Assembly: GCA_937941455.1 (NCBI GenBank)
Contig: CALDHM010000008.1
Location: 62,001-126,000 of the forward strand
Reading direction: 5' to 3'
From: an uncultured Pirellulaceae bacterium
GTDB taxonomy: Bacteria > Planctomycetota > Planctomycetia > Pirellulales > Pirellulaceae
DNA length: 64,000 nucleotides
The notes below the pieces were generated by a model. The model had not been told where the DNA came from. It was given only the letters and a program-made list of their open reading frames with translations, and made no database searches. A program made the translations under genes and the position numbers. Shown in pieces: positions 1 through 64,000 of this stretch (position 1 is its first letter; each line of letters begins with the position of its first letter).

Positions 1-1
1 C

Positions 2-853
2 GGCTTCGAAACCTGTACCATGTATTTCAACGGATCGGTCGGGCGCTACTGCAACCGAATCGCCGGAGGACGTTTTTCCATTAAAGACCAGACATACCAA
101 CTCGCCCGGAACAACGGCGAGCACCACCTGCACGGCGGTCAACGCGGCTTTGACAAACTCATGTGGAAGGGGGAACCTTTCACGACCTCAGGGGCCCGCG
201 GTGTTGTGTTTACTTTGCACAGCCCCGATGGTGATGAAGGCTACCCGGGCAACCTGAAGGTCACCGCCACCTATACGTTGACCGACAAGGATGAATTGAT
301 TGTCGAATTTCGAGCGACCACCGACAAAACCACCCCTGTTTCGTTGACCAATCACAATTACTGGAACCTCGCGGGTGGGGGAACCATTCTCAATCACCAA
401 TTGCAATTGTTCGCGGATCGATACCTTCCGGTCGACGAAGGTGGTATCCCGACGGGCGAATTGCGACCCGTGGCTAATTCACCATTCGATTTTCTCAAGC
501 CCCACGAGATCGGGGCGCGATTCGGGGAACTCGAGGGTGAGCCGATTGGCTACGATCACTGTTATGAGATCAATGGCAGGCCCGGAGATATGCGGCTGGC
601 GGCTCGGGTGCAGGATCCATCGTCGGGTCGTGTGATGGAAATCAAATCCACGGAATCGGGCATCCAGTTCTACACAGGAAAATTTTTGGATGGCACGCCG
701 GCCAGCGGAGGCTACCCGCAGTACTCTGGCTTCTGTCTCGAAACGCAACATTTTCCGGACAGCCCCAATCAACCGAAATTTCCTTCGCCATTTTTGAATC
801 CCGGCGAAACCTACTTCCACAAAACAATCCATTCGTTTAGCGTCGTGAAGTAG
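2..853 (+). CDS. galM: Aldose 1-epimerase (mutarotase), 5' end outside window
   Basis: Galactose mutarotase interconverts the alpha and beta anomers of aldoses in the cytoplasm. The reading frame is open from base 2 and lacks its N-terminus, so 283 residues are visible. Family landmarks are clear: the N-R-I-A-G-G-R-F stretch after G-S-V-G-R, the HLHGG motif, the catalytic histidine segment SLTNHNYWNLAG, and the C-terminal FCLETQHFPDSPNQP segment with the catalytic glutamate, followed by NPGETY. An ATG lies at base 20, but homology clearly continues upstream of it, so the start is off the window. The next gene is 365 bases away and no operon partner is visible. Frame and motifs make this call secure. 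Confidence 0.95.
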   Translation, partial: GFETCTMYFNGSVGRYCNRIAGGRFSIKDQTYQLARNNGEHHLHGGQRGFDKLMWKGEPFTTSGARGVVFTLHSPDGDEGYPGNLKVTATYTLTDKDELIVEFRATTDKTTPVSLTNHNYWNLAGGGTILNHQLQLFADRYLPVDEGGIPTGELRPVANSPFDFLKPHEIGARFGELEGEPIGYDHCYEINGRPGDMRLAARVQDPSSGRVMEIKSTESGIQFYTGKFLDGTPASGGYPQYSGFCLETQHFPDSPNQPKFPSPFLNPGETYFHKTIHSFSVVK

Positions 854-929
854 CCGCGTTATATTCGGGAACTAGAGAGATTGACGCCCGCTCTCGTCAA
901 CTACCAGGAACGCCGAGCGGGCGACGTTG

Positions 930-1088
930 ATGCCCCACGCCAACAACTGCCCCATCGCCCGCTCCACTGCATCTGTTGGTTCGTCAGGGATTTTTGGTGT
1001 CGTTTCCGTCGCACTCGTACTCTGCATCGCGGCGGCACTCGTACTCGATTCGATCGTCGGCTTAGGTTTCCTTCGTCGGCTCTCCTAG
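930..1088 (+). CDS. Possible small membrane protein (52 aa)
   Basis: A short frame opening with ATG at 930 encodes 52 residues. Residues 21-39 (IFGVVSVALVLCIAAALVL) would make a good single transmembrane helix, followed by a basic tail (FLRRLS). No convincing Shine-Dalgarno sequence precedes it, and a second overlapping frame at 881-1102 is also open but not protein-like. No family is recognised. It could be an unannotated small membrane protein or chance hydrophobic coding. Confidence 0.25.
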   Translation: MPHANNCPIARSTASVGSSGIFGVVSVALVLCIAAALVLDSIVGLGFLRRLS

Positions 1089-1097
1089 GATCAAATC

Positions 1098-1120
1098 GCT
1101 AGCGGCGCGACGCCGCTAGC
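1098..1120. repeat. Perfect 10-bp inverted repeat (hairpin)
   Basis: GCTAGCGGCG and CGCCGCTAGC face each other across a 3-base loop (CGA), giving a perfect hairpin about 100 bases before the glycosyltransferase start. No T-run follows on either strand, so it is not a standard intrinsic terminator. It could be a REP-like repeat or a 5' leader structure. Confidence 0.5.
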
Positions 1121-1217
1121 AAAATCTTGCATTGACCCGCGTCGAGCTGCGAGATAGCTTACGATCAGCCCCGCTACCCATCGATTCATCCAGCTCGCAA
1201 ATTCCGTTTGTGGACTT

Positions 1218-2036
1218 ATGAAACAACCTTTGACCCTGCTGATTCCTTGCCGAAATGAGCGGCTGAATATCGGGCCTTGTATTGAAAGTGCCATCGCCAT
1301 CGCCGACGAAGTCTTGGTAGCCGATTCGCTGTCCAGCGACAATACGGTGGCGATCGCCAAAAGTTATCCCAAAGTGAGGGTTATACAGCGCGAATACATC
1401 ACCAGTGGCGATTTCAAGAATTGGGCTATCCCCCAAGCGGCCCACGAGTGGATTCTTCTGCTCGATGCTGATGAACGCGCAACGCCGGCGTTGTTGCAAG
1501 AGATTTTCTTAGAGCTTTCCCGTGGACCGATGAAGGATGGTTACCGCATCTATCGCGACAACCATTTCATGGGGCATCGCGTTTATCACGGGGACGCGAA
1601 AACGGATTCGGTGATCCGGCTATTTCGTAGGGACGCCTGCCGATACCAAGGCCCGAGCGACCACGGTGAAATCGCGCTTCCTGCCAGTCGCGTCGGATGT
1701 CTCAAGGGGCGGTTGCTGCATTACACTACATGGAGTTACAACCACTTGTTGGCGAAGTACAATCGCTACACGAGTTTGCAAGCTCAACAATGGGCCGATT
1801 CCAAGCGAGATGCCAGCTACTTTAACTTGCTGGTTCGGCCTATGTGGCGTTTCTTCCGCGAGTTCATCCTGCAAGGCGGTTTTCGCGACGGCAAAATCGG
1901 CGTGCAACAAGCTTGGCTTGCCGCTTTCTATTCGTTTCAAAAACAGGCGCGACTCTGGGAACTCAATCACGCCCTCGAGCAGCCGATTCCTCCGAACGCC
2001 GATTACCAAGATTTTTCGGAACGGAAGGTCGCGTAG
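1218..2036 (+). CDS. Family 2 glycosyltransferase (WaaE/KdtX-like)
   Basis: Transfers a sugar from a nucleotide donor, probably in lipopolysaccharide core or another envelope glycan. The 272-residue protein opens with the GT2 signature (LTLLIPCRNERLNIGPCIES), has the metal-binding D-x-D motif in LLLDADERA at about residues 83-86, and a later D-S-V-I-R-L-F-R-R segment typical of the WaaE/KdtX branch. No long transmembrane helix is seen, so it is probably cytoplasmic or peripheral. The start is ATG with a weak ribosome site. The gene stands alone between non-coding stretches, so the acceptor cannot be inferred, although kdsA in the same window shows Kdo-containing lipopolysaccharide is made. 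Confidence 0.88.
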   Translation: MKQPLTLLIPCRNERLNIGPCIESAIAIADEVLVADSLSSDNTVAIAKSYPKVRVIQREYITSGDFKNWAIPQAAHEWILLLDADERATPALLQEIFLELSRGPMKDGYRIYRDNHFMGHRVYHGDAKTDSVIRLFRRDACRYQGPSDHGEIALPASRVGCLKGRLLHYTTWSYNHLLAKYNRYTSLQAQQWADSKRDASYFNLLVRPMWRFFREFILQGGFRDGKIGVQQAWLAAFYSFQKQARLWELNHALEQPIPPNADYQDFSERKVA

Positions 2037-2064
2037 TCTTACCGGGATGTGTTCCAATACCTGT

Positions 2065-2090
2065 CAGCCGCACGGCATTAGCCCGCGGTT
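2065..2090 (-). repeat. Interspersed imperfect palindrome, copy 1
   Basis: Read on the minus strand this is AACCGCGGGCTAATGCCGTG followed by CGGCTG, an imperfect palindrome. A related copy lies at 20461-20486; both share GGCTAAYGC and the end GCGGCTGACAG. Similar intergenic palindromes are, from memory, widespread in planctomycete genomes. Confidence 0.55.
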
Positions 2091-2191
2091 CTCGAAAAAA
2101 CGCCGGGTCTAGCGCGATCGAGATAATTGTTGTGACACACAGCCTAGTGGTCTGCCGCAGCCAAAAGCCTATACAAAAACCGGCGGCAATC

Positions 2192-2237
2192 GTAACCCGC
2201 GGCGTAAGCGAGACCTAGCTTGGGGATGGACTCCAAA
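2192..2237 (+). repeat. 'VTRSVSE' interspersed repeat, copy A
   Basis: The core GTAACCCGCGGCGTAAGCGA is followed by a T/G-rich arm (TTGGGGATGGACTCC). Related copies occur at 5467, 11841 and 63618. In translation it gives V-T-R-G-V-S-E, a peptide that produces spurious ORFs. The rest of 2037-2522 holds copy 1 of the palindrome and no supported gene. Confidence 0.65.
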
Positions 2238-2522
2238 ATTGTGGGCCAATTCGTCGCAATGAGGCATGCGGCTGATGCTAGGGTTTCTCGACACGTTGTA
2301 CCATCTCTCGATCCGAATTCGGTTTCGTCGTGCGCGTAGACGGCATAGGACGAGCCATTAAAATCGACCAATGAGCCATCCAAATGATCCGTCGATATCA
2401 TGCCCCTTTCAATGTCGCCAAAAGGGGCATTGGATGCCGCATTGACACCGACCGGTGAAAACATAGAATTAGGGAAATTTGCGGGTTTTGGCGATGTTTT
2501 CGCGGCAGAATTTGGGTTTTCG

Positions 2523-3047
2523 ATGGACGTCGCATTGTGCTTTGAAGATATCGAAATCGGTGCACAATGGGACAGCCCCGGACGTACAGTAACCGAAACG
2601 GATATCGTTAATTTTGCGAGCAATACCGGAGATTTTAATCCGCTGCATGTCGACGCCGAATTCGCTTCGAAAACAATTTATCGCAAGCCGATCGCGCATG
2701 GTTTGCTGGGAATGAGTTGGGCGGCGGGCTTGGGGAGCCATTTCCCCCGCGTCTCGACGATTGCTTTTTCGGCGGTGCGCGATTGGGAATTTCACAAACC
2801 GATTTACGCTGGCGACACACTAAGACTGAACACGACCGTCCTTGACAAAATCATTCATGGGAAACGAACCGGTCGAGTGGCTTGGCTGCTAAAGCTTTTC
2901 AATCAACGCGGCGAATTAGTTCAACAAGGAATTTTCGAAACGATCGTCGCCGTGCGTTATCCCCAAAGACATCGCCCGCAAAATCGGATCGATAACGGCG
3001 CGGCGAACAAGCTGATCGAGTCCGATATCGACAACGAATCGATTTGA
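2523..3047 (+). CDS. MaoC-like (R)-specific enoyl hydratase / acyl dehydratase
   Basis: A single hotdog-fold hydratase domain, expected to hydrate enoyl-CoA or a related acyl thioester in the cytoplasm. The hydratase-2 motif is present as D-F-N-P-L-H-V-D (catalytic Asp and His), preceded by GRTVTETDIVNFASNTG and followed by AHGLLGMSWAAGL. The open frame extends upstream to 2400, but homology begins at about MDVALCFEDIEIG, so the ATG at 2523 is preferred (174 residues). The upstream 41 codons (from 2400) are not family-like. The C-terminal 30 residues are charged and unconserved. No acyl-CoA partner genes are adjacent. Confidence 0.85.
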   Translation: MDVALCFEDIEIGAQWDSPGRTVTETDIVNFASNTGDFNPLHVDAEFASKTIYRKPIAHGLLGMSWAAGLGSHFPRVSTIAFSAVRDWEFHKPIYAGDTLRLNTTVLDKIIHGKRTGRVAWLLKLFNQRGELVQQGIFETIVAVRYPQRHRPQNRIDNGAANKLIESDIDNESI

Positions 3048-3355
3048 GTGGGATACGGAAAGCGTATCCCAATTAGCGGCCCCGGTTTTCGCTGTTTGAA
3101 GTTACGTTCTTCGGTAGCCCATCGCAGCCGCGAGGGAAATTTCCGAATAAGCCACCATGGCACGGCACCGTCACTTTCGCTTCGGATGATGGTGGCTGAA
3201 GGTTTTTGTTAAAGGCGAATTTTCGTCGACAACTGTGGCGTTTACTGATCGGTCGTCATCGCTTTGCCGACAGCTCGGGAGTCGAATTCGTTCGGTGCGA
3301 TTGGCCGGCTTTGGTGAAACATTTTCGGATTGTGAGTCGGCCAGACCGCTCGCGT
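3048..3355. other. Intergenic, nothing recognised
   Basis: About 308 bases between the MaoC gene and the convergent excisionase-like gene. Short frames exist on both strands, but none has a convincing start or family resemblance. No clear terminator hairpin was seen. Confidence 0.5.
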
Positions 3356-3571
3356 TCACCTGCGGCTGACCGTTAAACGAGGCTTGACTGGCTTGGCGGC
3401 CCGTTTCAGGAACTTGACCAGGTCGGACTTCTTGAACAGAAGATAGCCGTTGGCCGGATTCCGCTGCATCGGGATATCGCCATGAGCTGCCCATTTGCGA
3501 AGCGCGTTGTGGTGGACACCGAGGTACTCGGCTGCCTCCGCAGTATGCATGTACTCAGTCAATTTCGTCAT
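3356..3571 (-). CDS. Excisionase/MerR-type helix-turn-helix protein
   Basis: A 71-residue DNA-binding protein. HTAEAAEYLGVHHNALRKWA is a MerR/excisionase-type (HTH_17) recognition unit, followed by the wing GYLLFKKSDLVKFL and a basic tail (AAKPVKPRLTVSRR). Such proteins direct excision of mobile elements or act as small regulators. An ATG at 3571 with GGAG 11 bases upstream is preferred over a longer frame from 3607. No integrase or attachment site is adjacent, so it may be a relic of a lost element or a stand-alone regulator. Confidence 0.75.
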   Translation of the reverse strand: MTKLTEYMHTAEAAEYLGVHHNALRKWAAHGDIPMQRNPANGYLLFKKSDLVKFLKRAAKPVKPRLTVSRR

Positions 3572-3784
3572 TAGCTTGACTGCTCCGTTCAGCACCAGCG
3601 ATGACATGCGTCAGATTATCAAACTCTGCGTGCTAGGCTTAGTCCCTAAACTACCAGCCGGAAAGCGTTGGCATCGAGTTTTGTGCGAACCGCAGGCTAA
3701 TGCGCAGCTCTTGAGGGGTTTCGGCACAAAACCTAGTACTTCCGGGCGCTGAATCGTCATCTCTTCTGGCCAAATAATCCATGA

Positions 3785-4063
3785 TCATGAAAATTCTAGG
3801 AAAATCGCGACCAGATCGCGCATGAGTCGATCGGTTTTCCAAGGCCGCATGTGTTTCGAAGCATGACGAATGTGTAATGCCCAAAACTGGTAAACCAGAA
3901 TGGTGACGACGTAGACCAAAACCACCAAGGACAGCGCGGTCGCGCGTAATGCCGAGAAGACGAGCGAGGCCCCGACGGACAATCCCAAAACCAAGACCGC
4001 GACGGCGACCAAGCAGGACGCCAAGGAATCGAGAACGATCAAGCCAGAAAAACAATCATCCAA
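3785..4063 (-). CDS. Putative small integral membrane protein
   Basis: A 92-residue frame with two long hydrophobic segments (about residues 7-32 and 38-60, for example LVAVAVLVLGLSVGASLVFS and ALSLVVLVYVVTILVYQFWA) and a basic C-terminal tail rich in H, R and K. The TTG start at 4063 is provisional; the frame runs upstream as E-E-L-A-D-L-L-D-D and could start earlier. The opposite strand of 4000-4180 also has open frames, so strand assignment is uncertain. No family recognised. Confidence 0.4.
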   Translation of the reverse strand: MDDCFSGLIVLDSLASCLVAVAVLVLGLSVGASLVFSALRATALSLVVLVYVVTILVYQFWALHIRHASKHMRPWKTDRLMRDLVAIFLEFS

Positions 4064-4144
4064 AAGATCAGCCAGCTCCTCGCTCCGGACACCGCGATCG
4101 ATCGACGCAAGATCTGGCGTGAGCTAGGCGACCTTATCCGTCAA

Positions 4145-4458
4145 TCAAAGCAACCCTTGCATCTGAGACAGATTGACTAGCAAATCGGCACGACCAGCCC
4201 ATGTTACCGTCGAAGCGTAGTCAACCATTTGTCGCGTTAGTACGCCGACGATGTGGTTGGGTCAATCTTCCGGTATGGATGCAGACGGTTGGCTTTGGAG
4301 CTACTCGCATCGTTGCACTTGGGATGATCGATATTCCTTCCGACAGCATTCGCTAAGAATTCATGGAATGTCCGATTTGAGAAGTCGAGGACGTAATCAC
4401 CGCCCATATGGAAGAGTTTCTCGAGGTGTGACTTTTCGCTGAGACTTAGATCTGACAT
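4145..4458 (-). pseudogene. Frameshifted N-terminal remnant of an abortive-infection-like protein
   Basis: The frame from ATG 4458 reads MSDLSLSEKSHLEKLFHMGG then Y-V-L-D-F-S-N-R-T-F-H-E-F and S-K-A-N-R-L-H-P-Y, then stops. Shifting frame near 4260 continues the expected family sequence as P-N-H-I-V-G-V-L-T-R-Q before another stop at 4145. I recognise this head (LDFSNRTF..F followed by SKANRL and EPNHIVG) from memory as the start of larger proteins annotated as hypothetical or abortive infection. Here only about 100 residues survive with at least one frameshift, so it is a decayed gene. The neighbouring excisionase-like gene fits an accessory region. Confidence 0.6.
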
Positions 4459-4604
4459 TTCTGCATTCTTACTGGCTTGTTGGTCAACGCAAACCGACTT
4501 TGTTAACCGGACAGGCACCGTAGAAAAAAGTTCGGTCGGCCCACTTCAATTAAAACGTTTGGCGGGTTGCAGACACCCTAGCTAACCCTATGATGAGCAT
4601 CCTG

Positions 4605-5291
4605 CTAATGACGCAAGTTTGTTTCTTCGAGCAAGGCCCATACGACTGGAGATTTCAACGACTCGGCGACGTAAGGGACGTGCGAGAATTCGGCTGGGTC
4701 GTGATGCGATCCCGGTATGGCAATGGTCAGCGCTCCCGCGGCGACGGCCGCGCGAGTGCCGTTGACGCTGTCCTCCAGCACCATCATGCGCCCTGTCTCG
4801 ATTTGTAAACGTTGAGCTGAGGAAAGATAGATTTCCGGATCGGGTTTCCCTTTGCTCACATCATCCCCTGTCAAGACGAACTCGAAACGCGGAATCAAAT
4901 CGAAAAATCCGAGTGCTGCCTCCGCGAGAATTCGCGAACTGCTGGTGGCGACCGCCTTGGGAAGTCGATTCCGCTCGAGCCAGTCGAGGAGTTCCGCAAG
5001 TCCTGGCATCATTGCGATTTGTTTCGGCAGCATGTCGAGAAACAACTCGTTCGATTCGGCGGCCAGTGATTCGGCGGCGTCGCCCAGTCTGCAGTGATCG
5101 ATCATGATTTGGAGCGCCTCGCGGTTTTGTCGCCCCATCATCAACCGCTTCAGCTCGATCGTAAAGGTCTTGCCTCGTCTGGCGAGTAGCGTGCTGCCGA
5201 CTCGATCATAGATGTCCTCAGTGTTGAACATCAGGCCGTCCATGTCGAACACTACGGCCTCAATGCGACGTTCGGTAATTGAATGATTCAC
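4605..5291 (-). CDS. HAD-superfamily phosphatase / beta-phosphoglucomutase-like
   Basis: A 228-residue subclass IA haloacid dehalogenase, a cytoplasmic Mg-dependent phosphatase or phosphomutase for a small sugar phosphate. Motif I is VVFDMDGLMFNTE (nucleophile and acid Asp), motif II is the S in VATSSSR, motif III is GKPDPEIY, and motif IV is the LEDSVNG acidic patch. A helical cap (about residues 18-90) lies between motifs I and II. The start is GTG at 5291 with AAAGG upstream. Motif I resembles beta-phosphoglucomutase, but the substrate cannot be read from sequence. It stands alone. Confidence 0.88.
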   Translation of the reverse strand: MNHSITERRIEAVVFDMDGLMFNTEDIYDRVGSTLLARRGKTFTIELKRLMMGRQNREALQIMIDHCRLGDAAESLAAESNELFLDMLPKQIAMMPGLAELLDWLERNRLPKAVATSSSRILAEAALGFFDLIPRFEFVLTGDDVSKGKPDPEIYLSSAQRLQIETGRMMVLEDSVNGTRAAVAAGALTIAIPGSHHDPAEFSHVPYVAESLKSPVVWALLEETNLRH

Positions 5292-5466
5292 GCCTTGCCT
5301 TTGCGGATGGAACTAGATTTTCGCAACTCGGACCGCCGAGCTGATTGACGAAATTTACATTCGGCAGCGCATGGGTTGCCGCGGCATTGTTGCCGTGGTT
5401 GTTTACGATTTCGCGGCGGGCAATGCCAGCAAGATTGACTTGCGCGGTCCGCTCGTTTTGATGGCG

Positions 5467-5489
5467 CCCTTGCTCACACGGCGGGTTAC
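5467..5489 (-). repeat. 'VTRSVSE' interspersed repeat, copy D (divergent)
   Basis: On the minus strand it reads GTAACCCGCCGTGTGAGCAA then GGG, a diverged form of the core at 2192, 11841 and 63618 (V-T-R-R-V-S-K when translated). Confidence 0.5.
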
Positions 5490-5584
5490 GACGGCAATAC
5501 CACGCAGCGGATTGCTGAACTGTACCTCGCGGCGGAGTTTCAAACCTTGCCGCAAGGGCCGGTTACCCTTACGACATGCCTTTA

Positions 5585-5684
5585 AAAAAATGCCAGCTAG
5601 GGCCTGGAATAAACTGCAATAACCAAGGAATAACACAATGCACGAAGACGAAATCAAATCAAAAAATGCCAGCCAGGGCCTGGA
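5585..5684 (+). repeat. Two 24-base direct repeats
   Basis: AAAAAATGCCAGCTAGGGCC plus TGGA at 5585-5608 recurs at 5661-5684 with one mismatch (CTAG to CCAG). The two copies are 76 bases apart in the region downstream of rpoD. No coding explanation was seen. Confidence 0.6.
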
Positions 5685-5928
5685 CAAGACCGCTGGCCGG
5701 CCGTTATTGATCCATTTTGATTCTAATCGAACGTGCGGTATGATACTTCGAAGGTACGGCGATGCCGCTTGAAGATAACTTGGCTTTGTTCCAAAACCCA
5801 TCGAGTGGCGGTCTCGAGCCCATGATTGTTGCGAAAACCAGACGCTAGCGCGTTCCGACCAATCGGTTGCAGAGCTCGCAATAACCGGATGGTGGCGCGT
5901 TCCGGGTACTCGTTTTGAAGCAAAAAGC

Positions 5929-7608
5929 CTAATTGGACCTAGCCGACAGTTCACCTGCCAATTCACCGAGGCTCGAAGCGAAGCCCTCGAGTTGTTTTAA
6001 TCGCACGGGATGTTGCAATTTGCGCACCGCCTTGGCTTCGATCTGACGGACACGTTCCCGCGTAACCTTGAAGATTCGGCCAACCTCTTCGAGTGTGTAC
6101 GTGTAGCCATCGCCGAGTCCATAACGCAAGCGAATGATTTCACGTTCGCGGATGGTCAGCGTTTTGAGCAAGTTTTCGATGCGATTCTTGAGGATTTGGT
6201 TGTTGGCCAGGCGAGCGGGATTTTCGAATTGGCGATCCTCGATCAACTCGCCGAAGCTGCAGTCGTCTCCCTCGCCGACGGTGCGATCGAGGCTGGTGGG
6301 ATGGCGACCGATGTCAAGCACGCGGCGGACTTCCTCCACAGGCAATTGTGCACGTTCGGCGATTTCCTCGAAGGTCGGCTCGCAACGGGTCTCTTGCAAC
6401 AGATCGCGTTGAATATTCCGCAGCTTTGTCAACACGTCGATCATATGGACCGGAATCCGAATCGTCCGCGCTTGGTCGGCGATCGCGCGGGTGATCGCTT
6501 GGCGAATCCACCAGGTCGCGTAGGTGGAGAACTTGAACCCGCGTCGATATTCGTATTTGTCGACAGCCCGCATCAGGCCGGTGTTTCCCTCCTGGATCAG
6601 GTCGAGAAAACTCATGCCGCGATTGCGGTATTTTTTGGCGATGGACACGACCAGGCGGAGGTTGCTGCTGGAGAGTTGACTCTTCGCATTTTCGAATTCG
6701 CGGAAAAATCGGGCACTGTTCTCGGCGCGGCGGTGCAGGCTGGCCGGGCTTTCCTGGCAGATGCACATCAATTGATAAAGTTCCCGTTTCAATTGGCAGC
6801 GCCGCGGTTGCGTCAAGGGATCGTTGCCCAGCGCTATCAGTTGTTGCCGGATTTTGTCCATGCGCTCCGAGAAGGATTTGAGTTGCCGAATCAACGGGCT
6901 GACACGGCGCGATCGCAAGCTGAGCTCCTCGACCAGGCAGACGAGTTTCGCTCGGCGACGAATGAACCGCTGCCGAACGATCTGCCGTTCTGCCGCCGAG
7001 ATGTTTCGGGAGACTAAACGGCGGAAGTCGGCATCGTTGGCCTTGATCAGCGCGTCGATGGTGCGGAAATGGCAGGGCATCCGAGCGAGGATTTGTTCCT
7101 TCGTCAGTTGTTCGGTGAGGGATACCTTGATGGTACGATCAAAGGGGAGTTCGCCCCTGTAGACCCGCTTGAGCGTTTCCACGGTGGCCTTCAGCGCGTA
7201 TGCGTTGCCGAGCACGCTGCGGCGGTAGCGTTTGCGAGCGATTTCAATCCGCTTGGCCAGCGCGATTTCTTCGTCGCGGTCCAGCAAGGGGATGGCCGCC
7301 ATTTGGCTGAGATAGGTGCGGACGGGATCGTCACCGGGGCGAACGGGCCGACTGGAAATTTTCAGGTCGACCAATTCCGCTTCTTCTTTTTCCAGATCCG
7401 CAGCGGAGGGGCCAATCACCTCAGCGGAGTCGGGGTAGGTCTCGCGCAGTTCGATACCAGCGGCCTCGATCGCAGCCACGAGGTTTTCCAGATTTTCGCC
7501 GTTGTTCGCCACGTCCGGCAAAAAATCGGTGACTTCTTGGTAAGTCAAAAATCCTTGACTACGCCCCTTTTGTAACAGCGCGGTGAGTTCCAAGTCTTTC
7601 GCTTCCAT
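5929..7608 (-). CDS. rpoD: RNA polymerase primary sigma factor (sigma-70)
   Basis: Directs RNA polymerase to housekeeping promoters. The 559-residue protein has region 1.2 ([16 protein letters not shown], about 94-109), a long non-conserved insert (about 130-310), region 2 with [20 protein letters not shown], the -10-recognition segment [20 protein letters not shown], region 3, and region 4 with the helix-turn-helix [20 protein letters not shown] followed by AVRKLQHP. The start is ATG at 7608 with AGGAGG nine bases upstream. It lies 60 bases after dnaG on the same strand, the classical dnaG-rpoD pairing, and is probably cotranscribed with it. Confidence 0.97.
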
Positions 7609-7668
7609 GCTTTCTTTCCTCCTGCGACATCCATGTCGCTCGCGGTGATTGTCGACAATCGTCAGTCG

Positions 7669-9579
7669 CTACCCGTCCATGGGTCCGATGATTCGCTGCC
7701 GTTGCCGAGTGGCCTCCAGGAGCTCCGTCAGTAAGACATCTTCCTGGTGAGATTCGAGATTTCCTTTTTCAAGCTGGCTGATGATTTGGCGTTGTCCAGC
7801 CAAACCGCGCCGACGCTCGAATTCCTGCAATAAGACCTTGAGTTGCCATTGCAGATCAAAGCCGGATTCTGATTGTTTTGCCGTCGCCTGTTCGTCGAGC
7901 CGAATGATCCAATCCTTCAGGTTGGGATCCTCGACCGTGACCAAAAGGGCCTCGAACGACACTTCGCGCCCCTCGTGAAATTCGGTGCAAATCAGTTCGT
8001 AAACCGTTCGCAGGGGACCGGGTTCGAATTCGTCGACCAGCACATTTTCGACGACCGACTCGATCAAGGTATCGTCGAGCAGCAGCAGTTCGAGCAATTC
8101 CTGCTCGGCCAACAGTCGAGGTTTGCCGCGCGATGTCGACAAGGTTTTCGGCGCAAGGAACGCTGCGGGATCCTCCAAATATTTCGGCCGGTTTTGCAGT
8201 CGCTGCCGGATTTCCTGCAAATGTTGTTTGAGCTGTTGGCGTTCGACACCGAATTCACGGCTGAGCCGTCCCAGGATTTGATCGATACGCAAGCGGACGC
8301 TGCTGGCCGATGCCGTCATCGATTGCGGCGTGATCGCCAGCGTTTCCAAGATGTTTTCCAACGCGCGATTCGCGGCATGCGTGTCGGTCATCAAGTTCAC
8401 CCCGGCGGTTTCGCTGATGATTTTATGTTCGATAGCGTCGGGGGCACCGGCAATCAGCCGTTGCAACTCATCGCCGGAACGAGACTGGACGAAATCGCAC
8501 GGGTCCTGGCCGTCAGGCAAGGTCAAAATTCGCAGGTCCAGCGATTCGGCGATAAAAAAGTTCAATACTTCATTAGCTCGTTTCTTGCCGGCGGCATCGC
8601 CGTCCAGCAGAAGCGTGACGCGATCTGCATACCGTTTCAACACGCGGATGTGTCGTTGATTGATGGCGGTACCGAGGGCGGCGACCACACCGGTCACTCC
8701 CGCTTGCCGCACCGCGATGACATCCGTGTAACCTTCCACGACCGTCAAATGCCGCGAGCGGCTGGTTTCATCGGCAGCGAGATTCAAGCCGTACAGGTGT
8801 TCGCTCTTCAAAAACAATTTGGTCTCGCGCGAGTTGACGTACTTCGCCGGCGGCTCCTGGCCCGGTGGATAAAGTCCCGGGACGACGCGACCACCGAAGG
8901 CGATCGGGCGATGAGCAGTATCGAAAATCGGAAACATCAAACGGCCAGCGAACCGCTCGTAGTGGCCTGAGTTCCGTTCGCTGCGTAACAGCAGATCACA
9001 TGCCTCCAGAATTTCCGCGGTGAAATTCGTGTGGCGGGCCCGCTCCATCAGCCAGCCGTTGCGCAGGGGGGAGAAGCCCAGGCCGAAGCGTTCAATGCTG
9101 TCCTGCGTGATATTGCGGCTGGCCAAATAACTTCGGGCGAGATTCGCCTCCGGCTCGTGCAGCAGGCAGTCATGAAAGACAGCCTGGGCCCACTGCATGG
9201 CCTTGTACAAAACTTGTTTGTCGTCCGGTGAGCCTTTCTCAATCGCCTTGGCTCGTGTCGTCAGGGGAATTCCTGCGCGGTCGGCGAGAATCCGCAAGGC
9301 GTCCAAAAATTCCACATTTTCGCGGCGCATCACGAAGCTGAACACGTCGCCGCGGATGCCGCAAACCCAGCATGTCCACGTTTGCCGACGCGGGTTGACC
9401 TGAAAGCTCGGACGCCGATCATCGTGCCACGGACAATTCGCAACGAACAGGGCGCCTTGGCGGCGCAACTGCAGGTAGCCACCGATCAAGTCGACGATGT
9501 CGGTCGCTAGTTTGACTCGCTCTTTGATGTCGAAGTCAAGTGGGGAATTCAACGCTGAGCCCTTTGACGAAACGTTCAA
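7669..9579 (-). CDS. dnaG: DNA primase
   Basis: Makes RNA primers for DNA replication at the fork. The 636-residue protein has the N-terminal zinc finger (CPWHDDRRPSFQVN with the later CWVCGIRGD), the RNA polymerase core, and the TOPRIM centre with VVEGYTDVIAVRQAG and LLLDGDAAGKKRA. A helical C-terminal domain for helicase contact follows (about residues 480-636). The frame starts with TTG at 9579; another TTG at 9552, with AAAGGG upstream, is an alternative. The first conserved residues are DIKERVKLATDIVDLIG. It precedes rpoD in a likely operon. Confidence 0.96.
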   Translation of the reverse strand: MNVSSKGSALNSPLDFDIKERVKLATDIVDLIGGYLQLRRQGALFVANCPWHDDRRPSFQVNPRRQTWTCWVCGIRGDVFSFVMRRENVEFLDALRILADRAGIPLTTRAKAIEKGSPDDKQVLYKAMQWAQAVFHDCLLHEPEANLARSYLASRNITQDSIERFGLGFSPLRNGWLMERARHTNFTAEILEACDLLLRSERNSGHYERFAGRLMFPIFDTAHRPIAFGGRVVPGLYPPGQEPPAKYVNSRETKLFLKSEHLYGLNLAADETSRSRHLTVVEGYTDVIAVRQAGVTGVVAALGTAINQRHIRVLKRYADRVTLLLDGDAAGKKRANEVLNFFIAESLDLRILTLPDGQDPCDFVQSRSGDELQRLIAGAPDAIEHKIISETAGVNLMTDTHAANRALENILETLAITPQSMTASASSVRLRIDQILGRLSREFGVERQQLKQHLQEIRQRLQNRPKYLEDPAAFLAPKTLSTSRGKPRLLAEQELLELLLLDDTLIESVVENVLVDEFEPGPLRTVYELICTEFHEGREVSFEALLVTVEDPNLKDWIIRLDEQATAKQSESGFDLQWQLKVLLQEFERRRGLAGQRQIISQLEKGNLESHQEDVLLTELLEATRQRQRIIGPMDG

Positions 9580-9985
9580 TGTCGACGTCGGAGACTACAG
9601 CGATTGGGCGCGACCGGATGCCTGTCGCGGTTCGTCGAATGCCGGATCCATCCTTGGCCTGAACCGAAGCGGCGATGAAAGCTTTTGGGGTAATTCACCC
9701 GCAGTGGCCGACTCGTGATTCGACGATCGTGATCTGTACCCTCCTTGGCACAGCAATCTAACCTAACCCAGTTGTTCTGCGACGGTCAACATCAATTCAA
9801 GAAAAAAAGAAACCGGCCCGGATTTGCCAGCAAACCGTGGCGGCACGACGGCCAGAATCGGCCTTGCCATCCGCCGCCGGAATTATACCAACGGTCTCTG
9901 CCCATGCGGTAGGGACGCTGGTTTGCCCGGATTTGCACGGATACATAGGTATCCATCTGATGCGAACCGGCAGGTGCTGCGATTT
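9580..9985. other. Intergenic between kdsA and dnaG
   Basis: About 406 bases upstream of dnaG and downstream of kdsA on the minus strand. A run of A residues at 9801-9808 next to a CCGG-rich palindrome could be a weak kdsA terminator on the minus strand. An AAGGAGGG sequence near 9740 (minus) has no start codon at useful spacing. No gene supported. Confidence 0.4.
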
Positions 9986-10807
9986 TCACGCCACCGCGGC
10001 ACGAATTTTCAGCATCCGCACCAGCAGCGATTCAAGCTCTGCCAGCGGTATCATGTTCGGACCGTCGCTCGGGGAGCGGTCCGGGTCGGGATGTGTCTCG
10101 AGGAACAGCCCGTCGCAGCCCACGGCCACGGCGGCCGACGCAAGGTAGCGGACCATGTCGCGGTCGCCTCCTGTTTTGCCTCCCGCCGCGCTGGGTCGCT
10201 GCACGCTGTGGGTGGCATCGAAAATGACCGGATATCCGGTCTCTTGCATTTCAGGAATCGCTCGCATGTCGTTGACCAGCCTACCGTAGCCGAAGAACGT
10301 GCCCCGCTCGGTCAAGGCGATCCCCGTGGCCCCTCCCTGACGCAGTTTTTCGACCACATAGCTCATGTCTTGCGGCGCCATGAACTGCCCTTTCTTGACG
10401 TTGACCGGGCGTCCACTGCCGGCAGCCGCAAGCAGCAAATCGGTCTGGCGGGCGAGGAACGCCGGAATCTGTATCAGCGAAATCTGTTCGGCAACTTGCC
10501 GGACCTGCACGGATTCATGCACGTCGGTCGTGACCGGCACTCCCAAGGTTCGCTTCACCTCGGCCAGGATTTCCAACCCGGCCTCCATCCCGATGCCACG
10601 AAAGGAACCGACGCTCGTGCGATTCGCCTTGTCGAACGACGCCTTGAAGACTAACGGCATCGCGAGGCGTCCGGCGATTTTTTGCAATTCCTCGGCAATG
10701 CGCAGTGTCAGGTCGCGGCTTTCGATCACGCAAGGCCCGGCGATCAAGCCTAGCGGCTGGCCAGCGCCGAAGGTGACGCCGTCAATTTGAATCGACTTTG
10801 TTTCCAT
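9986..10807 (-). CDS. kdsA: 3-deoxy-8-phosphooctulonate synthase (KDO-8-P synthase)
   Basis: Condenses phosphoenolpyruvate with arabinose 5-phosphate to KDO 8-phosphate in the cytoplasm, the committed step to the Kdo of lipopolysaccharide. The 273 residues match the family throughout: [38 protein letters not shown], the active-site block [20 protein letters not shown] followed by [32 protein letters not shown] and LETHPDPD. The cysteine in GPC, rather than the asparagine of the E. coli enzyme, places it with the metal-dependent class (family knowledge). The start is ATG at 10807. It supports a Gram-negative type envelope. Confidence 0.97.
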
Positions 10808-10909
10808 GTTTTTGGTCGCAAGAACTCGTTAGCTAGCTCGTTTCCAACGGATGCAGACACGAGCATAACGCGATTTATCTTAGGGCTCGATCTCTTTTTT
10901 GCGAATGGG

Positions 10910-11836
10910 TCAGGGGACGATCACTTCCAAATAATCGGGCAGGATTTCCACGCGAAGGGGCAAGGTCCCCCCCAAATCTCCGTCGACTTGATATGGCACC
11001 TCGGCGCTGGAGGTGAGTTCGATCGACTTTCCCCTCGCACAGCGAGACAACCCGAGCCGCTGATCGACTCGCAACAGCACCGAAAAAAAGTACAGCAGTC
11101 CACGCCAAAAATTTCCACCCGGGAAGACCTTGATATCCAACCAGCCATCATGGCCGTCAGCCCACGGCATGATGGGAAGGTTCAGGGCGTACCGCGGCAA
11201 GTTAAAGACGAATGCCCAACGGGACTCCGCCCATTCGGCCCCCTCGACCGCGATGCGAATCTGCGGAAACGGATACCCCCAAATCGCTTGCAGCATCGGC
11301 CCGAAATACGACCAGTGTCGAATCGGTCCGCGCCGCTCGAGATGCAGCCGCCGTACCACGTCGGCATCGAATCCTGCGCTGACCATCAACAAAAAAAGTT
11401 GCCCATTGGCTCGGCCGACATCCAAGCGAATCCGTCGATCGGCTTGCAGCATCCGACAAAACGTAGGCACATGCCGGCTAATGCCCAGATGCTTCGCAAG
11501 CAAATTTTCGGTCCCCAGCGGAAAGACACTCAAGGGAACCTTTGAGCCCAGTTGCTCAACCACCAGCCGAGCCGTTCCGTCCCCTCCGCAGGCGACAATC
11601 GTTCGCAAGCTTTGATCTGCCGAACCACGCATCGCCAGCCGATTCAATTCGGCAAGGTCGCTTGTCGCGACAACTTGGAAACCGGCTGCCACCAAGCCCC
11701 GATCGAGTTCGGCCAAGGTTGCCGCACCCCCCCCCGATCCGGCTTTCGGATTGACGGCCAGCAGCACCAGTTTTCGCTCGTTGGACACAGATGGGGACTT
11801 CAGCAAACAACGCAAGGAATGGAAACTCGCCGACAA
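10910..11836 (-). CDS. Diacylglycerol kinase / YegS-like lipid kinase
   Basis: A cytoplasmic or membrane-associated kinase of the DAGK catalytic family, expected to phosphorylate a lipid or sphingoid base with ATP. Motifs: VNPKAGSGGG near the N-terminus, the nucleotide loop ACGGDGTARLVVEQL, and FPLGTENLLAKHLGI; the C-terminal half ends with the family's V-D-G-D-L-G-G-T-L-P-L-R-V-E segment. The frame opens with TTG at 11836; a GTG at 11788 nearer to the first conserved strand is an alternative. Its 5' flank contains the interspersed repeat at 11841. It precedes kdsA on the same strand by about 100 bases and may be cotranscribed. Confidence 0.88.
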   Translation of the reverse strand: MSASFHSLRCLLKSPSVSNERKLVLLAVNPKAGSGGGAATLAELDRGLVAAGFQVVATSDLAELNRLAMRGSADQSLRTIVACGGDGTARLVVEQLGSKVPLSVFPLGTENLLAKHLGISRHVPTFCRMLQADRRIRLDVGRANGQLFLLMVSAGFDADVVRRLHLERRGPIRHWSYFGPMLQAIWGYPFPQIRIAVEGAEWAESRWAFVFNLPRYALNLPIMPWADGHDGWLDIKVFPGGNFWRGLLYFFSVLLRVDQRLGLSRCARGKSIELTSSAEVPYQVDGDLGGTLPLRVEILPDYLEVIVP

Positions 11837-11840
11837 TATT

Positions 11841-11882
11841 GAGCTTATCCCAAAAGGTTCCTTCGCTGACGCTTTGGATTAC
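11841..11882 (-). repeat. 'VTRSVSE' interspersed repeat, copy C
   Basis: On the minus strand it reads GTAATCCAAAGCGTCAGCGA then AGGAACCTTTTGGGATAAG. It is homologous over about 42 bases to the copy at 63618 (GTAACCCGCAGCGTAAGCGA then GGACTTGTTTTGGGATTGG). It sits just before the lipid kinase start. Confidence 0.65.
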
Positions 11883-12114
11883 AGCGCCTGCGTGTTTGGG
11901 ATCGAGTCTTTTTTGGCAAATGGAGCCTTCGCCTGCAGATTGTTGTATTTTGCAACATGGCTGGCAAGATTGAACAGCCACATCGCGCAAACAATTGAGA
12001 GGGGGTGGTCGGTGGTTCCTACCACGTTATTTTCTTGCGATGGTCGCTAGGTATGTAATTGGTGGTGCTTGGCGGTGATTTTTCTGGTACGCCTAGTTTG
12101 ATCCATGTTTATCC

Positions 12115-12306
12115 CCGAAAAGAGCGTTATTTTTGCTCTTCGGCACGGTTTGTGCTTAAGTTGCCAAGAGAAAGCCTTTACCCCAAGGCTGACTCAGCCC
12201 GTGAGGTTGCGGGCGTTTGACTCAAGTGGTTGCCTTGCCCCTGACCACTTGTTTCGCCAAAACGGTTTTGGCACGCCACGCAGCCTCTCCCAACGGGCGT
12301 TTTTTA
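12115..12306 (+). ncRNA. Candidate structured RNA (chain of hairpins ending in T-run)
   Basis: Between the lipid kinase and the inositol-phosphatase gene, several good hairpins follow one another: CCGA(AA)AGAGC/GCTCTTCGG (12115-12143), AGCCTT/AAGGCT (12173-12190), GCCCG/CGGGC (12197-12214), CAAGTGGT/ACCACTTG (12223-12251) and GCCAAA/TTTGGC (12256-12272). They end with GGGCGTTTTTTAT at 12296-12307, which suggests termination on the plus strand. An open frame covers the region but is not protein-like. No known RNA family was recognised. The remainder of 11883-12397 shows nothing else. Confidence 0.35.
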
Positions 12307-12397
12307 TGCGCCGACCGACAAAGTTCTATCCGAAGACCGAAGGATCTGTCGATCTCGCCGCAGCGCGAGTCGACTGCCGTGTGAACCCGGATCGTTG

Positions 12398-13183
12398 TCA
12401 GGTTACCTGGAGCAAGGGCAATAGTTCGGCTCCCAATTCTGGTGTGGCCGTCACGCAGAAGGATGCGTCCCCCAACCGATAGGCCGCTCCGTCAAGGCCT
12501 TGGATCGAGCAACCTGCCTCGCGAGCAATCAGAATACCGGCCGCAATATCCCACAGGCTGAGCGTGGAAGCCCAATATCCGTCGAGGCGGCCACAAGCGA
12601 CGTAACACAAATTCAGTGCCGCGGATCCCAACCGTCGCGTCGACGCCTGCTGGACGACGCGATTGACTCGTCGCATTTCAGGGTGATCTGGCCGAACTCG
12701 CGGTGGCAGACTGTAAACCAGTAACGAGCGCCCTAGCTGGGTCGTCCGCGAGGGAGAAATCGGAACCCCGTTGCGAGTCGCCCCCGTCCCCCGTATCGCG
12801 GTAAAGGTCTCCCCGAGCAACGGATCGTGTACGACCCCCATGACAGGCTCTCCAGCTTCGACCAAGCCGATCGAGATGCTGAACGATGGTAAACCTGCAA
12901 TAAAATTCCGCGTCCCATCGATCGGATCCACGATCCAACAAAGTCCGCGATTCCAGGTCGGGTTGGGAGCTCCCTCCTCGCCCAGCACCTGGCTCGCCGG
13001 GAAACGGCTTTCGATTTCGCGAAAGATCATCGCTTGTGCGACTTCATCCGCCTGGGTCACCACGTCCCCCGGACCTTTTTCGCGGAATTCGGTCGAGCCT
13101 GACAAGGGACGCAGGTAATCCCCCACGCGATGAGCCAACTCCATGGCGAAATTCAGATGTTCGGCGAGTTCTTCGGGTTTCAA
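12398..13183 (-). CDS. Inositol monophosphatase family protein
   Basis: A Mg-dependent phosphatase of the IMPase/CysQ/SuhB superfamily acting on inositol phosphate, PAP or a sugar phosphate. The 261 residues contain the three metal motifs: LGEEG (about 68-72), WIVDPIDGTRNF (about 83-94) and the C-terminal LSLWDIAAG. The QADEVAQAMIFREIE helix precedes the first motif. The start is TTG at 13183 with AGGAG about six bases upstream. It stands alone on the minus strand, so the substrate cannot be settled; histidinol-phosphate phosphatase is an alternative. Confidence 0.88.
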   Translation of the reverse strand: MKPEELAEHLNFAMELAHRVGDYLRPLSGSTEFREKGPGDVVTQADEVAQAMIFREIESRFPASQVLGEEGAPNPTWNRGLCWIVDPIDGTRNFIAGLPSFSISIGLVEAGEPVMGVVHDPLLGETFTAIRGTGATRNGVPISPSRTTQLGRSLLVYSLPPRVRPDHPEMRRVNRVVQQASTRRLGSAALNLCYVACGRLDGYWASTLSLWDIAAGILIAREAGCSIQGLDGAAYRLGDASFCVTATPELGAELLPLLQVT

Positions 13184-14070
13184 AGGAGCTCCTCTCGTAT
13201 TGGCAAGTCGGCTTTGTTCACAACCCCTAAAACCGACCTCTACTCGGGTTTGTTCTGAAAACCATCAAATTTAGGGCACGAGCCCTTGGTTCTTCTCAAA
13301 ATTGGACGCTAACCTGTTTCGGCGTCTGGCTTGCTCTTGAAGCATCGAGGTAGCTACATCGGACGTCGGTCTGGCCGTCGCATGCCTCTCGATTAGTGTC
13401 TCCTGGTAGACAAGGTCCATGTAGCTACGCTACTGCAAAGAATATTTTTGAGATACGCGACTCGATGAAAAAGGGCCATCGCGAATGAGGTAGTGGTGAA
13501 GGGAATTCGCTGGGCACGGTCGGGCCAAACTCAGGATCGGATTCAAAAGGCGGCTTGGCATCGGCACCTCTCTTGCCGGCAATTAGCCAAGTCCTGGACA
13601 GTTACTCGCATCGCATCGAGCCGCGAGTTTCGCCGCGAATGGTTGGTTTGCCCCCCCGTTTTTCGCCGGGATGCCCCCTTTTTTGTGGACGCCGAGAGCC
13701 AGAGCCGAGAAACCAAGAGTCCAGCCAACCTATCGACGACTACCGCCAAGTGTGGGTAAGGATGAGCAGCAATTGCCCGGTAAGGCGTCTGGAAATTGAT
13801 TAAATTCTTTGGCAGCTTGACCCGGTAAGATTCTGTATTGAAGCACGCGAGTGACCCGGTAAAACTTGGCATCGTCAAGGAGAATCCCTCGGTCGAGGGA
13901 GACGGCAGATTTTCGATAACCGGCAGATTGCTGCAAAATTGATCACCCCCAAAAGACGGAATCGAATAAAATTTTTCTCGAACAGACTGGAATTCACATT
14001 CAGACCTGTTAAAATTTTTTAAAGAGGTGACGAATCGTCCCTCAACATTTTGGCCTCTTCTCTGTTCCGG
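13184..14070. other. Large intergenic region, no supported gene
   Basis: Nearly 900 bases upstream of the inositol-phosphatase gene and of the gene at 14188. It holds the inverted repeat at 13350-13428 and an A/T-rich stretch near 13960-14025 that could be a promoter. Several short frames on both strands (for example minus 13543-13878) have no family character. Confidence 0.45.
13350..13428. repeat. Inverted-repeat-bounded segment
   Basis: GTAGCTACATCGGAC (13350-13364) is matched on the other side by GTCCATGTAGCTAC (13415-13428), the reverse complement with one base missing. The two ends enclose about 50 bases, so the whole can fold into one long hairpin. It may be a small repeat element or a structured transcript. 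Confidence 0.45.
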
Positions 14071-14103
14071 CCCCGTCGCTGGTTATCTGGCGACGGGGTT
14101 TTG
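14071..14103 (+). terminator. Strong intrinsic terminator with no obvious upstream gene
   Basis: CCCCGTCGC (14071-14079) pairs perfectly with GCGACGGGG (14090-14098) across a 10-base loop and is followed by TTTTG. The nearest upstream gene is on the opposite strand, so this either ends an unseen short transcript or is a leader attenuator for the gene at 14188. Confidence 0.65.
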
Positions 14104-14187
14104 TCGTTGAGGTGAGGTCCTCCGCGTCGCCGATAGAATCCCATCGCGAACCAATCTCCAGCAGATGGCCGTGGCAATGGAGTCCGT

Positions 14188-14889
14188 ATGTCTAATCGTT
14201 GGCAGAACCGCGGTAAGGTTGCCGAATTCACTGATCGACTGGCACGAGTTACTTTCGAGTTGGCCAAGCCGTGGCTCGGGTTGTCACTTGCGACTGGCTC
14301 CGAGCGCGGCCAACTGTTTGCCATTCGTGCTCTAGAGTTTCCCCCCGCGCAGTTGACCGATTTCTTTATTCGACAGGACCAGCTGACTGCTTGCTATTTG
14401 CAACCGGACGTCGACCAACTGGAAACGATGATCACGTTCTGTGCCCCGCCGTTGGATGGTGCCGAATCGCTGCCCGGCGAATTGTCTGCGGTCGAAATGA
14501 ATTTGTCGATGCAAACCAGTCTCCTCGACGCGCGATTGCATGACGAAGTCTTATGCCGTCTCCCTGCCGCGGCGGATATCGTCGAGTTGGCGGCACAAAA
14601 CCGCCAGAATCCGTTGCTGCGGCAGTTTAACAAGCGAAACGCGGTGATGCTTCGCACGTTCGAACGTGCGATTCTCGTGGCGGCGCATTCGAGTGATTTG
14701 TTGGCACTCACGACCGAGCGGTCTGCGGACGAAACCCGCTGCATCATTCGGCTGCAGGCTCAGAATTTAGAGAAAGGGGTGATTCGTCGCTTTCGATTGT
14801 TGGCCGCGATCATCTCGTTGGATGACTGCGAAAAATTACCGGTGGTCGCCGATGCATTCGAGAATTCGGTGCTCCCCCTCTCGGCTTGA
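14188..14889 (+). CDS. Hypothetical protein (233 aa)
   Basis: No family recognised. The protein is mixed alpha/beta, has no signal peptide or membrane helix, and is therefore probably cytoplasmic. It has a helical middle (about residues 90-150, with ADIVELAAQNRQNPLLRQFN) and a C-terminal part with LEKGVIRRFRLLAAIISLDD. The start is ATG at 14188 with GGAG five bases before it, and coding bias across the frame is good, so I consider it real. It follows the terminator-like hairpin at 14071 and is convergent with the PPIase gene. Confidence 0.7.
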   Translation: MSNRWQNRGKVAEFTDRLARVTFELAKPWLGLSLATGSERGQLFAIRALEFPPAQLTDFFIRQDQLTACYLQPDVDQLETMITFCAPPLDGAESLPGELSAVEMNLSMQTSLLDARLHDEVLCRLPAAADIVELAAQNRQNPLLRQFNKRNAVMLRTFERAILVAAHSSDLLALTTERSADETRCIIRLQAQNLEKGVIRRFRLLAAIISLDDCEKLPVVADAFENSVLPLSA

Positions 14890-14991
14890 TTGATGGCCGC
14901 CGGCAAGGATGCCAGCCGAAATGCTTGAGGGCCGTTTGAGATAGCTTGGGGCCTTTGAGGATGCGAGGGCTGCACGTCGCTCTGACAAGAT

Positions 14992-16188
14992 TCAATTCAT
15001 CTCCCATACGATTTCGTGCGGGATTTCGCGGCGAAGACGCTCGAGATATTTTTCAATCGCTGCATCGCGCCGTTCGCGCAGAATTTCCTCTTTGATCTCC
15101 GACTGCACATCCAAGAACGGTCGAGTGTGCTCGACCTCGCGTTCCAATACGCGAATGATGTGGATGCCAATTTTCGTTTCGATCATTTCGCTCAATTCGT
15201 TAAGCGGCAGGGTGAAAATCGCCTCGTCGAGATTCTTGTGAATCAGGCTGCCGCGAGTGACCCAATCGTGGCTGCCGCCGCTGGCAGCCGTCAAGCCGTG
15301 CGAGCTGCGCCGAGCAACCGCATCCAGCGGCGCACCGTAGACGACTTCATTTCCCATCTCCACGATCGCTCGAAATGCGGCGTCGCGATTAGGGAAGCGA
15401 TCGAAGCGGACCATCAATTCCTCCCATCGGGCCCGAGCAGGCCGATGGTACTTGGCGATTTGTTCTCGGTAGGCAGCCAGCAATTGTTCGTGGGTCACGT
15501 CCTTGTCGTATTCAAGGTTTTGCGTCGCGAAGTAGCCGACCAATTGTTCCTTGGCCCAATTTTCGCGCATTTGACGAAGGGAACTCCCCTTCATCCGCAA
15601 CAGGGCATCGTATTCGCTGACTGATTCCACACCGGCCTTTTCCATGATTTTCGGGAGCGCTGTGGCATCGAATTCCTTAGCGGCTTGCTGCAGCACGTCG
15701 TCGATCTTGGCGTTTTGCGGGAGTTTCCGCAGAGTGTCGATGTACATCAGTTTGGCATCGACGTACTTGGGGATCAGCATTTTGATGACGTTCGGGCGTT
15801 CGCGATTTTTAGCCTCGGCTGGGGCGTTGGGCATGAAGCGTTCGAAAATCTGGTCGATCTCCAGCAGCATATCGCCGACCAGAATCGGCTCGCCGGCCAC
15901 GATCGCCACCACCGTTGCCGCCTCGAAGACCTCACGACCGTCGGGATCGGCCGTTGTCGAACGCGCTGACGGCGACTCTTTAGGCTTCGTCGAGGTCTGC
16001 GTTGCCTGGGGGGGGGGCGTTGTGGAAGCGGCTTGGTCGAGATTGCGCAGCGACTTGAAATACGGATCGTTGGACGGCCGCAAGGGTTGGGCATGGGCGG
16101 TCCCCGCGTACGAAAACACCAGGATCCATCCCAACGCGATAACGCTTCCTATTCGGCAGGCAATCACTCCCTTTCTCCTACGGAACAT
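14992..16188 (-). CDS. Secreted parvulin-type peptidyl-prolyl isomerase (SurA/PrsA-like)
   Basis: A periplasmic foldase expected to help outer-membrane or secreted proteins fold. The preferred start (ATG 16188) gives a basic N-terminus followed by a hydrophobic stretch (RIGSVIALGWILVFSYAG) and the cleavage-like A-H-A-Q. A proline/threonine-rich linker follows, then a SurA-like helical N-domain (VVAIVAGEPILVGDMLLEID), and a parvulin domain (about 240-350) with ARARWEELMVRF, G-G-S-H-D-W-V-T-R-G-S-L, F-T-L-P-L-N-E-L-S and the end TKIGIHIIRVLERE. The frame is open to 16242, but the extra residues precede the signal peptide. It lies downstream of mfd on the same strand. Confidence 0.85.
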   Translation of the reverse strand: MFRRRKGVIACRIGSVIALGWILVFSYAGTAHAQPLRPSNDPYFKSLRNLDQAASTTPPPQATQTSTKPKESPSARSTTADPDGREVFEAATVVAIVAGEPILVGDMLLEIDQIFERFMPNAPAEAKNRERPNVIKMLIPKYVDAKLMYIDTLRKLPQNAKIDDVLQQAAKEFDATALPKIMEKAGVESVSEYDALLRMKGSSLRQMRENWAKEQLVGYFATQNLEYDKDVTHEQLLAAYREQIAKYHRPARARWEELMVRFDRFPNRDAAFRAIVEMGNEVVYGAPLDAVARRSSHGLTAASGGSHDWVTRGSLIHKNLDEAIFTLPLNELSEMIETKIGIHIIRVLEREVEHTRPFLDVQSEIKEEILRERRDAAIEKYLERLRREIPHEIVWEMN

Positions 16189-16297
16189 TACCGTTTTTTC
16201 GAACCACCATGTCATTTCTATTGCCCGCCATCGCATCGTCAATTTTGTTCCGGCGTATCGGCGAGTCCATGATTTCGCGGGCCGGGAGGTTATGCAC

Positions 16298-19200
16298 TTA
16301 ACGGATGTTTCGCAAGATCGCTTGCACGAGTGATAGCAATTTATCCGGATCGGAGGGGATCATTTTCAACGAAACGTAGGCTTTGCTATCGTCGACGATG
16401 CGCAGAATTTTCGCTTGCCGTTCGGCCAATTCTTGGAATCGCTTGCGGTCGCGGTAACGGAAGCCGAGATATTTGTCTTCCAAGAAAATGGCCTCGATTT
16501 GCCAAATCGCCGCCTCTAATTTCAACTCGGCCAGCCCCAGCAAGCGGCGTACAGGGGGGGGAAGCGGCCCGAAACGATCGGTCAATTCCTCGCGAATCAA
16601 TTCGATGTGCTCGAACGATTCGATCCGCGTCAGGCGGCGATATAGCTCGATTTTCTGCCGACCTTCGCCAACGTACTCGGGGGGCAGGTAGGCATCGATG
16701 GGGAGGTCGATATCGACGTCGGTCGAGAGCCGCAAGGGGAGTTTCTTCAGGCGATGAACTGCTTGCTCAAGCAATTGGCAGTACAACTCGTAGCCGACGG
16801 TGGCGATATGCCCGCTTTGCTGCGTACCCAACAAATTTCCGGTGCCGCGGATTTCCAAATCGCGCATCGAGATCGAAAACCCTGCCCCCATTTCGCTGAA
16901 GGTTTCGATGGCTTGCAGGCGTTTGGCGGCATTCGGCGTGATATGGCTGTGGGGATGGAGCAGCAGATAACAGTAGGCCTGATGTTTGTACCGGCCCACG
17001 CGACCGCGAAGCTGATGCAAATCGGCCAAGCCGTAGCGATTTGCCTCGTTGATGAAAATCGTGTTGGCGTTGGGAATGTCCAGGCCGCTTTCAATGATGG
17101 TCGTCGCCAGTAAGACGTCATACTTGCCCAAGACGAACTCCGTCATGACGGTCTCCAGTTCCTCGTCAGGCATCTGGCCGTGGCCGACAGCAAAGGTCGC
17201 CTCGGGGACGATCTGTTCGAGGCGCACCTTCATGGTCTCGATGTCCTGAACGCGATTATGCACGAAGTAGACTTGCCCGCCGCGATCGAGCTCGCGAATG
17301 ATGGCGCTGCGAATCAGTTCGTTGTTGAAGCGAGTCACCTTGGTTTCCACCGCGGTCCGCTCCTCGGGGGGCGTTTCTAAATTTGAGATATCGCGGACGC
17401 CGACGAGGGACATATGCAAGGTCCGCGGGATGGGCGTGGCCGACATCGTCAGGACGTCGACCGACGAGCGGAGTGCCTTGAGCCGCTCCTTGTGTTCCAC
17501 GCCGAAGCGCTGCTCTTCATCAATGATGACGAGTCCCAAGTTCAAGAACTGGACGTCCTTTGAGACGAGCCGATGGGTGCCGATGCAGATATCGATCTTG
17601 CCTTCCTTCAGCCCCGCAATCGTTTCGTTCTGCTCGGCGGTCGAGGCGAAACGGCTCAATCGCCCGATGCTCAACGGGAACTCCGCCATCCGCTCGCGAA
17701 AGGTGCGGTAGTGCTGTTCCGCGAGCACCGTTGTGGGAACGAGCAACGCCACCTGATACCCGCTCTCGATGGCCTTGAACGCGGCTCGCATCGCGACCTC
17801 GGTTTTGCCGAAGCCGACGTCGCCACAGAGCAAGCGGTCCATCGGGCGGTTGGACTCCATGTCTTGCTTGATGGCCGCGATGGCGGCAAGCTGGTCGGGA
17901 GTCTCGCGAAAGGGAAAGGCATGTTCGAACTCCATCTGCCAGGTCGTATCGGGCTTAAAGGCGATCCCCGGTCGCGACGTCCGCTGGGCCTGCAGTTCGA
18001 GCATTTCGGCGGCAAGGTCATTGACGGCATCCTCGGCGGCCTGTTTTTGCTTGAGCCAGGTTCTGCCACCGATCTTGGCCAGTTGCGGCCGCGTTTTTGT
18101 ACCGCCGACGTACTTTTGGATCAGATCGATCTTGGCCGCGGGAACAAAAATTCGAGTGCCGCCGTGAAACTCCAGCTCGAGATGCTCCGAACGTTGTCCG
18201 TCACGCTCGATCATTTTCAGGCCGCGATACCGCCCGATGCCATGCTCCAGGTGGACGATCAAATCCCCCTCCCGCAGCGAGAGGAACGAGTCGATGGCCT
18301 TCCCTTGTTTGCGCCGGCGGGCTCCGCGGCGAAGTTCTCCGCGCTGGAACAGTTGATCGCAGCCGACGACCATGATCGGCGGTCGCTGAAGGCGGAAACC
18401 CGAATGGACGCAGCCAACCGAAAACCGCAGCCGCCCCTCGCGAGCGGTCTTCGTCGCCGCCATGATTTCCTGGACCCGCTCGATTTCTCCTTCGACCCGC
18501 GCGACAAGATGGACGTCCAAGCCTGCCCCCATCCGATCGAGGGCTTCACGAAGTTCTGAGAAGTCACTGCCAAAATCGCCGAGCGACTCGGAGCGGAGCG
18601 GCCAGTGATTCTCGAGTCGCCCCGCGGCCAGTCGCTCGCAACTGGCCAGCGGAAACCGCGCGGCGTCCCGCCAAACCTGCGACAACTCGAACAATCCCGC
18701 GGGGTGGGCCGACCGTTCACGGTACGCCTCTCCCTCGCGGCGAACGTCCTGAGGTTCGACCTGCAAGATGATCGTTCCCACCTGTAGATAGGAGAACACC
18801 GAGTCATGAGCCTCGAATTTCGGTGGTACCAGAGTGATCTCGATCTGTGCGACGTCCGCAGTGCTCCGCTGCGTCGCGATCGAAAATTGTCGCAACGAAT
18901 CGACTTCATCGCCGAATAATTCGATCCGCACTGGCTCGAGCCAGTCGGGGGCGAACACATCAATGATCCCCCCCCGCATCGCAAACTCGCCCGACAGTTC
19001 CACAGCGGAACTGCGATGGAAACCGTGCGACTCGAGCCAGGCCACCAAATTAAGGGCATCAAGCCGCTGGCCGACACGCAGCACTTGCGAGTTGGCCTGC
19101 AGAAACGGTAGCTGCGGCACGGGTTGCAGCAGTGATTGAATGCTGGTGACGAGAATCGGCGGCTGGTTCCCGGCGGCGAGATCCTTCAGGACGCGGAGCC

Positions 19201-19534
19201 GGTCGCCATAGTCATCGTCGAGGATTTGGCTGTCTCCCAAACCTATCGAGCAAGCAGGAAATTTGCGGATTGTCGCTGCCGTGAACGTCTCCAAGTCATC
19301 GTAGACGTCATCCTGCGCCTTGAAATTCTGCGTAACCACCAGCAGCGGTTGTCCGCGGCAGGCAAGTGCGGCGACCAACAGCGCGCAGGCCGACCCCCAG
19401 ACGCCGTCGAAACTCGTCCCGACTCCTTGGAGGAGTCGATCGACGGTGGCGACGAAATCTTGTTGAGAGGCGATCTTGGTAGTCAGCTCTCGAAGTTGCT
19501 CCCCCGAGCGAGCGTGGGGCGTGACTTGGGCCAT
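16298..19534 (-). CDS. mfd: Transcription-repair coupling factor
   Basis: Removes RNA polymerase stalled at DNA damage and recruits the UvrABC machinery. The 1078-residue protein has the UvrB-like N-terminal domains, the RNA-polymerase-interacting domain beginning DLIVHLEHGIGRYRG (about 433-447), and the SF2 helicase core with Walker A GDVGFGKTEVAMRA, motif II IIDEEQRFGVEHKE, motif III LTMSATPIPRTLHMS and the motif VI block YGLADLHQLRGRVGRYKHQA, then the TRCF C-terminal domain. ATG 19534 is preferred; a TTG at 19573 would overlap the upstream phosphatase stop. The gene follows that phosphatase closely and may be cotranscribed. Confidence 0.97.
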   Translation of the reverse strand: MAQVTPHARSGEQLRELTTKIASQQDFVATVDRLLQGVGTSFDGVWGSACALLVAALACRGQPLLVVTQNFKAQDDVYDDLETFTAATIRKFPACSIGLGDSQILDDDYGDRLRVLKDLAAGNQPPILVTSIQSLLQPVPQLPFLQANSQVLRVGQRLDALNLVAWLESHGFHRSSAVELSGEFAMRGGIIDVFAPDWLEPVRIELFGDEVDSLRQFSIATQRSTADVAQIEITLVPPKFEAHDSVFSYLQVGTIILQVEPQDVRREGEAYRERSAHPAGLFELSQVWRDAARFPLASCERLAAGRLENHWPLRSESLGDFGSDFSELREALDRMGAGLDVHLVARVEGEIERVQEIMAATKTAREGRLRFSVGCVHSGFRLQRPPIMVVGCDQLFQRGELRRGARRRKQGKAIDSFLSLREGDLIVHLEHGIGRYRGLKMIERDGQRSEHLELEFHGGTRIFVPAAKIDLIQKYVGGTKTRPQLAKIGGRTWLKQKQAAEDAVNDLAAEMLELQAQRTSRPGIAFKPDTTWQMEFEHAFPFRETPDQLAAIAAIKQDMESNRPMDRLLCGDVGFGKTEVAMRAAFKAIESGYQVALLVPTTVLAEQHYRTFRERMAEFPLSIGRLSRFASTAEQNETIAGLKEGKIDICIGTHRLVSKDVQFLNLGLVIIDEEQRFGVEHKERLKALRSSVDVLTMSATPIPRTLHMSLVGVRDISNLETPPEERTAVETKVTRFNNELIRSAIIRELDRGGQVYFVHNRVQDIETMKVRLEQIVPEATFAVGHGQMPDEELETVMTEFVLGKYDVLLATTIIESGLDIPNANTIFINEANRYGLADLHQLRGRVGRYKHQAYCYLLLHPHSHITPNAAKRLQAIETFSEMGAGFSISMRDLEIRGTGNLLGTQQSGHIATVGYELYCQLLEQAVHRLKKLPLRLSTDVDIDLPIDAYLPPEYVGEGRQKIELYRRLTRIESFEHIELIREELTDRFGPLPPPVRRLLGLAELKLEAAIWQIEAIFLEDKYLGFRYRDRKRFQELAERQAKILRIVDDSKAYVSLKMIPSDPDKLLSLVQAILRNIR

Positions 19535-19569
19535 GATCGCCCCATGATACGGCAAACAATCGCCAACGA

Positions 19570-20244
19570 TCAACCCGAAACGGGAGGGACGTCACCGCGG
19601 CGGACTTCTCCCCAATTCGTCGTTTGAATGAAGGTCTTAGAGTGCAACTCGACCGCCGTCAGCCACAGGTTGCCGCAGCAGTTTGTGTCGATCATCAACA
19701 CGTGGCCGATATTGCGGATTTCGCCCGACAATTGCGGCGTATGGCCGACCACAGCCGTTTTGCCATTGCGATGGGGGGACGGAACATTTTCAAAGATATG
19801 CGTCCAAAACATCAATTCATCCGGCTGATCGTCGAGCGACAGAGCTGGATCGTAATTGGCATGCAAGAAAAAGTAATCCGCCGTCTCGTGATAACGGACG
19901 CAGTGGCTGACGAACTGGAGATGATGCGGCGGGATTCCGCGCGGGTTGCCGCCGTAACTGGCGATCGTCGCCTGCCCGCCATGCCGTTGCCAAAATTCGA
20001 AATCGCGGCGATTGTTCAGCCCTTTGTACAGCATGATTTCGTGGTTTCCTATCAGCGGGATGAACTCGCAATGCGAAACCAAATCACACAGGATCTCGAG
20101 CACTCCGGCCGAGTTCGGTCCACGATCGACATAGTCTCCGATTCCGACTATAACGTCGTCTCGTTGCGGTCGGATTTCATTCAAAAGGGTCACCAGGGCG
20201 ACATCGCAGCCGTGGATATCGCCGATGGCAAACAAGCGTGACAT
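19570..20244 (-). CDS. Calcineurin-like metallophosphatase (PrpA/ApaH-like)
   Basis: A 224-residue phosphoesterase of the bacterial PPP group (PrpA/PrpB or diadenosine tetraphosphatase-like). The metal motifs are in order: FAIGDIHGC, VGIGDYVDRGPNS, IGNHEIMLYKG, a central H-A-N-Y-D (FFLHANYDP), and the late VVGHTPQLSG. No signal peptide, so it is cytoplasmic. It could be a protein phosphatase or a nucleotide hydrolase; the sequence does not separate them. The start is ATG at 20244. It overlaps the longest mfd frame by three bases. Confidence 0.88.
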   Translation of the reverse strand: MSRLFAIGDIHGCDVALVTLLNEIRPQRDDVIVGIGDYVDRGPNSAGVLEILCDLVSHCEFIPLIGNHEIMLYKGLNNRRDFEFWQRHGGQATIASYGGNPRGIPPHHLQFVSHCVRYHETADYFFLHANYDPALSLDDQPDELMFWTHIFENVPSPHRNGKTAVVGHTPQLSGEIRNIGHVLMIDTNCCGNLWLTAVELHSKTFIQTTNWGEVRRGDVPPVSG

Positions 20245-20625
20245 GTCAACTACAGCAACCGACTACCGTAAAATTCAGAGTTCAAACAATTGAATATGGT
20301 CGACGCAGGGTTGATGGCTGAGACGCTTGCACACGGCTCACCCTGCTACCTCCTGTCGAGACCCGCGGTGCCCAACAGGCCGTTGATGATCGCCCCGCGG
20401 GAGCCTGAGCTTTACCCCAAAACAAATTGCCGAACCGCCCCGAAGCCTGGCTTCGGCAACGACTGCAGGCTAACGCTGCGGCTGACAGAGTTCGGGACAA
20501 AGCGTCGAAACGGATCCTAGAGTGTCGCAAAAAGTTTCGCATTGCAACAGGCCACTTTCCCCTTCGCCCATCGAATTTCGGGTAGACTCAGAAAACGACC
20601 CTATCAAGGAATGAATGTTTCGCCC
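20245..20625. other. Divergent intergenic region between phosphatase and queA
   Basis: About 380 bases that should hold promoters for both directions. It includes a CCGAAGCC/GGCTTCGG inverted repeat near 20442-20458 and palindrome copy 2 at 20461-20486. No gene supported. Confidence 0.45.
20461..20486 (+). repeat. Interspersed imperfect palindrome, copy 2
   Basis: GACTGCAGGCTAACGCTGCG followed by GCTGAC, related to the copy at 2065-2090 read on the minus strand. It lies about 140 bases upstream of queA. Confidence 0.5.
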
Positions 20626-21681
20626 ATGACCGAAGACTTGGATCTTGTTTCCCATTACGATTACGATTTACCGCAGCACTTGATCGCTCAGCACCCCCTT
20701 CCGCAGCGCGATGAATCGCGGCTGATGGTGGTGCATCGGCAGACCGGTGACATCGAGCATCGATATATTCGCGACTTGCCCCGAATTCTCGCAGCTGGCG
20801 ATTTACTGGTTCTCAACGACTCGCGAGTGATCCCCGCCAAACTCGTCGGCTGGCGGCAACGGACTCGCGGGCGTTGGCAAGGTTTATTCCTTGAAGAAGA
20901 AAACGGGATCTGGAAAGTTCTCTCAAAAACCCGTGGCAAGCTGGAGCCTAACGAAGAAGTGGTGTTGCAGGACCGCTCCGGATCGGCCCACACGAATTTA
21001 GTGATGCTGTCGAAGCTGCCCGACGGGAGTTGGCTGGCACGCCCCAACACCGCGCGGCCAACCTTTGACTTGCTCGACGAGATCGGTCGCGTGCCGCTTC
21101 CCAATTACATCCGCGACGGCAATATGGTCGACGATGACATCCGCCGCTACCAAACGGTCTATGCCACTAAGCCCGGTTCGGTCGCGGCCCCGACCGCCGG
21201 TCTGCATTTGACGAAGGCCCTCATCGAACAATTGATCGATACGCAAAAATTCATCACGCGGATTACCTTGCACGTTGGCATCGGCACGTTCAAACCGATG
21301 GCGACCGACAATCTGTCCGGCCACCACATGCACAGCGAGTGGGCACAGATCGATCAAAAAGCGATCGATCAGATCGAACGTTGCCACCGCGAAAACGGCC
21401 GACTTGTCGCCGTTGGCACGACCGTGACGAGAGTTCTCGAAACGGTCGGCAAGCACAAGCCGCTGGCCCCCTGGGTCGGAACCACCGACCTGTTCATCAA
21501 GCCGGGGCATGAGTTCACCCTGGTGCAAGGCCTGCTGACCAATTTTCATCTTCCCAAAAGTACACTGCTGGTGCTCGTTCGCACTTTCGGTGGCGATGAA
21601 TTGATCAAGCGGGCGTATGAAATCGCTGTCCAAGAACGCTATCGATTTTTCAGCTACGGCGATGCGATGCTGATTTTTTAA
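20626..21681 (+). CDS. queA: S-adenosylmethionine:tRNA ribosyltransferase-isomerase
   Basis: Transfers and isomerises the ribosyl part of AdoMet onto preQ1-modified tRNA, giving epoxyqueuosine (cytoplasmic). The protein is collinear with the family: YDLPQHLIAQHPLPQRDESR, LVLNDSRVIPAKLVG, IGRVPLPNYIRDG, RYQTVYATKPGSVAAPTAGL, HVGIGTFKPM, and the C-terminal LLTNFHLPKSTLLVLVRTF then YGDAMLIF. Starting at ATG 20626 gives 351 residues, the usual length; an ATG at 20611 is an alternative. No other queuosine genes are visible here. Its 3' end abuts the HU terminator hairpin. Confidence 0.96.
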   Translation: MTEDLDLVSHYDYDLPQHLIAQHPLPQRDESRLMVVHRQTGDIEHRYIRDLPRILAAGDLLVLNDSRVIPAKLVGWRQRTRGRWQGLFLEEENGIWKVLSKTRGKLEPNEEVVLQDRSGSAHTNLVMLSKLPDGSWLARPNTARPTFDLLDEIGRVPLPNYIRDGNMVDDDIRRYQTVYATKPGSVAAPTAGLHLTKALIEQLIDTQKFITRITLHVGIGTFKPMATDNLSGHHMHSEWAQIDQKAIDQIERCHRENGRLVAVGTTVTRVLETVGKHKPLAPWVGTTDLFIKPGHEFTLVQGLLTNFHLPKSTLLVLVRTFGGDELIKRAYEIAVQERYRFFSYGDAMLIF

Positions 21682-21710
21682 AAAAATCGGTGCCTGGGAG
21701 CGGCACCGAT
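21680..21710 (-). terminator. Intrinsic terminator of the HU gene
   Basis: ATCGGTGCC and GGCACCGAT form a perfect 9-bp stem with a 7-base loop, and on the minus strand the stem is followed by TTTTTTT. It overlaps the last bases and stop codon of queA on the opposite strand. On the plus strand no T-run follows, so it chiefly serves HU. Confidence 0.85.
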
Positions 21711-21760
21711 CGTTCGAATATTCGGTTTGATTTCGGTCGAGGCTTCGACCGGACGAGCGA

Positions 21761-22090
21761 CTAGGACACCATGTCCTTCAGACCCTTCAAGGGACGCACG
21801 CGGACGGTGCGGCTGGCGGGGCGTGGATCGGCCCAGACCATTTCGTTGGTTCCCGGCTTTCGGACTTGACGCTTGGGCAATGCTGGCTTGTGCTTCACGA
21901 CGATTTTGCAAAGCCCGGGAATGGCGAACATACCGGGGCTGCCCTTCTTCGAAATGGCGTTCGAGATCTGCTCTGTCAACGCATCGAAAACCGCGGCGAC
22001 GTCCTTCTTGGACAGCCCCGTCTTTTCGGCGATGTTGTTCAATACTTCAGTTTTCGAAGGAGCTTTTGGGCCTGCAGCTTTTTTTGACAT
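21761..22090 (-). CDS. HU-family DNA-binding protein
   Basis: A nucleoid-associated protein that bends and compacts DNA as a dimer. The 109 residues comprise a short basic extension (SKKAAGPKAPSK), the HU dimerisation helices (TEVLNNIAEKTGLSKKDVAA then FDALTEQISNAIS) and a beta-arm region with PGMFAIPGLCKIVVKHKPAL and PRPASRTVRVRPLKGLKDMV. ATG 22090 with GGAGG about ten bases upstream sets the start; the frame is open far upstream but is not protein-like there. The arm resembles the variant HU proteins known from planctomycetes rather than E. coli HU. It has its own terminator at 21680. Confidence 0.92.
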   Translation of the reverse strand: MSKKAAGPKAPSKTEVLNNIAEKTGLSKKDVAAVFDALTEQISNAISKKGSPGMFAIPGLCKIVVKHKPALPKRQVRKPGTNEMVWADPRPASRTVRVRPLKGLKDMVS

Positions 22091-22367
22091 GAGTAACTTT
22101 CCTCCAGAAATGTTGAGATGGTGTGAACGGTGTTTTGCGGTAAAAACTCGCTGAAACGCGAGAATTAGACTAGTTGAGCACAAAATTACAAGCGGAGTTA
22201 GAGGAAAAACGCGGGTTTTTCGTGATTTTTGGCAAAAAAAGAGTCCGTGCGGCCGCGAAAAGCCACAAAATTGCGGCAAAAAGGCCACTTTTTGACGCAG
22301 GCCCGCCTCGTGATGACCGACATTCGATAATAACGACGGCTCAAATTCGGCGGTCCAGTTGCTCCCT

Positions 22368-23471
22368 ATGTCGCGCACCGATAACGATATCCATTGGATG
22401 AACCTTGCGCTTGACCTCGCGCGACGCGGCTTGGGTTCCGTCGAACCGAACCCGATGGTCGGTTGCTTGATCGTGCGGGACGAAAAAATCATCGCCAGTG
22501 GCTACCACGAAAGGTTCGGCGGGCCCCATGCCGAAGTCAACGCCCTGCGAAATGCCCGTGAATCGGTCGCAGGTGCGACCGCGTACGTGACACTCGAGCC
22601 ATGTTCCCATTTCGGCAAGACGCCTCCGTGCGTCGATGCGTTGATCGAAGCTCGCATTGGTCGCGTTGTCATCGGCACACTCGATCCCAATCCTCAGGTG
22701 AATGGGGACGGCGTCAAGCGTTTAGCAACTGCACAGATCGAGACAACGGTCGGTGTGTGCCAAGAGGCAGCTCTCGAGTTGATCAAACCGTTCACAACGC
22801 TGATCACTCAAGCGCGACCGTGGATCATCGCCAAATGGGCCATGTCGCTCGATGGCAAAATCGCCACGAATACTGGCGAAAGCCAATGGATCTCCAACTC
22901 CATATCACGCGAACACGTCCATCGAACTCGTGGTCGCGTCGATGCGATTATCGCGGGCATCGGCACGGTCGAGGCAGATAATCCGCTCCTTACCGCGCGA
23001 CCCCCGGGACCTCGCATCGCGACGCGGGTGATTATCGACGCCGCAGGACGTCTGTCACCGACGGCGAAGGTTGTTCAAACAGCTCGAGAAATTCCGACGA
23101 TGGTGGCCGTGCGCCGCTCCGTTCCCAACCGAAAGAAATCGGAGCTAATCGATCTGGGGGTCGAAGTTTGGGAAAGTACGATCGCGGCGGAAGATAACGG
23201 CGAAATGCTCCGGGAGTTGATGGTCGAGCTCGGTTCTCGGCGGATGACGAATGTACTGGTCGAAGGGGGGAGTCGCCTATTCGGGCTGCTCAACGAACAA
23301 CGTTTGATTGACGAGACCCATGTCTATGTCGCTCCGTTGCTGATCGGAGGTTCCGCGGCCCCTTCGCCACTCGGCGATCCGGGAATATCATCCCTGGCCG
23401 CTTGCCAAAACCTGCAACTCCGCGAGACCATGCGGCTGGGATCCGATGTCTTTATACGAGCCAGTCGATAG
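22368..23471 (+). CDS. ribD: Bifunctional riboflavin deaminase/reductase
   Basis: Carries out two steps of riboflavin synthesis in the cytoplasm: deamination of the pyrimidine and NADPH reduction of the ribosyl side chain. The N-terminal deaminase has VEPNPMVGCLIV, the zinc ligands PHAEVNA and TLEPCSHFGKTPPC, and the C-terminal reductase has KWAMSLDGKIA, ESQWISN, GIGTVEADNPLLTAR and VLVEGGSRL. ATG 22368 gives 367 residues; TTG 22359 is also open. The stop codon lies inside the first unit of a 35-base direct repeat. No other rib genes are adjacent. Confidence 0.96.
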   Translation: MSRTDNDIHWMNLALDLARRGLGSVEPNPMVGCLIVRDEKIIASGYHERFGGPHAEVNALRNARESVAGATAYVTLEPCSHFGKTPPCVDALIEARIGRVVIGTLDPNPQVNGDGVKRLATAQIETTVGVCQEAALELIKPFTTLITQARPWIIAKWAMSLDGKIATNTGESQWISNSISREHVHRTRGRVDAIIAGIGTVEADNPLLTARPPGPRIATRVIIDAAGRLSPTAKVVQTAREIPTMVAVRRSVPNRKKSELIDLGVEVWESTIAAEDNGEMLRELMVELGSRRMTNVLVEGGSRLFGLLNEQRLIDETHVYVAPLLIGGSAAPSPLGDPGISSLAACQNLQLRETMRLGSDVFIRASR

Positions 23472-23556
23472 CTGTCCCGCGGTCACATTGACGAAAACCG
23501 GGACATTTTCGTAGCCGAGAACTTTATACGAGCCAGTCGATAACTGCCCCGCGGTC
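23450..23556 (+). repeat. 35-base direct repeat spanning the ribD stop codon
   Basis: CTTTATACGAGCCAGTCGAT and the next 15 bases at 23450-23484 recur at 23522-23556 with 33 of 35 identical bases. The period is 72, a multiple of three, so both units end in the same frame with F-I-R-A-S-R and a stop (TAG in the first, TAA in the second). The 24 codons between are open. It looks like an in-frame partial duplication of the ribD 3' end. Confidence 0.75.
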
Positions 23557-24003
23557 TCCGATCGCGGTCTTGGCCGCGTTGCCTGCCGACGACGATCTGT
23601 TCGTGGCTCGTTTCCCGAAGATTCCGGTTTTGACCGGAAGAGCCGTTGGCAGCGGGCCTGCTGTCATGCGAGTTCCAAATCGCGACAGGTACGACCCGAG
23701 CCGAATTTTGCAGTCGATTTGGATTCGGCACTTGCCGCGCGGCTGCCTCGACGCCACTTTTCAATGTGAAAATGAGGAAATGCGCTTGCTGGTACCGCGT
23801 TCCCTCTCGGCGGATTTCCCGTGGACAGGGAAATGTGAAGCTGAGCCGGAACGCCCGAATTGATCGACAAGCCCCTTTTCGAGGTTCAGTTTCACTTCTA
23901 AAATACCGATGCAGTGGTAAGCAAACGCCTCGATGCGGCACGGGGTACGTCCCGGTGCGATCGGCGAGCCAAATTGCCAATGCCTCTGAAAAACGAAAAA
24001 TCC
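23557..24003. other. Intergenic region between ribD and tRNA-Val
   Basis: About 450 bases. Several short frames on both strands, none protein-like or family-related. It should contain the tRNA promoter near its right end, but no clear -35/-10 pair stands out. Confidence 0.4.
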
Positions 24004-24077
24004 GGACGGTTAGCTCAGTTGGTTAGAGCGCCACGTTGACATCGTGGAGGTCGCTTGTTCGAGTCAAGTACCGTCCA
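24004..24077 (+). tRNA. tRNA-Val (GAC anticodon)
   Basis: A complete 74-base cloverleaf. Acceptor GGACGGT pairs with ACCGTCC; the D arm is GCTC-AGTTGGTTA-GAGC; the anticodon stem CCACG/CGTGG encloses TTGACAT with anticodon GAC; the variable loop is AGGTC; the T arm is GCTTG-TTCGAGT-CAAGT (one G-T pair). The discriminator is A and CCA is not encoded. It is followed at once by an intrinsic terminator. Confidence 0.97.
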
Positions 24078-24079
24078 TC

Positions 24080-24503
24080 TCACAGCTGCGAATTTTCTGT
24101 TCGCGGCTTTTTTTCTGCGCGATCGAAATCGAGCTGCGAAATATCGAGGATCGGCAGGTAGAGACGCTCTTCGAACCGCATAACGGGTCCGGTGGCTTTG
24201 ATGACCTTACCAACAAAAAACTCCTCAGGATTGTCGACGCCGACTTGTTTTAACTGTTCGACGACTCCTGGTGCGATGGCAGCACATAGGTTATCTGGAT
24301 GCTCGAAGTTCTCTCCGCTGTCGAGATAAATCAACCCGCGGCGTTCGATTCGATTTTTTGCGGACTTGACGGTCATTTGTACGCACACCTTGGCCTTACC
24401 CACCGCATTTTTTGCGTCCGAAGGTTTCTATGGTTTCGAGATCCTGAGAGAGACAGTACAGGCAAAGTGCGAGAAGCAGTGAACGAGCCATTTCAAGGTA
24501 CAT
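24080..24503 (-). pseudogene. Secreted OB-fold-like protein, frameshifted after the signal peptide
   Basis: ATG 24503 has AAAGG eight bases upstream and opens a frame with a signal peptide (ARSLLLALCLYCLSQ) followed by D-L-E-T-I-E-T-F, then goes out of frame and stops. In the adjacent frame the sequence continues seamlessly as D-A-K-N-A-V-G-K-A-K-V-C-V-Q-M-T-V-K-S-A-K, then LIYLDSGENFEHPDNLCAAI, E-E-F-F-V-G-K-V-I-K-A-T-G and LPILDISQLDF. One surplus G near 24425-24430 explains the break. The mature part resembles the OB-like tail of the neighbouring PhoD phosphatase. It is either a recent pseudogene or a sequencing error. Confidence 0.7.
24084..24114 (+). terminator. Intrinsic terminator of tRNA-Val
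   Basis: AGCTGCGAA (24084-24092) pairs with TTCGCGGCT (24100-24108) with one wobble across a 7-base loop, then a run of seven T. It begins seven bases after the tRNA and overlaps the 3' end of the minus-strand OB-fold gene. Confidence 0.85.
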
Positions 24504-24592
24504 GACGAAAACCTTTCAAAAGTCTGAGGGCGAGAGTAATTCAACGCTAAAATCGAGCGTTTTTGACGCTTTCACGCTGTTGGCAGCTCAAG

Positions 24593-26056
24593 CTATCGCT
24601 CGCCATCGCCAACACCTGATTCACTGACGATTTCCCATTGGGATTCGGTGTCGATCTGAATTTGCTTCGACCCGTTGTACAAGGAAATGTTGCCGTTGAC
24701 ACGAATCGTCTTGCCGATCAAGGAATCGGGGCTCGCATTCGGCGGAAGTGAGCTGCGGCCACCACGATTGAGGACCGCGGTGAAATTGCGCGAGTTACGA
24801 AAATCGATTTCGGAATTGAGGAGCCAGCGGTCCCCGCTCACTGCCCGAGCACCCCGGACTGCGAATTGGACTTGCACGGCTGCCCCTTCGTCGACGAGCA
24901 GGACCTCGGCAACGCTCAAAACCCCAGCGGGACGCGGCAGCGATGGCGGCCTCGCCGTTAACACATCGAGCGGGACACGGGTTTGCACCGCAATCTCCCC
25001 ATCTTCGTGGCGAAGCTGCAATTTAATCAGCGGAACGGCTGAGGACCAATCGATTTCGACTGTTCCGAAGTGATTGCCATACGGAAGAGCCGCAACGCGA
25101 AATTGATTGGGCTCCACCTCGCGCCACCCCTGAGTCGCTTGGTTCAGTCCACTGGCGGTGATGTCATATAGCGGATAACCGACAGCCAACGGCTCCAAGG
25201 AAATTTCTCCCAGATGTCGATCGCCACTCAAGATCACCACACCACTGGCCGCCGTCCGTTGAATGAGCTCGAACAATCTCGATCGCTCTAATGGAAAATT
25301 GTCCCACTTTTCGAACGGGTGCTCGCTGCTGACGACTTGAATACTCGAACCGATGATCCGGATCTCGGCGGGCAGGCGGAGTTGCTCTTCGAGCCATTTC
25401 CACTGGGCCTCCCCCAAGATCGTGGCATCCGGTTTGGTGTTCGGAACGTAGGGTAGCGCACGAAATCCTGGCAACGGTGCCGTCCCCTTTTCCAGTGGCG
25501 AGCGGAAAAATCGCGTGTCCAGCAGAATGATTTGCGTCCGTTTGCCCGGTGGTCCGAAAATCCGGGCTTGATAAACGCCCGCTTGTTTCCGAAGCGGTGA
25601 GTCGGCGGGCGTGCCGAAAAAGTCATGAAAAAGTTCGGCAGCCGGCCGCTTGTGTTCCCACTCGACGCCAGAATCGTTATTGCCATAGTCGTGATCGTCC
25701 CATACCGCCATGATCGGCGAACAGCTGCGCAGGCGAGCGAATCCGGGATCCTTCGCTAACGTCGCGTAGGCGTCCGCGATCCGCTGCGGCGTGGCCGGCT
25801 TCAACCTGCCATCAAGAATGTCGGCGTAGACATTGTCCCCCAAGAGCAAGGTAAGCTCGGGCTGGTAATCGGCGATCGTTTCCCAAATCGGGCAAGGATC
25901 GGTTTGCTTCGCGCACGACCCGAAGGCGATTCGCGACAGGATCTGTAGGTCGTCTTGAGCTCGCGCGACACCGCTGTACGGCAGCCAAGCAAAAGCACTC
26001 ACAATAGCCAAACTAAAATGTCTCAAGCCTCGTATTTTCAGGATTCGTTGGATCAT
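24593..26056 (-). CDS. PhoD-type alkaline phosphatase/phosphodiesterase with C-terminal OB-like domain
   Basis: A secreted metallophosphoesterase. ATG 26056 gives 487 residues with a signal peptide (LRHFSLAIVSAFAWLPYSGV, then A-R-A-Q). The catalytic domain has IAFGSCAKQTDPCPIW, LLLGDNVYADI, MAVWDDHDYGNNDSG, the late VVILSGDRHLGEIS and the short YDITASGLNQ, which fit the PhoD family. The last ~95 residues (AVQVQFAVRGARAV, LNSEIDFRNSRNFTAVLN, LIGKTIRVNGNISLYNGSKQ then I-Q-I-D) form a separate beta-rich module that resembles the next gene. Function: phosphate scavenging or phospholipid/nucleotide hydrolysis at the cell surface. Confidence 0.88.
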   Translation of the reverse strand: MIQRILKIRGLRHFSLAIVSAFAWLPYSGVARAQDDLQILSRIAFGSCAKQTDPCPIWETIADYQPELTLLLGDNVYADILDGRLKPATPQRIADAYATLAKDPGFARLRSCSPIMAVWDDHDYGNNDSGVEWEHKRPAAELFHDFFGTPADSPLRKQAGVYQARIFGPPGKRTQIILLDTRFFRSPLEKGTAPLPGFRALPYVPNTKPDATILGEAQWKWLEEQLRLPAEIRIIGSSIQVVSSEHPFEKWDNFPLERSRLFELIQRTAASGVVILSGDRHLGEISLEPLAVGYPLYDITASGLNQATQGWREVEPNQFRVAALPYGNHFGTVEIDWSSAVPLIKLQLRHEDGEIAVQTRVPLDVLTARPPSLPRPAGVLSVAEVLLVDEGAAVQVQFAVRGARAVSGDRWLLNSEIDFRNSRNFTAVLNRGGRSSLPPNASPDSLIGKTIRVNGNISLYNGSKQIQIDTESQWEIVSESGVGDGER

Positions 26057-26395
26057 TGTTTCGACCGTTTGTTTTGTCTTTTGTAACCCGTGGACTCTAC
26101 CAGAAAATCGACGGGCCCCGCCAGGGTAGCCAACGTCATTCATGGTAACGCCATTGTCTCACATCGGCCGCATGGCTGCCGAGATGCCGCAGCCGATTTC
26201 ACACGTTCTTCATTGACTGTGCCGGATTTGGGAGGCGCGGCAAGCATGCCAGGTTTTGTCTCAATCCCCATTAGCCGGAACTCGTTCGAGACTGTCTACC
26301 TTGTAATGGACCCGGCGAACGATTCCCTGCGGCTGACCGGTTGTCTGACTAAGCCTAGCCGACGACGTCGATCTGCAAAACGGCGAATCGCCCCG
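26057..26395. other. Intergenic, nothing recognised
   Basis: About 339 bases between two minus-strand genes. It should contain the phosphatase promoter. No hairpin with a T-run or conserved small frame was found. Confidence 0.4.
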
Positions 26396-28681
26396 TTACT
26401 CCCCCGACCTCGACATGCCGAAACTCTGTCGCAAAAAATCGGGTAAGAAACGTTGCCACTGGCCTTGGGCTTGTCGATACCAGTCCCAATCCCACTCCCA
26501 GACCACCACGGGAGCCAATGGTGCGAAATCGTCGGTCCACAAGGCGGTGTGCCGTTCATCAGGCCACTTGTCGGCATCGTCGCGAATCGATTCCATTTCG
26601 GCGCTCTCGATGAATCGTGGATTGCTCGTCAGGAGTACCCAGGTACTGGAATCCATCCAGCGGTTGACGTTGACCACCGTCTGTTTGTCATAGTCGAAAA
26701 TCGAGCGGGAGCTGGGACGATCCTCGACGATATAAGCTTGCAAGCCTAATTCCTCGGCTATGCGGCGCACAACGTTCTCCAGTACTAGAAAACGATTCGA
26801 CGTGTGAATGGCGATGATTCCTTCGTCTCGAATTCGTTGGCGGTAGAGTTGCAGAGCTTCCAAGGTCAACAAGTGCATCGGAATCGAGTCGCTGGAAAAT
26901 GCATCAGCGATCAAGACATGGTAACGGGGCGCTTCCGAGTCTGCCGCCTCCCTCTCGAGTTGGATGCGGGCATCCCCCAAAGTTACCTTTGCCGTACCTT
27001 CGCAGTCGGTCAAATAGGAGAATTCCTCCCGAGCGATCGTTTCGACGGCGGGATTGATTTCGAAAAAGTGGATGGAGTCTCCTGGCCGCACCCAGACCGC
27101 GAGCGTTCCCGTCCCGAGCCCGATTGCTCCGATATGCAAGCCATCGTCGGCATCCTCGTCACCGCTGGCTTGAAAGTAGCGAATCGCTCGCCCCACTCCG
27201 CTGGTCGTTCCGTAATAACTCGTCGCCAGCTTGCGGAAAAAACTTTCGCGGACTTGAAAACCGTGTTTGATTTGACCATGAACCAGGCGGCGGACAACAT
27301 AATCTTGGTCCGATAGGTCCTCATTCACTTTGAGCAAGCCGTATTCATTGCGAACCATTTTTACCGTCGTGGTCTCTCCGGTCTCCTGGCGTGCGCGAAA
27401 GTACCCCTCGCCGACAAACAGAATCAGCCAGGCACCTGAAATCAGGCAAATGATGTACCCCCCCCACTGCCACCAACGGACGGGACGATAGCTGCGAAAG
27501 CTGCCAGGGCCGAACAGGCAACTGACACACACCAACACAACCGCGACCAAACTCAGCGGAAACTCGTCGAATTCAACGAATACTCGCGGCGCGATGATCG
27601 CGACGAAGATCCCCCCTAAAGCGCCGCCAATCGAAATCAATAGGTAATAAAAGGTCAAATGTTGATGAGCCGGTTTAAGGCGAGCCAATTCGCCGTGGCA
27701 GCACATCGACGAAAAAAAAAGGAGAGCTGCGTAAATGGCAATCTGCAAGGTCACCGGCACGTCGACGCCCGCCGCATAGACGAGGCTGGCCAAAAATCCG
27801 GTCGCGAATAAGCCCAACTGAAACACCGGACGAACATACCAGACTTCGCGGTCAAAACAGAGAATGAAAGTCAGCAAATACAAGGCGAGCGGCACGATCC
27901 ACAAAAAGGGATGCGAGCCGATCTCTTGCGTCATTAAATTCGTGGTAGCCAGCAACTGCACCGAGGCCAAAAAGGGCAAGCCGACCCACAACAGCACCGT
28001 CAAAAACGATAGGCCAACTCCCTTGGTCGTCTCGGACTGTGAGCCCTTTTCGGTCGTCGCCGCGGGTACCTCTTGACCTGCGATTTTTGAAAATCGATAC
28101 CCCGACCAAACAACAAGACAGGCAAACACATAAAATGCGATCGACCACCAACTGTCTTGTTGATCCAACGTGAACTGTCGCTCGAAAAGGAACGGATAGC
28201 TGATCAGAGCGGCGAGCGAAGCGAAATTCGAAAGGGCGAACAACCGATATGGGGAACGCTGGGGATGCGTGATACTTTGCCATTTTTGAATGAGAGGTCC
28301 GGTCGTCGACAAAACAAAAAACGGCAAGGCGATCACGGCCGTCAGCAGGCCGAGAATTCGCCAGGTCGGCTCATTACCATCGACCGGCTTCCACTCATCC
28401 CCGGGGCGAATCGGCAAGACTAGCACGGCGGCCACGACCACTGCGAAATGCACAATCCATTGCCACCGCGGCGCAAGCCGTCTTGTGATCACATGCGAAT
28501 AAGCGTAACCGGCCACCAACACTACCTGGAAAAACAGCATGCAGGTGGTCCAGACCAAGGCAGCGCCTCCAAACCAGGGGAGAATGAAGCGTGCGACCAT
28601 CGGCTGCACTTGAAACAACAAAAACGCGCTCAAAAAAACCGTCAGAGCGTAAATTAACACGCTGCGAATCCTCGATTCCAA
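26396..28681 (-). CDS. Membrane-anchored spermidine synthase-like methyltransferase-fold fusion
   Basis: A 761-residue fusion. The N-terminal ~430 residues form about ten transmembrane helices, starting LIYALTVFLSAFLLFQVQPM, with VQPMVARFILPWFGGAALVW typical of this fused family. The C-terminal part is a spermidine-synthase-like Rossmann domain: IGAIGLGTGTLAVW, the acidic HFFEINPAVETIA, LGDARIQLE, and YHVLIADAFSSDSIPMHLLT. Whether it makes polyamines is not certain; the gatekeeper region differs from classic SpeE, and such proteins are usually annotated only as fused MFS/spermidine synthase. The TTG start at 28681 is provisional. The gene is single. Confidence 0.85.
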   Translation of the reverse strand: MESRIRSVLIYALTVFLSAFLLFQVQPMVARFILPWFGGAALVWTTCMLFFQVVLVAGYAYSHVITRRLAPRWQWIVHFAVVVAAVLVLPIRPGDEWKPVDGNEPTWRILGLLTAVIALPFFVLSTTGPLIQKWQSITHPQRSPYRLFALSNFASLAALISYPFLFERQFTLDQQDSWWSIAFYVFACLVVWSGYRFSKIAGQEVPAATTEKGSQSETTKGVGLSFLTVLLWVGLPFLASVQLLATTNLMTQEIGSHPFLWIVPLALYLLTFILCFDREVWYVRPVFQLGLFATGFLASLVYAAGVDVPVTLQIAIYAALLFFSSMCCHGELARLKPAHQHLTFYYLLISIGGALGGIFVAIIAPRVFVEFDEFPLSLVAVVLVCVSCLFGPGSFRSYRPVRWWQWGGYIICLISGAWLILFVGEGYFRARQETGETTTVKMVRNEYGLLKVNEDLSDQDYVVRRLVHGQIKHGFQVRESFFRKLATSYYGTTSGVGRAIRYFQASGDEDADDGLHIGAIGLGTGTLAVWVRPGDSIHFFEINPAVETIAREEFSYLTDCEGTAKVTLGDARIQLEREAADSEAPRYHVLIADAFSSDSIPMHLLTLEALQLYRQRIRDEGIIAIHTSNRFLVLENVVRRIAEELGLQAYIVEDRPSSRSIFDYDKQTVVNVNRWMDSSTWVLLTSNPRFIESAEMESIRDDADKWPDERHTALWTDDFAPLAPVVVWEWDWDWYRQAQGQWQRFLPDFLRQSFGMSRSGE

Positions 28682-29145
28682 GTGACGTTGCCGGGCTGCT
28701 CCAGCACGAACTCCTCTAAGCCGTGTCCCACGTCACACCTTCGATACGGGTTAACGCCCAAGCGTTTTGCCAGCAGAGTCTCTCGCCTGACCCACTTCGT
28801 ATTTTAGCCCGTAAGACAAAGCGAATGTTGCCAGTTGACGCAACCAGTCGAACATCAGGGGATTTCGTCTCGCAATCGATCATGCTTTCCAGTACCGGGC
28901 CTCATGTGGGAGTCCTCTGTCGCGACGATAGCGACTGCTTCTGGCTCCCTCACTAAGGACTCTTGCTCGTTTTCCGCCGACTTCCGCCCCAACACCCGCT
29001 GCTACGCGGTGGCGATCCAACGGCAAACAAGTGAACCGCCACATGCCCTGCGCAGTTGCAGGTCACATCCATGGATATTGTTCTCGTGCGGCAATTCTTC
29101 GAGTGCCGCCGTCCAAGTCGACAAAGCTGAAGACTGCACCAGCGC
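28682..29145. other. Intergenic, nothing recognised
   Basis: About 460 bases upstream of the membrane fusion gene and before the terminator at 29146. Expected to hold that gene's promoter. No protein-like frame. Confidence 0.4.
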
Positions 29146-29172
29146 AAAAAAAAATGGCCCTCGAAAGGGCCA
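29146..29172 (-). terminator. Intrinsic terminator with UUCG tetraloop
   Basis: On the minus strand TGGCCCT-TTCG-AGGGCCA is followed by nine T. The perfect 7-bp stem, extra-stable UUCG loop and long T-run make a textbook terminator for the small gene at 29229. Confidence 0.9.
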
Positions 29173-29228
29173 CTTCATGGGTTGCAGAATCCAAGCTTAG
29201 AGCGTCGCTTGCGGCGCATAACAAAACA

Positions 29229-29465
29229 CTATTCGCGGGGCCGAACGGCACCGGTCAACCCGCTGTAGTCCGCCCGGTCGTTGACATGCCACAGGGGCAT
29301 TCCCAACTCGACACGGCGGCGCAGGACCTCGATCTTTTCTTCGGAACCAGCAGGAGCGTCGGTCGGCTCGAAGTCGGGAGTCGGCTCCGGAAAGAAATCC
29401 TCATCGTGGCCGAACTTCAAGATTGCTTCGAAAACGTTGTTGATTTTTTTGTTCGCGTTGCTCAT
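29229..29465 (-). CDS. Small conserved hypothetical protein (78 aa)
   Basis: A short acidic cytoplasmic protein starting at ATG 29465 (MSNANKKINNVFEAILKFGH). It has a proline/aspartate-rich centre (D-F-F-P-E-P-T-P-D-F-E-P-T-D) and an ending K-I-E-V-L-R-R-R-V-E-L-G-M-P-L-W-H that looks conserved, with W-H followed by N-D-R-A-D-Y-S-G-L. I recall similar small proteins in planctomycetes but know no function. A dedicated strong terminator follows at 29146, supporting a real transcript. Confidence 0.7.
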   Translation of the reverse strand: MSNANKKINNVFEAILKFGHDEDFFPEPTPDFEPTDAPAGSEEKIEVLRRRVELGMPLWHVNDRADYSGLTGAVRPRE

Positions 29466-29824
29466 CGGTAAATCCAAATCGTAAAAAACAAAAATATGCA
29501 CTTCGCTCGCTCGGGCAGCGTTGCCCGCATTAGCGTTACAACTGAATTGAAAGGGCTGAACTTCAGATTGAGATTGCCGACTTCCTCAGCCGGCATCCTC
29601 GCGGTCTTTGCGAGAAAGGAGAAATCCTTTCGATATCCTGCAGAATCAACAAAGGGAAGTTACCGCTCTGTGAAGCTGACGCACACTCGCCGTTTCGAAC
29701 AGTTGGACATCCTTGATCCGATCAAGAGTGGAGAGTGCTTTTTCGCTCGACGACCGAGCCATTATTGACGTGTCGAGTATAAAGTCAACATTTTTTCCTC
29801 ATGATTTTTTCATCATTAGCGGGT

Positions 29825-29962
29825 ACTGTGGCATTGGCGAAGTGTCTTGGCGGTTGGGAAAAGTCGATCGATTGGCTAATCTGTTCTGCCACGCCACAGT
29901 CTTGACGCTAAGGGATTTGGAATCACCACTAATCCAAACCTCGGCAAGTCGTTTGGATTTTT
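29825..29962 (+). ncRNA. Candidate small RNA ending in an intrinsic terminator
   Basis: ACTGTGGC (29825-29832) pairs exactly with GCCACAGT (29893-29900), closing a ~60-base internal region. This is followed by a terminator hairpin AATCCAAAC (29931-29939)/GTTTGGATT (29951-29959) and TTTTT. A TATAAA box lies at 29778. No coding frame explains it. The rest of 29466-30311 shows no gene. Confidence 0.35.
29931..29962 (+). terminator. Intrinsic terminator without an upstream gene
   Basis: A 9-bp perfect stem with an 11-base loop, then five T before GCTTTC. The nearest gene to its left is on the minus strand and diverges from it, so it points to a non-coding transcript. Confidence 0.65.
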
Positions 29963-30311
29963 GCTTTCGTGCTGCGACGTGTTGTCACAATCTGCTGGCT
30001 CGCCGCAAAACTCTTGGACAACCTGGGATACTCGATCGGTTCGATCGTGCTGGATCATGCGTCTCGTCTTCCTTTCGTTACCCGCCTCGAAGGTTTACGT
30101 ACACAAATTTTAAGCGAAGCTCTTTCCGACCGGTGGACCCCCGCCGTGCCGTGTTCGCGGTGGCCACCAGCATTCCCTAAAAGCTAGGATCGACCGGCCT
30201 GGGAAGCTCCGATGCGATTCCGCACAGCGTCGGTCATTCGCGGCGGTGATCCAGCGAACGCGCTGGCGACCATCACGGTTTGGGCTAGAATGTTTGAGTT
30301 GAGATCAGCTT

Positions 30312-32834
30312 ATGGAGCAGCGACGTATCAAATCGAAACAAGCAAACCAAACGCAGCCACGCCTCCGGTCTCTGGCGCGGTGGCATGCCCTCGGACTGGC
30401 CATGGCGATTCTTGCTGCGGCAGCGCTAGGATATTGGCTTGTCGCTGCGACCTCGAGCGAAGTCGTTGCCACCGCCGCTACTTACGTCGGCAAGCAAACC
30501 TGCGCGGAATGCCACCGCGAGCAGGCGGAGGCCTTCCAGAACTCTCATCATGATCTGGCGATGAATCCAGCCACTCCGGCTACGGTATTGGCCCAGTTCG
30601 ATGGCTCGACGCTTGAGCACTACGGGGTTACATCTCGGATGTACATGGACGGAACGCGATATATGGTGCAAACGGAGGGACCCGACGGGACGATTCAGGA
30701 CTTCGAAGTGAAGTATGTTTTCGGCGTTTCGCCCCTCCAGCAATACTTGGTGGAACTCCAGCCAAGTCCAACCGACCGCCAGCCACATTCGTCCGACCGC
30801 CAGACTCCCCTGGGCCGCTTTCAGGTGCTGCGGGAAAGCTGGGATACAGTGAACAAGCGTTGGTTTTATTTGATGCCTCCCGATGTTGATAGTCGTTTAG
30901 AGCCTGGCGATCCCTTGCACTGGACTGGGCTCTATCAATCGTGGAATACATTTTGCGCGAGTTGTCATAGCACGTACCTGCAAAAAAACTTTGATGCGGC
31001 AAAGGCGACATTCAAGACGACGTTTGCCGAGATCGACGTGAGCTGCGAGGCTTGCCACGGGCCAGGCAGCAACCACGTCGCGTGGGCTCGTTCCCCTTGG
31101 GCCGCTTGGCGAAGCCCCCCCCAACACGGACTAAACCAACTGAAAAACAACGATCCTATCAAACAAATCGAGACATGCGCGCCGTGCCACTCGCGGCGGG
31201 CCGAATTGCACTTGAGCTGGACACCGGGCGACCCCTTGGATCGCCACTTTTCATTGCAGTTGATCGAGTTTCCCATTTACGAACGCGACGGTCAGATTCG
31301 CGATGAAAATTACGAGTACGGATCATTCATCCAAAGCAAAATGCACGCCGCTGGAATTCGCTGCACCGATTGCCACGATCCGCATTCATTGCGGCTCAAA
31401 CATCCCGCGAATCAGCTTTGCACCAATTGCCATCAACATCCGGCCGCCAAGTACGACACCGCGGACCACCACCATCACGCGCCGGGAACCCCCGGCTCCT
31501 ATTGCGTTGACTGTCATATGCCGGAGACGATTTACATGGAGGTCGATCCGCGCCGAGACCACAGCCTGCGGGCTCCGCGACCTGACTTGTCCGTCATGTT
31601 CGGAACGCCCAACGCCTGTACGGGCTGCCATTTGAACCCGAGCAAACTGCCCGAAGACCAACGTCCCGAACTACGGCAATATCTCGATTGGCGAATCGCG
31701 GCCGAACGCGGCAACGCAGTCGTCGCTGCAGAACTAAGGCGGACCGACGAGGCCATGGCGGCGGCCTTCAACCGTTGGTATGGCGAGGAACCTCATGCCG
31801 CTCGAACCGAGTATTACCACGACTTGGCTGCCGTACTGTCGACCCGAGAGGGAAAGTCCGAAGTCGCCGGCCCGCTGGTACGCAATTTGGCCGTGCCGAC
31901 GATGATCCGTGCCTCGGCCTTGTTGAACCTTGCTCGCGAGAGCGACGAAGAATCGCTACGTCTGGCGAGATCGGCCTTGAGAAGCGGCGATTCCCACTTG
32001 ATTCGCGGGGCGATTCCCAGAATCGAGGGAGAGTTGCAGCGTCGGCAAGACGACATCGATTCGTCTTACGTCGAATTACTGACTGAGGTTGCCGAGTTGC
32101 TGAATCACGAGTCGCTCGTAGTGCGAATCGAGGCGACGCGAACGCTGATCGGTTTGCCTCGACCGATTCGCGAGCGCAGCCGCTTGCCCGCTTTCTCGCA
32201 ACGCTGGTCCGCCGCCATCAAGGAATGGCGGCAGGTGCTTGCTGGCCAAGGAGACTGGCCGCAGAACCATGTTCTGCTCGGCGATATTTTCGCCGACGAA
32301 GGTCGCTTTGAGGAGGCAATCCAGGCTTATGAAACGGCGATTCGGATCGGACCCACTTGGGTCGGTGCCCGCACGAACCTCGCCAGCTTGCTCGACGACC
32401 GCCTTGCGGAAAAATCGAATCGGCTGCAAGTTGATCGCAATCTTTCAGCGGCCGACCGCGAACGCTTGCTCGCCGATGCCGAGCGATTGCAACAACGCAT
32501 CACCGAGCTGCGCGAATCCGAATATCAATTGCTGGCAACTGAGATCGCTCGCAGCGGTCAGGAACCGTCAGCCGGCGGGCTTCATTATCGATTTGCCATG
32601 AGTTGTTATTTACGGGGCGAAAAGGACAAGTGCGAGCATCATCTTCTCAAGTCCCACCGCTTGCAGCCGGACGATCCTGCGCCGTTGCTCGGACTCATTG
32701 CCTACTACCGCGACACCGATCAACTGAATCGAGCCATCGAATTCGCCGAAAAACTGGCGGCACTCGACCCGCGCGACCGCCGCTACGCTCAAATTCTCGC
32801 CGGACTGCGTTCTCATCGACCGCCGCAAGATTGA
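30312..32834 (+). CDS. Octahaem c-type cytochrome with C-terminal TPR region
   Basis: An 840-residue membrane-anchored multihaem protein facing the periplasm. A transmembrane anchor lies at about residues 27-46 (LGLAMAILAAAALGYWLVAA). Eight CxxCH haem sites follow: CAECH (64), CASCH (~214), CEACH (~243), CAPCH (~288), CTDCH (~350), CTNCH (~369), CVDCH (~397) and CTGCH (~434). The domain resembles cytochrome c554/NrfA-like modules. The C-terminal ~350 residues are helical and carry TPRs (LLGDIFADEGRFEEAIQAYE and FAEKLAALDPRDRRYAQILA). It may carry electrons in an envelope redox chain; substrate unknown. Start ATG 30312. Confidence 0.9.
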   Translation: MEQRRIKSKQANQTQPRLRSLARWHALGLAMAILAAAALGYWLVAATSSEVVATAATYVGKQTCAECHREQAEAFQNSHHDLAMNPATPATVLAQFDGSTLEHYGVTSRMYMDGTRYMVQTEGPDGTIQDFEVKYVFGVSPLQQYLVELQPSPTDRQPHSSDRQTPLGRFQVLRESWDTVNKRWFYLMPPDVDSRLEPGDPLHWTGLYQSWNTFCASCHSTYLQKNFDAAKATFKTTFAEIDVSCEACHGPGSNHVAWARSPWAAWRSPPQHGLNQLKNNDPIKQIETCAPCHSRRAELHLSWTPGDPLDRHFSLQLIEFPIYERDGQIRDENYEYGSFIQSKMHAAGIRCTDCHDPHSLRLKHPANQLCTNCHQHPAAKYDTADHHHHAPGTPGSYCVDCHMPETIYMEVDPRRDHSLRAPRPDLSVMFGTPNACTGCHLNPSKLPEDQRPELRQYLDWRIAAERGNAVVAAELRRTDEAMAAAFNRWYGEEPHAARTEYYHDLAAVLSTREGKSEVAGPLVRNLAVPTMIRASALLNLARESDEESLRLARSALRSGDSHLIRGAIPRIEGELQRRQDDIDSSYVELLTEVAELLNHESLVVRIEATRTLIGLPRPIRERSRLPAFSQRWSAAIKEWRQVLAGQGDWPQNHVLLGDIFADEGRFEEAIQAYETAIRIGPTWVGARTNLASLLDDRLAEKSNRLQVDRNLSAADRERLLADAERLQQRITELRESEYQLLATEIARSGQEPSAGGLHYRFAMSCYLRGEKDKCEHHLLKSHRLQPDDPAPLLGLIAYYRDTDQLNRAIEFAEKLAALDPRDRRYAQILAGLRSHRPPQD

Positions 32835-33028
32835 GACTCAGTCTGAGTGTGACACAACCGCCGCTACACGGTTACCTTGCCCTTCACGATCAATCGATTC
32901 ACCATTTTTTCGTCGCTACCGAATCGACGGTCCGGAGTCTCGAGGCGGCATATTCATGCGCATTGATGGCTGCCGTTTTTTTAGCTGCCGCCACCAATCG
33001 CTCATTCAACAAGCCGCCACATTTGCGT

Positions 33029-34031
33029 TTACTCCGGCCACAAAATGAAGAGGTAGCCGCCATTCAAAAGAAGTAGCAACGTTCCTTCGATTCGATGAAG
33101 GAGACGCCCTGTGAAGAGCAATGGGAGAAGCAAGGCCGAAAATTGAACCATGGTGACACTCTCAAACCAGGAAACTCCTGGTGCGCTGAAAGGTGATACC
33201 AGCGAGGCGACACCGAGGATTCCCAAAACGTTGAAAACACTCGAGCCAATCATGTTTCCAAGGGCAATATCGAGTTTTTTCTCAAGGCGGCCACGACGGA
33301 GGTAGCGAGTTCCGGCATGTTGGTTCCTGATGCGATTATGTTCAAGCCGATCCCTGCCTCGCTGACGCCAAATTCCTTGGCCAGTGAAACTGATCTGTTA
33401 ACCAAGATTTGGGCCCCGACGATCAGGATTCCGAAACCTCCCAAAACGTAGGCAAAATCGAGACCCCGTGTTTTGACACTCGGGCGATAAGTGGCTCGCC
33501 CGTTCCCTGTAGTGCGTCGGGACTTTTTGTATCAAGTGTCGCGATTGATTCGCGACGTGCCATGACGACATTCGCCACGGTATAGGCAACGATGCCCAGA
33601 AATAGGACGAAGCCTTCGAAACGGGACAACAAACCGTCACGTAAAAATACCAGAAGGAGCCCTCCGACCGCCAAGGCGATTGGCCCATCGAATTTAATGA
33701 TTTGATGTTGCACGGATATGGGACAGATCAGAGCCGTCAATCCCAAGATGATTCCAATGTTGAACGAATTTGAGCCGGTGACATTGTCAACCGAGATGTC
33801 CCCTTGCTGAGCGAGCGCAGATTTGAGACTAACGACTAACTCCGGGGAACTCGTGCCAAACGCCACGATGGTCAGGCCGACGAGTGGGGGGCTGAGTTCT
33901 GCTCTCAAAGCTACGGATGCCTCCCCGCACGAGACACTCCGCACCGACAAAGAGCACAAGGAGTGCAAGCAAGATAAAAATGATGGAGGTGACCACGGTT
34001 GAATCACCGTCGTGAAGAAATTCCAGATCAC
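33029..34031 (-). pseudogene. Na+/Ca2+ antiporter (CaCA family) broken by frameshifts
   Basis: The protein is split over several frames. The N-terminus (SIIFILLALLVLFVGAECLV) is in one frame; after a surplus G near 33920 it becomes SVALRAELSPPLVGLTIVAF, G-T-S-S-P-E-L-V-V-S and GSNSFNIGIILGLTALICPI. A second shift near 33480 leads to LGGFGILIVGAQILVNRSVS and NIIASGTNMPELATSVVAAL, and a third near 33285 leads to LDIALGNMIGSSVFNVLGIL. Both alpha-repeats (GTSSPE and GTNMPE) are recognisable. Three frameshifts in about 1 kb make a pseudogene more likely than sequencing error. Confidence 0.8.
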
Positions 34032-34518
34032 TGGGTCAGCGTGGTAACCTTTTTCTGATTGCGTGTCTACCGCTTGCCAATCTCGTAAGTTTCAACCGTG
34101 TTAGTCCGCGTGGCAACGATAATCCGCGAAGATTCAGGCATCCTGGCCCAGTTTTCGCCTAAACGTCCATGACTCGATCACGCCGACTGAGACGCCACTA
34201 CGGCGATTGGCTTTGACCACAATGGACCATCCTCCATGTTTGCTATCCCGATCACTCCGGTGCAGCGAACGTCGAGCAGTGGAAACGACGGAGCCTTTGT
34301 CGATAGTGCAGTTTGTTGCAGGATCTCGCGTTCCTCGCGCACCAATTCGATCCGCCAAAGCCAAGAGGACCGCCAGTGCGGAACTCAATGATGCGCTTGC
34401 TGGGCAGCAAGGACCTGCTCCGTCGCGCTGACATGTTCGGAACGTCGCTGAGGTGCCACGACATTGGTTACAGGTGGCGGACCAAAAAACGATGCAGCCG
34501 TTCCGGTTGCTGGAATGG
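34032..34518. other. Intergenic, nothing recognised
   Basis: About 490 bases between the antiporter pseudogene and the ATPase gene. Frames on both strands are short and not protein-like. No terminator seen after the ATPase. Confidence 0.4.
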
Positions 34519-35256
34519 TCACTTCGGTCCGTGATGGTTAGGAAGATTCGCAGGCTCGCCCCCGCTTCTTCTGCGGTGATGTTCGTAGGCGTCGTACAAA
34601 CGGTCGAAAGCGGCGCGGGGAATGCCGTGGCATTTATCCCAGGCGTTGGCCAGTTCTTCATCAGTCAATCGCAGGTCACTGCTCGCTTGCAAGGTTGCGG
34701 CCAACTCGGCAAACTGCCGACGATTCGGCTCGAGTCGGACGAACACGGGAATGCCGATATCCAGGTCCGTGTGTAGCGTGACCATAAGTTTGGCCGACGC
34801 TGCGCGCAATACGCGAGCCCAACGCCGACGATGCCACCAACCTAGTCGCTCCCAGCCATCAATAATCCAGATAGGTTGCTGCTGACGACAGAGGACGCGA
34901 AATTTGTCGAGAAATTCGGAAGGTTTCAATAAAGGGGAGGCATCATCAAGCGAACGGAGTTCGCCATCGGGGAGTACTTCGGCGGCTTCGACGCCGAGGC
35001 GCCGCCAGCAGTGGTCGAGCAAATTTGAGCGTCGCGAGCGAATTGTCACCAACAGGACTGGATGATTGCCCGATAGTCGTCGCGCCAGATCGATCGCCAG
35101 TGTCGTTTTACCGATGCCATGGGGACCGATGATTGCTCCGCGAAACCGCTGAGCCGTCCATCGCTGGAGGAGACTCTCTGGCGTCAGCGTTGGATCATAA
35201 AGGTAAGGAACTCGGCCTGCGGCGATGTTTGAAGCAGAGAACGGGTTAACCGTCAT
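34519..35256 (-). CDS. P-loop ATPase of a three-gene coupled set
   Basis: A 245-residue soluble AAA/ExeA-like NTPase. Walker A is GAIIGPHGIGKTTLA (about 40-54) and Walker B is the hydrophobic IWIIDGWERL (about 128-137). The C-terminal third is helical and basic, ending R-R-R-S-G-G-E-P-A-N-L-P-N-H. No membrane segment or DNA-binding motif is seen. Its ATG overlaps the stop of the upstream gene as ATGA, so translation is coupled to the small arrestin-like protein. It probably drives conformational change in a complex with the two arrestin-like proteins. Its exact ATPase clade is unknown. Confidence 0.8.
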   Translation of the reverse strand: MTVNPFSASNIAAGRVPYLYDPTLTPESLLQRWTAQRFRGAIIGPHGIGKTTLAIDLARRLSGNHPVLLVTIRSRRSNLLDHCWRRLGVEAAEVLPDGELRSLDDASPLLKPSEFLDKFRVLCRQQQPIWIIDGWERLGWWHRRRWARVLRAASAKLMVTLHTDLDIGIPVFVRLEPNRRQFAELAATLQASSDLRLTDEELANAWDKCHGIPRAAFDRLYDAYEHHRRRSGGEPANLPNHHGPK

Positions 35257-35618
35257 AACAACTGAGGCGTGCTGACCAGCCGAAACGGAAAAGTAAATGA
35301 GTATTCGGAGTCATCATTCGCAAACACGCGGACCTTGACCATCCACTCGATTTTGAGAATCTCACCTCGATAGGATTGGGGCGTGCTGGGGAGTCGGGTC
35401 ATGATCGAATATTCGATCGGAGCCCCCGTGGTCAGTCCCAAGTCGCCGACAACCAAGCGATCGAAAAAGTGGAGCCCGATATCCTGGTCCCCTTTGCCTT
35501 CGGTCACCCACATGACACTTGTTTCGATGGCCTGCACCTGGCATTGTCGCGGATCGACGGCGCAGACGCATGACAATTCGGTGCCGCTGAGATAGGCGGG
35601 TTGGAGACCACTAACCAT
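35253..35618 (-). CDS. Small arrestin-like beta-sandwich protein (inferred fold)
   Basis: A 121-residue protein with no signal or membrane segment. The pattern I-E-Y-S-I-M-T-R-L-P-S-T-P-Q-S-Y-R-G then ILKIEWMVKVRVFANDD and FTFPFRLVS resembles arrestin/Vps26-type domains and closely parallels the C-terminal domain of the preceding membrane protein (P-H-S-F..QIQWKIVVHTH..FEQSFPVIV). The long frame upstream to 35741 is not used; ATG 35618 overlaps the stop of the membrane gene by one base (TGATG), and its own stop overlaps the ATPase start. Fold assignment is inference. Confidence 0.7.
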   Translation of the reverse strand: MVSGLQPAYLSGTELSCVCAVDPRQCQVQAIETSVMWVTEGKGDQDIGLHFFDRLVVGDLGLTTGAPIEYSIMTRLPSTPQSYRGEILKIEWMVKVRVFANDDSEYSFTFPFRLVSTPQLL

Positions 35619-36685
35619 CACGCTGAGCGGATGGCGGGGGAGGGCAAGTGGCCGTTGGCTTTCGGCGGAGCGACGATAACTGGAAAGCTCTGCTCGAAAT
35701 GGGGCCAACCCTTGGCGTGAGTATGTACGACGATCTTCCATTGAATCTGATTATTTTTCGAGGCGAAACTGTGGGGGGCCGACTCAGGGATTTCGAATTC
35801 GAAATCGCATTCGAACTTCGCGGTGGGTGAGACGTCGACGCCCCGTTGTCGCAACAAGCGATAATTTTGTACGACGCGACGTTCGGTTTGGATGTCGGTT
35901 CCGCGTGTGAAGGTCGAGATTTCTTCACAGATTAACAAAACTTCCAGGAGTTTGAAACGAAATCTGCCTGGCTGCCGCAAAAAAAACCGACATTTTTTGC
36001 CGGGTTGTAAGGGAAACATCGAGATTTCAATGTTCGTTGTCCCGAACGCCGACAGGCGTAATGCCTGGCGAAAAAAGGCGATCGCGGCCCAAATCCCGAT
36101 GCCAAGCGCGACCCACCCCATGGCAACAGCGGCAAAGTCAACCCCGGTTGCCAAAGAACGAACAAGGCGAATCGCCGAAATGGTGGCGATCAGAAAGCCA
36201 GCTAGCATCGCTACGGCCGCCAGCAGCAACCAGCCGTAAGTGCGTCGACGCGACGGGAGCAGAAAAGGAAGCTGCGTGCCCGCTCGAATCGGATGGGGAA
36301 ATTTGGGGATCGTCGGCGCGACAGAATCACTTGTTCGTTCCTCGCGAAACAAGTCCAATTCTCCGACGGCCGACGCCAGTGCCTCCCGCCGCTCGCGCGA
36401 GGCACTCACGCGCCACAACGCCAAAAACAGTCGATAGGCGCCAATGCAGAGTGCCAGAATGGCTAGCGAAATGCGGATCGCCAGTTCGCCGGTCGTGTAC
36501 AGTTCGAGATCGTCGGTCTGGCGCCGCTCGAAATACTGGAAAGCCAGAACGGCCACGAGGAAAACGAAGCCGCCGAGGATCAATACGGAGGCAACACCAA
36601 TTTCCACGTAGCCGAACCAGCGACCGCGGCTGGAAGCGGCAAACGTTTTCTGACCTGCGTAGAGAAATCTGGACCAGAACCGCAA
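35618..36685 (-). CDS. Membrane protein with C-terminal arrestin-like domain
   Basis: A 355-residue protein, first of the coupled trio. It has four predicted transmembrane helices: about 27-47 (IGVASVLILGGFVFLVAVLA), 68-88 (ISLAILALCIGAYRLFLALW), 150-170 (WLLLAAVAMLAGFLIATISA) and 184-204 (FAAVAMGWVALGIGIWAAIA). A soluble beta-rich C-terminal domain (about 215-345) follows, with FECDFEFEIPESAPHSF and QIQWKIVVHTHAKGWPHFEQ. The TTG start at 36685 has GAGG eight bases upstream. The family resembles DUF3592-type proteins by general look only. Confidence 0.7.
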   Translation of the reverse strand: MRFWSRFLYAGQKTFAASSRGRWFGYVEIGVASVLILGGFVFLVAVLAFQYFERRQTDDLELYTTGELAIRISLAILALCIGAYRLFLALWRVSASRERREALASAVGELDLFREERTSDSVAPTIPKFPHPIRAGTQLPFLLPSRRRTYGWLLLAAVAMLAGFLIATISAIRLVRSLATGVDFAAVAMGWVALGIGIWAAIAFFRQALRLSAFGTTNIEISMFPLQPGKKCRFFLRQPGRFRFKLLEVLLICEEISTFTRGTDIQTERRVVQNYRLLRQRGVDVSPTAKFECDFEFEIPESAPHSFASKNNQIQWKIVVHTHAKGWPHFEQSFPVIVAPPKANGHLPSPAIRSA

Positions 36686-36840
36686 ATTGAATCCTCGGCC
36701 GACTTGGCTATATCCCGCGGGTTGATGAACTGGCGCCCATTCGAAATTGCTGGGCGACCGCCCTAATCATCATACCTGGAAAACGAGGTCGCGGGACAAA
36801 GCCCCGTCAACCTCTCCAAGGCTGGACTGGCGAGCGAGTT

Positions 36841-37116
36841 CTAGTGCGGTTTGCCATCGCCGGACTGACGCCGGAAACCGATCGCCTCGAGAGCCCTGTA
36901 GACTTCCTCCAAGGTTTTTTCCCCAAAATTGGAAATGCTGAGCAACTCCTCGCGCGTCGTGTTCAACAAGTCCTCGACCGTAAAAATTCCACGTTCTTCC
37001 AAACAATTGGTTGTGCGGACGGTCAAGCCGATTTCGGCGGTACTGAGGTCGAGTTTTTCTTTGAGATTTCGATTGGCTTCCTCGATCCTACTCAGCGGAA
37101 TGCGTGTGCGCGCCAT
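36841..37116 (-). CDS. Stand-alone RNA polymerase alpha-subunit C-terminal-like domain
   Basis: A 91-residue protein whose core matches the alpha-CTD: IGLTVRTTNCLEERGIFTVE then D-L-L, ELLSISNFGEKTLEEVYRAL and EAIGF. It lacks the alpha N-terminal assembly domains. In RNA polymerase this fold binds UP-element DNA and activators through two helix-hairpin-helix motifs; here it may bind DNA or compete for such contacts. ATG 37116 is preceded by GGAGGG, a good ribosome site; the longer frame to 37230 is not used. It lies upstream of the membrane gene on the same strand and diverges from the helicase gene. Confidence 0.88.
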   Translation of the reverse strand: MARTRIPLSRIEEANRNLKEKLDLSTAEIGLTVRTTNCLEERGIFTVEDLLNTTREELLSISNFGEKTLEEVYRALEAIGFRRQSGDGKPH

Positions 37117-37233
37117 GTGATTCCCTCCAAGTGTGTTCTCCCAGCGTGCGATGCGTCCTTGTTCGACGCGACCAAAAATATAACATAGGATCGCGGAACG
37201 AAAAGCAGACTCGGCCACGGACGCTAGCAAGCA

Positions 37234-39558
37234 ATGTTTGACTTACCGAATCTTGATGCCATTCTCCAACCGCTCAACGACGCACAGCGGGAGGCCGTCC
37301 AAACGATCGAGGGACCTCTTCTCTGTTTGGCGGGTCCGGGCTCTGGCAAGACGCGTGTGATGACCCACCGCATCGCCTACATGATCGGCACGGGGATCGA
37401 CTCGCGGCAGATCGTGGCGTTGACCTTCACGAACAAAGCCGCCGATGAGATGCGAAGTCGCTTGGATTCATTGGCTCCTGGACACAGCGCGTGGACGGGA
37501 ACCTTTCATCGGTTTTGTTCTCGTCTGTTGCGAATTCACGCCCCGCTGATCGGATTGTCCGAAAATTTCACGATTTACGACTCCGCCGACTCCCGCAAGC
37601 TTTTCAACCAAGCCATTGCCGATTCGAATCTCGACCTCCGGCATTATTCGGTCGATAACGTCGCCAGCGAGGTAAGTCATTTGAAGGGGGCGGGGATCAT
37701 CCCCGATCATTTCGAGCCCCGACCGGGCCATTATTTGCACCGCGTTGTCGCGATGGTTTACCCGATCTACCAGCGGCTGCTGCAGCAGGCCAATGCGGTG
37801 GATTTCGACGACTTATTGCTCCTAGCGGGGCAACTGCTGATCGAGAATCAAGACCTCCGCGAACGATTGGATGAACAATATGCCTACATGATGGTGGACG
37901 AATATCAAGACACCAACATGGCGCAATACCGGCTGATTCGTTTGCTCAACTATCGGCGGCCAAATCTGGCCGTCACCGGGGACCCGGATCAATCGATTTA
38001 CGGCTGGCGTGGGGCGACGATCAACAACATCTTGCAATTCGAACGGGATTATTCTGGTGTCAAAATCGTCAAGCTCGAGGAGAACTACCGCAGCACCAAA
38101 TCGATCCTGCACGTGGCCGACAACCTGATCGCCAACAATGTCAAGCGAAAACAGAAACGCTTGTGGACCTCGAACCAGCAAGGGGCCCCGGTCTCGCTCG
38201 TCGCCTACCAAAATCCCGAGCAAGAGGCCAATGAAATCGCCGAGTCTATCGCCAATCAAATTCGCCGCGGACAACGCCGACCTCAAGACTTCGCGATCCT
38301 CTATCGGACCAACTCTTTGTCACGATCTTTTGAGCACTATTTAAAAATTCATGGTGTTCCTTATCAAATCGTGCAAGGTCTCGAGTTTTACCAACGGCGC
38401 GAAATTAAGGATCTCCTGGCGTATTGCCATTTGCTGAACAACCCTGCTGATCGCATCGCCTTTGAACGGATCATCAACGTTCCCGCGCGGGGTATCGGCG
38501 AGCGGACCGTCGAGAAGTTGCGCGCGTACGCGCTGGATCACGGACTGACGTTGCTCGATGCGGCGCGGCGAGCCGGGCTGAACGACACGATCGCCAAGGG
38601 GACCGCCACCAAAATAACGAAATTCGTCGCCCTTTACGACGAAATCGCTGAACATCGGGATGCCACCGTCGGCCATCTGCTCGAACGGATCGTGGCGTTG
38701 ACCGGATATCGCAGTTGGTTGACGGACGATGGATCGGAAGAGGGGCACGAGCGAGCCAACAACGTCGACGAACTGCTGGCAGCTGCCCATGAATTCGATC
38801 GGCAGCATCCCGAGGACGGCGGCCTGGAAGCATTTTTGGAGCAAGCGGCGCTGGTCAACGATACAGATGCCATGGAATCCCAAGCGGACTTCGTGACGCT
38901 GCTGACCATTCACGCGAGCAAGGGATTGGAGTTTCCAGTCGTCTACATTGTCGGCCTGGAAGATGGGATTCTTCCCCACGAGCGGAGTTCGACGAATGAA
39001 AATGAAATTGAGGAGGAACGCCGCCTTTTGTTTGTCGGAATCACGAGGGCGCAAGAGTGGCTGCAAATCAGTCGCTGTCAATCGCGATTCCGCCGCGGGG
39101 GTTATTGGCCGTCGATCGCCAGCCGCTTTTTGATGGAATTGCCGCGGGCTGAAATGGAAGTCGTTGAGCCCCGGTCGATGTGCGATTATGTCGACGACGA
39201 AGAAGACGCTTGGGCCGACGATCTTGATCCCTGGATGCACGACGGAATTCCGAGTCGCGACATTAACGATGATCGCGTCGGTGAGTCCCCGACGCCGTTT
39301 CACTTGTCGCCCTCGGTCAGTTTTCCACGGCTGGTAACCGCTGCCGATTTGGCCCGCGAGCACGAAGCGTCGGAGACTCGCTGTCATCCCGATGTGTTCA
39401 CCATGGGGATGATGGTGTCGCATCCGGACTACGGAACGGGGGTGATCGTCGGTTTAACAGGGTCGGGCGTAAAGCGAATCGCGACGGTGGAATTCCTCAA
39501 CGGAAAACGACGGTTTCGACTGAGCCATGCACCGCTCACTCCGACGGACCAGAGTTGA
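37234..39558 (+). CDS. pcrA: ATP-dependent DNA helicase, UvrD/PcrA type
   Basis: An SF1A 3'-5' helicase for repair and replication restart. The 774 residues contain motif Q/I (L-N-D-A-Q-R-E-A-V and CLAGPGSGKTRVMTHR), Ia (ALTFTNKAADEMRSR), Ib (TGTFHRFCSRLLRIH), II (YMMVDEYQDTNMAQYRLIRL), III (VTGDPDQSIYGWRGA), IV (VKLEENYRSTKSIL), V (TIHASKGLEFPVVYIVGLED) and VI (EERRLLFVGITRAQEWL). A C-terminal Tudor-like domain (VSHPDYGTGVIVGLTGSGVK) fits PcrA. ATG 37234. It diverges from the alpha-CTD-like gene. Confidence 0.96.
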   Translation: MFDLPNLDAILQPLNDAQREAVQTIEGPLLCLAGPGSGKTRVMTHRIAYMIGTGIDSRQIVALTFTNKAADEMRSRLDSLAPGHSAWTGTFHRFCSRLLRIHAPLIGLSENFTIYDSADSRKLFNQAIADSNLDLRHYSVDNVASEVSHLKGAGIIPDHFEPRPGHYLHRVVAMVYPIYQRLLQQANAVDFDDLLLLAGQLLIENQDLRERLDEQYAYMMVDEYQDTNMAQYRLIRLLNYRRPNLAVTGDPDQSIYGWRGATINNILQFERDYSGVKIVKLEENYRSTKSILHVADNLIANNVKRKQKRLWTSNQQGAPVSLVAYQNPEQEANEIAESIANQIRRGQRRPQDFAILYRTNSLSRSFEHYLKIHGVPYQIVQGLEFYQRREIKDLLAYCHLLNNPADRIAFERIINVPARGIGERTVEKLRAYALDHGLTLLDAARRAGLNDTIAKGTATKITKFVALYDEIAEHRDATVGHLLERIVALTGYRSWLTDDGSEEGHERANNVDELLAAAHEFDRQHPEDGGLEAFLEQAALVNDTDAMESQADFVTLLTIHASKGLEFPVVYIVGLEDGILPHERSSTNENEIEEERRLLFVGITRAQEWLQISRCQSRFRRGGYWPSIASRFLMELPRAEMEVVEPRSMCDYVDDEEDAWADDLDPWMHDGIPSRDINDDRVGESPTPFHLSPSVSFPRLVTAADLAREHEASETRCHPDVFTMGMMVSHPDYGTGVIVGLTGSGVKRIATVEFLNGKRRFRLSHAPLTPTDQS

Positions 39559-39815
39559 ACGATAGCGTAACTGATGCCGCTCCGCTGAACCTTGCCAGAA
39601 ATTCCGCCGCAACCTGGGAATTCTTTAGAGAAAAAATACATTTTCCCAAATGATTTCGCCGTTTCTTGGCGACCGCCGCTCACGGTCGAGTTAATTTGGC
39701 GAACCGGGGCAAAGGATTCTACGGATAACGGTCGTACTAATTGTTTCTGTCGTGCCGTCCGATCAAAGTTTGCAGCAGAAAATTCTGGCTTGACCATCGT
39801 CCGGAGGAACTAGGC

Positions 39816-40772
39816 GTGCGGGCACTCAACTTTTTGTGTTTGGCAGTAATTCCGTTGATCATCGCCAGCCCGTCGTTCGGGCAGTGGACGGGTAGTGAGA
39901 ATCCAGGCCAAAGCCGGTTTTGGATGGAGGCAGGCGGTGCCGTGTTCGATCGGCCTGGTGGCGAATTAGGCTTAAGTCTGATTTCCAACACTCAGACGCT
40001 CCAAAACTTGTTCACTTCGGACGATCTGACCGACATGGGCTCCGCATTCGGTCCCAATTTGCGGATCGGTTCCGTCAATCGATTTGGTGTCGAATGGGAG
40101 GCGTCGACACAGTTCGCCAAATGGACCACCCAAGAAGAGTTTCTCGGACCGAATTTGACCTCACCGTTCATTGATCCGTTGCTCAGTCCGGATTTGATCG
40201 GCGTCGGCTACGACTCGCAATTTTTTGATTTCCAATTCAATTTCCGCAAGGCTTTTGCACCGGGGATGACCTTTTTGATCGGCCCGCGCTATTTTCGGCT
40301 GACCGAGGATCTGCGATTGAACACGGAAACGCTTGTTGACGCGGGATTTTTTGATTTCCTGTTGCTTTCGGAGAACACCACCGCCATTTCGAACAGCGCC
40401 ATCGGGGGCACAATCGGACTGGAAGTTAACCTGCCGCTGGCCCATATGATTTCGTTCCAGGGGCATGTCAAAGCGTCCGGCTTGGCCAATCAAGGTCGGA
40501 TGACCCGCACCGAATTCAACAACCTGGATGATCTGTTTTTAGAGGACCGGATCGACAAAAGCGGGGGGATGTTCATCGGGCAAGTTGGCGGTCGCTTGTA
40601 TTTTGATTTGGCGGCCAATCGCGTGTCGACCTACGTTGGCTACGAAGCGAATTGGCTTGACGGCGTCGCGAACGCCCCCTCGCAGGATTTCGCCGTCTTC
40701 GGCCGCGAGTTGAAGCTGTCCAACACCATCTTTTGGCATACAATTCACTTCGGGCTTCGCTTCCGATTCTAA
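39816..40772 (+). CDS. BBP7-like outer-membrane beta-barrel protein
   Basis: A 318-residue secreted protein. GTG 39816 has GGAGG eight bases before it, deciding the start over the longer frame from 39741. A signal peptide (ALNFLCLAVIPLIIASPSFG) precedes an all-beta protein with many alternating aromatic strands, for example FFDFQFNFRKAFAPGMTFLI and GPRYFRLTEDLRL. The sequence ends W-H-T-I-H-F-G-L-R-F-R-F, the C-terminal aromatic typical of outer-membrane barrels. From memory it matches the planctomycete BBP7 family, whose function is unknown. It shares a bidirectional terminator with the convergent metalloprotease gene. Confidence 0.78.
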   Translation: MRALNFLCLAVIPLIIASPSFGQWTGSENPGQSRFWMEAGGAVFDRPGGELGLSLISNTQTLQNLFTSDDLTDMGSAFGPNLRIGSVNRFGVEWEASTQFAKWTTQEEFLGPNLTSPFIDPLLSPDLIGVGYDSQFFDFQFNFRKAFAPGMTFLIGPRYFRLTEDLRLNTETLVDAGFFDFLLLSENTTAISNSAIGGTIGLEVNLPLAHMISFQGHVKASGLANQGRMTRTEFNNLDDLFLEDRIDKSGGMFIGQVGGRLYFDLAANRVSTYVGYEANWLDGVANAPSQDFAVFGRELKLSNTIFWHTIHFGLRFRF

Positions 40773-40894
40773 TCGTTGGCATCATTACGTATACCCGCAA
40801 TGTTGTCATCGATGTAGCTTGACCGGATTTGCGCGGTTCTCACGCGACCGACCCAGGAATCCCGCTGTTACGCTCGATCTATGACAACCCAAAC

Positions 40895-40931
40895 AAAAAG
40901 GCTGCTTGAGCCAAACTCGAGCAGCCTTTTT
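40895..40931. terminator. Bidirectional intrinsic terminator
   Basis: AAAAAGGCTGCTTGAG (40895-40910) and CTCGAGCAGCCTTTTT (40916-40931) form a 16-bp stem with one wobble and a 5-base loop, with T-runs on both strands. It lies between convergent genes at 39816 (plus) and 43784 (minus). Confidence 0.9.
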
Positions 40932-40958
40932 GGTTTTTTGAATAGCCTTTGTCACCGA

Positions 40959-43784
40959 CTATTCGTCGGAGTTCGATCCGGCGGTTGCCCCCATGATGAA
41001 CAAGGGGACTTGTTGACGAGTCGCACCGCGATTCGATTTGCCCTCGACCCATTTCGTCAATCGGTCGTACATGTCGAACAGGTGAGCGCGACTGTAGGCA
41101 TCGAGTGCTGGAGCGTCTTTGACCTCGGCGACTTGCGTTTTGAGCTGATGCAGGATCAGAGCCGCCAGATTGGAGATCGGCTTGAGCGCTGCGGCGCCCG
41201 TTTTCGCCTCAGCCAGGTCGAACAGTCGCTCAAGATGTTCTGCCTGGAGATTGCGGCGCAGGTTGCTGATTGCGGGCTTCCGTTCGGAAAATTCACCTTG
41301 GGGCAATCCCTTCAGCTCTGACCAGACCGCCTCGCGAATCGTTGTCATCAACTCGTTCAGGGTGAACGCGTCTTGATCGACCGGAACCCGGAGTTCATTG
41401 TCGTAGACTTTGCGGAGAGTCGTCGGGTTGAGCAACATCGACAGCGTGGATGCTTGGACTCCAGCGATTTGATCGTGAACGGGCCACGAGGAATCGATGG
41501 TATTCGCTGCGCGGTTACCGTCGAACCAAGCGTCGAGCACCAGGTGTTGCAGCAGGTCGGGGGTCAAGCCGAACGCTTCATCGCGGAACGTATTCTCGAT
41601 GACGAAGTTCAAAGCGTCCCGCTGAGCATGCGCGGAAACCGGTTCGATCGGTCGCCGCCCGTTTGGATCCCCCTTTTTGTCGCGGTGGATGAAGGCACCG
41701 CCGAGCCAATTGGCCATGGTGGATGTGCTGCGCAGTTGCATTGAAAGGGTCAGCAAGTAACCGCGGCAGGCTTTTTCCCAGGGCTCGCCGTCCTTGACGA
41801 ATTTTTCGAGAATTTTCTCACGGTGGAAGCGGGCCAACTTGACCTGGCTCTTGCCGTAATCGAGCGGGTTTTTGCTGAAGTCGTAACGTCGTGCCAAGGG
41901 GTCCGAGCCCATCGTGTCTTCGTCGGTGCCGTAGACCAGCTCAGGCTCAGCGACACGTTTGAGGATTTCCGGCAACTTTTTGTCGTCGGGCGTATAGCCG
42001 TATTCGATGGCCCACATGTCGTAGGGCCCGATGCCGACCATGCCGTAATCCCCTTGCACGGTGCCGCATTCGAAGCGGAAATTCACGGGTAAGTAGTCCA
42101 TGACCGAGCCAGCGAAAGGCTTTTTACCCTTCAACTCTTCCGAGTTGATCTCATCCAGCGTGTAGATGCTGCTGGCCTTGAAGTTATGTCGCAAGCCCAA
42201 CGTATGGCCGACCTCATGGCACACCAGATCGGCCAACAGGGGGCCGATGAAGGACTCCGGCATGCCGTCGAGCATCTGTTCTTCGGGCGGATTTTCGCCT
42301 TGAGTCTCGTCCATCATGTAGTGGGCCAGGGCCATCCGCATGATGGCGACATCAAATTGACGCCCCTCAGCAGCAAAGCACGCGCCGTTGACTTGGCTGG
42401 TGCGATTGAATAGGCCATCGTAAGGTTCATCTCCCAGCCAGCGTGTCTGCGAGGCTTGCAACGCAGCGGTATCCAGATTCGCGCTCATTTTCATCAGCGA
42501 TTGAGCGACCGCCGCTCGCTTGCTGGGGCTTGCGAGCCGAATCCGCGGATCCCATTCCGGATGTTGTGCGTACCACGCCAAGGTTTCCAGCGAAGTGCTT
42601 TCCATGGCCAAGCGCGGCATTACTTTGTCGAATTGTTGTTCGAAGGCTCGAATCCAGCCGTCAGTCAACACGATGTCGGCATCCAGAATTTCACCGGTCT
42701 TGGGATTGACGCGGCTGGGGCCGATCGCCGTACTGATGTTGTTGTTGAGCCAGCGGATGAAGTTGTAGCGAACGTCCTCGGGGTCCTTGTTCATGTGCTC
42801 GCCGGTTTGTTTGTCTTGCTGGCGAACATCGATGGCGTTCACGATCCCGATTTGTTCGAAAGCTTTGTTCCAATAAAGCACCCCTTCGCGAACCCAACGG
42901 CGATAGCGAACGGGAGTCGTGTGTTCGATGTAAAATACGATTTGCTTTTTGGGGGGGCTGAATTTGAGGTTGGGGTCCCGTTTTTCGAGATTCCAGCGGT
43001 TGATGTAGCGAACCCGAGTTTCTTCCCCTTGGTACTTGCCGAAATCGTTGTACGACGTCGTGAAATAACCGATGCGTTGATCAGCCACGCGGGGTTTATA
43101 GCCGGGGGTGCCTTCGATTTTGCTGATCGAATAATGCAAGACCTTCAGTTGATTCGATGTGTCGGCGATCTCGAAGGCGACCTCGATGTTTTTGGGGAAC
43201 GACTTGACCACCTTAATTTTTGTCAGGTTCGGCTTGTTGGTGCGAACTCGGCCAAAGAACACCGCGGAGTTGTTCACCAGCAGTTCATCAAGCGAAATCA
43301 CCGGGCCGCCCCGCGGCACCATAGTCAATATCGGCAGGTCTACCAGAATGCGATCCGTGAACAATCGCTGGACCGACGCGCGGGACTCGTCATCCGAACC
43401 GCGAATGGAAACGTCTTCGGCGATGAGCGCCAAGCGTTTCCCGTATTGTTTCCAGTAAACGTAGTAGTCGTCCGATTGCAAACCGGCAAAGACGTCACCG
43501 CCGGACAAGGTCGTCGCGATGAAATGGCGTTGCTCGGGAGCAGCAAAGTCTTTGGGCAACTCGGCCAAGACTTTGCCATTGTTTTGGTCAACCCACAAGC
43601 GGTAGAACGGGGTCACTTCCTTTCCGGCGGCTTCATCGTCGATGACTTTGACTTCCTCGAAGCCCTTGATAATCGTTTCCAGTGGCGGATATTCCGGTTT
43701 CTGTTCTTCCTGCCTTGCCTGGGTGAATTCCATTAGCCCGCCCCACAACACAAGGGCCAGGCACGTCCAACGATAAAGTCTCAT
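40959..43784 (-). CDS. Secreted zinc-dependent metalloprotease (DUF5117/DUF5118 type)
   Basis: A 941-residue envelope protease. ATG 43784 with GGAGAG upstream gives a signal peptide (YRWTCLALVLWGGLMEFTQA). The N-terminal half is the beta-rich DUF5117-like part (VLHYSISKIEGTPGYKPRVA, then GYFTTSYNDFGKYQGEETRV). The zincin site is VCHEVGHTLGLRHNF at about residue 522 (HExxHxxGxxH, metzincin-like), followed by AGSVMDYLPVNF carrying the Met-turn. The C-terminal part is helical. No inhibitor or operon partner is adjacent; the gene is divergent from the GMC oxidoreductase. Substrate unknown. Confidence 0.9.
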   Translation of the reverse strand: MRLYRWTCLALVLWGGLMEFTQARQEEQKPEYPPLETIIKGFEEVKVIDDEAAGKEVTPFYRLWVDQNNGKVLAELPKDFAAPEQRHFIATTLSGGDVFAGLQSDDYYVYWKQYGKRLALIAEDVSIRGSDDESRASVQRLFTDRILVDLPILTMVPRGGPVISLDELLVNNSAVFFGRVRTNKPNLTKIKVVKSFPKNIEVAFEIADTSNQLKVLHYSISKIEGTPGYKPRVADQRIGYFTTSYNDFGKYQGEETRVRYINRWNLEKRDPNLKFSPPKKQIVFYIEHTTPVRYRRWVREGVLYWNKAFEQIGIVNAIDVRQQDKQTGEHMNKDPEDVRYNFIRWLNNNISTAIGPSRVNPKTGEILDADIVLTDGWIRAFEQQFDKVMPRLAMESTSLETLAWYAQHPEWDPRIRLASPSKRAAVAQSLMKMSANLDTAALQASQTRWLGDEPYDGLFNRTSQVNGACFAAEGRQFDVAIMRMALAHYMMDETQGENPPEEQMLDGMPESFIGPLLADLVCHEVGHTLGLRHNFKASSIYTLDEINSEELKGKKPFAGSVMDYLPVNFRFECGTVQGDYGMVGIGPYDMWAIEYGYTPDDKKLPEILKRVAEPELVYGTDEDTMGSDPLARRYDFSKNPLDYGKSQVKLARFHREKILEKFVKDGEPWEKACRGYLLTLSMQLRSTSTMANWLGGAFIHRDKKGDPNGRRPIEPVSAHAQRDALNFVIENTFRDEAFGLTPDLLQHLVLDAWFDGNRAANTIDSSWPVHDQIAGVQASTLSMLLNPTTLRKVYDNELRVPVDQDAFTLNELMTTIREAVWSELKGLPQGEFSERKPAISNLRRNLQAEHLERLFDLAEAKTGAAALKPISNLAALILHQLKTQVAEVKDAPALDAYSRAHLFDMYDRLTKWVEGKSNRGATRQQVPLFIMGATAGSNSDE

Positions 43785-44557
43785 TAGCCTCTCCAGAGAG
43801 TTTTGCATGAACGAAAAAAAACCACTTTGAACAAAACAGGGCCGCAACCCTGATGCGGTCGCCTTGGACGTTTCCATGCGAACCGCCACGGTACCGGTGA
43901 CGGCAACGGCGATTGTTAAAGTTTATCCATATTAACAAACGAGCAGCGGTGTTTTGGGCTCGGTTGCCGAAAGATAGGTTAAAGGCCAAAAAAAGGTCAA
44001 AAATCGATACTGGCAGTGTGCTTTTTCGATTTTTGTCAGCAAGGTCGGCCCTTTTTTCTGCATTTTCCGGCTCCTGTGTCCCCGGACAGGGACTGAGACG
44101 AATCGTCGGGGGCCACGTTCCGCCAGAGGGAATGGTGCCGAATGACTCCGGCTTAAAACGGCCTTTCTCGTTAGATAGCCGGCATTTTTTGGGGTTCTTA
44201 TTCCTGCCCGCTGGCTGGCATCTCAAAATTGAATGGCAGACACCAAAATAAAGTCGCTTGCGTTGCGCCGCTGACATCGACGCGGCGGCACGCAAGCAGC
44301 AAAGTCAACTGAGCGTCGCGGAACCGCAAAGGCAGAAACGGCGGGTTTGCTAGCAAGTCGGGAGAGTTTAGCGTTTGGCGAGAACGATTTGCCGCTGCCA
44401 AACTTACCGATCCGATAACCCAGATAAAGGGACCGTCCGCTAGGACCCATAAAATCGGCCGAATGTAAGTTTTCGGCGACGCCGCAGTCTAACCACGCGG
44501 CGAAGTTTTTGGGCGGAATTAACAAACGCTTTGTTTCTTGCAGGATACCCCAACCCC
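43785..44557. other. Divergent promoter region, ~770 bases
   Basis: Lies between the metalloprotease and the GMC oxidoreductase and should hold both promoters. It includes the long hairpin at 44256-44297. Frames running through it (for example minus 43633-44295) are compositional shadows. No gene supported. Confidence 0.45.
44256..44297. repeat. 16-bp imperfect inverted repeat
   Basis: GCTTGCGTTGCGCCGC and GCGGCGGCACGCAAGC pair with two mismatches across a 10-base loop, about 260 bases upstream of the GMC oxidoreductase. No T-run follows. It could be an operator or leader structure. Confidence 0.45.
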
Positions 44558-46444
44558 GTGACCTTGAACGATCGGCGGCGCCAAATCGAAGACGGCGGCA
44601 ACGTGGATCCATCGCGGCGCACCTTGCTGAAGGCGGCCGTGTCGTTGCCGATTCTCGGCGCGGCCCAAACTGCCGCGGCCGACGACCGATTTCCACGCCC
44701 CGCTCGAGCCAGGGCTTGCGCGACCTCCGACAAAGCAATTGCGGCCGACGACTATTGCCGCAGTTTGACCCGTTTCGGCGGTCGCTTGAGCAATCCCATC
44801 CGCGATCTGTTTTTGTTGGCCGAGCATCCCGATGAATTGCACTACAGTGTGATCTTGATCGGATCGGGTTATGGTGCGTCGATTTGTGCCGCTCGCATCT
44901 CGCAGGCCCTTAACCCGCAGCACCGCATCGCCATTTTGGAACGTGGCAAGGAATGGATTCCGGGGACGTTTCCCGACACCTTTCTCGACGTATCACGAGC
45001 GGCTCGCCAGCAGCTGACCGGCTTGACCAAGGGGCAAGTCACCAACCCTTTGGGCTTGTTCAACATCAGCTTCAACAAAGAGGTCAACATCTTGTCGGGG
45101 TCGGCCTTGGGAGGGACCTCTACGATCAACGCCAATGTCGCGATGCGTCCCCATTCGGAGACGTTCAAGCAAGGGTGGCCTGCCGCGCTCAGCGACATCG
45201 AGGTCTTGACGCCCTACTACGACATGGCGGCCCGCCAATTGAGCCTGTCCCGAACGCCGCTTGACCTCGTTCCGAAAATTCGCAAGCGGCGGATCACTGC
45301 CGAAATCCTCAGCGGCAACCCCGATCACTACGATCGTTCACCCGTCGCGGTTATGTACGATTGCCGGTATTTGGACGACGAACTGCGGAACCAGCATGGG
45401 ATGATCCAACGCCCTTGCACTTTGTGCGGCGACTGCATCACGGGTTGCAACGTCGGTGCCAAAAACACGCTGGTCTACAACTACTTACCGGTCGCGAAAT
45501 GGAACGGCACGGACATGTATACTCAGGTCCAAGTCGATCGGATCGAAAAGAGGGCAGGTTACTATCGTCTCCATTTGACGTATATCGATGATAGCCATGG
45601 CGAGATCACGCGGCACCCGCTGGCCATCAACGCCCGAGTCGTGATTCTAGGAGCAGGAAGCCTAGGAAGCTCGGAGATCTTGATCCATTCACAAAACGAT
45701 ACGTTTCAATTTTCGCCGATGCTGGGCAAACGTTGGAGCGCCAATGGCGATGTCATCGGCTTTGTACTGAACACGCCCGACGCGACGAACATCGGTGGGA
45801 TCGGCACCTGCGAACCCGGTTGTCGCTGGCCGATCGGATCTACCGTGCAGTCGACCCTCAATTTCTTCGATCAACCCGGCTTGGAAAACAAATTCATTAT
45901 CCAAGAGGCGGCGATTCCACGCGGCGTCTCCAATTTGTTTTCGTTCTTGCTGCGCGATAAGTACCTTGACAGTTCGATGGTGATGCTCGCGATGGGACAC
46001 GACGGTAGTCGCGGCGAGTTGATTTGGAAAGATGGACGACTTCAAGTCCACTGGCCCAACCTCAAAAAAAGCGAATATCGACAAATGATCTTTCGAGTCT
46101 TCGACGAAATTGGTCGCGTTGAGGGGGAGCGGTACAAGCGGCTGCGGGCATTCGGGGACAATCTCGTGTCGGTGCATCCGCTGGGGGGGTGTGCGATGGC
46201 TGATGATCCCCGCTGTGGTGTGGTTAATCAGTTCGGCCAGGTCTACGACGGATATTGTGGTGGCTATGCCGACCAATTCGGCCAGGCGGCCGTGCACCAC
46301 GGCCTGTATATCGCTGACGGCGCGGTGATTCCTACATCGCTCGGTGTCAACCCGTACCTGACGATCTGCGCGGTTGCCGAGCGTATCGCGGCCCATCTGG
46401 TCCGAAACCCAGTTTTTGCCGATCTGTTCGCACCGGTTTCATGA
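44558..46444 (+). CDS. GMC-family oxidoreductase (cholesterol oxidase-like) with Tat signal
   Basis: An FAD-dependent alcohol oxidase or dehydrogenase, probably exported folded by the Tat system: the N-terminus has DPSRRTLLKAAVSLPILGAA, a twin-arginine signal. The FAD fold starts at VILIGSGYGASICAARI (about 97), with N-I-L-S-G-S-A-L-G-G-T-S-T-I-N-A-N-V typical of GMC proteins, and the C-terminal block HPLGGCAMADDP and Y-I-A-D-G-A-V-I-P. A four-cysteine segment CTLCGDCITGCNVGAKNT (about 286) is a family variant. Start is uncertain: GTG 44558, GTG 44603 and an upstream TTG are all open; 628 residues with GTG 44558. Confidence 0.88.
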   Translation: MTLNDRRRQIEDGGNVDPSRRTLLKAAVSLPILGAAQTAAADDRFPRPARARACATSDKAIAADDYCRSLTRFGGRLSNPIRDLFLLAEHPDELHYSVILIGSGYGASICAARISQALNPQHRIAILERGKEWIPGTFPDTFLDVSRAARQQLTGLTKGQVTNPLGLFNISFNKEVNILSGSALGGTSTINANVAMRPHSETFKQGWPAALSDIEVLTPYYDMAARQLSLSRTPLDLVPKIRKRRITAEILSGNPDHYDRSPVAVMYDCRYLDDELRNQHGMIQRPCTLCGDCITGCNVGAKNTLVYNYLPVAKWNGTDMYTQVQVDRIEKRAGYYRLHLTYIDDSHGEITRHPLAINARVVILGAGSLGSSEILIHSQNDTFQFSPMLGKRWSANGDVIGFVLNTPDATNIGGIGTCEPGCRWPIGSTVQSTLNFFDQPGLENKFIIQEAAIPRGVSNLFSFLLRDKYLDSSMVMLAMGHDGSRGELIWKDGRLQVHWPNLKKSEYRQMIFRVFDEIGRVEGERYKRLRAFGDNLVSVHPLGGCAMADDPRCGVVNQFGQVYDGYCGGYADQFGQAAVHHGLYIADGAVIPTSLGVNPYLTICAVAERIAAHLVRNPVFADLFAPVS

Positions 46445-46474
46445 CTATGCACCGCCTTGCAGCATGACTTGCCG

Positions 46475-47440
46475 TTACACGGGGGCTTCGATGTCACGGC
46501 GTTCGAAGGCGCAGTGCGCGAGCAAAAGAAAGACGGCCGCGAGCAAAAGCAGAAGCAGGTTACTGCCGAGCGGACCGAGTTCGTACATTTCAAATTTCGA
46601 ATTCCAGCGGACGATTGTCCAGAGGCTTTCTCGGCCGCCTTCCAAGATGCGAATGTGCAACTCGGGCTCGTACAAACTGAACACCGTCAAGTACAACATC
46701 CACCGCAACGACTCAGCCGCCATCCCGCCGATTTTGAAGACAGCCATTACGAAATAAATGCTGAACACAACTCCCAGCGTCCGCCAGCGATACCGATCGA
46801 GCGCCGACAGCCAACTCGTAAAACCGACGAAGAAAACTCCCAAACAAACCGAGTTGACTATCCCCGGCCAAAAAATCCGCGGATCGATCACATCTCGCAT
46901 CCGCACCAATTCCTCGCGGGGCTGCAGAAAAGTTAGTGGCAGGCGGGTGCCGTTCGGCAAATTGATGGTGGGATAGACCATTTCCTTGATCGACGTAATC
47001 TGCACTCCGACCCACATCGCCAGCCAAATGACCAAGGCGAGCAGGCATGATCCGGCCAACGCCACGATGACCGGCGACCAAAAAACAGCGCGGCGGGGAA
47101 CCGGCTGGGCGAGCAGCAGTTCCATGGTGCCCCTGCCCAACTCGCCGCTCACGACATCCGAGCCCCGTACGATGCCCCACAGCGAGAGCAGGAGCAAAAC
47201 CATCGGCTCGTCGAAGGTCATTACCACACGGCCAAGGTAAGAAACAAGCCAACTGAAATCGACGGAAGCAAACCGATCCCAATCCTTCGGGAGCAAATCG
47301 ATGATCTGCTTGAACCGCGCCGAATCGAGCCGACCGACGATCCACACGCGAAACACGCAGAAGGCAAATAGTCCTGTGCCGCAGGCCAAAAACACCACGG
47401 CACCTTCGCGGAGCGACTTGCGGATCATTTCCCAACTCAT
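46475..47440 (-). CDS. ABC transporter permease (ABC-2 type)
   Basis: A 321-residue integral membrane protein with six or so helices: for example REGAVVFLACGTGLFAFCVF, EPMVLLLLSLWGIVRGSDVV, VIVALAGSCLLALVIWLAMW, SVCLGVFFVGFTSWLSAL and NLLLLLLAAVFLLLAHCAF at the C-terminus. SGELGRGTMELLLAQPVPRR is the loop typical of ABC-2 permeases. A periplasmic domain lies between about residues 150 and 200. The start overlaps the ATPase stop by four bases (ATGA), so the pair is cotranslated. Substrate unknown; such pairs export drugs, lipids or peptides. Confidence 0.88.
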   Translation of the reverse strand: MSWEMIRKSLREGAVVFLACGTGLFAFCVFRVWIVGRLDSARFKQIIDLLPKDWDRFASVDFSWLVSYLGRVVMTFDEPMVLLLLSLWGIVRGSDVVSGELGRGTMELLLAQPVPRRAVFWSPVIVALAGSCLLALVIWLAMWVGVQITSIKEMVYPTINLPNGTRLPLTFLQPREELVRMRDVIDPRIFWPGIVNSVCLGVFFVGFTSWLSALDRYRWRTLGVVFSIYFVMAVFKIGGMAAESLRWMLYLTVFSLYEPELHIRILEGGRESLWTIVRWNSKFEMYELGPLGSNLLLLLLAAVFLLLAHCAFERRDIEAPV

Positions 47441-48333
47441 GACGCCTCCCGAGAGCCGATTGGCAAATGCAATCGATCGTAAACCGCCTGCAATCCGGTC
47501 GCTTCGATGTAAACGTCGGACAATTGCAGGCTGGCAAGTTGGGGCAGCACGTGGGCGAGATCCCCTTCGACTTCGAGATGTACGTTCGCTAGCGGATCGG
47601 ACTCAAGCTTGACCACCTGCGGCAGTCGTCTCAACTCGGCAACCGCTGCCGTTCCCGCCTTGGCCACGATGCGGTGGCAGTAGCGCAACTCCGCCAATGA
47701 CTGCTGATGGACCACGCTGCCGGCGTTCAAAATGGCCACGTGATCTGCCACCTCTTCCACTTCCGATAGAACGTGTGACGAAAAGAGAACCGTTCGCCCT
47801 TCCCGCTGCGCCTCGCCGACCAGTTCGACCACGATGCGGCGGATGTTCGGGTCCAGGTTTTCTGTCGGTTCGTCGAGCACCAGAACAGGGGCACGATTGG
47901 CAAACGCTACGGCGATCGCCAGCTTTTGCCTCATGCCGGTCGACATGAAGGCCACCCATCGCGACAAATCTAAATCCAGCCGCCGCGCGAGTTTCAACGC
48001 CAGTGCGAAATCGCCGTCCGCACGCAGCCGTGTGAAGAATTTCAGGATGCCTCGCCCTGTCAATGTACGAAAGAACCGGGGCGAGCTCGGCAAATAGGAG
48101 ACGTGTCGATGAGTGGCGACTTGCTCGCGAACGACATGCCGGCCGCAAATATAGGCGTCGCCGCTGGTTGGGTATAAAAAACCCAAAAGTGTGCGGATCA
48201 ACGTCGATTTTCCGGCACCATTAGGGCCGAGGAGTCCCCAGACGCTACCCTGTTCAATTGCCAGATCGCATTCGTGCAGGGCCACGAAATTGCCGAATCT
48301 TTTGGTCAGTGCTCGAGTTTCGATCGCAGTTGG
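47437..48333 (-). CDS. ABC transporter ATP-binding protein
   Basis: The nucleotide-binding partner of the permease downstream. The 298 residues carry Walker A GLLGPNGAGKSTLIRT, a Q-loop region near SYLPSSPRFFRTLTG, a signature in the ABC-2 style (FMSTGMRQKLAIAVAF), Walker B PVLVLDEPTENLDPNIRR and the switch-histidine segment TVLFSSHVLSEVEEVADHVA. A C-terminal accessory domain of about 80 residues follows. ATG 48333 is preferred over the longer frame. It lies just five bases after the DinB gene's stop, so dinB-ABC-permease is a likely operon. Confidence 0.92.
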   Translation of the reverse strand, partial: PTAIETRALTKRFGNFVALHECDLAIEQGSVWGLLGPNGAGKSTLIRTLLGFLYPTSGDAYICGRHVVREQVATHRHVSYLPSSPRFFRTLTGRGILKFFTRLRADGDFALALKLARRLDLDLSRWVAFMSTGMRQKLAIAVAFANRAPVLVLDEPTENLDPNIRRIVVELVGEAQREGRTVLFSSHVLSEVEEVADHVAILNAGSVVHQQSLAELRYCHRIVAKAGTAAVAELRRLPQVVKLESDPLANVHLEVEGDLAHVLPQLASLQLSDVYIEATGLQAVYDRLHLPIGSREAS

Positions 48334-48338
48334 CATAG

Positions 48339-48848
48339 CTAGGCGACAGGCGGCCGTCCCATGAGTCGACGGAGCATGCCGATTTGCCCCGCGTGGATCA
48401 TTTCGTGATGCCCCGCAAAGAGTAAACTTCCGTAACGGTTCGGATAACAAAAATAGGGACGATCCATAGGCTCGTCGAGTGCCGTACCATCGAAGCCGGG
48501 GAGTTCTGACAAGACTTGCCGATGCACCCGCTGCAGCACCTCGAGTATTTCTGCGCGACTAGGATAGTCCGCGCGATCCTTGGGGGGCGTTGTTCCCCGC
48601 ATGAATTTCTTGCGGAACGCGCCTGACATCAGCTCCGAGTCGATTTCGGCGCGGCCACGTTGCCGAAACAAGCAAAGCCCGTACTCGGCCATCGCCAAAT
48701 GTCCGACCTGCCATGCGATTGTCGTGAACGGAGGATCGGGGAGCCAGAACCAATCGTCGTCGTTGAGGTCTTGCAACAAATTCATTGTGTACTCGCGGGC
48801 CGATTCGATCTGGGCGATGGCCAATTGCAAGCGTTCGGAAAGACTCAT
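48339..48848 (-). CDS. DinB-family protein
   Basis: A 169-residue four-helix-bundle protein of the DinB/YfiT group, usually a metal-binding thiol transferase or unknown enzyme. Metal-ligand histidines appear in IAWQVGHLAMAE (about 45-56) and in FAGHHEMIHAGQIGMLRRLM near the C-terminus. No signal peptide, so it is cytoplasmic. ATG 48848. It is the first gene of a probable operon with the ABC ATPase and permease, which may hint at detoxification, although this is only context. Confidence 0.86.
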   Translation of the reverse strand: MSLSERLQLAIAQIESAREYTMNLLQDLNDDDWFWLPDPPFTTIAWQVGHLAMAEYGLCLFRQRGRAEIDSELMSGAFRKKFMRGTTPPKDRADYPSRAEILEVLQRVHRQVLSELPGFDGTALDEPMDRPYFCYPNRYGSLLFAGHHEMIHAGQIGMLRRLMGRPPVA

Positions 48849-49042
48849 CTCGTTTCGGCTCCACTGGTTTGATGATTATCGATCAGCGCGTTGGCTGATT
48901 TGCATTGCCCTTGTTATTTTCAGAGGCTTGGGTAGGGACGTCTGCGGGATCGAGTACATGTCGTGCCTATCCGGCCTAAATTGGCGACTAACACCAGCGA
49001 CTGACATTCACCGCGGGACAAACATCTCGAGGACGCGGTGGG

Positions 49043-49510
49043 CTAACCGCGATCAATCACAAAGATCGCTTCGATTTCGACCATCATGTTGACGGGCAAG
49101 GCGTTCATGCCGACGGCACTGCGTGCACCGACTCCGGCGTCCGGCCCGAAAATGTCTCGGAACAACTCGCTGCAACCATTGATGACGGCAGGTTGTTGTT
49201 TGAAATCGGGAGTGCACTGAACCATGCCCAGGATTTTGACGACTCGTTTGATGTGATTCAGCGAACCTAATTCCTTTTTGAGGGACGCCAGAATTGCGAG
49301 CCCCGTCTGCCGCGCCGCCTTGTAACCATCTTCTTGGGTGGCATCTTGGCCGACGACGCCGGTGATCAGCGTGCCGTCGTTTTGCAACGGGCCGTGCCCG
49401 GAGGTGTAACACAGGTTGCCGTGGATCACCACCGGTTTGTAGACGCCGATCGCCTTGGGCGCCGGTGGTAATTCGATTCGCAATTCTTGGAGTTTTTCTT
49501 CGGCTTGCAT
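49043..49510 (-). CDS. RidA/YjgF/UK114-family protein
   Basis: A 155-residue relative of RidA, trimeric enamine/imine deaminases that remove reactive intermediates of amino-acid metabolism. Family landmarks: VIHGNLCYTSGHGPLQNDGT, LASLKKELGSLNHIKRVVKI, and the C-terminal GARSAVGMNALPVNMMVEIE then A-I-F, with the conserved Arg before the S-A-V-G segment. This is the longer YjgF-like subgroup rather than canonical RidA. ATG 49510 has GGAG about nine bases upstream. No amino-acid gene is adjacent. Confidence 0.88.
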   Translation of the reverse strand: MQAEEKLQELRIELPPAPKAIGVYKPVVIHGNLCYTSGHGPLQNDGTLITGVVGQDATQEDGYKAARQTGLAILASLKKELGSLNHIKRVVKILGMVQCTPDFKQQPAVINGCSELFRDIFGPDAGVGARSAVGMNALPVNMMVEIEAIFVIDRG

Positions 49511-49921
49511 GGATGCAGCTCCGCGGAAACGATTGAGGGTGGCGCGTTGTCGACCCGATTTTAACTCTGCCGCCGCACCACGCAACCGTCCCGGCTTCGC
49601 CAGCATCACTTGAGAAGCGGCGGGGAATTCCATATTCTGGAGCCAAGGCGAGGCGGGATTCCCGACGCCTGTGCCAAAATCCCGCTCCCTTTTCCCCGAC
49701 CGCCGAGAAGGGTTAGAAATGAGTTGGGCCGGGATAGCCTCGCATCATCGTGATGATCTTTGCCGAAGTTCGCGAGGGTATCGTATTGATGCGAGGCGCC
49801 GGGGCTGCCTGCGTATGGGGCAGCAGTTGCGGGAGTCGGTGTGGATCGACGGGAGCTATGCGGGCGCAATGGTGGCCTGTCAGCTACGCCGGCATTCAAA
49901 TTTAAAGGAACGTGAAACGGC
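49511..49921. other. Divergent intergenic region
   Basis: About 410 bases between the RidA-like gene and the FAD oxidoreductase. Promoters are expected for both directions. Frames in it are short and unconvincing. No structured element stands out. Confidence 0.4.
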
Positions 49922-51373
49922 ATGCCGAAAGATTTCTTACAAGGTGCGAAATCGCACTATGACGTCATCGTGATCGGTAGCGGATTGGGGGGGTTGACCG
50001 CGGCCAATGTTTTGGCCCGGGAGGGCCGCTCCGTGCTACTGCTTGAGCAGCATTATAAGCTCGGCGGGCTTGCCACGTGGTTCAAACGCCCCGGCGGGCA
50101 TCTTTTCGACATTTCTTTGCATGGCTTTCCGCATGGCATGATCAAAAGCTGCCGGCGTTACTGGACCAATGAAATCGCCGACTCGATTATCCAACTGCAT
50201 GGCGTTCGATTCGATAATCCGATGTTTTCGCTGACCACGACGTTCGATCGGAATGACTTTACGAAGTTACTGGTCGAACGCTTCGGTGTCGAGGGCACGA
50301 CAGTCAAGGCGTTTTTCGATACCGCGCGGGGCATGAATTTTTACGACGACCAGACGATGACCACCGGAGAGTTGTTTCAAAAATTCTTTCCGGGACGCGA
50401 GGATGTCGTGCGTTTGCTGATGGAGCCGATCACGTACGCCAACGGTTCGACGTTGGAAGACCCGGCCATCACCTACGGGATCGTGTTTTCCAACTTCATG
50501 GCCAAAGGGGTTTTCACCTTTCAGGGAGGGACCGATCAACTTGTGAAGTCGATGCAACAGGAAATGGAACGTAATGGCGTCGACATTCGCATCAATAGCT
50601 TGGTGGACAAGGTGAACGTTGCGGGGGGCCGCGTCAAATCCGTATCGGTCAACGGCCGCGAGATCACCACCGATGCGGTCGTGTCCAACGGCAACCTCAA
50701 GGGGACCATTTTTCAGCTGGTCGGCGCCGACAAGTTCGATCGGGACTTTGTCGAACAAGCTAATGCAGTACGGCTCAACAACTCCAGCACTCAAGTCTAC
50801 ATGGCTCTCAAGCCGGGAGAAACCATCGACCGCGACACCGGCGATCTGTTGTTCTGCAGCACAGCTCCGCTGTTCCGCACCGATCTCCTGCTCAGCCGCC
50901 ACATCACGAGTCGCACGTTCTCGTTCTACTATCCTGGCATTCGGCCGGCAGGCAAGCCGCGCTATCTGATAGTTTCCAGCACCAACGCCAATTACGACGA
51001 CTGGGCTCACCTCAGCCCCGAGGAATACGAACTGAGCAAGCAAGATTTGATCGAGGACACCCTCAATCATTTGGAAAAATATGTCCCGAACTGCCGGGAA
51101 CGGCTCGACCATGTCGAAGCGGCGACACCTCTCACGTTTGAGCATTACACGCGACACGTCGCCGGATCGAGTTTCGGCACGAAATTCGAGGGCTTGGCCG
51201 TTAGCCGCGCCCTTCCCGAACAGATTGCCGGGCTCTATCATGCAGGTAGTTGTGGGATCATCATGTCGGGGTGGTTGGGAACCATCAACTACGGGGTGAT
51301 CGTCGCCAACGATGTCTTAAATTATTTGTCGAAAGCCGCTCCACTGCCCACGCCAGCCACCCTGTCGCCATAG
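49922..51373 (+). CDS. NAD(P)/FAD-dependent oxidoreductase (CrtI/phytoene desaturase-like)
   Basis: A 483-residue flavoprotein. The Rossmann FAD motif [20 protein letters not shown] is at residues 15-34, with [16 protein letters not shown] after it as in CrtI/CrtISO and retinol saturase relatives; a C-terminal FAD-contacting segment is [20 protein letters not shown]. No signal peptide. ATG 49922, with AAAGGAACG upstream. It could desaturate or isomerise a polyene lipid; fabZ and fabI lie directly downstream, but a functional link is not proven. The stop codon TAG is supplied by the left end of the MITE-like element at 51371. Confidence 0.86.
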
Positions 51374-51499
51374 TGCTTTGTCACGATAACGAACTTGGGT
51401 TGGTGTGACAGTTGCTCGCTTGATGCGGGCGAGGGTTAGACTCGCAAAGGACCATCACGAGCAAGTGCTAGCCTAAAATGAAACTGTGACGAAGCACTA
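51371..51499. mobile_element. MITE-like element with inverted ends (129 bp)
   Basis: TAGTGCTTTGTCAC (51371-51384) and GTGACGAAGCACTA (51486-51499) are inverted repeats with 13 of 14 matches. A nested pair, GTGACAGTT (51405) and AACTGTGAC (51482), gives further dyad symmetry. No frame inside is coding. The element ends are flanked by TA, which fits a TA target-site duplication, and its left end overlaps the stop codon of the FAD oxidoreductase. Similar short repeats occur, from memory, in other planctomycetes. Nothing else coding is seen between 51374 and 51595. Confidence 0.6.
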
Positions 51500-51595
51500 G
51501 AAACGCCCTATTGTCGATCCCCGCGGGCAACCGATTCACCAGCGGTTCCTGAAGACGCCGTCGCCAATTCGGCACCTTGAACGAACGAGAACTCC

Positions 51596-52036
51596 GTGAC
51601 AACCGACGAAATCAAAGCCATTCTTCCGCACCGCCCCCCCATGCTCCTCGTGGACCGCATCGTCGAGCGGAGCGACGATTCCATTACCTGCGAGAAGACC
51701 TTCCGCGCCGACGAATTCTTTTTTCAAGGCCACTATCCGGAGGTTCCCATCGTTCCCGGCGTGATCCTGTGCGAGGTCGCGGCTCAAACCGGCGCGTTGT
51801 TGCTGCATGGCAAAATGTCGATCGAGAATGCGGTTCCGGTCCTCACCCGCTTGAAGGAAGTCAAATTCAAACGAATGGTCCATCCCGGCGATGTCGTGCT
51901 GTGCACGTCCACGATCGCCGAACAGGTGGGGCGTGCTTTTTACTTGGACGCGACGCTGAAGTCGAACAATCAAACGGTAGCAACCCTCACTTTTGCGGTT
52001 TCGTCGGCGCCCAAGCCCCAGTTGTCCAACTCGTGA
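51596..52036 (+). CDS. fabZ: 3-hydroxyacyl-ACP dehydratase
   Basis: Dehydrates beta-hydroxyacyl-ACP in type II fatty-acid synthesis. The 146-residue hotdog protein has ILPHRPPMLLVDRIVE at the N-terminus and the catalytic FQGHYPEVPIVPGVILCEVA, with His and Glu placed as in FabZ, then LKEVKFKRMVHPGDVV. The start is GTG at 51596. It lies 18 bases before fabI on the same strand, so the two are surely cotranscribed. Confidence 0.95.
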   Translation: MTTDEIKAILPHRPPMLLVDRIVERSDDSITCEKTFRADEFFFQGHYPEVPIVPGVILCEVAAQTGALLLHGKMSIENAVPVLTRLKEVKFKRMVHPGDVVLCTSTIAEQVGRAFYLDATLKSNNQTVATLTFAVSSAPKPQLSNS

Positions 52037-52054
52037 TGCTAAACCGCGACAACG

Positions 52055-52867
52055 ATGGATTTCCTCCAAGTTGAAAACAAAAAGTTCGTGGTGTTCGGCG
52101 TCGCTAATAAAAAAAGCGTCGCTTGGGCCATCGGCCAGACCTTAGAAGAAGCCGGGGCCCACGTCATTTATGTCGTGCGCAGCGCGGCTCGCCGAGAGAG
52201 CACAGCGAAGCTGCTCGCTGGCCGCGAGGTGCATGTTTGCGATGTCGAATTCGAAGACCAAATTGCGGCAGTTGCCGAGGCGATCCAGCAACGGCATCCC
52301 GTGATCCATGGCTTGGTCCATTCCATCGCGTTTGCGGATTACGAGGGGGGGATGAAGCCATTTCACGAGACGACGAAACGTCAATTCTTGCGGACCGTCG
52401 ATATATCTTGCTTTTCGTTCATCGCCATCGCCAACCATTTCCGGCCACTATTCGCCGAAGACGCCTCCGTCATCACGATCTCGATTTCGACGACGCGGAT
52501 GGCCAGCGAAAATTATGGTTTCATGGCGCCGGTGAAGGCGGCACTCGAATCTTCGTTGGCGTTTCTGGCCAAGAGCTTCAGCAATTTTTCACGAGTCCGC
52601 TTCAATGCCGTGGCACCTGGGCTGCTCAAAACGTCGGCCTCGGCGGGAATCCCCGGTTACGTCGACGCGTACCTGTTCGCCGAATCGGTAATTCCCCGGC
52701 GGCAGGCCGTGCAGACGCAAGAGGTGGCGAATGTCGCCGCCTTCTTGCTGAGCCCGCGATCCTCCGGCGTCACGGCCCAGGTGATCGTGATCGATGCGGG
52801 CATGGCGATCAACTATTTCGACAACGCGATCGTCAGCAAGGTCATCAACGCTCCGCCAGAAAGCTGA
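52055..52867 (+). CDS. fabI: Enoyl-ACP reductase (NADH)
   Basis: Completes each fatty-acid elongation cycle by reducing enoyl-ACP. The 270 residues show the FabI version of the SDR fold: [20 protein letters not shown] at the N-terminus, [19 protein letters not shown], and the catalytic Tyr-(x6)-Lys in [20 protein letters not shown]. The substrate loop is SASAGIPGY and the end [12 protein letters not shown] 52055. It is paired with fabZ; the target of triclosan and isoniazid-like drugs in other bacteria. Confidence 0.95.
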
Positions 52868-53038
52868 GCCGCTGCGATGGGTCGCTTGGCCTGTTGGACC
52901 AGGACCTCAGTCGGGCGGTCCCCTTTGCCGCCAACTTTCCATTGCCGAAGGTGACTCCGCAGAGTATGCTTCAAAAACGGATGGTCCAACCGCGAAGGCA
53001 ACTGCGATGCGCAACTGGACTGCGGAGGAAATTCTTCG

Positions 53039-54649
53039 ATGAAATTGAGGTTGCCGTTGGAAAGGATAGTTTGCGAAGGTGCCCGGCGTCGAGCCAGCAG
53101 AAAATCCTTGCTCGACGGCGGCCTGTTAGTCGCAATTCTCGCCGGCTTAATAATCTGGTGGTTTGGCCCTGATGCGCCCGCCAATGCTCCACAGGACGAT
53201 CGGGAGACGCTAGCGAAACGGCAGCAAGAATTGGCGGCCGAGTATCGCAGCCTCGAGGAAAAGCTATTCCAACTCCACGAAATCGAACGGGCGAGTAACC
53301 CGGACCGCAGCCGCCTGCTACAGCAGGCCTTAGTCACCTCGCAGCAGAGGAAAACGCTCGACGCACTGGCCGGGGCGGCGGACGCGTTGCAAAAGGGCAA
53401 ATTTGCCGACGCCGAAAAACTGCAGCAACGAGTGGCCGCCGAACTTACGGCGTTGATCGAGCTGCTACAGTCCGAGGTGAGTAGCCGTTCGTTGCGAGAT
53501 GCGCTCAAGCGGCATTTGGAGTATGCGCAAGAAATTGAACGGCTTTCCCGACTGCAACGCAACCTGCTGGCAAGGCTCGAGCAAAAGACTCCGCCAGATG
53601 AGTTGTCGATTGGACAATCGCAAACAGCGGAGCGGACCCGCAATCTGACCGAGAGGATTCGGCGCGATGAGCAAGGTTTCACCGGGAACCCAAGCGTCAA
53701 ATTCCAGGATCCCACAGCCGCCCCCTCCGATCCCACCCAGAGAAGTCAGGCGACCGAACGGGAGGCGGCCAACCTCGCAGCAGATGCCCTGTCGGCACCG
53801 TCTCTCGACAATCCAGTGCTGCAGCGGGTGCAAGCCGCCGAGGAGCAGATGCGCGAGGCAGCGGGCCGATTGAACGAGAGGAAACTCGATCCGGCGGCCG
53901 ATTCGATGCAACAAGCGGAACGGGAACTCGCCGAGGCCAAACGGCAACTCGACGAAATACTACGCCAAATGCGGGAAGAAGAACAAACCGTCGCCCTCAC
54001 ACGGCTCGAGGAACGCTTCCGCCGGATGCTTGAACGCCAGCTTAAGGTCAATGAGCAAACGGAGCGGATCGACCGAATCCCTGACAACGCTCGACTGACG
54101 GACTTCGAAATCACCTGCCGGAAACTCGTGAGCGACGAGCGGGAAATCCTCGCCGAGGCTGATAACGCCCTAGCCCTGCTCCGTGAGGATGGCACCGCGG
54201 TCGCGATCCCCGAAGCAGTCGATCAAATTCGCCGCGATCTTCAGCAGATCATCGACCAGCTCACCGACTTCAAAACGGGTGCCATCACTCGAGATATCCA
54301 ACAAGAGGTCGTCGAGACATTGACCTACCTGGTCGCGGTTATGGAAAAAGCTCAGGAGGACCTGCAAAACGAAATACGTCGCTGCGCAGAGGGAGAACCT
54401 GGATCGGCGCAACCGGGCGAACAGCCATTGGTGCAATCGCTGGCTGAGCTAAAATTGATTCGGCGACTTCAAGAGCGAATTCACGTTCGGCATCGGCGTT
54501 ATGCGGAACTGCTCGACGATCCAGGGGACTCCGTGGGTCGAGCCAGCCGCCAGGATGTGCGCGAGGCACTTCAGCGGCTTGCGGCACAACAACAAGAATT
54601 GGTCGAAGTCGCCCGAGAAATCGAGTTGCGGTCCCGAGAGAAAGAATGA
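53039..54649 (+). CDS. Membrane-anchored coiled-coil protein, first gene of the protease operon
   Basis: A 536-residue protein of unknown function. ATG 53039 with GGAGG about nine bases upstream. After a basic N-terminus a single transmembrane segment (LLVAILAGLIIWWFG, about 28-42) anchors it; the rest is almost entirely charged helix with heptad character, for example KRQQELAAEYRSLEEKLFQL, AEEQMREAAGRLNERKLDPA and REEEQTVALTRLEERFRRML. It should project as a long periplasmic coiled coil. Its stop overlaps the next ATG by four bases (ATGA). No known family; the neighbours suggest an envelope-spanning scaffold. Confidence 0.75.
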   Translation: MKLRLPLERIVCEGARRRASRKSLLDGGLLVAILAGLIIWWFGPDAPANAPQDDRETLAKRQQELAAEYRSLEEKLFQLHEIERASNPDRSRLLQQALVTSQQRKTLDALAGAADALQKGKFADAEKLQQRVAAELTALIELLQSEVSSRSLRDALKRHLEYAQEIERLSRLQRNLLARLEQKTPPDELSIGQSQTAERTRNLTERIRRDEQGFTGNPSVKFQDPTAAPSDPTQRSQATEREAANLAADALSAPSLDNPVLQRVQAAEEQMREAAGRLNERKLDPAADSMQQAERELAEAKRQLDEILRQMREEEQTVALTRLEERFRRMLERQLKVNEQTERIDRIPDNARLTDFEITCRKLVSDEREILAEADNALALLREDGTAVAIPEAVDQIRRDLQQIIDQLTDFKTGAITRDIQQEVVETLTYLVAVMEKAQEDLQNEIRRCAEGEPGSAQPGEQPLVQSLAELKLIRRLQERIHVRHRRYAELLDDPGDSVGRASRQDVREALQRLAAQQQELVEVAREIELRSREKE

Positions 54650-55749
54650 ATCATTCGCTTACCCTGCGATGCGGCAACCGCCACCGTGGCCTTCAGCCCA
54701 GCTTGCGCTGCGGCCAAGCCGCCGTGGTGCTACTGATCCTGATCAGCTGGCCCGCGAGCCTGTTGGCACAGGCCGACCGCACACGAACCGCCGTTGCGTC
54801 GTGGCATCTTCCCACGGTGTCGCAAGTTTCGCAAGCCTACGAGGCTTGGTTGCAAACGCGCTCGCTCCCGGCGTCGCGGCGTGCTGCCTTGCTCGACCAG
54901 TGGGAGTCGCAAGCTGCCGTGAATTCCAAAGAGCCTCTGCTCGAAGAATTGATCGCGGCGATCGTCAGGGCGCGGCCGGAGCTCGGCGAACTGGTGCAGC
55001 GCATTGAGCTCACCCGCGAAAGCGTCGATCCATTGCTCCCTGACCGTCTGGACGACTTGCGGAACGATCCCTTTTGCGCCAATCACTTGCGTTTGTTGGC
55101 GATGGTCCGCTGGAGTAGCCTCGGACTTTATGATGAGGCGCTCGCGATCGCCGAAGGCTTGGAGCCTTCCAGCGTGCTCCAGCCTCAACTGTTGCTGCTC
55201 CACAGGGCGATCGCGCATCACCAATTGGCGCATCAAGGACCGGCTCTGACGATGACCCGACTGCTGTTGGAGCAACAAGAATCCCTGCCGCGCCGATTCG
55301 TCGTGATGGCCGAGCTGATCGGGCGCGACTTCGAAAATTTCCAACCGAACAGTTTGGATGAAATTATTCGGCTCATGCAGGACACGCAGCGGCGAACGCG
55401 ACTGCATCGGGCGGGCCGGACCGTCTTGCAGCAAGAAGCCGAGGTGCTGGACAGGCTCGATCGCCTGATCGAGCAACTTGAGGACGAACAGCGAACAAAT
55501 CGCCAAGCGAAACAAGTCCTGGCGTCGGGGCCCCAACAGCCGCTTGACACAAGCCGCAAGGTCGAAGGCAAAGGTTCGGGGGACGTAGCCGCCAAGACCC
55601 TGCCCAAGGGAGGAAACTGGGGCGACATTCCGCCGGAGGAGAAAGCGGCGACGTTGGCCGAAATGACACGCGATCTGCCCCCCCACTTTCGCTCGATCGT
55701 CGAAGAGTATTTTCGCAACCTGGCTAAGGAGCAAGACGATGACCGGTGA
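54646..55749 (+). CDS. Secreted helical protein of unknown function
   Basis: A 367-residue protein with a signal peptide (LRCGQAAVVLLILISWPASL then L-A-Q-A). The mature part is helical repeats that look TPR/HEAT-like (LRLLAMVRWSSLGLYDEALA, IAEGLEPSSVLQPQLLLLHR) and then a coiled stretch (EAEVLDRLDRLIEQLEDEQR). The C-terminus, PPHFRSIVEEYFRNLAKEQD, looks like a conserved tail I associate with planctomycete proteins. It overlaps the following gene by 11 bases. No catalytic motif was seen. Confidence 0.72.
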   Translation: MNHSLTLRCGNRHRGLQPSLRCGQAAVVLLILISWPASLLAQADRTRTAVASWHLPTVSQVSQAYEAWLQTRSLPASRRAALLDQWESQAAVNSKEPLLEELIAAIVRARPELGELVQRIELTRESVDPLLPDRLDDLRNDPFCANHLRLLAMVRWSSLGLYDEALAIAEGLEPSSVLQPQLLLLHRAIAHHQLAHQGPALTMTRLLLEQQESLPRRFVVMAELIGRDFENFQPNSLDEIIRLMQDTQRRTRLHRAGRTVLQQEAEVLDRLDRLIEQLEDEQRTNRQAKQVLASGPQQPLDTSRKVEGKGSGDVAAKTLPKGGNWGDIPPEEKAATLAEMTRDLPPHFRSIVEEYFRNLAKEQDDDR

Positions 55750-57070
55750 CCGATTCGTCGACGAAGGGCCGGGTCGAGGTGCTTGCCGCTTGGTTCCACC
55801 GGTTTGGCGACGCTTGCTCGCCGCGACGGTTTGGACCGCGGTGGTTGCCAACACGGTTGCTGTGGCTCATGGCCAAGCGACGTGGCAGATTGAATTAGCC
55901 GACGGTCAAACCATCGCAGCAGACTCATGGTCCTTGCAAAACGACAAAATCAGAGTCTTCGTCGCGGCGGAACAGCGTGAATGGGAGGTCAGTTTCGTCC
56001 AGCGGGTGACGAATTCCAATCTCGAGATTGGTCAATTCACCGCCCCATGGCAAATCGGGCTTCGCGATGGCGGCGTTTTGCAGTGCCGGGATTTCAGCGG
56101 GCTCGACCGTACGCTCCGGTTTCAGTTAGCCTGCGGCTGCCCGGCCGAGTTGCCGCGCAGCGAGGTGCGATTTTTGCGACGAATAAACGAGCAGGGCCAG
56201 CCGCTGGCCGCATCAGAATGGGAGGCGCGTCTCGCGGGAGATCTGCCGGAGGGGGACTTGATCGCGGTCCAGCGAGCTGCGGTCCTCCGCTGGGTCGAGG
56301 GCTATGTCGGGGCGATCCAAGATGATGCGGTCGAATTGACGATCGCGGACAAGACGGCCCCGATTCCCCTCGATCGCATCGAAGGTTTGATCTTCGAGTC
56401 GAAACCATTAGTGACCAAGGTTTCGCCTCAGGTCACCGTCGAATTTGGGGACGGCGGCCTTCTCCAACTGGCTCAACTTACCTGCGACGCTGAAAATCTT
56501 CTGGCGGTGACGCTGCGCGGGTCGACCATGTCTCTACCGTTGCACCATATCAAAGCCGTAGATTGGGGGACGCATCGGCGACAATGGCTGAGCGACCTGA
56601 CGCCCAGCACGCTCGACTGGCAACCTCTATTAGCCTCGGTGGCGACGGTCCCAGCCTTGCGGCGATTCAATCTCCCGCGGCTCGATCGCTCGATCGATGG
56701 TTCGCCACTTGCTTTGGAGATCCGCCGTCGCGAGCATCTGCAGGAAATCGGTCAAATCGAGAACTTTTCCCGCGGCGTGGCGATGCCGGGGGGGAGCCGT
56801 ATCGCGTTCCCGCTGAATGGAGAATTTCGAAAACTGACTGGAATTTTGGGGGTGGCTCCAGTGCCGGTGCGCAGTCAGGTCCGCTTGCTCATCAGCGGCG
56901 ACGGTCGAGAATTGTTCAACCATGTCTTTGATCCGCGGGTCGAGCCCTGGGCGATTCCGGTCAATATCGATGTCGGTGGCGTGAACCGCCTGCTATTCGT
57001 CGTCGATTATCACGACGGCAGTAGTGTCGGCGATCTGATTCATTTTGGTCAAGCGGAACTTTGGAAATAG
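55739..57070 (+). CDS. Secreted beta-rich protein of unknown function
   Basis: A 443-residue protein. A hydrophobic segment (LLAATVWTAVVANTVAVAHG) ending A-H-G-Q-A makes a late signal peptide after a long N-region, so the true start may be inside the frame. The body is mostly beta (W-Q-I-E-L-A-D-G-Q-T, IGLRDGGVLQCRDFSG, ITVEFGDGGLL-like repeats), and the last ~130 residues (RIAFPLNGEFRKLTGILG, QVRLLISGDGRELFNHVFDP, NRLLFVVDYHDGSSVGD) look like an NPCBM-type sugar-binding module by pattern. The start ATG 55739 overlaps the upstream gene. Function is unknown. Confidence 0.7.
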   Translation: MTGDRFVDEGPGRGACRLVPPVWRRLLAATVWTAVVANTVAVAHGQATWQIELADGQTIAADSWSLQNDKIRVFVAAEQREWEVSFVQRVTNSNLEIGQFTAPWQIGLRDGGVLQCRDFSGLDRTLRFQLACGCPAELPRSEVRFLRRINEQGQPLAASEWEARLAGDLPEGDLIAVQRAAVLRWVEGYVGAIQDDAVELTIADKTAPIPLDRIEGLIFESKPLVTKVSPQVTVEFGDGGLLQLAQLTCDAENLLAVTLRGSTMSLPLHHIKAVDWGTHRRQWLSDLTPSTLDWQPLLASVATVPALRRFNLPRLDRSIDGSPLALEIRRREHLQEIGQIENFSRGVAMPGGSRIAFPLNGEFRKLTGILGVAPVPVRSQVRLLISGDGRELFNHVFDPRVEPWAIPVNIDVGGVNRLLFVVDYHDGSSVGDLIHFGQAELWK

Positions 57071-57083
57071 GCGGGGACTTCGC

Positions 57084-58805
57084 GTGAGCTGGCGAGATGT
57101 GATGTTGATGGCGATCATCGCCGTAGCGAACGGGCTCGCGCCCCGCCACTTGCACGCGCAAGCTGTTGAAATCCCGCCAGAGATCGAGCAAGCGGAGGCG
57201 GCGCGAATCGCCATGATTGCCAACGCGGTGCGGGGGACGATCTGTATCTTTGATCGACAGGGTGCGGGGGGGGGATCGGGGGTCATCGTTTCGGCGGATG
57301 GTTTCGCGCTGACGAATTACCATGTGGTGCAGCCGTGTGGACCGTTCATGAAATGCGGCTTGACCGATGGCCGCCTCTACGATGCCGTGCTGGTGGGACT
57401 GGATCCGACGGGGGATGTCGCGGTGATCAAGTTGATAGGCCGCGCCGATTTTCCCACGGCTCCTTGGGGCGACAGCGACGCCGTGGAGATCGGGGACCCA
57501 TGCTTTGCGATCGGCAATCCGTTTTTGCTGGCACAGGATTTCCAGCCGACGGTAACTCGGGGCATTATTTCGGGAAAGGGCCGTTATCAATACCCCGATG
57601 GAGGATTGCTGGAATACGCCGATTCTCTGCAAACCGACGCGGCCATCAATCCCGGCAATTCGGGTGGGCCGCTGTTCAACGAGCGAGGCGAAGTCGTCGG
57701 CATTAATGGCCGCTGCTCATTCGAAAAGCGGGGTCGAGTCAATGTCGGTGTCGGCTTCGCGATTTCGATCAACCAAATCAAGAAGTTCTACAGCCTGCTC
57801 AAGGGCGGCCACATCGTCGACCATGCGACTCTCGGGGCAACGTTCCGCGGCGGACCAGGGTACGAAATCCGCGTCAGCAATTTGTTGGAGTCCTCCGATG
57901 CTTACCGCCAAGGCCTTCGCTTCGACGATCGTTTGCTGAAGTTTGCTGGACGTGCGATGACATCGACCAATCAGTTCAAGAATTACTTGGAGACTTTTCC
58001 GAGAGGCTTTCGAGTACCCGTCGAAGTCGAACGCCAAGGTGCTGTGTTGTCGTTCATCATCGAATTGTCAGGGGTCCACGATCCGCAGTTTCTCGGGGAG
58101 GTCATGAGGGATTTTATGCCGAGCGAGAAAGCAACTCCCAGCGGAACGAGCGCGGAAGTTCCCGAGGAGGTGGCCAAACAGTTTCGAATTAAGTCGGGCT
58201 TTGCCAATTATCATTTCAATCGTCTGGAAACGCTGCGAGTCTGGCAGGTCTTTACAGGCCAGCGTGAGGTGAACCAGTTTCGCGGTAAGTGGCAGATTGA
58301 GGGCAACCTTGGCGACCAACGTTGCCAGATCGTTCTCGACCAACAGCGGTCTGGTCTGCAGTTGCCCGGGCGAATCGAGTTGTTTGACGAACAGATCCCC
58401 AATGCCGAAACGGCTCCGTCGCTCGAGTTTGATACGCTGATTGGCTTGCACGCCCTGCGGACGCTCGTCGTCGATGGTCCCGCTGGTTTTGGCGAATTGA
58501 ACTATGCCGGGAAATTTCCTGTGCCCGAACGCCGGATCGACTGCGAGGTCCTCTCGGCCGTGGTTGGCTCGGCGACAGTGAAGTTCTTTTTTTCCGAAGA
58601 TCTTTCCCGAGTTGAGTGTCTGGAGATCGACGACGGGGAACGATTCTGTCGCAGTCGCCTGTGGGCACTCGAGCCGATGGCCGCAGACCATTGGCCTTTG
58701 GCAGGCCGGTATCGCATTGACGCTGCAGATGGTTCATCGTCGATCGAGATTCGCGAAATGCGTTGGCAATCGGCCCGAGCGCAGGGGAAAGGTGAACAAC
58801 CGTGA
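57084..58805 (+). CDS. HtrA-like trypsin-family (S1C) protease, active-site triad intact
   Basis: A 573-residue secreted serine protease. GTG 57084 with GGGGA upstream gives a signal peptide (MLMAIIAVANGLAPRHLHAQ); the longer frame overlaps the previous gene. The triad is complete: H80 in TNYHVVQ, D111 in PTGDVAVIKL and S193 in NPGNSGGPLF. A PDZ-like domain follows (about 265-335, VSNLLESSDAYRQGLRFDDR). The C-terminal ~210 residues (after DPQFLGEVMRDFMP) are a domain I do not recognise, with two repeat-like beta stretches. It is the only apparently active member of the three HtrA-like proteins here. Confidence 0.88.
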   Translation: MSWRDVMLMAIIAVANGLAPRHLHAQAVEIPPEIEQAEAARIAMIANAVRGTICIFDRQGAGGGSGVIVSADGFALTNYHVVQPCGPFMKCGLTDGRLYDAVLVGLDPTGDVAVIKLIGRADFPTAPWGDSDAVEIGDPCFAIGNPFLLAQDFQPTVTRGIISGKGRYQYPDGGLLEYADSLQTDAAINPGNSGGPLFNERGEVVGINGRCSFEKRGRVNVGVGFAISINQIKKFYSLLKGGHIVDHATLGATFRGGPGYEIRVSNLLESSDAYRQGLRFDDRLLKFAGRAMTSTNQFKNYLETFPRGFRVPVEVERQGAVLSFIIELSGVHDPQFLGEVMRDFMPSEKATPSGTSAEVPEEVAKQFRIKSGFANYHFNRLETLRVWQVFTGQREVNQFRGKWQIEGNLGDQRCQIVLDQQRSGLQLPGRIELFDEQIPNAETAPSLEFDTLIGLHALRTLVVDGPAGFGELNYAGKFPVPERRIDCEVLSAVVGSATVKFFFSEDLSRVECLEIDDGERFCRSRLWALEPMAADHWPLAGRYRIDAADGSSSIEIREMRWQSARAQGKGEQP

Positions 58806-59923
58806 TGTGCAGCGCCTCAACAAACAGCACGTGCCAGCGTAGGCGTGTCGACCATGCGGTGACATCGTTGGGGAGCCTAGGGGTGGCGGTAGCTTCTTGG
58901 CTGCCTCATTGGAAAGATTTGATGTGCCGCTTGAGCGTGCTCGTTTTGTGGTGCTTGCTACCAGGAAGTGATGCCAATCTGGTCGGCCAGATTCACCATC
59001 CATCGTCACCGATCGCAGCCTTGAAAGAGCGTGTCGTCAAAATCTTTGGCAGTGGCGGACTGCGGGGTTTGGAGGCTTATCAATCCGGTTTGTTGATCAC
59101 CGACAATGGCTACATCGTGACCGTGTGGAGTCCCGTGCTCGACTCCAGTCGGCTCCGCGTGGTTTTGCATGACGGACGCAATTACGCCGCAACGATTCAT
59201 CAATTCGACTCACGCAGCGAGTTGGCAGTTCTCAAAATCGAGGAACAAGGGCTGCCCTGCTTCGACCTCTCCCAAGTCGTCAAACCCGTCCCAGGGACGA
59301 CTGTCTACGTCGGTAGCAACCTGTTTGGAATTGCGACCGGCGAAGAATCGATCTCGGTCATGAAAGGGGTGGTGGTCGCCATCGCTCCGCTTCACGCCCG
59401 GCGGGGGACGTTTGAAATCGCCTATCGCCAGCCCGTATTGATCTTGGATACCATTACGAGCAACCCGGGGGCTGCCGGAGGGGCAATTGTCGATAGCCGC
59501 GGACATCTCGTAGGTATGATCGGCAAGGAAGCACAATGCGCTCGCACCGCGGCCTGGCTTAATTATGGCTATCTCCTGGAAGAAATCAGGGGAAACGTCG
59601 CCGAATTGATCGAGCGGCGGCCAAGGTCTGCGGCAAATGGGCGGCGGCAGACTGAGCATTGGACCTGCGAGATGCTGGGAATTCAACTCATCCCAGCGGT
59701 CGTCCCCCGTACGCCACCGTTTGTTGATCGTCTCGATCCGCGCGGTGCCGCCGCCGGGATCGGCTTGGCGATCGATGATCTGGTCGTGGAAGTCAATGGC
59801 GTGACCATAGCGACCATTGACGATTTTCAGCGTGCCATCCGAGAGATCGGGCGCGATGTCGCCTTGCGACTGACTGTCCAGCGCGGTGGCGAGTTCAAAA
59901 CGTTTATGATTTCGGGGCGTTGA
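58805..59923 (+). CDS. HtrA-like pseudoprotease (triad lost) with PDZ domain
   Basis: A 372-residue HtrA relative. It keeps the fold: ITDNGYIVTVWSPVLDSSRL, LAVLKIEEQG, IAYRQPVLILDTITSNPGAA then G-G-A-I-V-D. But the His position reads T-V-W-S in place of N-x-H, the Asp becomes Glu (SELAVLKI), and the Ser block is G-A-A-G-G instead of G-N-S-G-G, so it cannot be a protease by this mechanism. A C-terminal PDZ (VDRLDPRGAAAGIGLAIDDL) remains. The ATG at 58805 overlaps the upstream stop; ATG 58922 (before CRLSVLVLWCLLPGSDANLV) is an alternative start with signal peptide. Confidence 0.8.
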   Translation: MCSASTNSTCQRRRVDHAVTSLGSLGVAVASWLPHWKDLMCRLSVLVLWCLLPGSDANLVGQIHHPSSPIAALKERVVKIFGSGGLRGLEAYQSGLLITDNGYIVTVWSPVLDSSRLRVVLHDGRNYAATIHQFDSRSELAVLKIEEQGLPCFDLSQVVKPVPGTTVYVGSNLFGIATGEESISVMKGVVVAIAPLHARRGTFEIAYRQPVLILDTITSNPGAAGGAIVDSRGHLVGMIGKEAQCARTAAWLNYGYLLEEIRGNVAELIERRPRSAANGRRQTEHWTCEMLGIQLIPAVVPRTPPFVDRLDPRGAAAGIGLAIDDLVVEVNGVTIATIDDFQRAIREIGRDVALRLTVQRGGEFKTFMISGR

Positions 59924-59926
59924 TCG

Positions 59927-61849
59927 ATGGCAAAAGTTCGCCAAGTCGCGACGCTGCTGATGCTGGCTACGATTTCCCTCGGATGCCATAGTGTTACGGG
60001 GCAAACGTTGCAAGATTCGTTCGATGCCACGGTTCAGCGAGCCGTGCAAAAAATTTCTGCGTCGGTTGTGCAACTGGAGGTTCTGCGCGACGAGCTCGGC
60101 ACCGCCCGAGCCGACTTGGCCAGCGGGCCATGGTCGGCCGTGGTCCTGGGACCGGACGGATGGTTCGTGACGTCGTCTGCCAATTTAGGGACCGGTGTTC
60201 GCGCGATTGCCGTGCGCACAGCCGACAAGGAATTAGTTCCGTTGGAATTGGTCGGATATGACGAAGTCTGCCAGTTGGCGTTGTTGAAAGGTCCACCTAA
60301 GACATGGCCTGCCCCAGTCGCAGCCGACAGCTCCCGCGTCCCCGTCGGCGCTACTGCCATCGCGGTGGGGAGGTTTTTTCAGGCTGATCAACCCACCGTC
60401 TCCGTCGGGATTATTAGCGCAAAAGCTCGTTTCTCGGGGCGCGCCCTACAGACCGATGCCAAGGTCTCACCGCGGAATTACGGTGAAGCACTGGGAAATC
60501 TTGCTGGAGAAATTGTGGGGGTCATTGTTCCCTTGGGAGCTCGTCCGTCGACTGACTTGACGAGCGGAACCGATTGGTACGATTCGGGGATTGGATTTGC
60601 GATCCCGCTCGACGGAATCTTGCAGCGATTGCCGCGATGGCAGACTTGCAGGAACTTGCGGAGCGGCAAGTCGGGTATTGAATTGGAGCGGCCCTCGGCA
60701 CTTTATGATCCCCCCACAGTCGCGGTTTGCTGGCCGGGCTCTCCGGCAGCGAAACTGGGCATTAAGTCCAACGATCGCGTTCTAAGTATTGATGGTCGGT
60801 CGGTTGAGACGGTTGCGAAATTTCAATTCCACATGGATTGCCGCTATGCTGGCGATGATGTTGACCTGGAATGGGTAAACTCTGCAGGGGACCGCCATCA
60901 AGGCCGCATCGAACTGGTTGCTGATTTGCCGGAATACAGCCCCGCCGCCTTGGGGATTGTGCCGAATCGAACGGCCGACGATCGGCTTTTAGTTGCGACC
61001 GTAGAACCGAAATCCGCCGCTGATGCGGCCGGTATCGGAGGCGGAGACGAGCTGTTATCCATCGCGAAGGAGCGGCTCACAAGCTGGGAGCAGTTGCACA
61101 AAATTCTGCAACAAAAACTGCCGGGGGATGTCTTGTCAGTGGAGCTGCGGCGAGAGGGGGGCGACATGCTTGTCCAAAACGTACGAATTGGCCGGCGATC
61201 AGCGGCTCCCCTGGATTGCGACATGCCTGCCGAACAGTACGCGGTCAAAATTCAGGATATCAAGTTCACCGATTTTCCTCATCGTTGTTGGCAACTCGAC
61301 TCGGTGGCGCCCCAAGGGACACGCAAACCCGTGCTACTTTGGCTCGATAAACCTGGCCGCCAAAATCGCGACGACTTGCTTCGACGTTGGCCGGGTCTGC
61401 GAACGGTTGGCGCCCGAGTCGTCGTGATTGAATCGTGGCGTGACGACCGCTGGCTGCCCGACGACCTGGGGGTCATCGAGCGGTTGTTACTGGGCTTGGC
61501 TCGCGATGCAGAAATCGATCCCGCTCGAATCGCACTGGGTGGCGAAAAGGGGGGGGCGGTGCTGGCTTGTCTCGCGGCCCAGCAGTACCGTGAGCGAGTC
61601 ACGGGACTGGTCGTCAGCGATGTCGCGCTAACCTCGTTGCCCGGTCCGATCCTAGCCCGTCCAGGTCGGCCGTTGCTGCTCTTGGAAATAAGGGGAACGA
61701 ACCTGAACGCTGGCGGCAACGAGGTTGCCGATCCAACGGATTGGCTAAGCTGGACGATTCCCCGCGCGATGCTCGAAGGGACGGCGATTGACGAGCCAGA
61801 GGTCAATCGGCGATTGCTGCGTTGGCTGGAAGCGCTCGACCGACTTTGA
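59927..61849 (+). CDS. HtrA-like pseudoprotease with two PDZ domains and a hydrolase-like C-terminus
   Basis: A 640-residue secreted protein starting three bases after the previous stop. A signal peptide (VATLLMLATISLGCHSVTGQ) precedes a trypsin-like domain with no triad: the His site is FVTSSANLG, the Asp site is VCQLALLKG and the Ser site SPRNYGEAL. Two PDZ-like repeats follow: CWPGSPAAKLGIKSNDRVLS and PKSAADAAGIGGGDELLSIA. The last ~170 residues resemble an alpha/beta hydrolase in which the nucleophile elbow is GGEKGGAVLACLAAQQY, lacking the Ser. The protein is probably a scaffold or sensor of the protease system. Confidence 0.78.
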   Translation: MAKVRQVATLLMLATISLGCHSVTGQTLQDSFDATVQRAVQKISASVVQLEVLRDELGTARADLASGPWSAVVLGPDGWFVTSSANLGTGVRAIAVRTADKELVPLELVGYDEVCQLALLKGPPKTWPAPVAADSSRVPVGATAIAVGRFFQADQPTVSVGIISAKARFSGRALQTDAKVSPRNYGEALGNLAGEIVGVIVPLGARPSTDLTSGTDWYDSGIGFAIPLDGILQRLPRWQTCRNLRSGKSGIELERPSALYDPPTVAVCWPGSPAAKLGIKSNDRVLSIDGRSVETVAKFQFHMDCRYAGDDVDLEWVNSAGDRHQGRIELVADLPEYSPAALGIVPNRTADDRLLVATVEPKSAADAAGIGGGDELLSIAKERLTSWEQLHKILQQKLPGDVLSVELRREGGDMLVQNVRIGRRSAAPLDCDMPAEQYAVKIQDIKFTDFPHRCWQLDSVAPQGTRKPVLLWLDKPGRQNRDDLLRRWPGLRTVGARVVVIESWRDDRWLPDDLGVIERLLLGLARDAEIDPARIALGGEKGGAVLACLAAQQYRERVTGLVVSDVALTSLPGPILARPGRPLLLLEIRGTNLNAGGNEVADPTDWLSWTIPRAMLEGTAIDEPEVNRRLLRWLEALDRL

Positions 61850-62228
61850 AGGGATTCACGAACGCTCCTGCAAGAAGGCTCATCGACGGGGTAAGAAGCG
61901 AACCCTCTCCGACCCGGACGGGCCTCCTCTCCCAGAGGCAGAAAGGAATTTTTCAGAGCAAGGTCCATTCAGCTAGTTTTGTAAACTAACCGATTTTCCA
62001 TCCAGCCGACGTCGCATCCGACCACATTCGCATCCAACCACTTTCGCATCCGACCGATTCTGTCGTTTAGCCAGCTTTGTCGTCCAGCCAATGAAGTGGT
62101 CGCTTAGTTTTTGGTTGGGGATGCAACCAGGCTGTGTTCCAAAAACGATCAGCCGGAACGCGGTTGCGTCCAGTTTTCGCGTGATCCGCGGGCCAGTGCC
62201 CCAGCGTTTTACAGATTTGGCATCGAGC
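61850..62228. other. Intergenic region with short tandem repeats
   Basis: About 380 bases after the protease operon. It holds four degenerate ~15-base tandem units at 62001-62056 and no supported gene. No strong terminator follows the operon, although one would be expected. Confidence 0.45.
62001..62056 (+). repeat. Short tandem repeat, period about 15
   Basis: Units read CATCCAGCCGAC, GTCGCATCCGACCAC, ATTCGCATCCAACCAC and TTTCGCATCCGACCG. They vary by one or two bases and lack spacers, so they are not CRISPR. They lie in the gap after the protease operon. Confidence 0.6.
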
Positions 62229-62582
62229 CTAGAGTCTGCGATCGGTTTTGCGGCGGCGTGTTGACAAGGCACCGAGCCAACGTCGGGCCAACGTTTGGAG
62301 AAACAGGAGTAACAATCCGATCACCCCAATGATCAGAAAAATACGCGGCCGACTCGACACGATTGCGATCAAGGCGACGAGTGCTGCCAGCGTTATCGTC
62401 GAGACCGACTTGTCACGGCCGATCAAGCTGGGTAGCGCCAGCCACAGGGCCATGATGACGAGACCGGCTCGCAGGCAGATCGAGGGGGTGACGGAATCGA
62501 TGCCACCAGAAATCCCCCACGCTCCGTAGGCGACTAACGCCAAGCCGATGATTCCGAAGATCGCAAGCCTCGCCTGGGCCAT
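62229..62582 (-). CDS. Small integral membrane protein (117 aa)
   Basis: Four predicted helices: IFGIIGLALVAYGAWGISGG, ICLRAGLVIMALWLALPSL, TITLAALVALIAIVSSR and IFLIIGVIGLLLLFLQTLA, then a basic tail (STRRRKTDRRL). No family recognised and no obvious partner, though it starts 24 bases after the end of the epimerase-like gene upstream on the same strand, so it may be cotranscribed. Start at ATG 62582. Confidence 0.65.
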   Translation of the reverse strand: MAQARLAIFGIIGLALVAYGAWGISGGIDSVTPSICLRAGLVIMALWLALPSLIGRDKSVSTITLAALVALIAIVSSRPRIFLIIGVIGLLLLFLQTLARRWLGALSTRRRKTDRRL

Positions 62583-62605
62583 GGGATAAACCCGTCAAGC
62601 ATTCG

Positions 62606-63448
62606 TCAAATAATTTCGGACTTCAGTCGGCGCAGCAATTGTACGGCACCCGCGATTTCCTCGCGCTGCCGTTCCCGCTCTTGGGGAATTTCTCGCTCGA
62701 TGGTCAATGGCCCGTCGAAGCCGATCTCGTAGAGTGTGCGCAAGTAGGTCTCTATGTTCACGTCGCCTTGCCCCAAGGGGACTTCCTGGCCCCACTCGTT
62801 GCCGGGATTCTTGGCCCATTTGCCGTCCTTGCAATGAACGCTGCGGACTCTCGAACCGAGCAGTTTCAACGCGGCGATTGGTTCACCGGTTCCGTACAAA
62901 ATCATGTTGGCGGGATCGAAATTGACGAACAGATTGTTGACGCCAACATCATCAATGAATTGAACCAAGGCCTGGGCAGTTTCCTGCCCAGTTTCTAGGT
63001 GGAGCGATTGCCCATGCCGCTTGACGTACTGGCAAAGATCCCGAGTCACTTCCACCACCTCACGGTAGTCTTGACCATTGCGATCATGGGGAACGAAGCC
63101 CAAGTGGAGCGCCACCACGGGGCAGCCCAACTGCCGAGCAAAATCTGCGATCTGCTGCATTTCCTGAAGCCGCTCGGCGCGGGTCTCTCGAGGGACAAGC
63201 CCCACGGTCCGCTCGACTGTGGGAATATCGGCATAGCTTTCCCCGTCAAAGCCACCGAAAACTGCCGTCAAACGAATACCGTATTTTTTTAGTAGTTGCA
63301 GGAATCGCTCAGCATGTTCGGGTGTGCGTGATTCCCGATGCGGGGCATGCAACTGGATCGTGGAGACGCCGAGTTCGTGCGCGACGGGCAGGTGGACGCC
63401 CAAGCCTGCATCGATGCTGGCAAAAACTCCGATTGGCCATTTTTCCAT
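62606..63448 (-). CDS. Sugar phosphate isomerase/epimerase family (TIM barrel)
   Basis: A 280-residue AP-endonuclease-2/xylose-isomerase-like TIM barrel. Typical stretches: GVFASIDAGLGVHLPVAHEL, GCPVVALHLGFVPHD, QSLHLETGQETAQALVQFID, NLFVNFDPANMILYGTGEP, SVHCKDGKWAKNPGN and PLGQGDVNIETYLRTLYEIG then FDGPLTIE. Metal ligands would be E and D/H residues in these strands. The substrate is likely a sugar or inositol derivative, not determined. Planctomycetes carry many such genes. Start at ATG 63448. Confidence 0.88.
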   Translation of the reverse strand: MEKWPIGVFASIDAGLGVHLPVAHELGVSTIQLHAPHRESRTPEHAERFLQLLKKYGIRLTAVFGGFDGESYADIPTVERTVGLVPRETRAERLQEMQQIADFARQLGCPVVALHLGFVPHDRNGQDYREVVEVTRDLCQYVKRHGQSLHLETGQETAQALVQFIDDVGVNNLFVNFDPANMILYGTGEPIAALKLLGSRVRSVHCKDGKWAKNPGNEWGQEVPLGQGDVNIETYLRTLYEIGFDGPLTIEREIPQERERQREEIAGAVQLLRRLKSEII

Positions 63449-63617
63449 CGTTTTCCTCGTTGAAATTCAATTTTGAGCGTTTGCCGCGCCGCGCTGCCGG
63501 CGCCTTTGGCCAAACCATGCGGATTGGCCGCGGGACAAGTCCCTGCAAATGCCGTGCGTCATGTATCGCTTTGAGAAAATTCTAGCGAAAGAGTCGATCC
63601 TCAAACCGACGACACCC

Positions 63618-63660
63618 GTAACCCGCAGCGTAAGCGAGGACTTGTTTTGGGATTGGCTCT
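63618..63660 (+). repeat. 'VTRSVSE' interspersed repeat, copy B
   Basis: GTAACCCGCAGCGTAAGCGA followed by GGACTTGTTTTGGGATTGGC. Closest to copy C at 11841, and shares the core with copies at 2192 and 5467. Translated it reads V-T-R-S-V-S-E-D-L-F-W-D. Confidence 0.65.
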
Positions 63661-63718
63661 ATGCATCCTGCCCGCCGAGGCACGCCCCGTCAACCGGGGA
63701 GACCGCGACTCGAACCAT

Positions 63719-63749
63719 AAAAAAACCACCAGCCTGGTGGGCTGGTGGT
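63719..63749 (-). terminator. Intrinsic terminator downstream of the secretin gene
   Basis: ACCACCAGCC (63725-63734) pairs perfectly with GGCTGGTGGT (63740-63749) across a 5-base loop. On the minus strand a run of seven T follows. It terminates transcription arriving from the secretin gene. Confidence 0.88.
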
Positions 63750-63804
63750 CGAACTTGATTGGATAACAAGCGAGAGTCCGAGGACTCCCCGAAAATGATG
63801 GAGG

Positions 63805-64000
63805 CTAGTTGCCGCCTCCCGCCGGACCGACTTGGCGACGCTCTTCTTCCTCTTGGATGATGATGCGCGGAGTCACCATCATCATCAAGTTCGAAGTTTC
63901 ACGGCCAATACCGACGTTCTTGAACAACCGGTTGATATACGGCAAGTTGCTGAAGAACGGCACGCCTTTTTCCAAACGCGCTTCTTGCAGCGTCTTGATA
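63805..64000 (-). CDS. Secretin (type II/III secretion or type IV pilus), 3' end only
   Basis: The C-terminal 64 residues of a secretin are visible, running out of the window at 64000. GVPFFSNLPYINRLFKNVGI and then R-E-T-S-N-L-M-M-M-V-T-P-R-I-I is the conserved end of the secretin homology domain, forming the outer-membrane pore of type II secretion or type IV pilus systems. The tail E-E-E-E-R-R-Q-V-G-P-A-G-G-G-N is variable. The stop is TAG at 63805-63807, followed by a strong terminator. Which secretion system it belongs to cannot be told from this fragment. Confidence 0.85.
   Translation of the reverse strand, partial: IKTLQEARLEKGVPFFSNLPYINRLFKNVGIGRETSNLMMMVTPRIIIQEEEERRQVGPAGGGN

Follow-up and report, generated by a model that had tools for sequence, protein, structure and literature searches.

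A three-gene planctomycete unit encoding a membrane protein with an arrestin-fold domain, a free arrestin-fold protein and a predicted P-loop NTPase

The window analysed here is a 64-kb stretch of planctomycete DNA, and all coordinates are positions within it. Three overlapping genes, P1, P2, and P3, lie on its minus strand. P1 (35618..36685) encodes a protein of 355 amino acids from a TTG start, characterized here by its open reading frame, a structure model, hydropathy and charge, and homologs; the N-terminal sequence that follows this start is also present in one relative (L002) in the alignment. P2 (35253..35618) encodes a free single-lobe arrestin-fold protein of 121 amino acids, as judged from its open reading frame, model, and structure matches, and P3 (34519..35256) encodes a putative small P-loop NTPase of 245 amino acids. 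P1 and P2 overlap by 1 base (35618..35618, minus strand; TGATG), and P2 and P3 by 4 bases (35253..35256, minus strand; ATGA), so that the overlaps claimed in a preliminary description of this DNA are correct in position and in sequence. No specific model for any of the three families was found in Pfam or NCBIfam.

The preliminary description had left conservation of the trio to a genome-neighbourhood search, and the unit does recur beyond the window genome, across one planctomycete order and across the phylum. In the order sample of 60 genomes (the window genome and 59 relatives), canonical P1 is present in 56; P2 adjoins P1 in 55 of these 56, and P3 is found in all 56 and in none of the four genomes that lack canonical P1. 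In 12 of the 56 genomes P3 lies away from P1, yet it is retained. Among the genomes listed for the same class but not for the order, 4 of 28 have canonical P1. In the phylum sample it is present in 31 of 392 genomes, and P3 accompanies it in 31/31 cases versus 3/361 of the other genomes; the phylum searches scored the best 4, 7 or 10 candidates per genome, which makes absences in them soft, and P-values are uncorrected for phylogeny. Beyond Planctomycetota, the search extended to the 80 best contig matches out of 232. The gene anatomy and the linkage of the trio are well supported: the three genes are almost always kept together, and what they encode looks like a bacterial relative, still unnamed, of the membrane-protein adaptors of animals and yeast.

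The trio is the only constant unit in 20 neighbourhoods, whose shared open reading frames are annotated in part, and a larger conserved operon was rejected, nothing beyond the trio being constant there. Three genes near the trio have relatives in other loci: a free RNA polymerase alpha C-terminal domain gene (10 other loci), a UvrD helicase gene (eight), and a PQQ-type beta-propeller gene (10–11). A new fixed home for relocated P3 was likewise rejected from eight loci, the neighbours of which include an AcrB pump, a UvrA-like protein, and an aminotransferase. Downstream of relocated P3 in three of these eight loci (L192, L193, and L196) lie related low-complexity, secreted-type proteins with signal-like N-termini, and a common relocation is the likeliest explanation of this shared neighbour.

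The structure model of P1 consists of four long helices, which are predicted membrane helices, and a beta domain. The arrestin-fold domain, delimited by the model and by structure matches, spans residues 216–340 (35666..36040, minus strand), and ten-residue means of pLDDT over residues 221–340 are 91–98. It is preceded by a TM3–TM4 hairpin at residues 151–214 (36044..36235, minus strand), formed in the model by helices 151–177 and 184–214, and by a conserved pre-TM3 strand region at residues 136–146 (36248..36280, minus strand) with the family motif SPGxxLxYRLP, in which G136 and L143 are invariant among 48 sequences. This region is the first aligned part in the VPS26 and arrestin C-lobe rows, and 34 of the 50 listed structural alignments start at residue 139–141 and finish near 340–355. 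From these alignment ranges we infer that the hairpin is apparently inserted between strands 1 and 2 of the modelled arrestin domain. Residues P300, H305, F307, N312, and W316 are invariant in 23 sequences. The median net charge over 48 sequences is +6 for the N-terminus, −1 for loop 1–2, and +2 for loop 2–3, and because of this pattern and the four helices the arrestin domain is predicted to face the cytoplasm.

Many P1 relatives carry the domain of the DUF3592 membrane proteins (PF12158), which in the alignment occupies the segment between TM1 and TM2. It is matched in 12 of 17 rows in a diverse set of P1 proteins and in eight of the 48 rows of the order-level set; relatives L020, L024, L136, and L173 pass the Pfam cut-off and L021 fails it. 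The domain is absent from window P1, which has no Pfam match to it and, together with its close relatives, shows an alignment gap at this place. In many other genomes of the phylum sample, the match to the P1 profile is confined to the DUF3592 part, and the one plasmid homolog found, in Nostoc, also matches in this part.

P2 is modelled with a pLDDT of 92.6 and a pTM of 0.84, and residues P77, P80, G85, W92, and F112 are invariant in 24 sequences. The model matches structures of arrestin, TXNIP, Spo0M, and VPS26, and beta-arrestins make up 11 of the 16 rows obtained with the P2 profile against the PDB (best E 0.033–0.13). Both P1 and P2 models have an arrestin-type beta-sandwich fold. The claim that the two domains share one fold is borne out by their alignment to the same VPS26B chain (3lh9), with Z 12.2 over 115 residues for P2 and Z 13.0 over 129 residues for P1, each at an rmsd of 2.2 Å; a further alignment of the P1 domain has Z 13.2. 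For both models the best Foldseek match is the ARRDC3 N-lobe (E 2.2e-9 for P1 and 1.2e-6 for P2), and the Spo0M structure 5cl2 is matched at 2.7e-8 and 5.2e-5, respectively. The P-x-S-(Y/F) ... I-x-W ... F-P spacing noted earlier as common to both proteins is confirmed, each family conserving it, and is more than chance, given the matches of both families to arrestin-fold structures and the recurrence of the trio in the phylum; we take the pattern, as P-x-S-(Y/F) ... I-x-(W/Y), to resemble an arrestin signature.

Direct homology of the two families was not found by profile comparison (hhalign, probability 0.4%), and since sequence similarity between them is undetectable, their common fold rests on the models. 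The window proteins score below the Pfam cut-offs for arrestins: 14.6 bits for P1 and 13.3 for P2 with Arrestin_C (cut-off 27.7), and 13.6 for P1 with Arrestin_N (cut-off 24.9). Neither gives a Spo0M (PF07070) row at E up to 1, and among 48 P1 members there is no match to an arrestin model at E<0.01. Among 57 P2 members, 13 match Arrestin_C at this threshold (best 5e-5) and two match Arrestin_N. In the window the two lobes lie in separate chains, one in P1 and one in P2.

Single-chain relatives, tied to P1 and P2 by profile, carry a P2-like lobe, a membrane segment, and a P1-like lobe in this order. Two of the three tested pass the Arrestin_N, Arrestin_C, and Spo0M cut-offs: L176 scores 53.6 bits (3.3e-14) with Arrestin_N, 49.3 bits (7.9e-13) with Arrestin_C, and 3.5e-11 with Spo0M, and L177 scores 46.3 and 36.4 bits with the two arrestin models and also passes for Spo0M. 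The third, L182, passes for Arrestin_N (44.9 bits) and fails for Arrestin_C (25.3 bits). The N-terminal, P2-like lobe of these chains matches Arrestin_N whereas P2 members favour Arrestin_C, so the identity of P2 with respect to the arrestin N and C lobes is ambiguous from these profile matches. Plasmid homologs of the single-chain form were not found. P1 and P2 are also fused in one 726-aa frame (L168/L173) of a genome that is 90% complete and 7% contaminated, and the lobe order of the G248 fusion is opposite to that of the single-chain relatives.

P3 is predicted to be a P-loop NTPase, the family of which is not settled by Pfam. Its Walker A motif, GPHGIGKT, occupies residues 44–51 (35104..35127, minus strand), with G44, G47, G49, and K50 invariant in two alignments of 17 sequences each (A3 and A8). 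A Walker B-like segment, WIIDGWERL, follows at residues 130–138 (34843..34869, minus strand), in which D133 and G134 are invariant in A8, and in A3 G134 is invariant and D133 is conserved in at least 90%; the segment VDGxEQL resembles a NACHT-type Walker B. An N-terminal NPF motif at residues 4–6 (35239..35247, minus strand) is present in 17/17 sequences of each alignment and in 83 of 88 P3 proteins of a wider set. Members of this conserved family are mostly about 200–260 amino acids long. Window P3 scores 28.8 bits with AAA_25, just over the cut-off of 27, and 19.0 bits with NACHT (cut-off 26.7), which is the Pfam model that P3 members match most often (8/17 at E<0.001, best 8.6e-6). The ExeA-like label first given to P3 could not be established, AAA_22 (PF13401) scoring 24.5 bits against a cut-off of 27 and being matched by four of 17 members at E<0.001.

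Arrestin-clan proteins are already known in bacteria in the form of Spo0M of Bacillus subtilis, which P1 and P2 resemble by structure. Spo0M is one soluble chain, whereas in the trio the lobes lie in two proteins, one of them membrane-integral, and a putative ATPase accompanies them. VPS26 (retromer) and VPS26C (retriever) are further relatives by model; as an adaptor, VPS26 selects clients at membranes, with VPS35 and VPS29 as partners. The fold is also common to alpha-arrestins, TXNIP/ARRDC3, and visual/beta-arrestins; alpha- and visual/beta-arrestins are eukaryotic and receptor-binding, with two lobes per soluble chain, and to our knowledge eukaryotic arrestins have no dedicated ATPase. One published study (PMC5325327) presents Spo0M as a regulator of sporulation with interaction partners among the cytoskeletal proteins of cell division, and the 197-loop of arrestin-1 (F197–P202) is described as entering the membrane (PMC5321764). 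Among the open-access literature matches listed, mostly titles and abstract openings, no account of the trio was found; by term search, the main text of a paper on essential genes of P. limnophila mentions neither arrestin nor DUF3592 (PMC10632474), and a review mentions neither bacteria nor Spo0M (PMC2699828).

Our tentative best explanation, with a probability of about 0.4, is that the trio forms one functional unit, an arrestin anchored in the membrane and divided between two genes, together with a P-loop ATPase of its own, and that it is probably a client-binding adaptor. P1 would hold one arrestin lobe on the cytoplasmic face of the inner membrane via its transmembrane hairpin, which, as read from the alignment ranges, seems to take the place of the loop that dips into the membrane in eukaryotic arrestins. 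P2 would be the second, soluble lobe, whose docking on P1 would complete a saddle for client binding, and P3 would be a soluble NTPase that drives loading or release of P2 or the client, with its NPF segment as a candidate docking tag. Where relatives carry DUF3592, the complex could be gated by this extracytoplasmic domain. The likeliest function would be that of an adaptor at the cytoplasmic membrane, capturing integral membrane proteins and remodelling or sorting them. Gene order, predicted folds, the topology pattern, co-occurrence, and natural fusions are computational findings; complex formation, lobe docking, the role of the ATPase, and the client are what we infer. The earlier idea of a membrane-tethered complex gains strength from the near-perfect co-occurrence and the natural fusions.

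A different and unlikely, if serious, explanation is an envelope sensor or signalling switch, in which P1 senses something beyond the membrane through DUF3592, P2 relays, and P3 is a small STAND/NACHT-like switch rather than a motor. It draws on the frequency of DUF3592 (12/17 diverse and 8/48 order-level rows) and of NACHT matches (8/17), and on the VDGxEQL segment; however, such sensing would not be general because window P1 and its close relatives lack the domain, P3 is too short to accommodate large repeat domains, and no constant regulator, kinase, or output gene was identified in the 20 partly annotated neighbourhoods. It is rather improbable that the trio serves instead in membrane-protein quality control or insertion, with P3 powering extraction or folding and the arrestin lobes holding clients without sorting them. 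The combination of membrane anchor, soluble beta-sandwich, and ATPase would suit this role, as would the single strong P3 of the window genome (2.7e-60; next 4.3e-6) and the presence of the trio in 56/60 order-sample genomes, but the partly annotated neighbourhoods yielded no constant protease or chaperone, and 4/60 genomes and most of the sampled phylum manage without the trio.

Similarly doubtful is the proposal that the fold is a generic beta-sandwich scaffold in a complex with an unrelated, non-arrestin envelope job. In sequence the window proteins are weakly similar to arrestins, and non-arrestin rows include a carbohydrate-binding module (Z 10.6, P2) and a Kir channel (E 1.3e-5, P1); against this, the remaining listed PDB rows are arrestins, TXNIP/ARRDC3, ARRD-6, Spo0M, VPS26 or Rgp1, and two of the three single-chain relatives pass the arrestin-clan cut-offs. 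An anti-phage defence module, suggested by the compactness of the three-gene unit and by its pairing of a P-loop NTPase with a membrane protein, was rejected because the PADLOC rows are weak (P-loop matches of P3, best 2.3e-4; Csm3 for one P2, 0.0058; none for P1) and the trio is carried by 56/60 order-sample genomes, defence islands being patchy in distribution.

A bolder form of the split-arrestin adaptor, in which a dedicated ATPase cycle opens and closes the lobes of a bacterial membrane-protein sorting machine, is a long shot; if true, it would select inner-membrane clients in planctomycetes as eukaryotic arrestin and retromer adaptors do, predating or paralleling them. Arrestin-fold adaptors are central to membrane-protein handling in eukaryotes, bacterial arrestin relatives are little studied beyond Spo0M, and the planctomycete phylum is known for unusual cell organisation. 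The trio, carried by 56 of the 60 order-sample genomes, offers a testable entry to arrestin roles without eukaryotic receptors, and would supply context for DUF3592 and for three families for which no specific Pfam or NCBIfam model was found.

The trio is encoded head to tail on the reverse strand of the window and consists of a 355-residue membrane protein with an arrestin-fold domain (P1, 36685-35618 (-)), a free single-lobe arrestin-fold protein of 121 residues (P2, 35618-35253 (-)), and a small P-loop NTPase of 245 residues (P3, 35256-34519 (-)). P1 and P2 overlap by 1 base, and P2 and P3 by 4 bases. The TTG start of P1 is supported by a close relative, locus L002, which shares its N-terminal sequence. 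The genome comprises 4.04 Mb in 77 contigs, and the window lies on contig 8. Directly downstream, P3 is adjoined by a Na_Ca_ex sodium/calcium exchanger gene (33029-34031 (-)) split in three frames of 202, 64, and 74 residues, a pattern expected from gene decay or assembly errors. Just upstream of the trio, 36841-37230 (-) encodes a free-standing RNA polymerase alpha C-terminal domain protein that has relatives in 10 of the 19 other neighborhoods. The 840-residue product of 30312-32834 (+) resembles multihaem cytochrome c and contains tetratricopeptide repeats.

In a sample of 60 genomes from the same order, the window's own and 59 relatives, a P1 match is found in 58, of which 56 are canonical (E at most 2.9e-22); genomes G035 and G041, which retain a P2-type match, are excluded because their P1 matches are short and weak (about 1e-6). 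In 55 of the 56, the exception being G045, P2 is the same-strand neighbor of P1, and P3 is found in all 56, adjoining P2 in 44; contig breaks may lie behind some of the other 12. P3 is absent from all four genomes of this sample without a canonical P1, and none of the three proteins was found in G024 or G031. A P2 search of the contig collection gave 232 relatives. Planctomycetes are named in 77 of the best 80 (loci L061, L085, and L117 are titled bacterium only), with P1 upstream of P2 in 78 of these 80 loci and P3 downstream in 67, plus L090, where P3 lies inside a longer frame. Genome G025 has the standard trio and a diverged second copy with a short P1, P2, and P3 (L180:5151-7030 (-)); match rows give hints of comparable extra copies in G002, G004, G016, G030, and G037.

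In each of the 392 genomes sampled across the phylum, scoring covered only a few top-ranked first-look candidates, so absences are soft. A broad P1 profile matches 129 genomes at E at most 1e-5, many of them only over the DUF3592 segment or only over the arrestin segment. With a best-E threshold of 1e-70 (the nearest genome beyond it scores 8e-45), canonical P1 is present in 31 genomes. P3 was counted at a threshold of 1e-15 and occurs in 34; P2 was counted at 1e-10 and occurs in 43. All 31 canonical-P1 genomes contain P2 and P3, while P3 occurs in 3 of the 361 others (Fisher p 7e-43, relatedness ignored): G413, with a P1 variant and P2 nearby; G361, whose P1-type match shares contig and strand with P3; and G337, with a partial match. 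The trio is patchy beyond the order, since canonical P1 occurs in 12/12 genomes of the order and in only 4/28 listed genomes of the class outside it. Twelve distant loci picked by their P2 match (L130-L141) contain P1 in 12 and P3 in 10, and 30 loci picked by P1 (L142-L171) contain P2 in 29 and P3 in 26. That the three products act together is our strongest inference.

The preliminary description had proposed one beta-sandwich fold for P2 and the tail of P1, a proposal borne out by structure modeling. The AlphaFold2 model of P2 (57 rows) is almost entirely beta (mean pLDDT 92.6, pTM 0.84); that of P1 (48 rows; mean pLDDT 82.1) has long helices at 21-56, 65-94, 151-177, and 184-214 and, at about 216-340, a beta domain whose ten-residue pLDDT means are 91-98 from residue 221. 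In Foldseek searches of the PDB, P2 best matches the N-lobe of ARRDC3 (1.2e-6), followed by visual arrestin, TXNIP, Spo0M (5.2e-5), and VPS26C, and P1 best matches ARRDC3 (2.2e-9), with Spo0M at 2.7e-8. By VIA-align, P1 aligns with ARRDC3 (Z 13.2, rmsd 3.3 over 135) and VPS26B (Z 13.0, rmsd 2.2 over 129), and P2 with VPS26B (Z 12.2, rmsd 2.2 over 115); both therefore overlay the same template domain.

At the sequence level, profile comparison of P1 with P2 gave no similarity (hhalign probability 0.4%), and NCBIfam gave no row for either at E up to 1 and weak P-loop rows only for P3. Pfam matches were below cut-off for both P1 (Arrestin_C 0.041, Arrestin_N 0.07) and P2 (Arrestin_C 0.11, Rgp1 0.17). 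The P2 profile gave 16 rows among PDB sequences, the best 11 being beta-arrestins (E 0.033-0.13), with TXNIP and VPS26C ranked below. At E<0.01, 13 of 57 P2 members match Arrestin_C (best 5e-5), two match Arrestin_N, and two PilZ, whereas none of 48 P1 members matches an arrestin model and eight match DUF3592, a domain found in 12/17 rows of a more diverse P1 set.

The median net charge of P1 over 48 sequences is +6 at the N-terminus, -1 in loop 1-2, +2 in loop 2-3 (positive in 69% of rows), and 0 in loop 3-4. With four helices, these charges indicate that the arrestin domain, like the N-terminus and loop 2-3, is cytoplasmic and that the loop bearing DUF3592 in relatives faces outward. The outer part varies, with two DUF3592 domains in L173:5728-7908 (+), apparently two by alignment in L137:6658-8466 (-), and an additional hydrophobic stretch at the N-terminus in L136:5040-6509 (+). 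In 34 of the 50 structural alignments listed, P1 starts at residue 139-141, in loop 2-3, opening with the conserved SPGxxLxYRLP segment and continuing past TM4; the arrestin-1 alignment starts at residue 186 for P1 and only at 206 for P2. These alignment ranges, taken alone, suggest that TM3-TM4 interrupts the lobe just past its first strand, near arrestin-1 residues 195-203. In bovine arrestin-1, two loops of the C-edge have been shown to enter the membrane, one being the 197-loop (F197-P202; PMC5321764).

P1 and P2 also occur joined. A 726-residue frame in a single genome (G248, 90% complete, 7% contaminated) contains two DUF3592 domains, membrane helices, the P1 lobe, and then P2, and passes the Pfam cut-off for DUF3592 only. 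Four of 11 loci fetched for odd matches (L172, L176, L177, and L182) encode a single-frame protein in which a P2-like lobe is followed by a membrane segment and then a P1-like lobe, a second planctomycete architecture. The Pfam scan covered three of them, L176, L177, and L182. L176 (6271-7344 (+)) exceeds the cut-offs for Arrestin_N (3.3e-14), Arrestin_C (7.9e-13), and Spo0M (3.5e-11), as does L177 (5713-7194 (+)), while L182 (5533-6558 (-)) passes for Arrestin_N and fails for Arrestin_C (25.3 vs 27.7 bits). Judged by sequence, these proteins link the trio to the arrestin clan, and in them both lobes occur together in nature. Lobe identity is ambiguous, because free P2 proteins favor Arrestin_C and the lobes run in reverse order in the G248 fusion. 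The genomes of L176, L177, and L182 (G077, G364, and G064) have no match to P3 at 1e-15; immediately upstream of the two-lobe gene of L177, at L177:5067-5690 (+), is a P-loop ATPase with a weak relationship to P3 (6.6e-6).

P3 of the window has AAA-type Pfam matches, of which only AAA_25 is above cut-off (28.8 vs 27 bits); among 17 members of the family, NACHT is matched at E<0.001 by 8, AAA_16 by 6, AAA_25 by 5, and AAA_22 by 4. Walker A residues G44, G47, G49, and K50 are invariant, as is H162; D133-G134 is invariant in one 17-sequence alignment and D133 nearly so in the other. A scan of 100 loci gave 88 P3 proteins, and an NPF motif lies near the N-terminus in 83 of the 88, including L093, where NPL precedes it. 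Eukaryotic NPF motifs bind EH domains, and as a guess the P3 motif may be a docking tag. P3 is relocated yet retained in G083, G195, and G251, which belong to one genus. Where P3 stands apart from P1-P2 (eight loci read), tested neighbors are mostly unrelated, but related low-complexity proteins with a signal-like N-terminus lie downstream of P3 in L192 (6783-7853 (+)), L193 (4488-5453 (-)), and L196 (3392-4951 (+)), the first two sharing 42% identity (8e-66). One ancestral relocation is the simplest explanation for this common neighbor.

The most economical mechanism, to which we assign a probability of about 0.4, is that the arrestin lobe of P1 would be held at the membrane, where the soluble lobe P2 would join it to bind membrane-protein clients, and that P3, a predicted ATPase, would energize the cycle. 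An envelope sensor and switch is a less likely reading, and a role in quality control is improbable. Equally improbable is a non-arrestin scaffold; the non-arrestin rows in the structural lists are a Kir channel matched by P1 (Foldseek E 1.3e-5) and, for P2, a carbohydrate-binding module (Z 10.6).

The preliminary description recognized no named system of this kind, and the open-licence literature matches listed hold no account of an arrestin that is integral to the membrane, encoded by two genes, and paired with an ATPase. One bacterial arrestin-clan protein, Spo0M, is already described (PMC2515105; PMC5325327), and a Pfam Arrestin_C control gave matches below cut-off in B. subtilis and Haloferax volcanii. 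Arrestin-clan proteins are known in bacteria; it is the variant form, membrane-integral, divided between two genes, and accompanied by an ATPase, that we call new.
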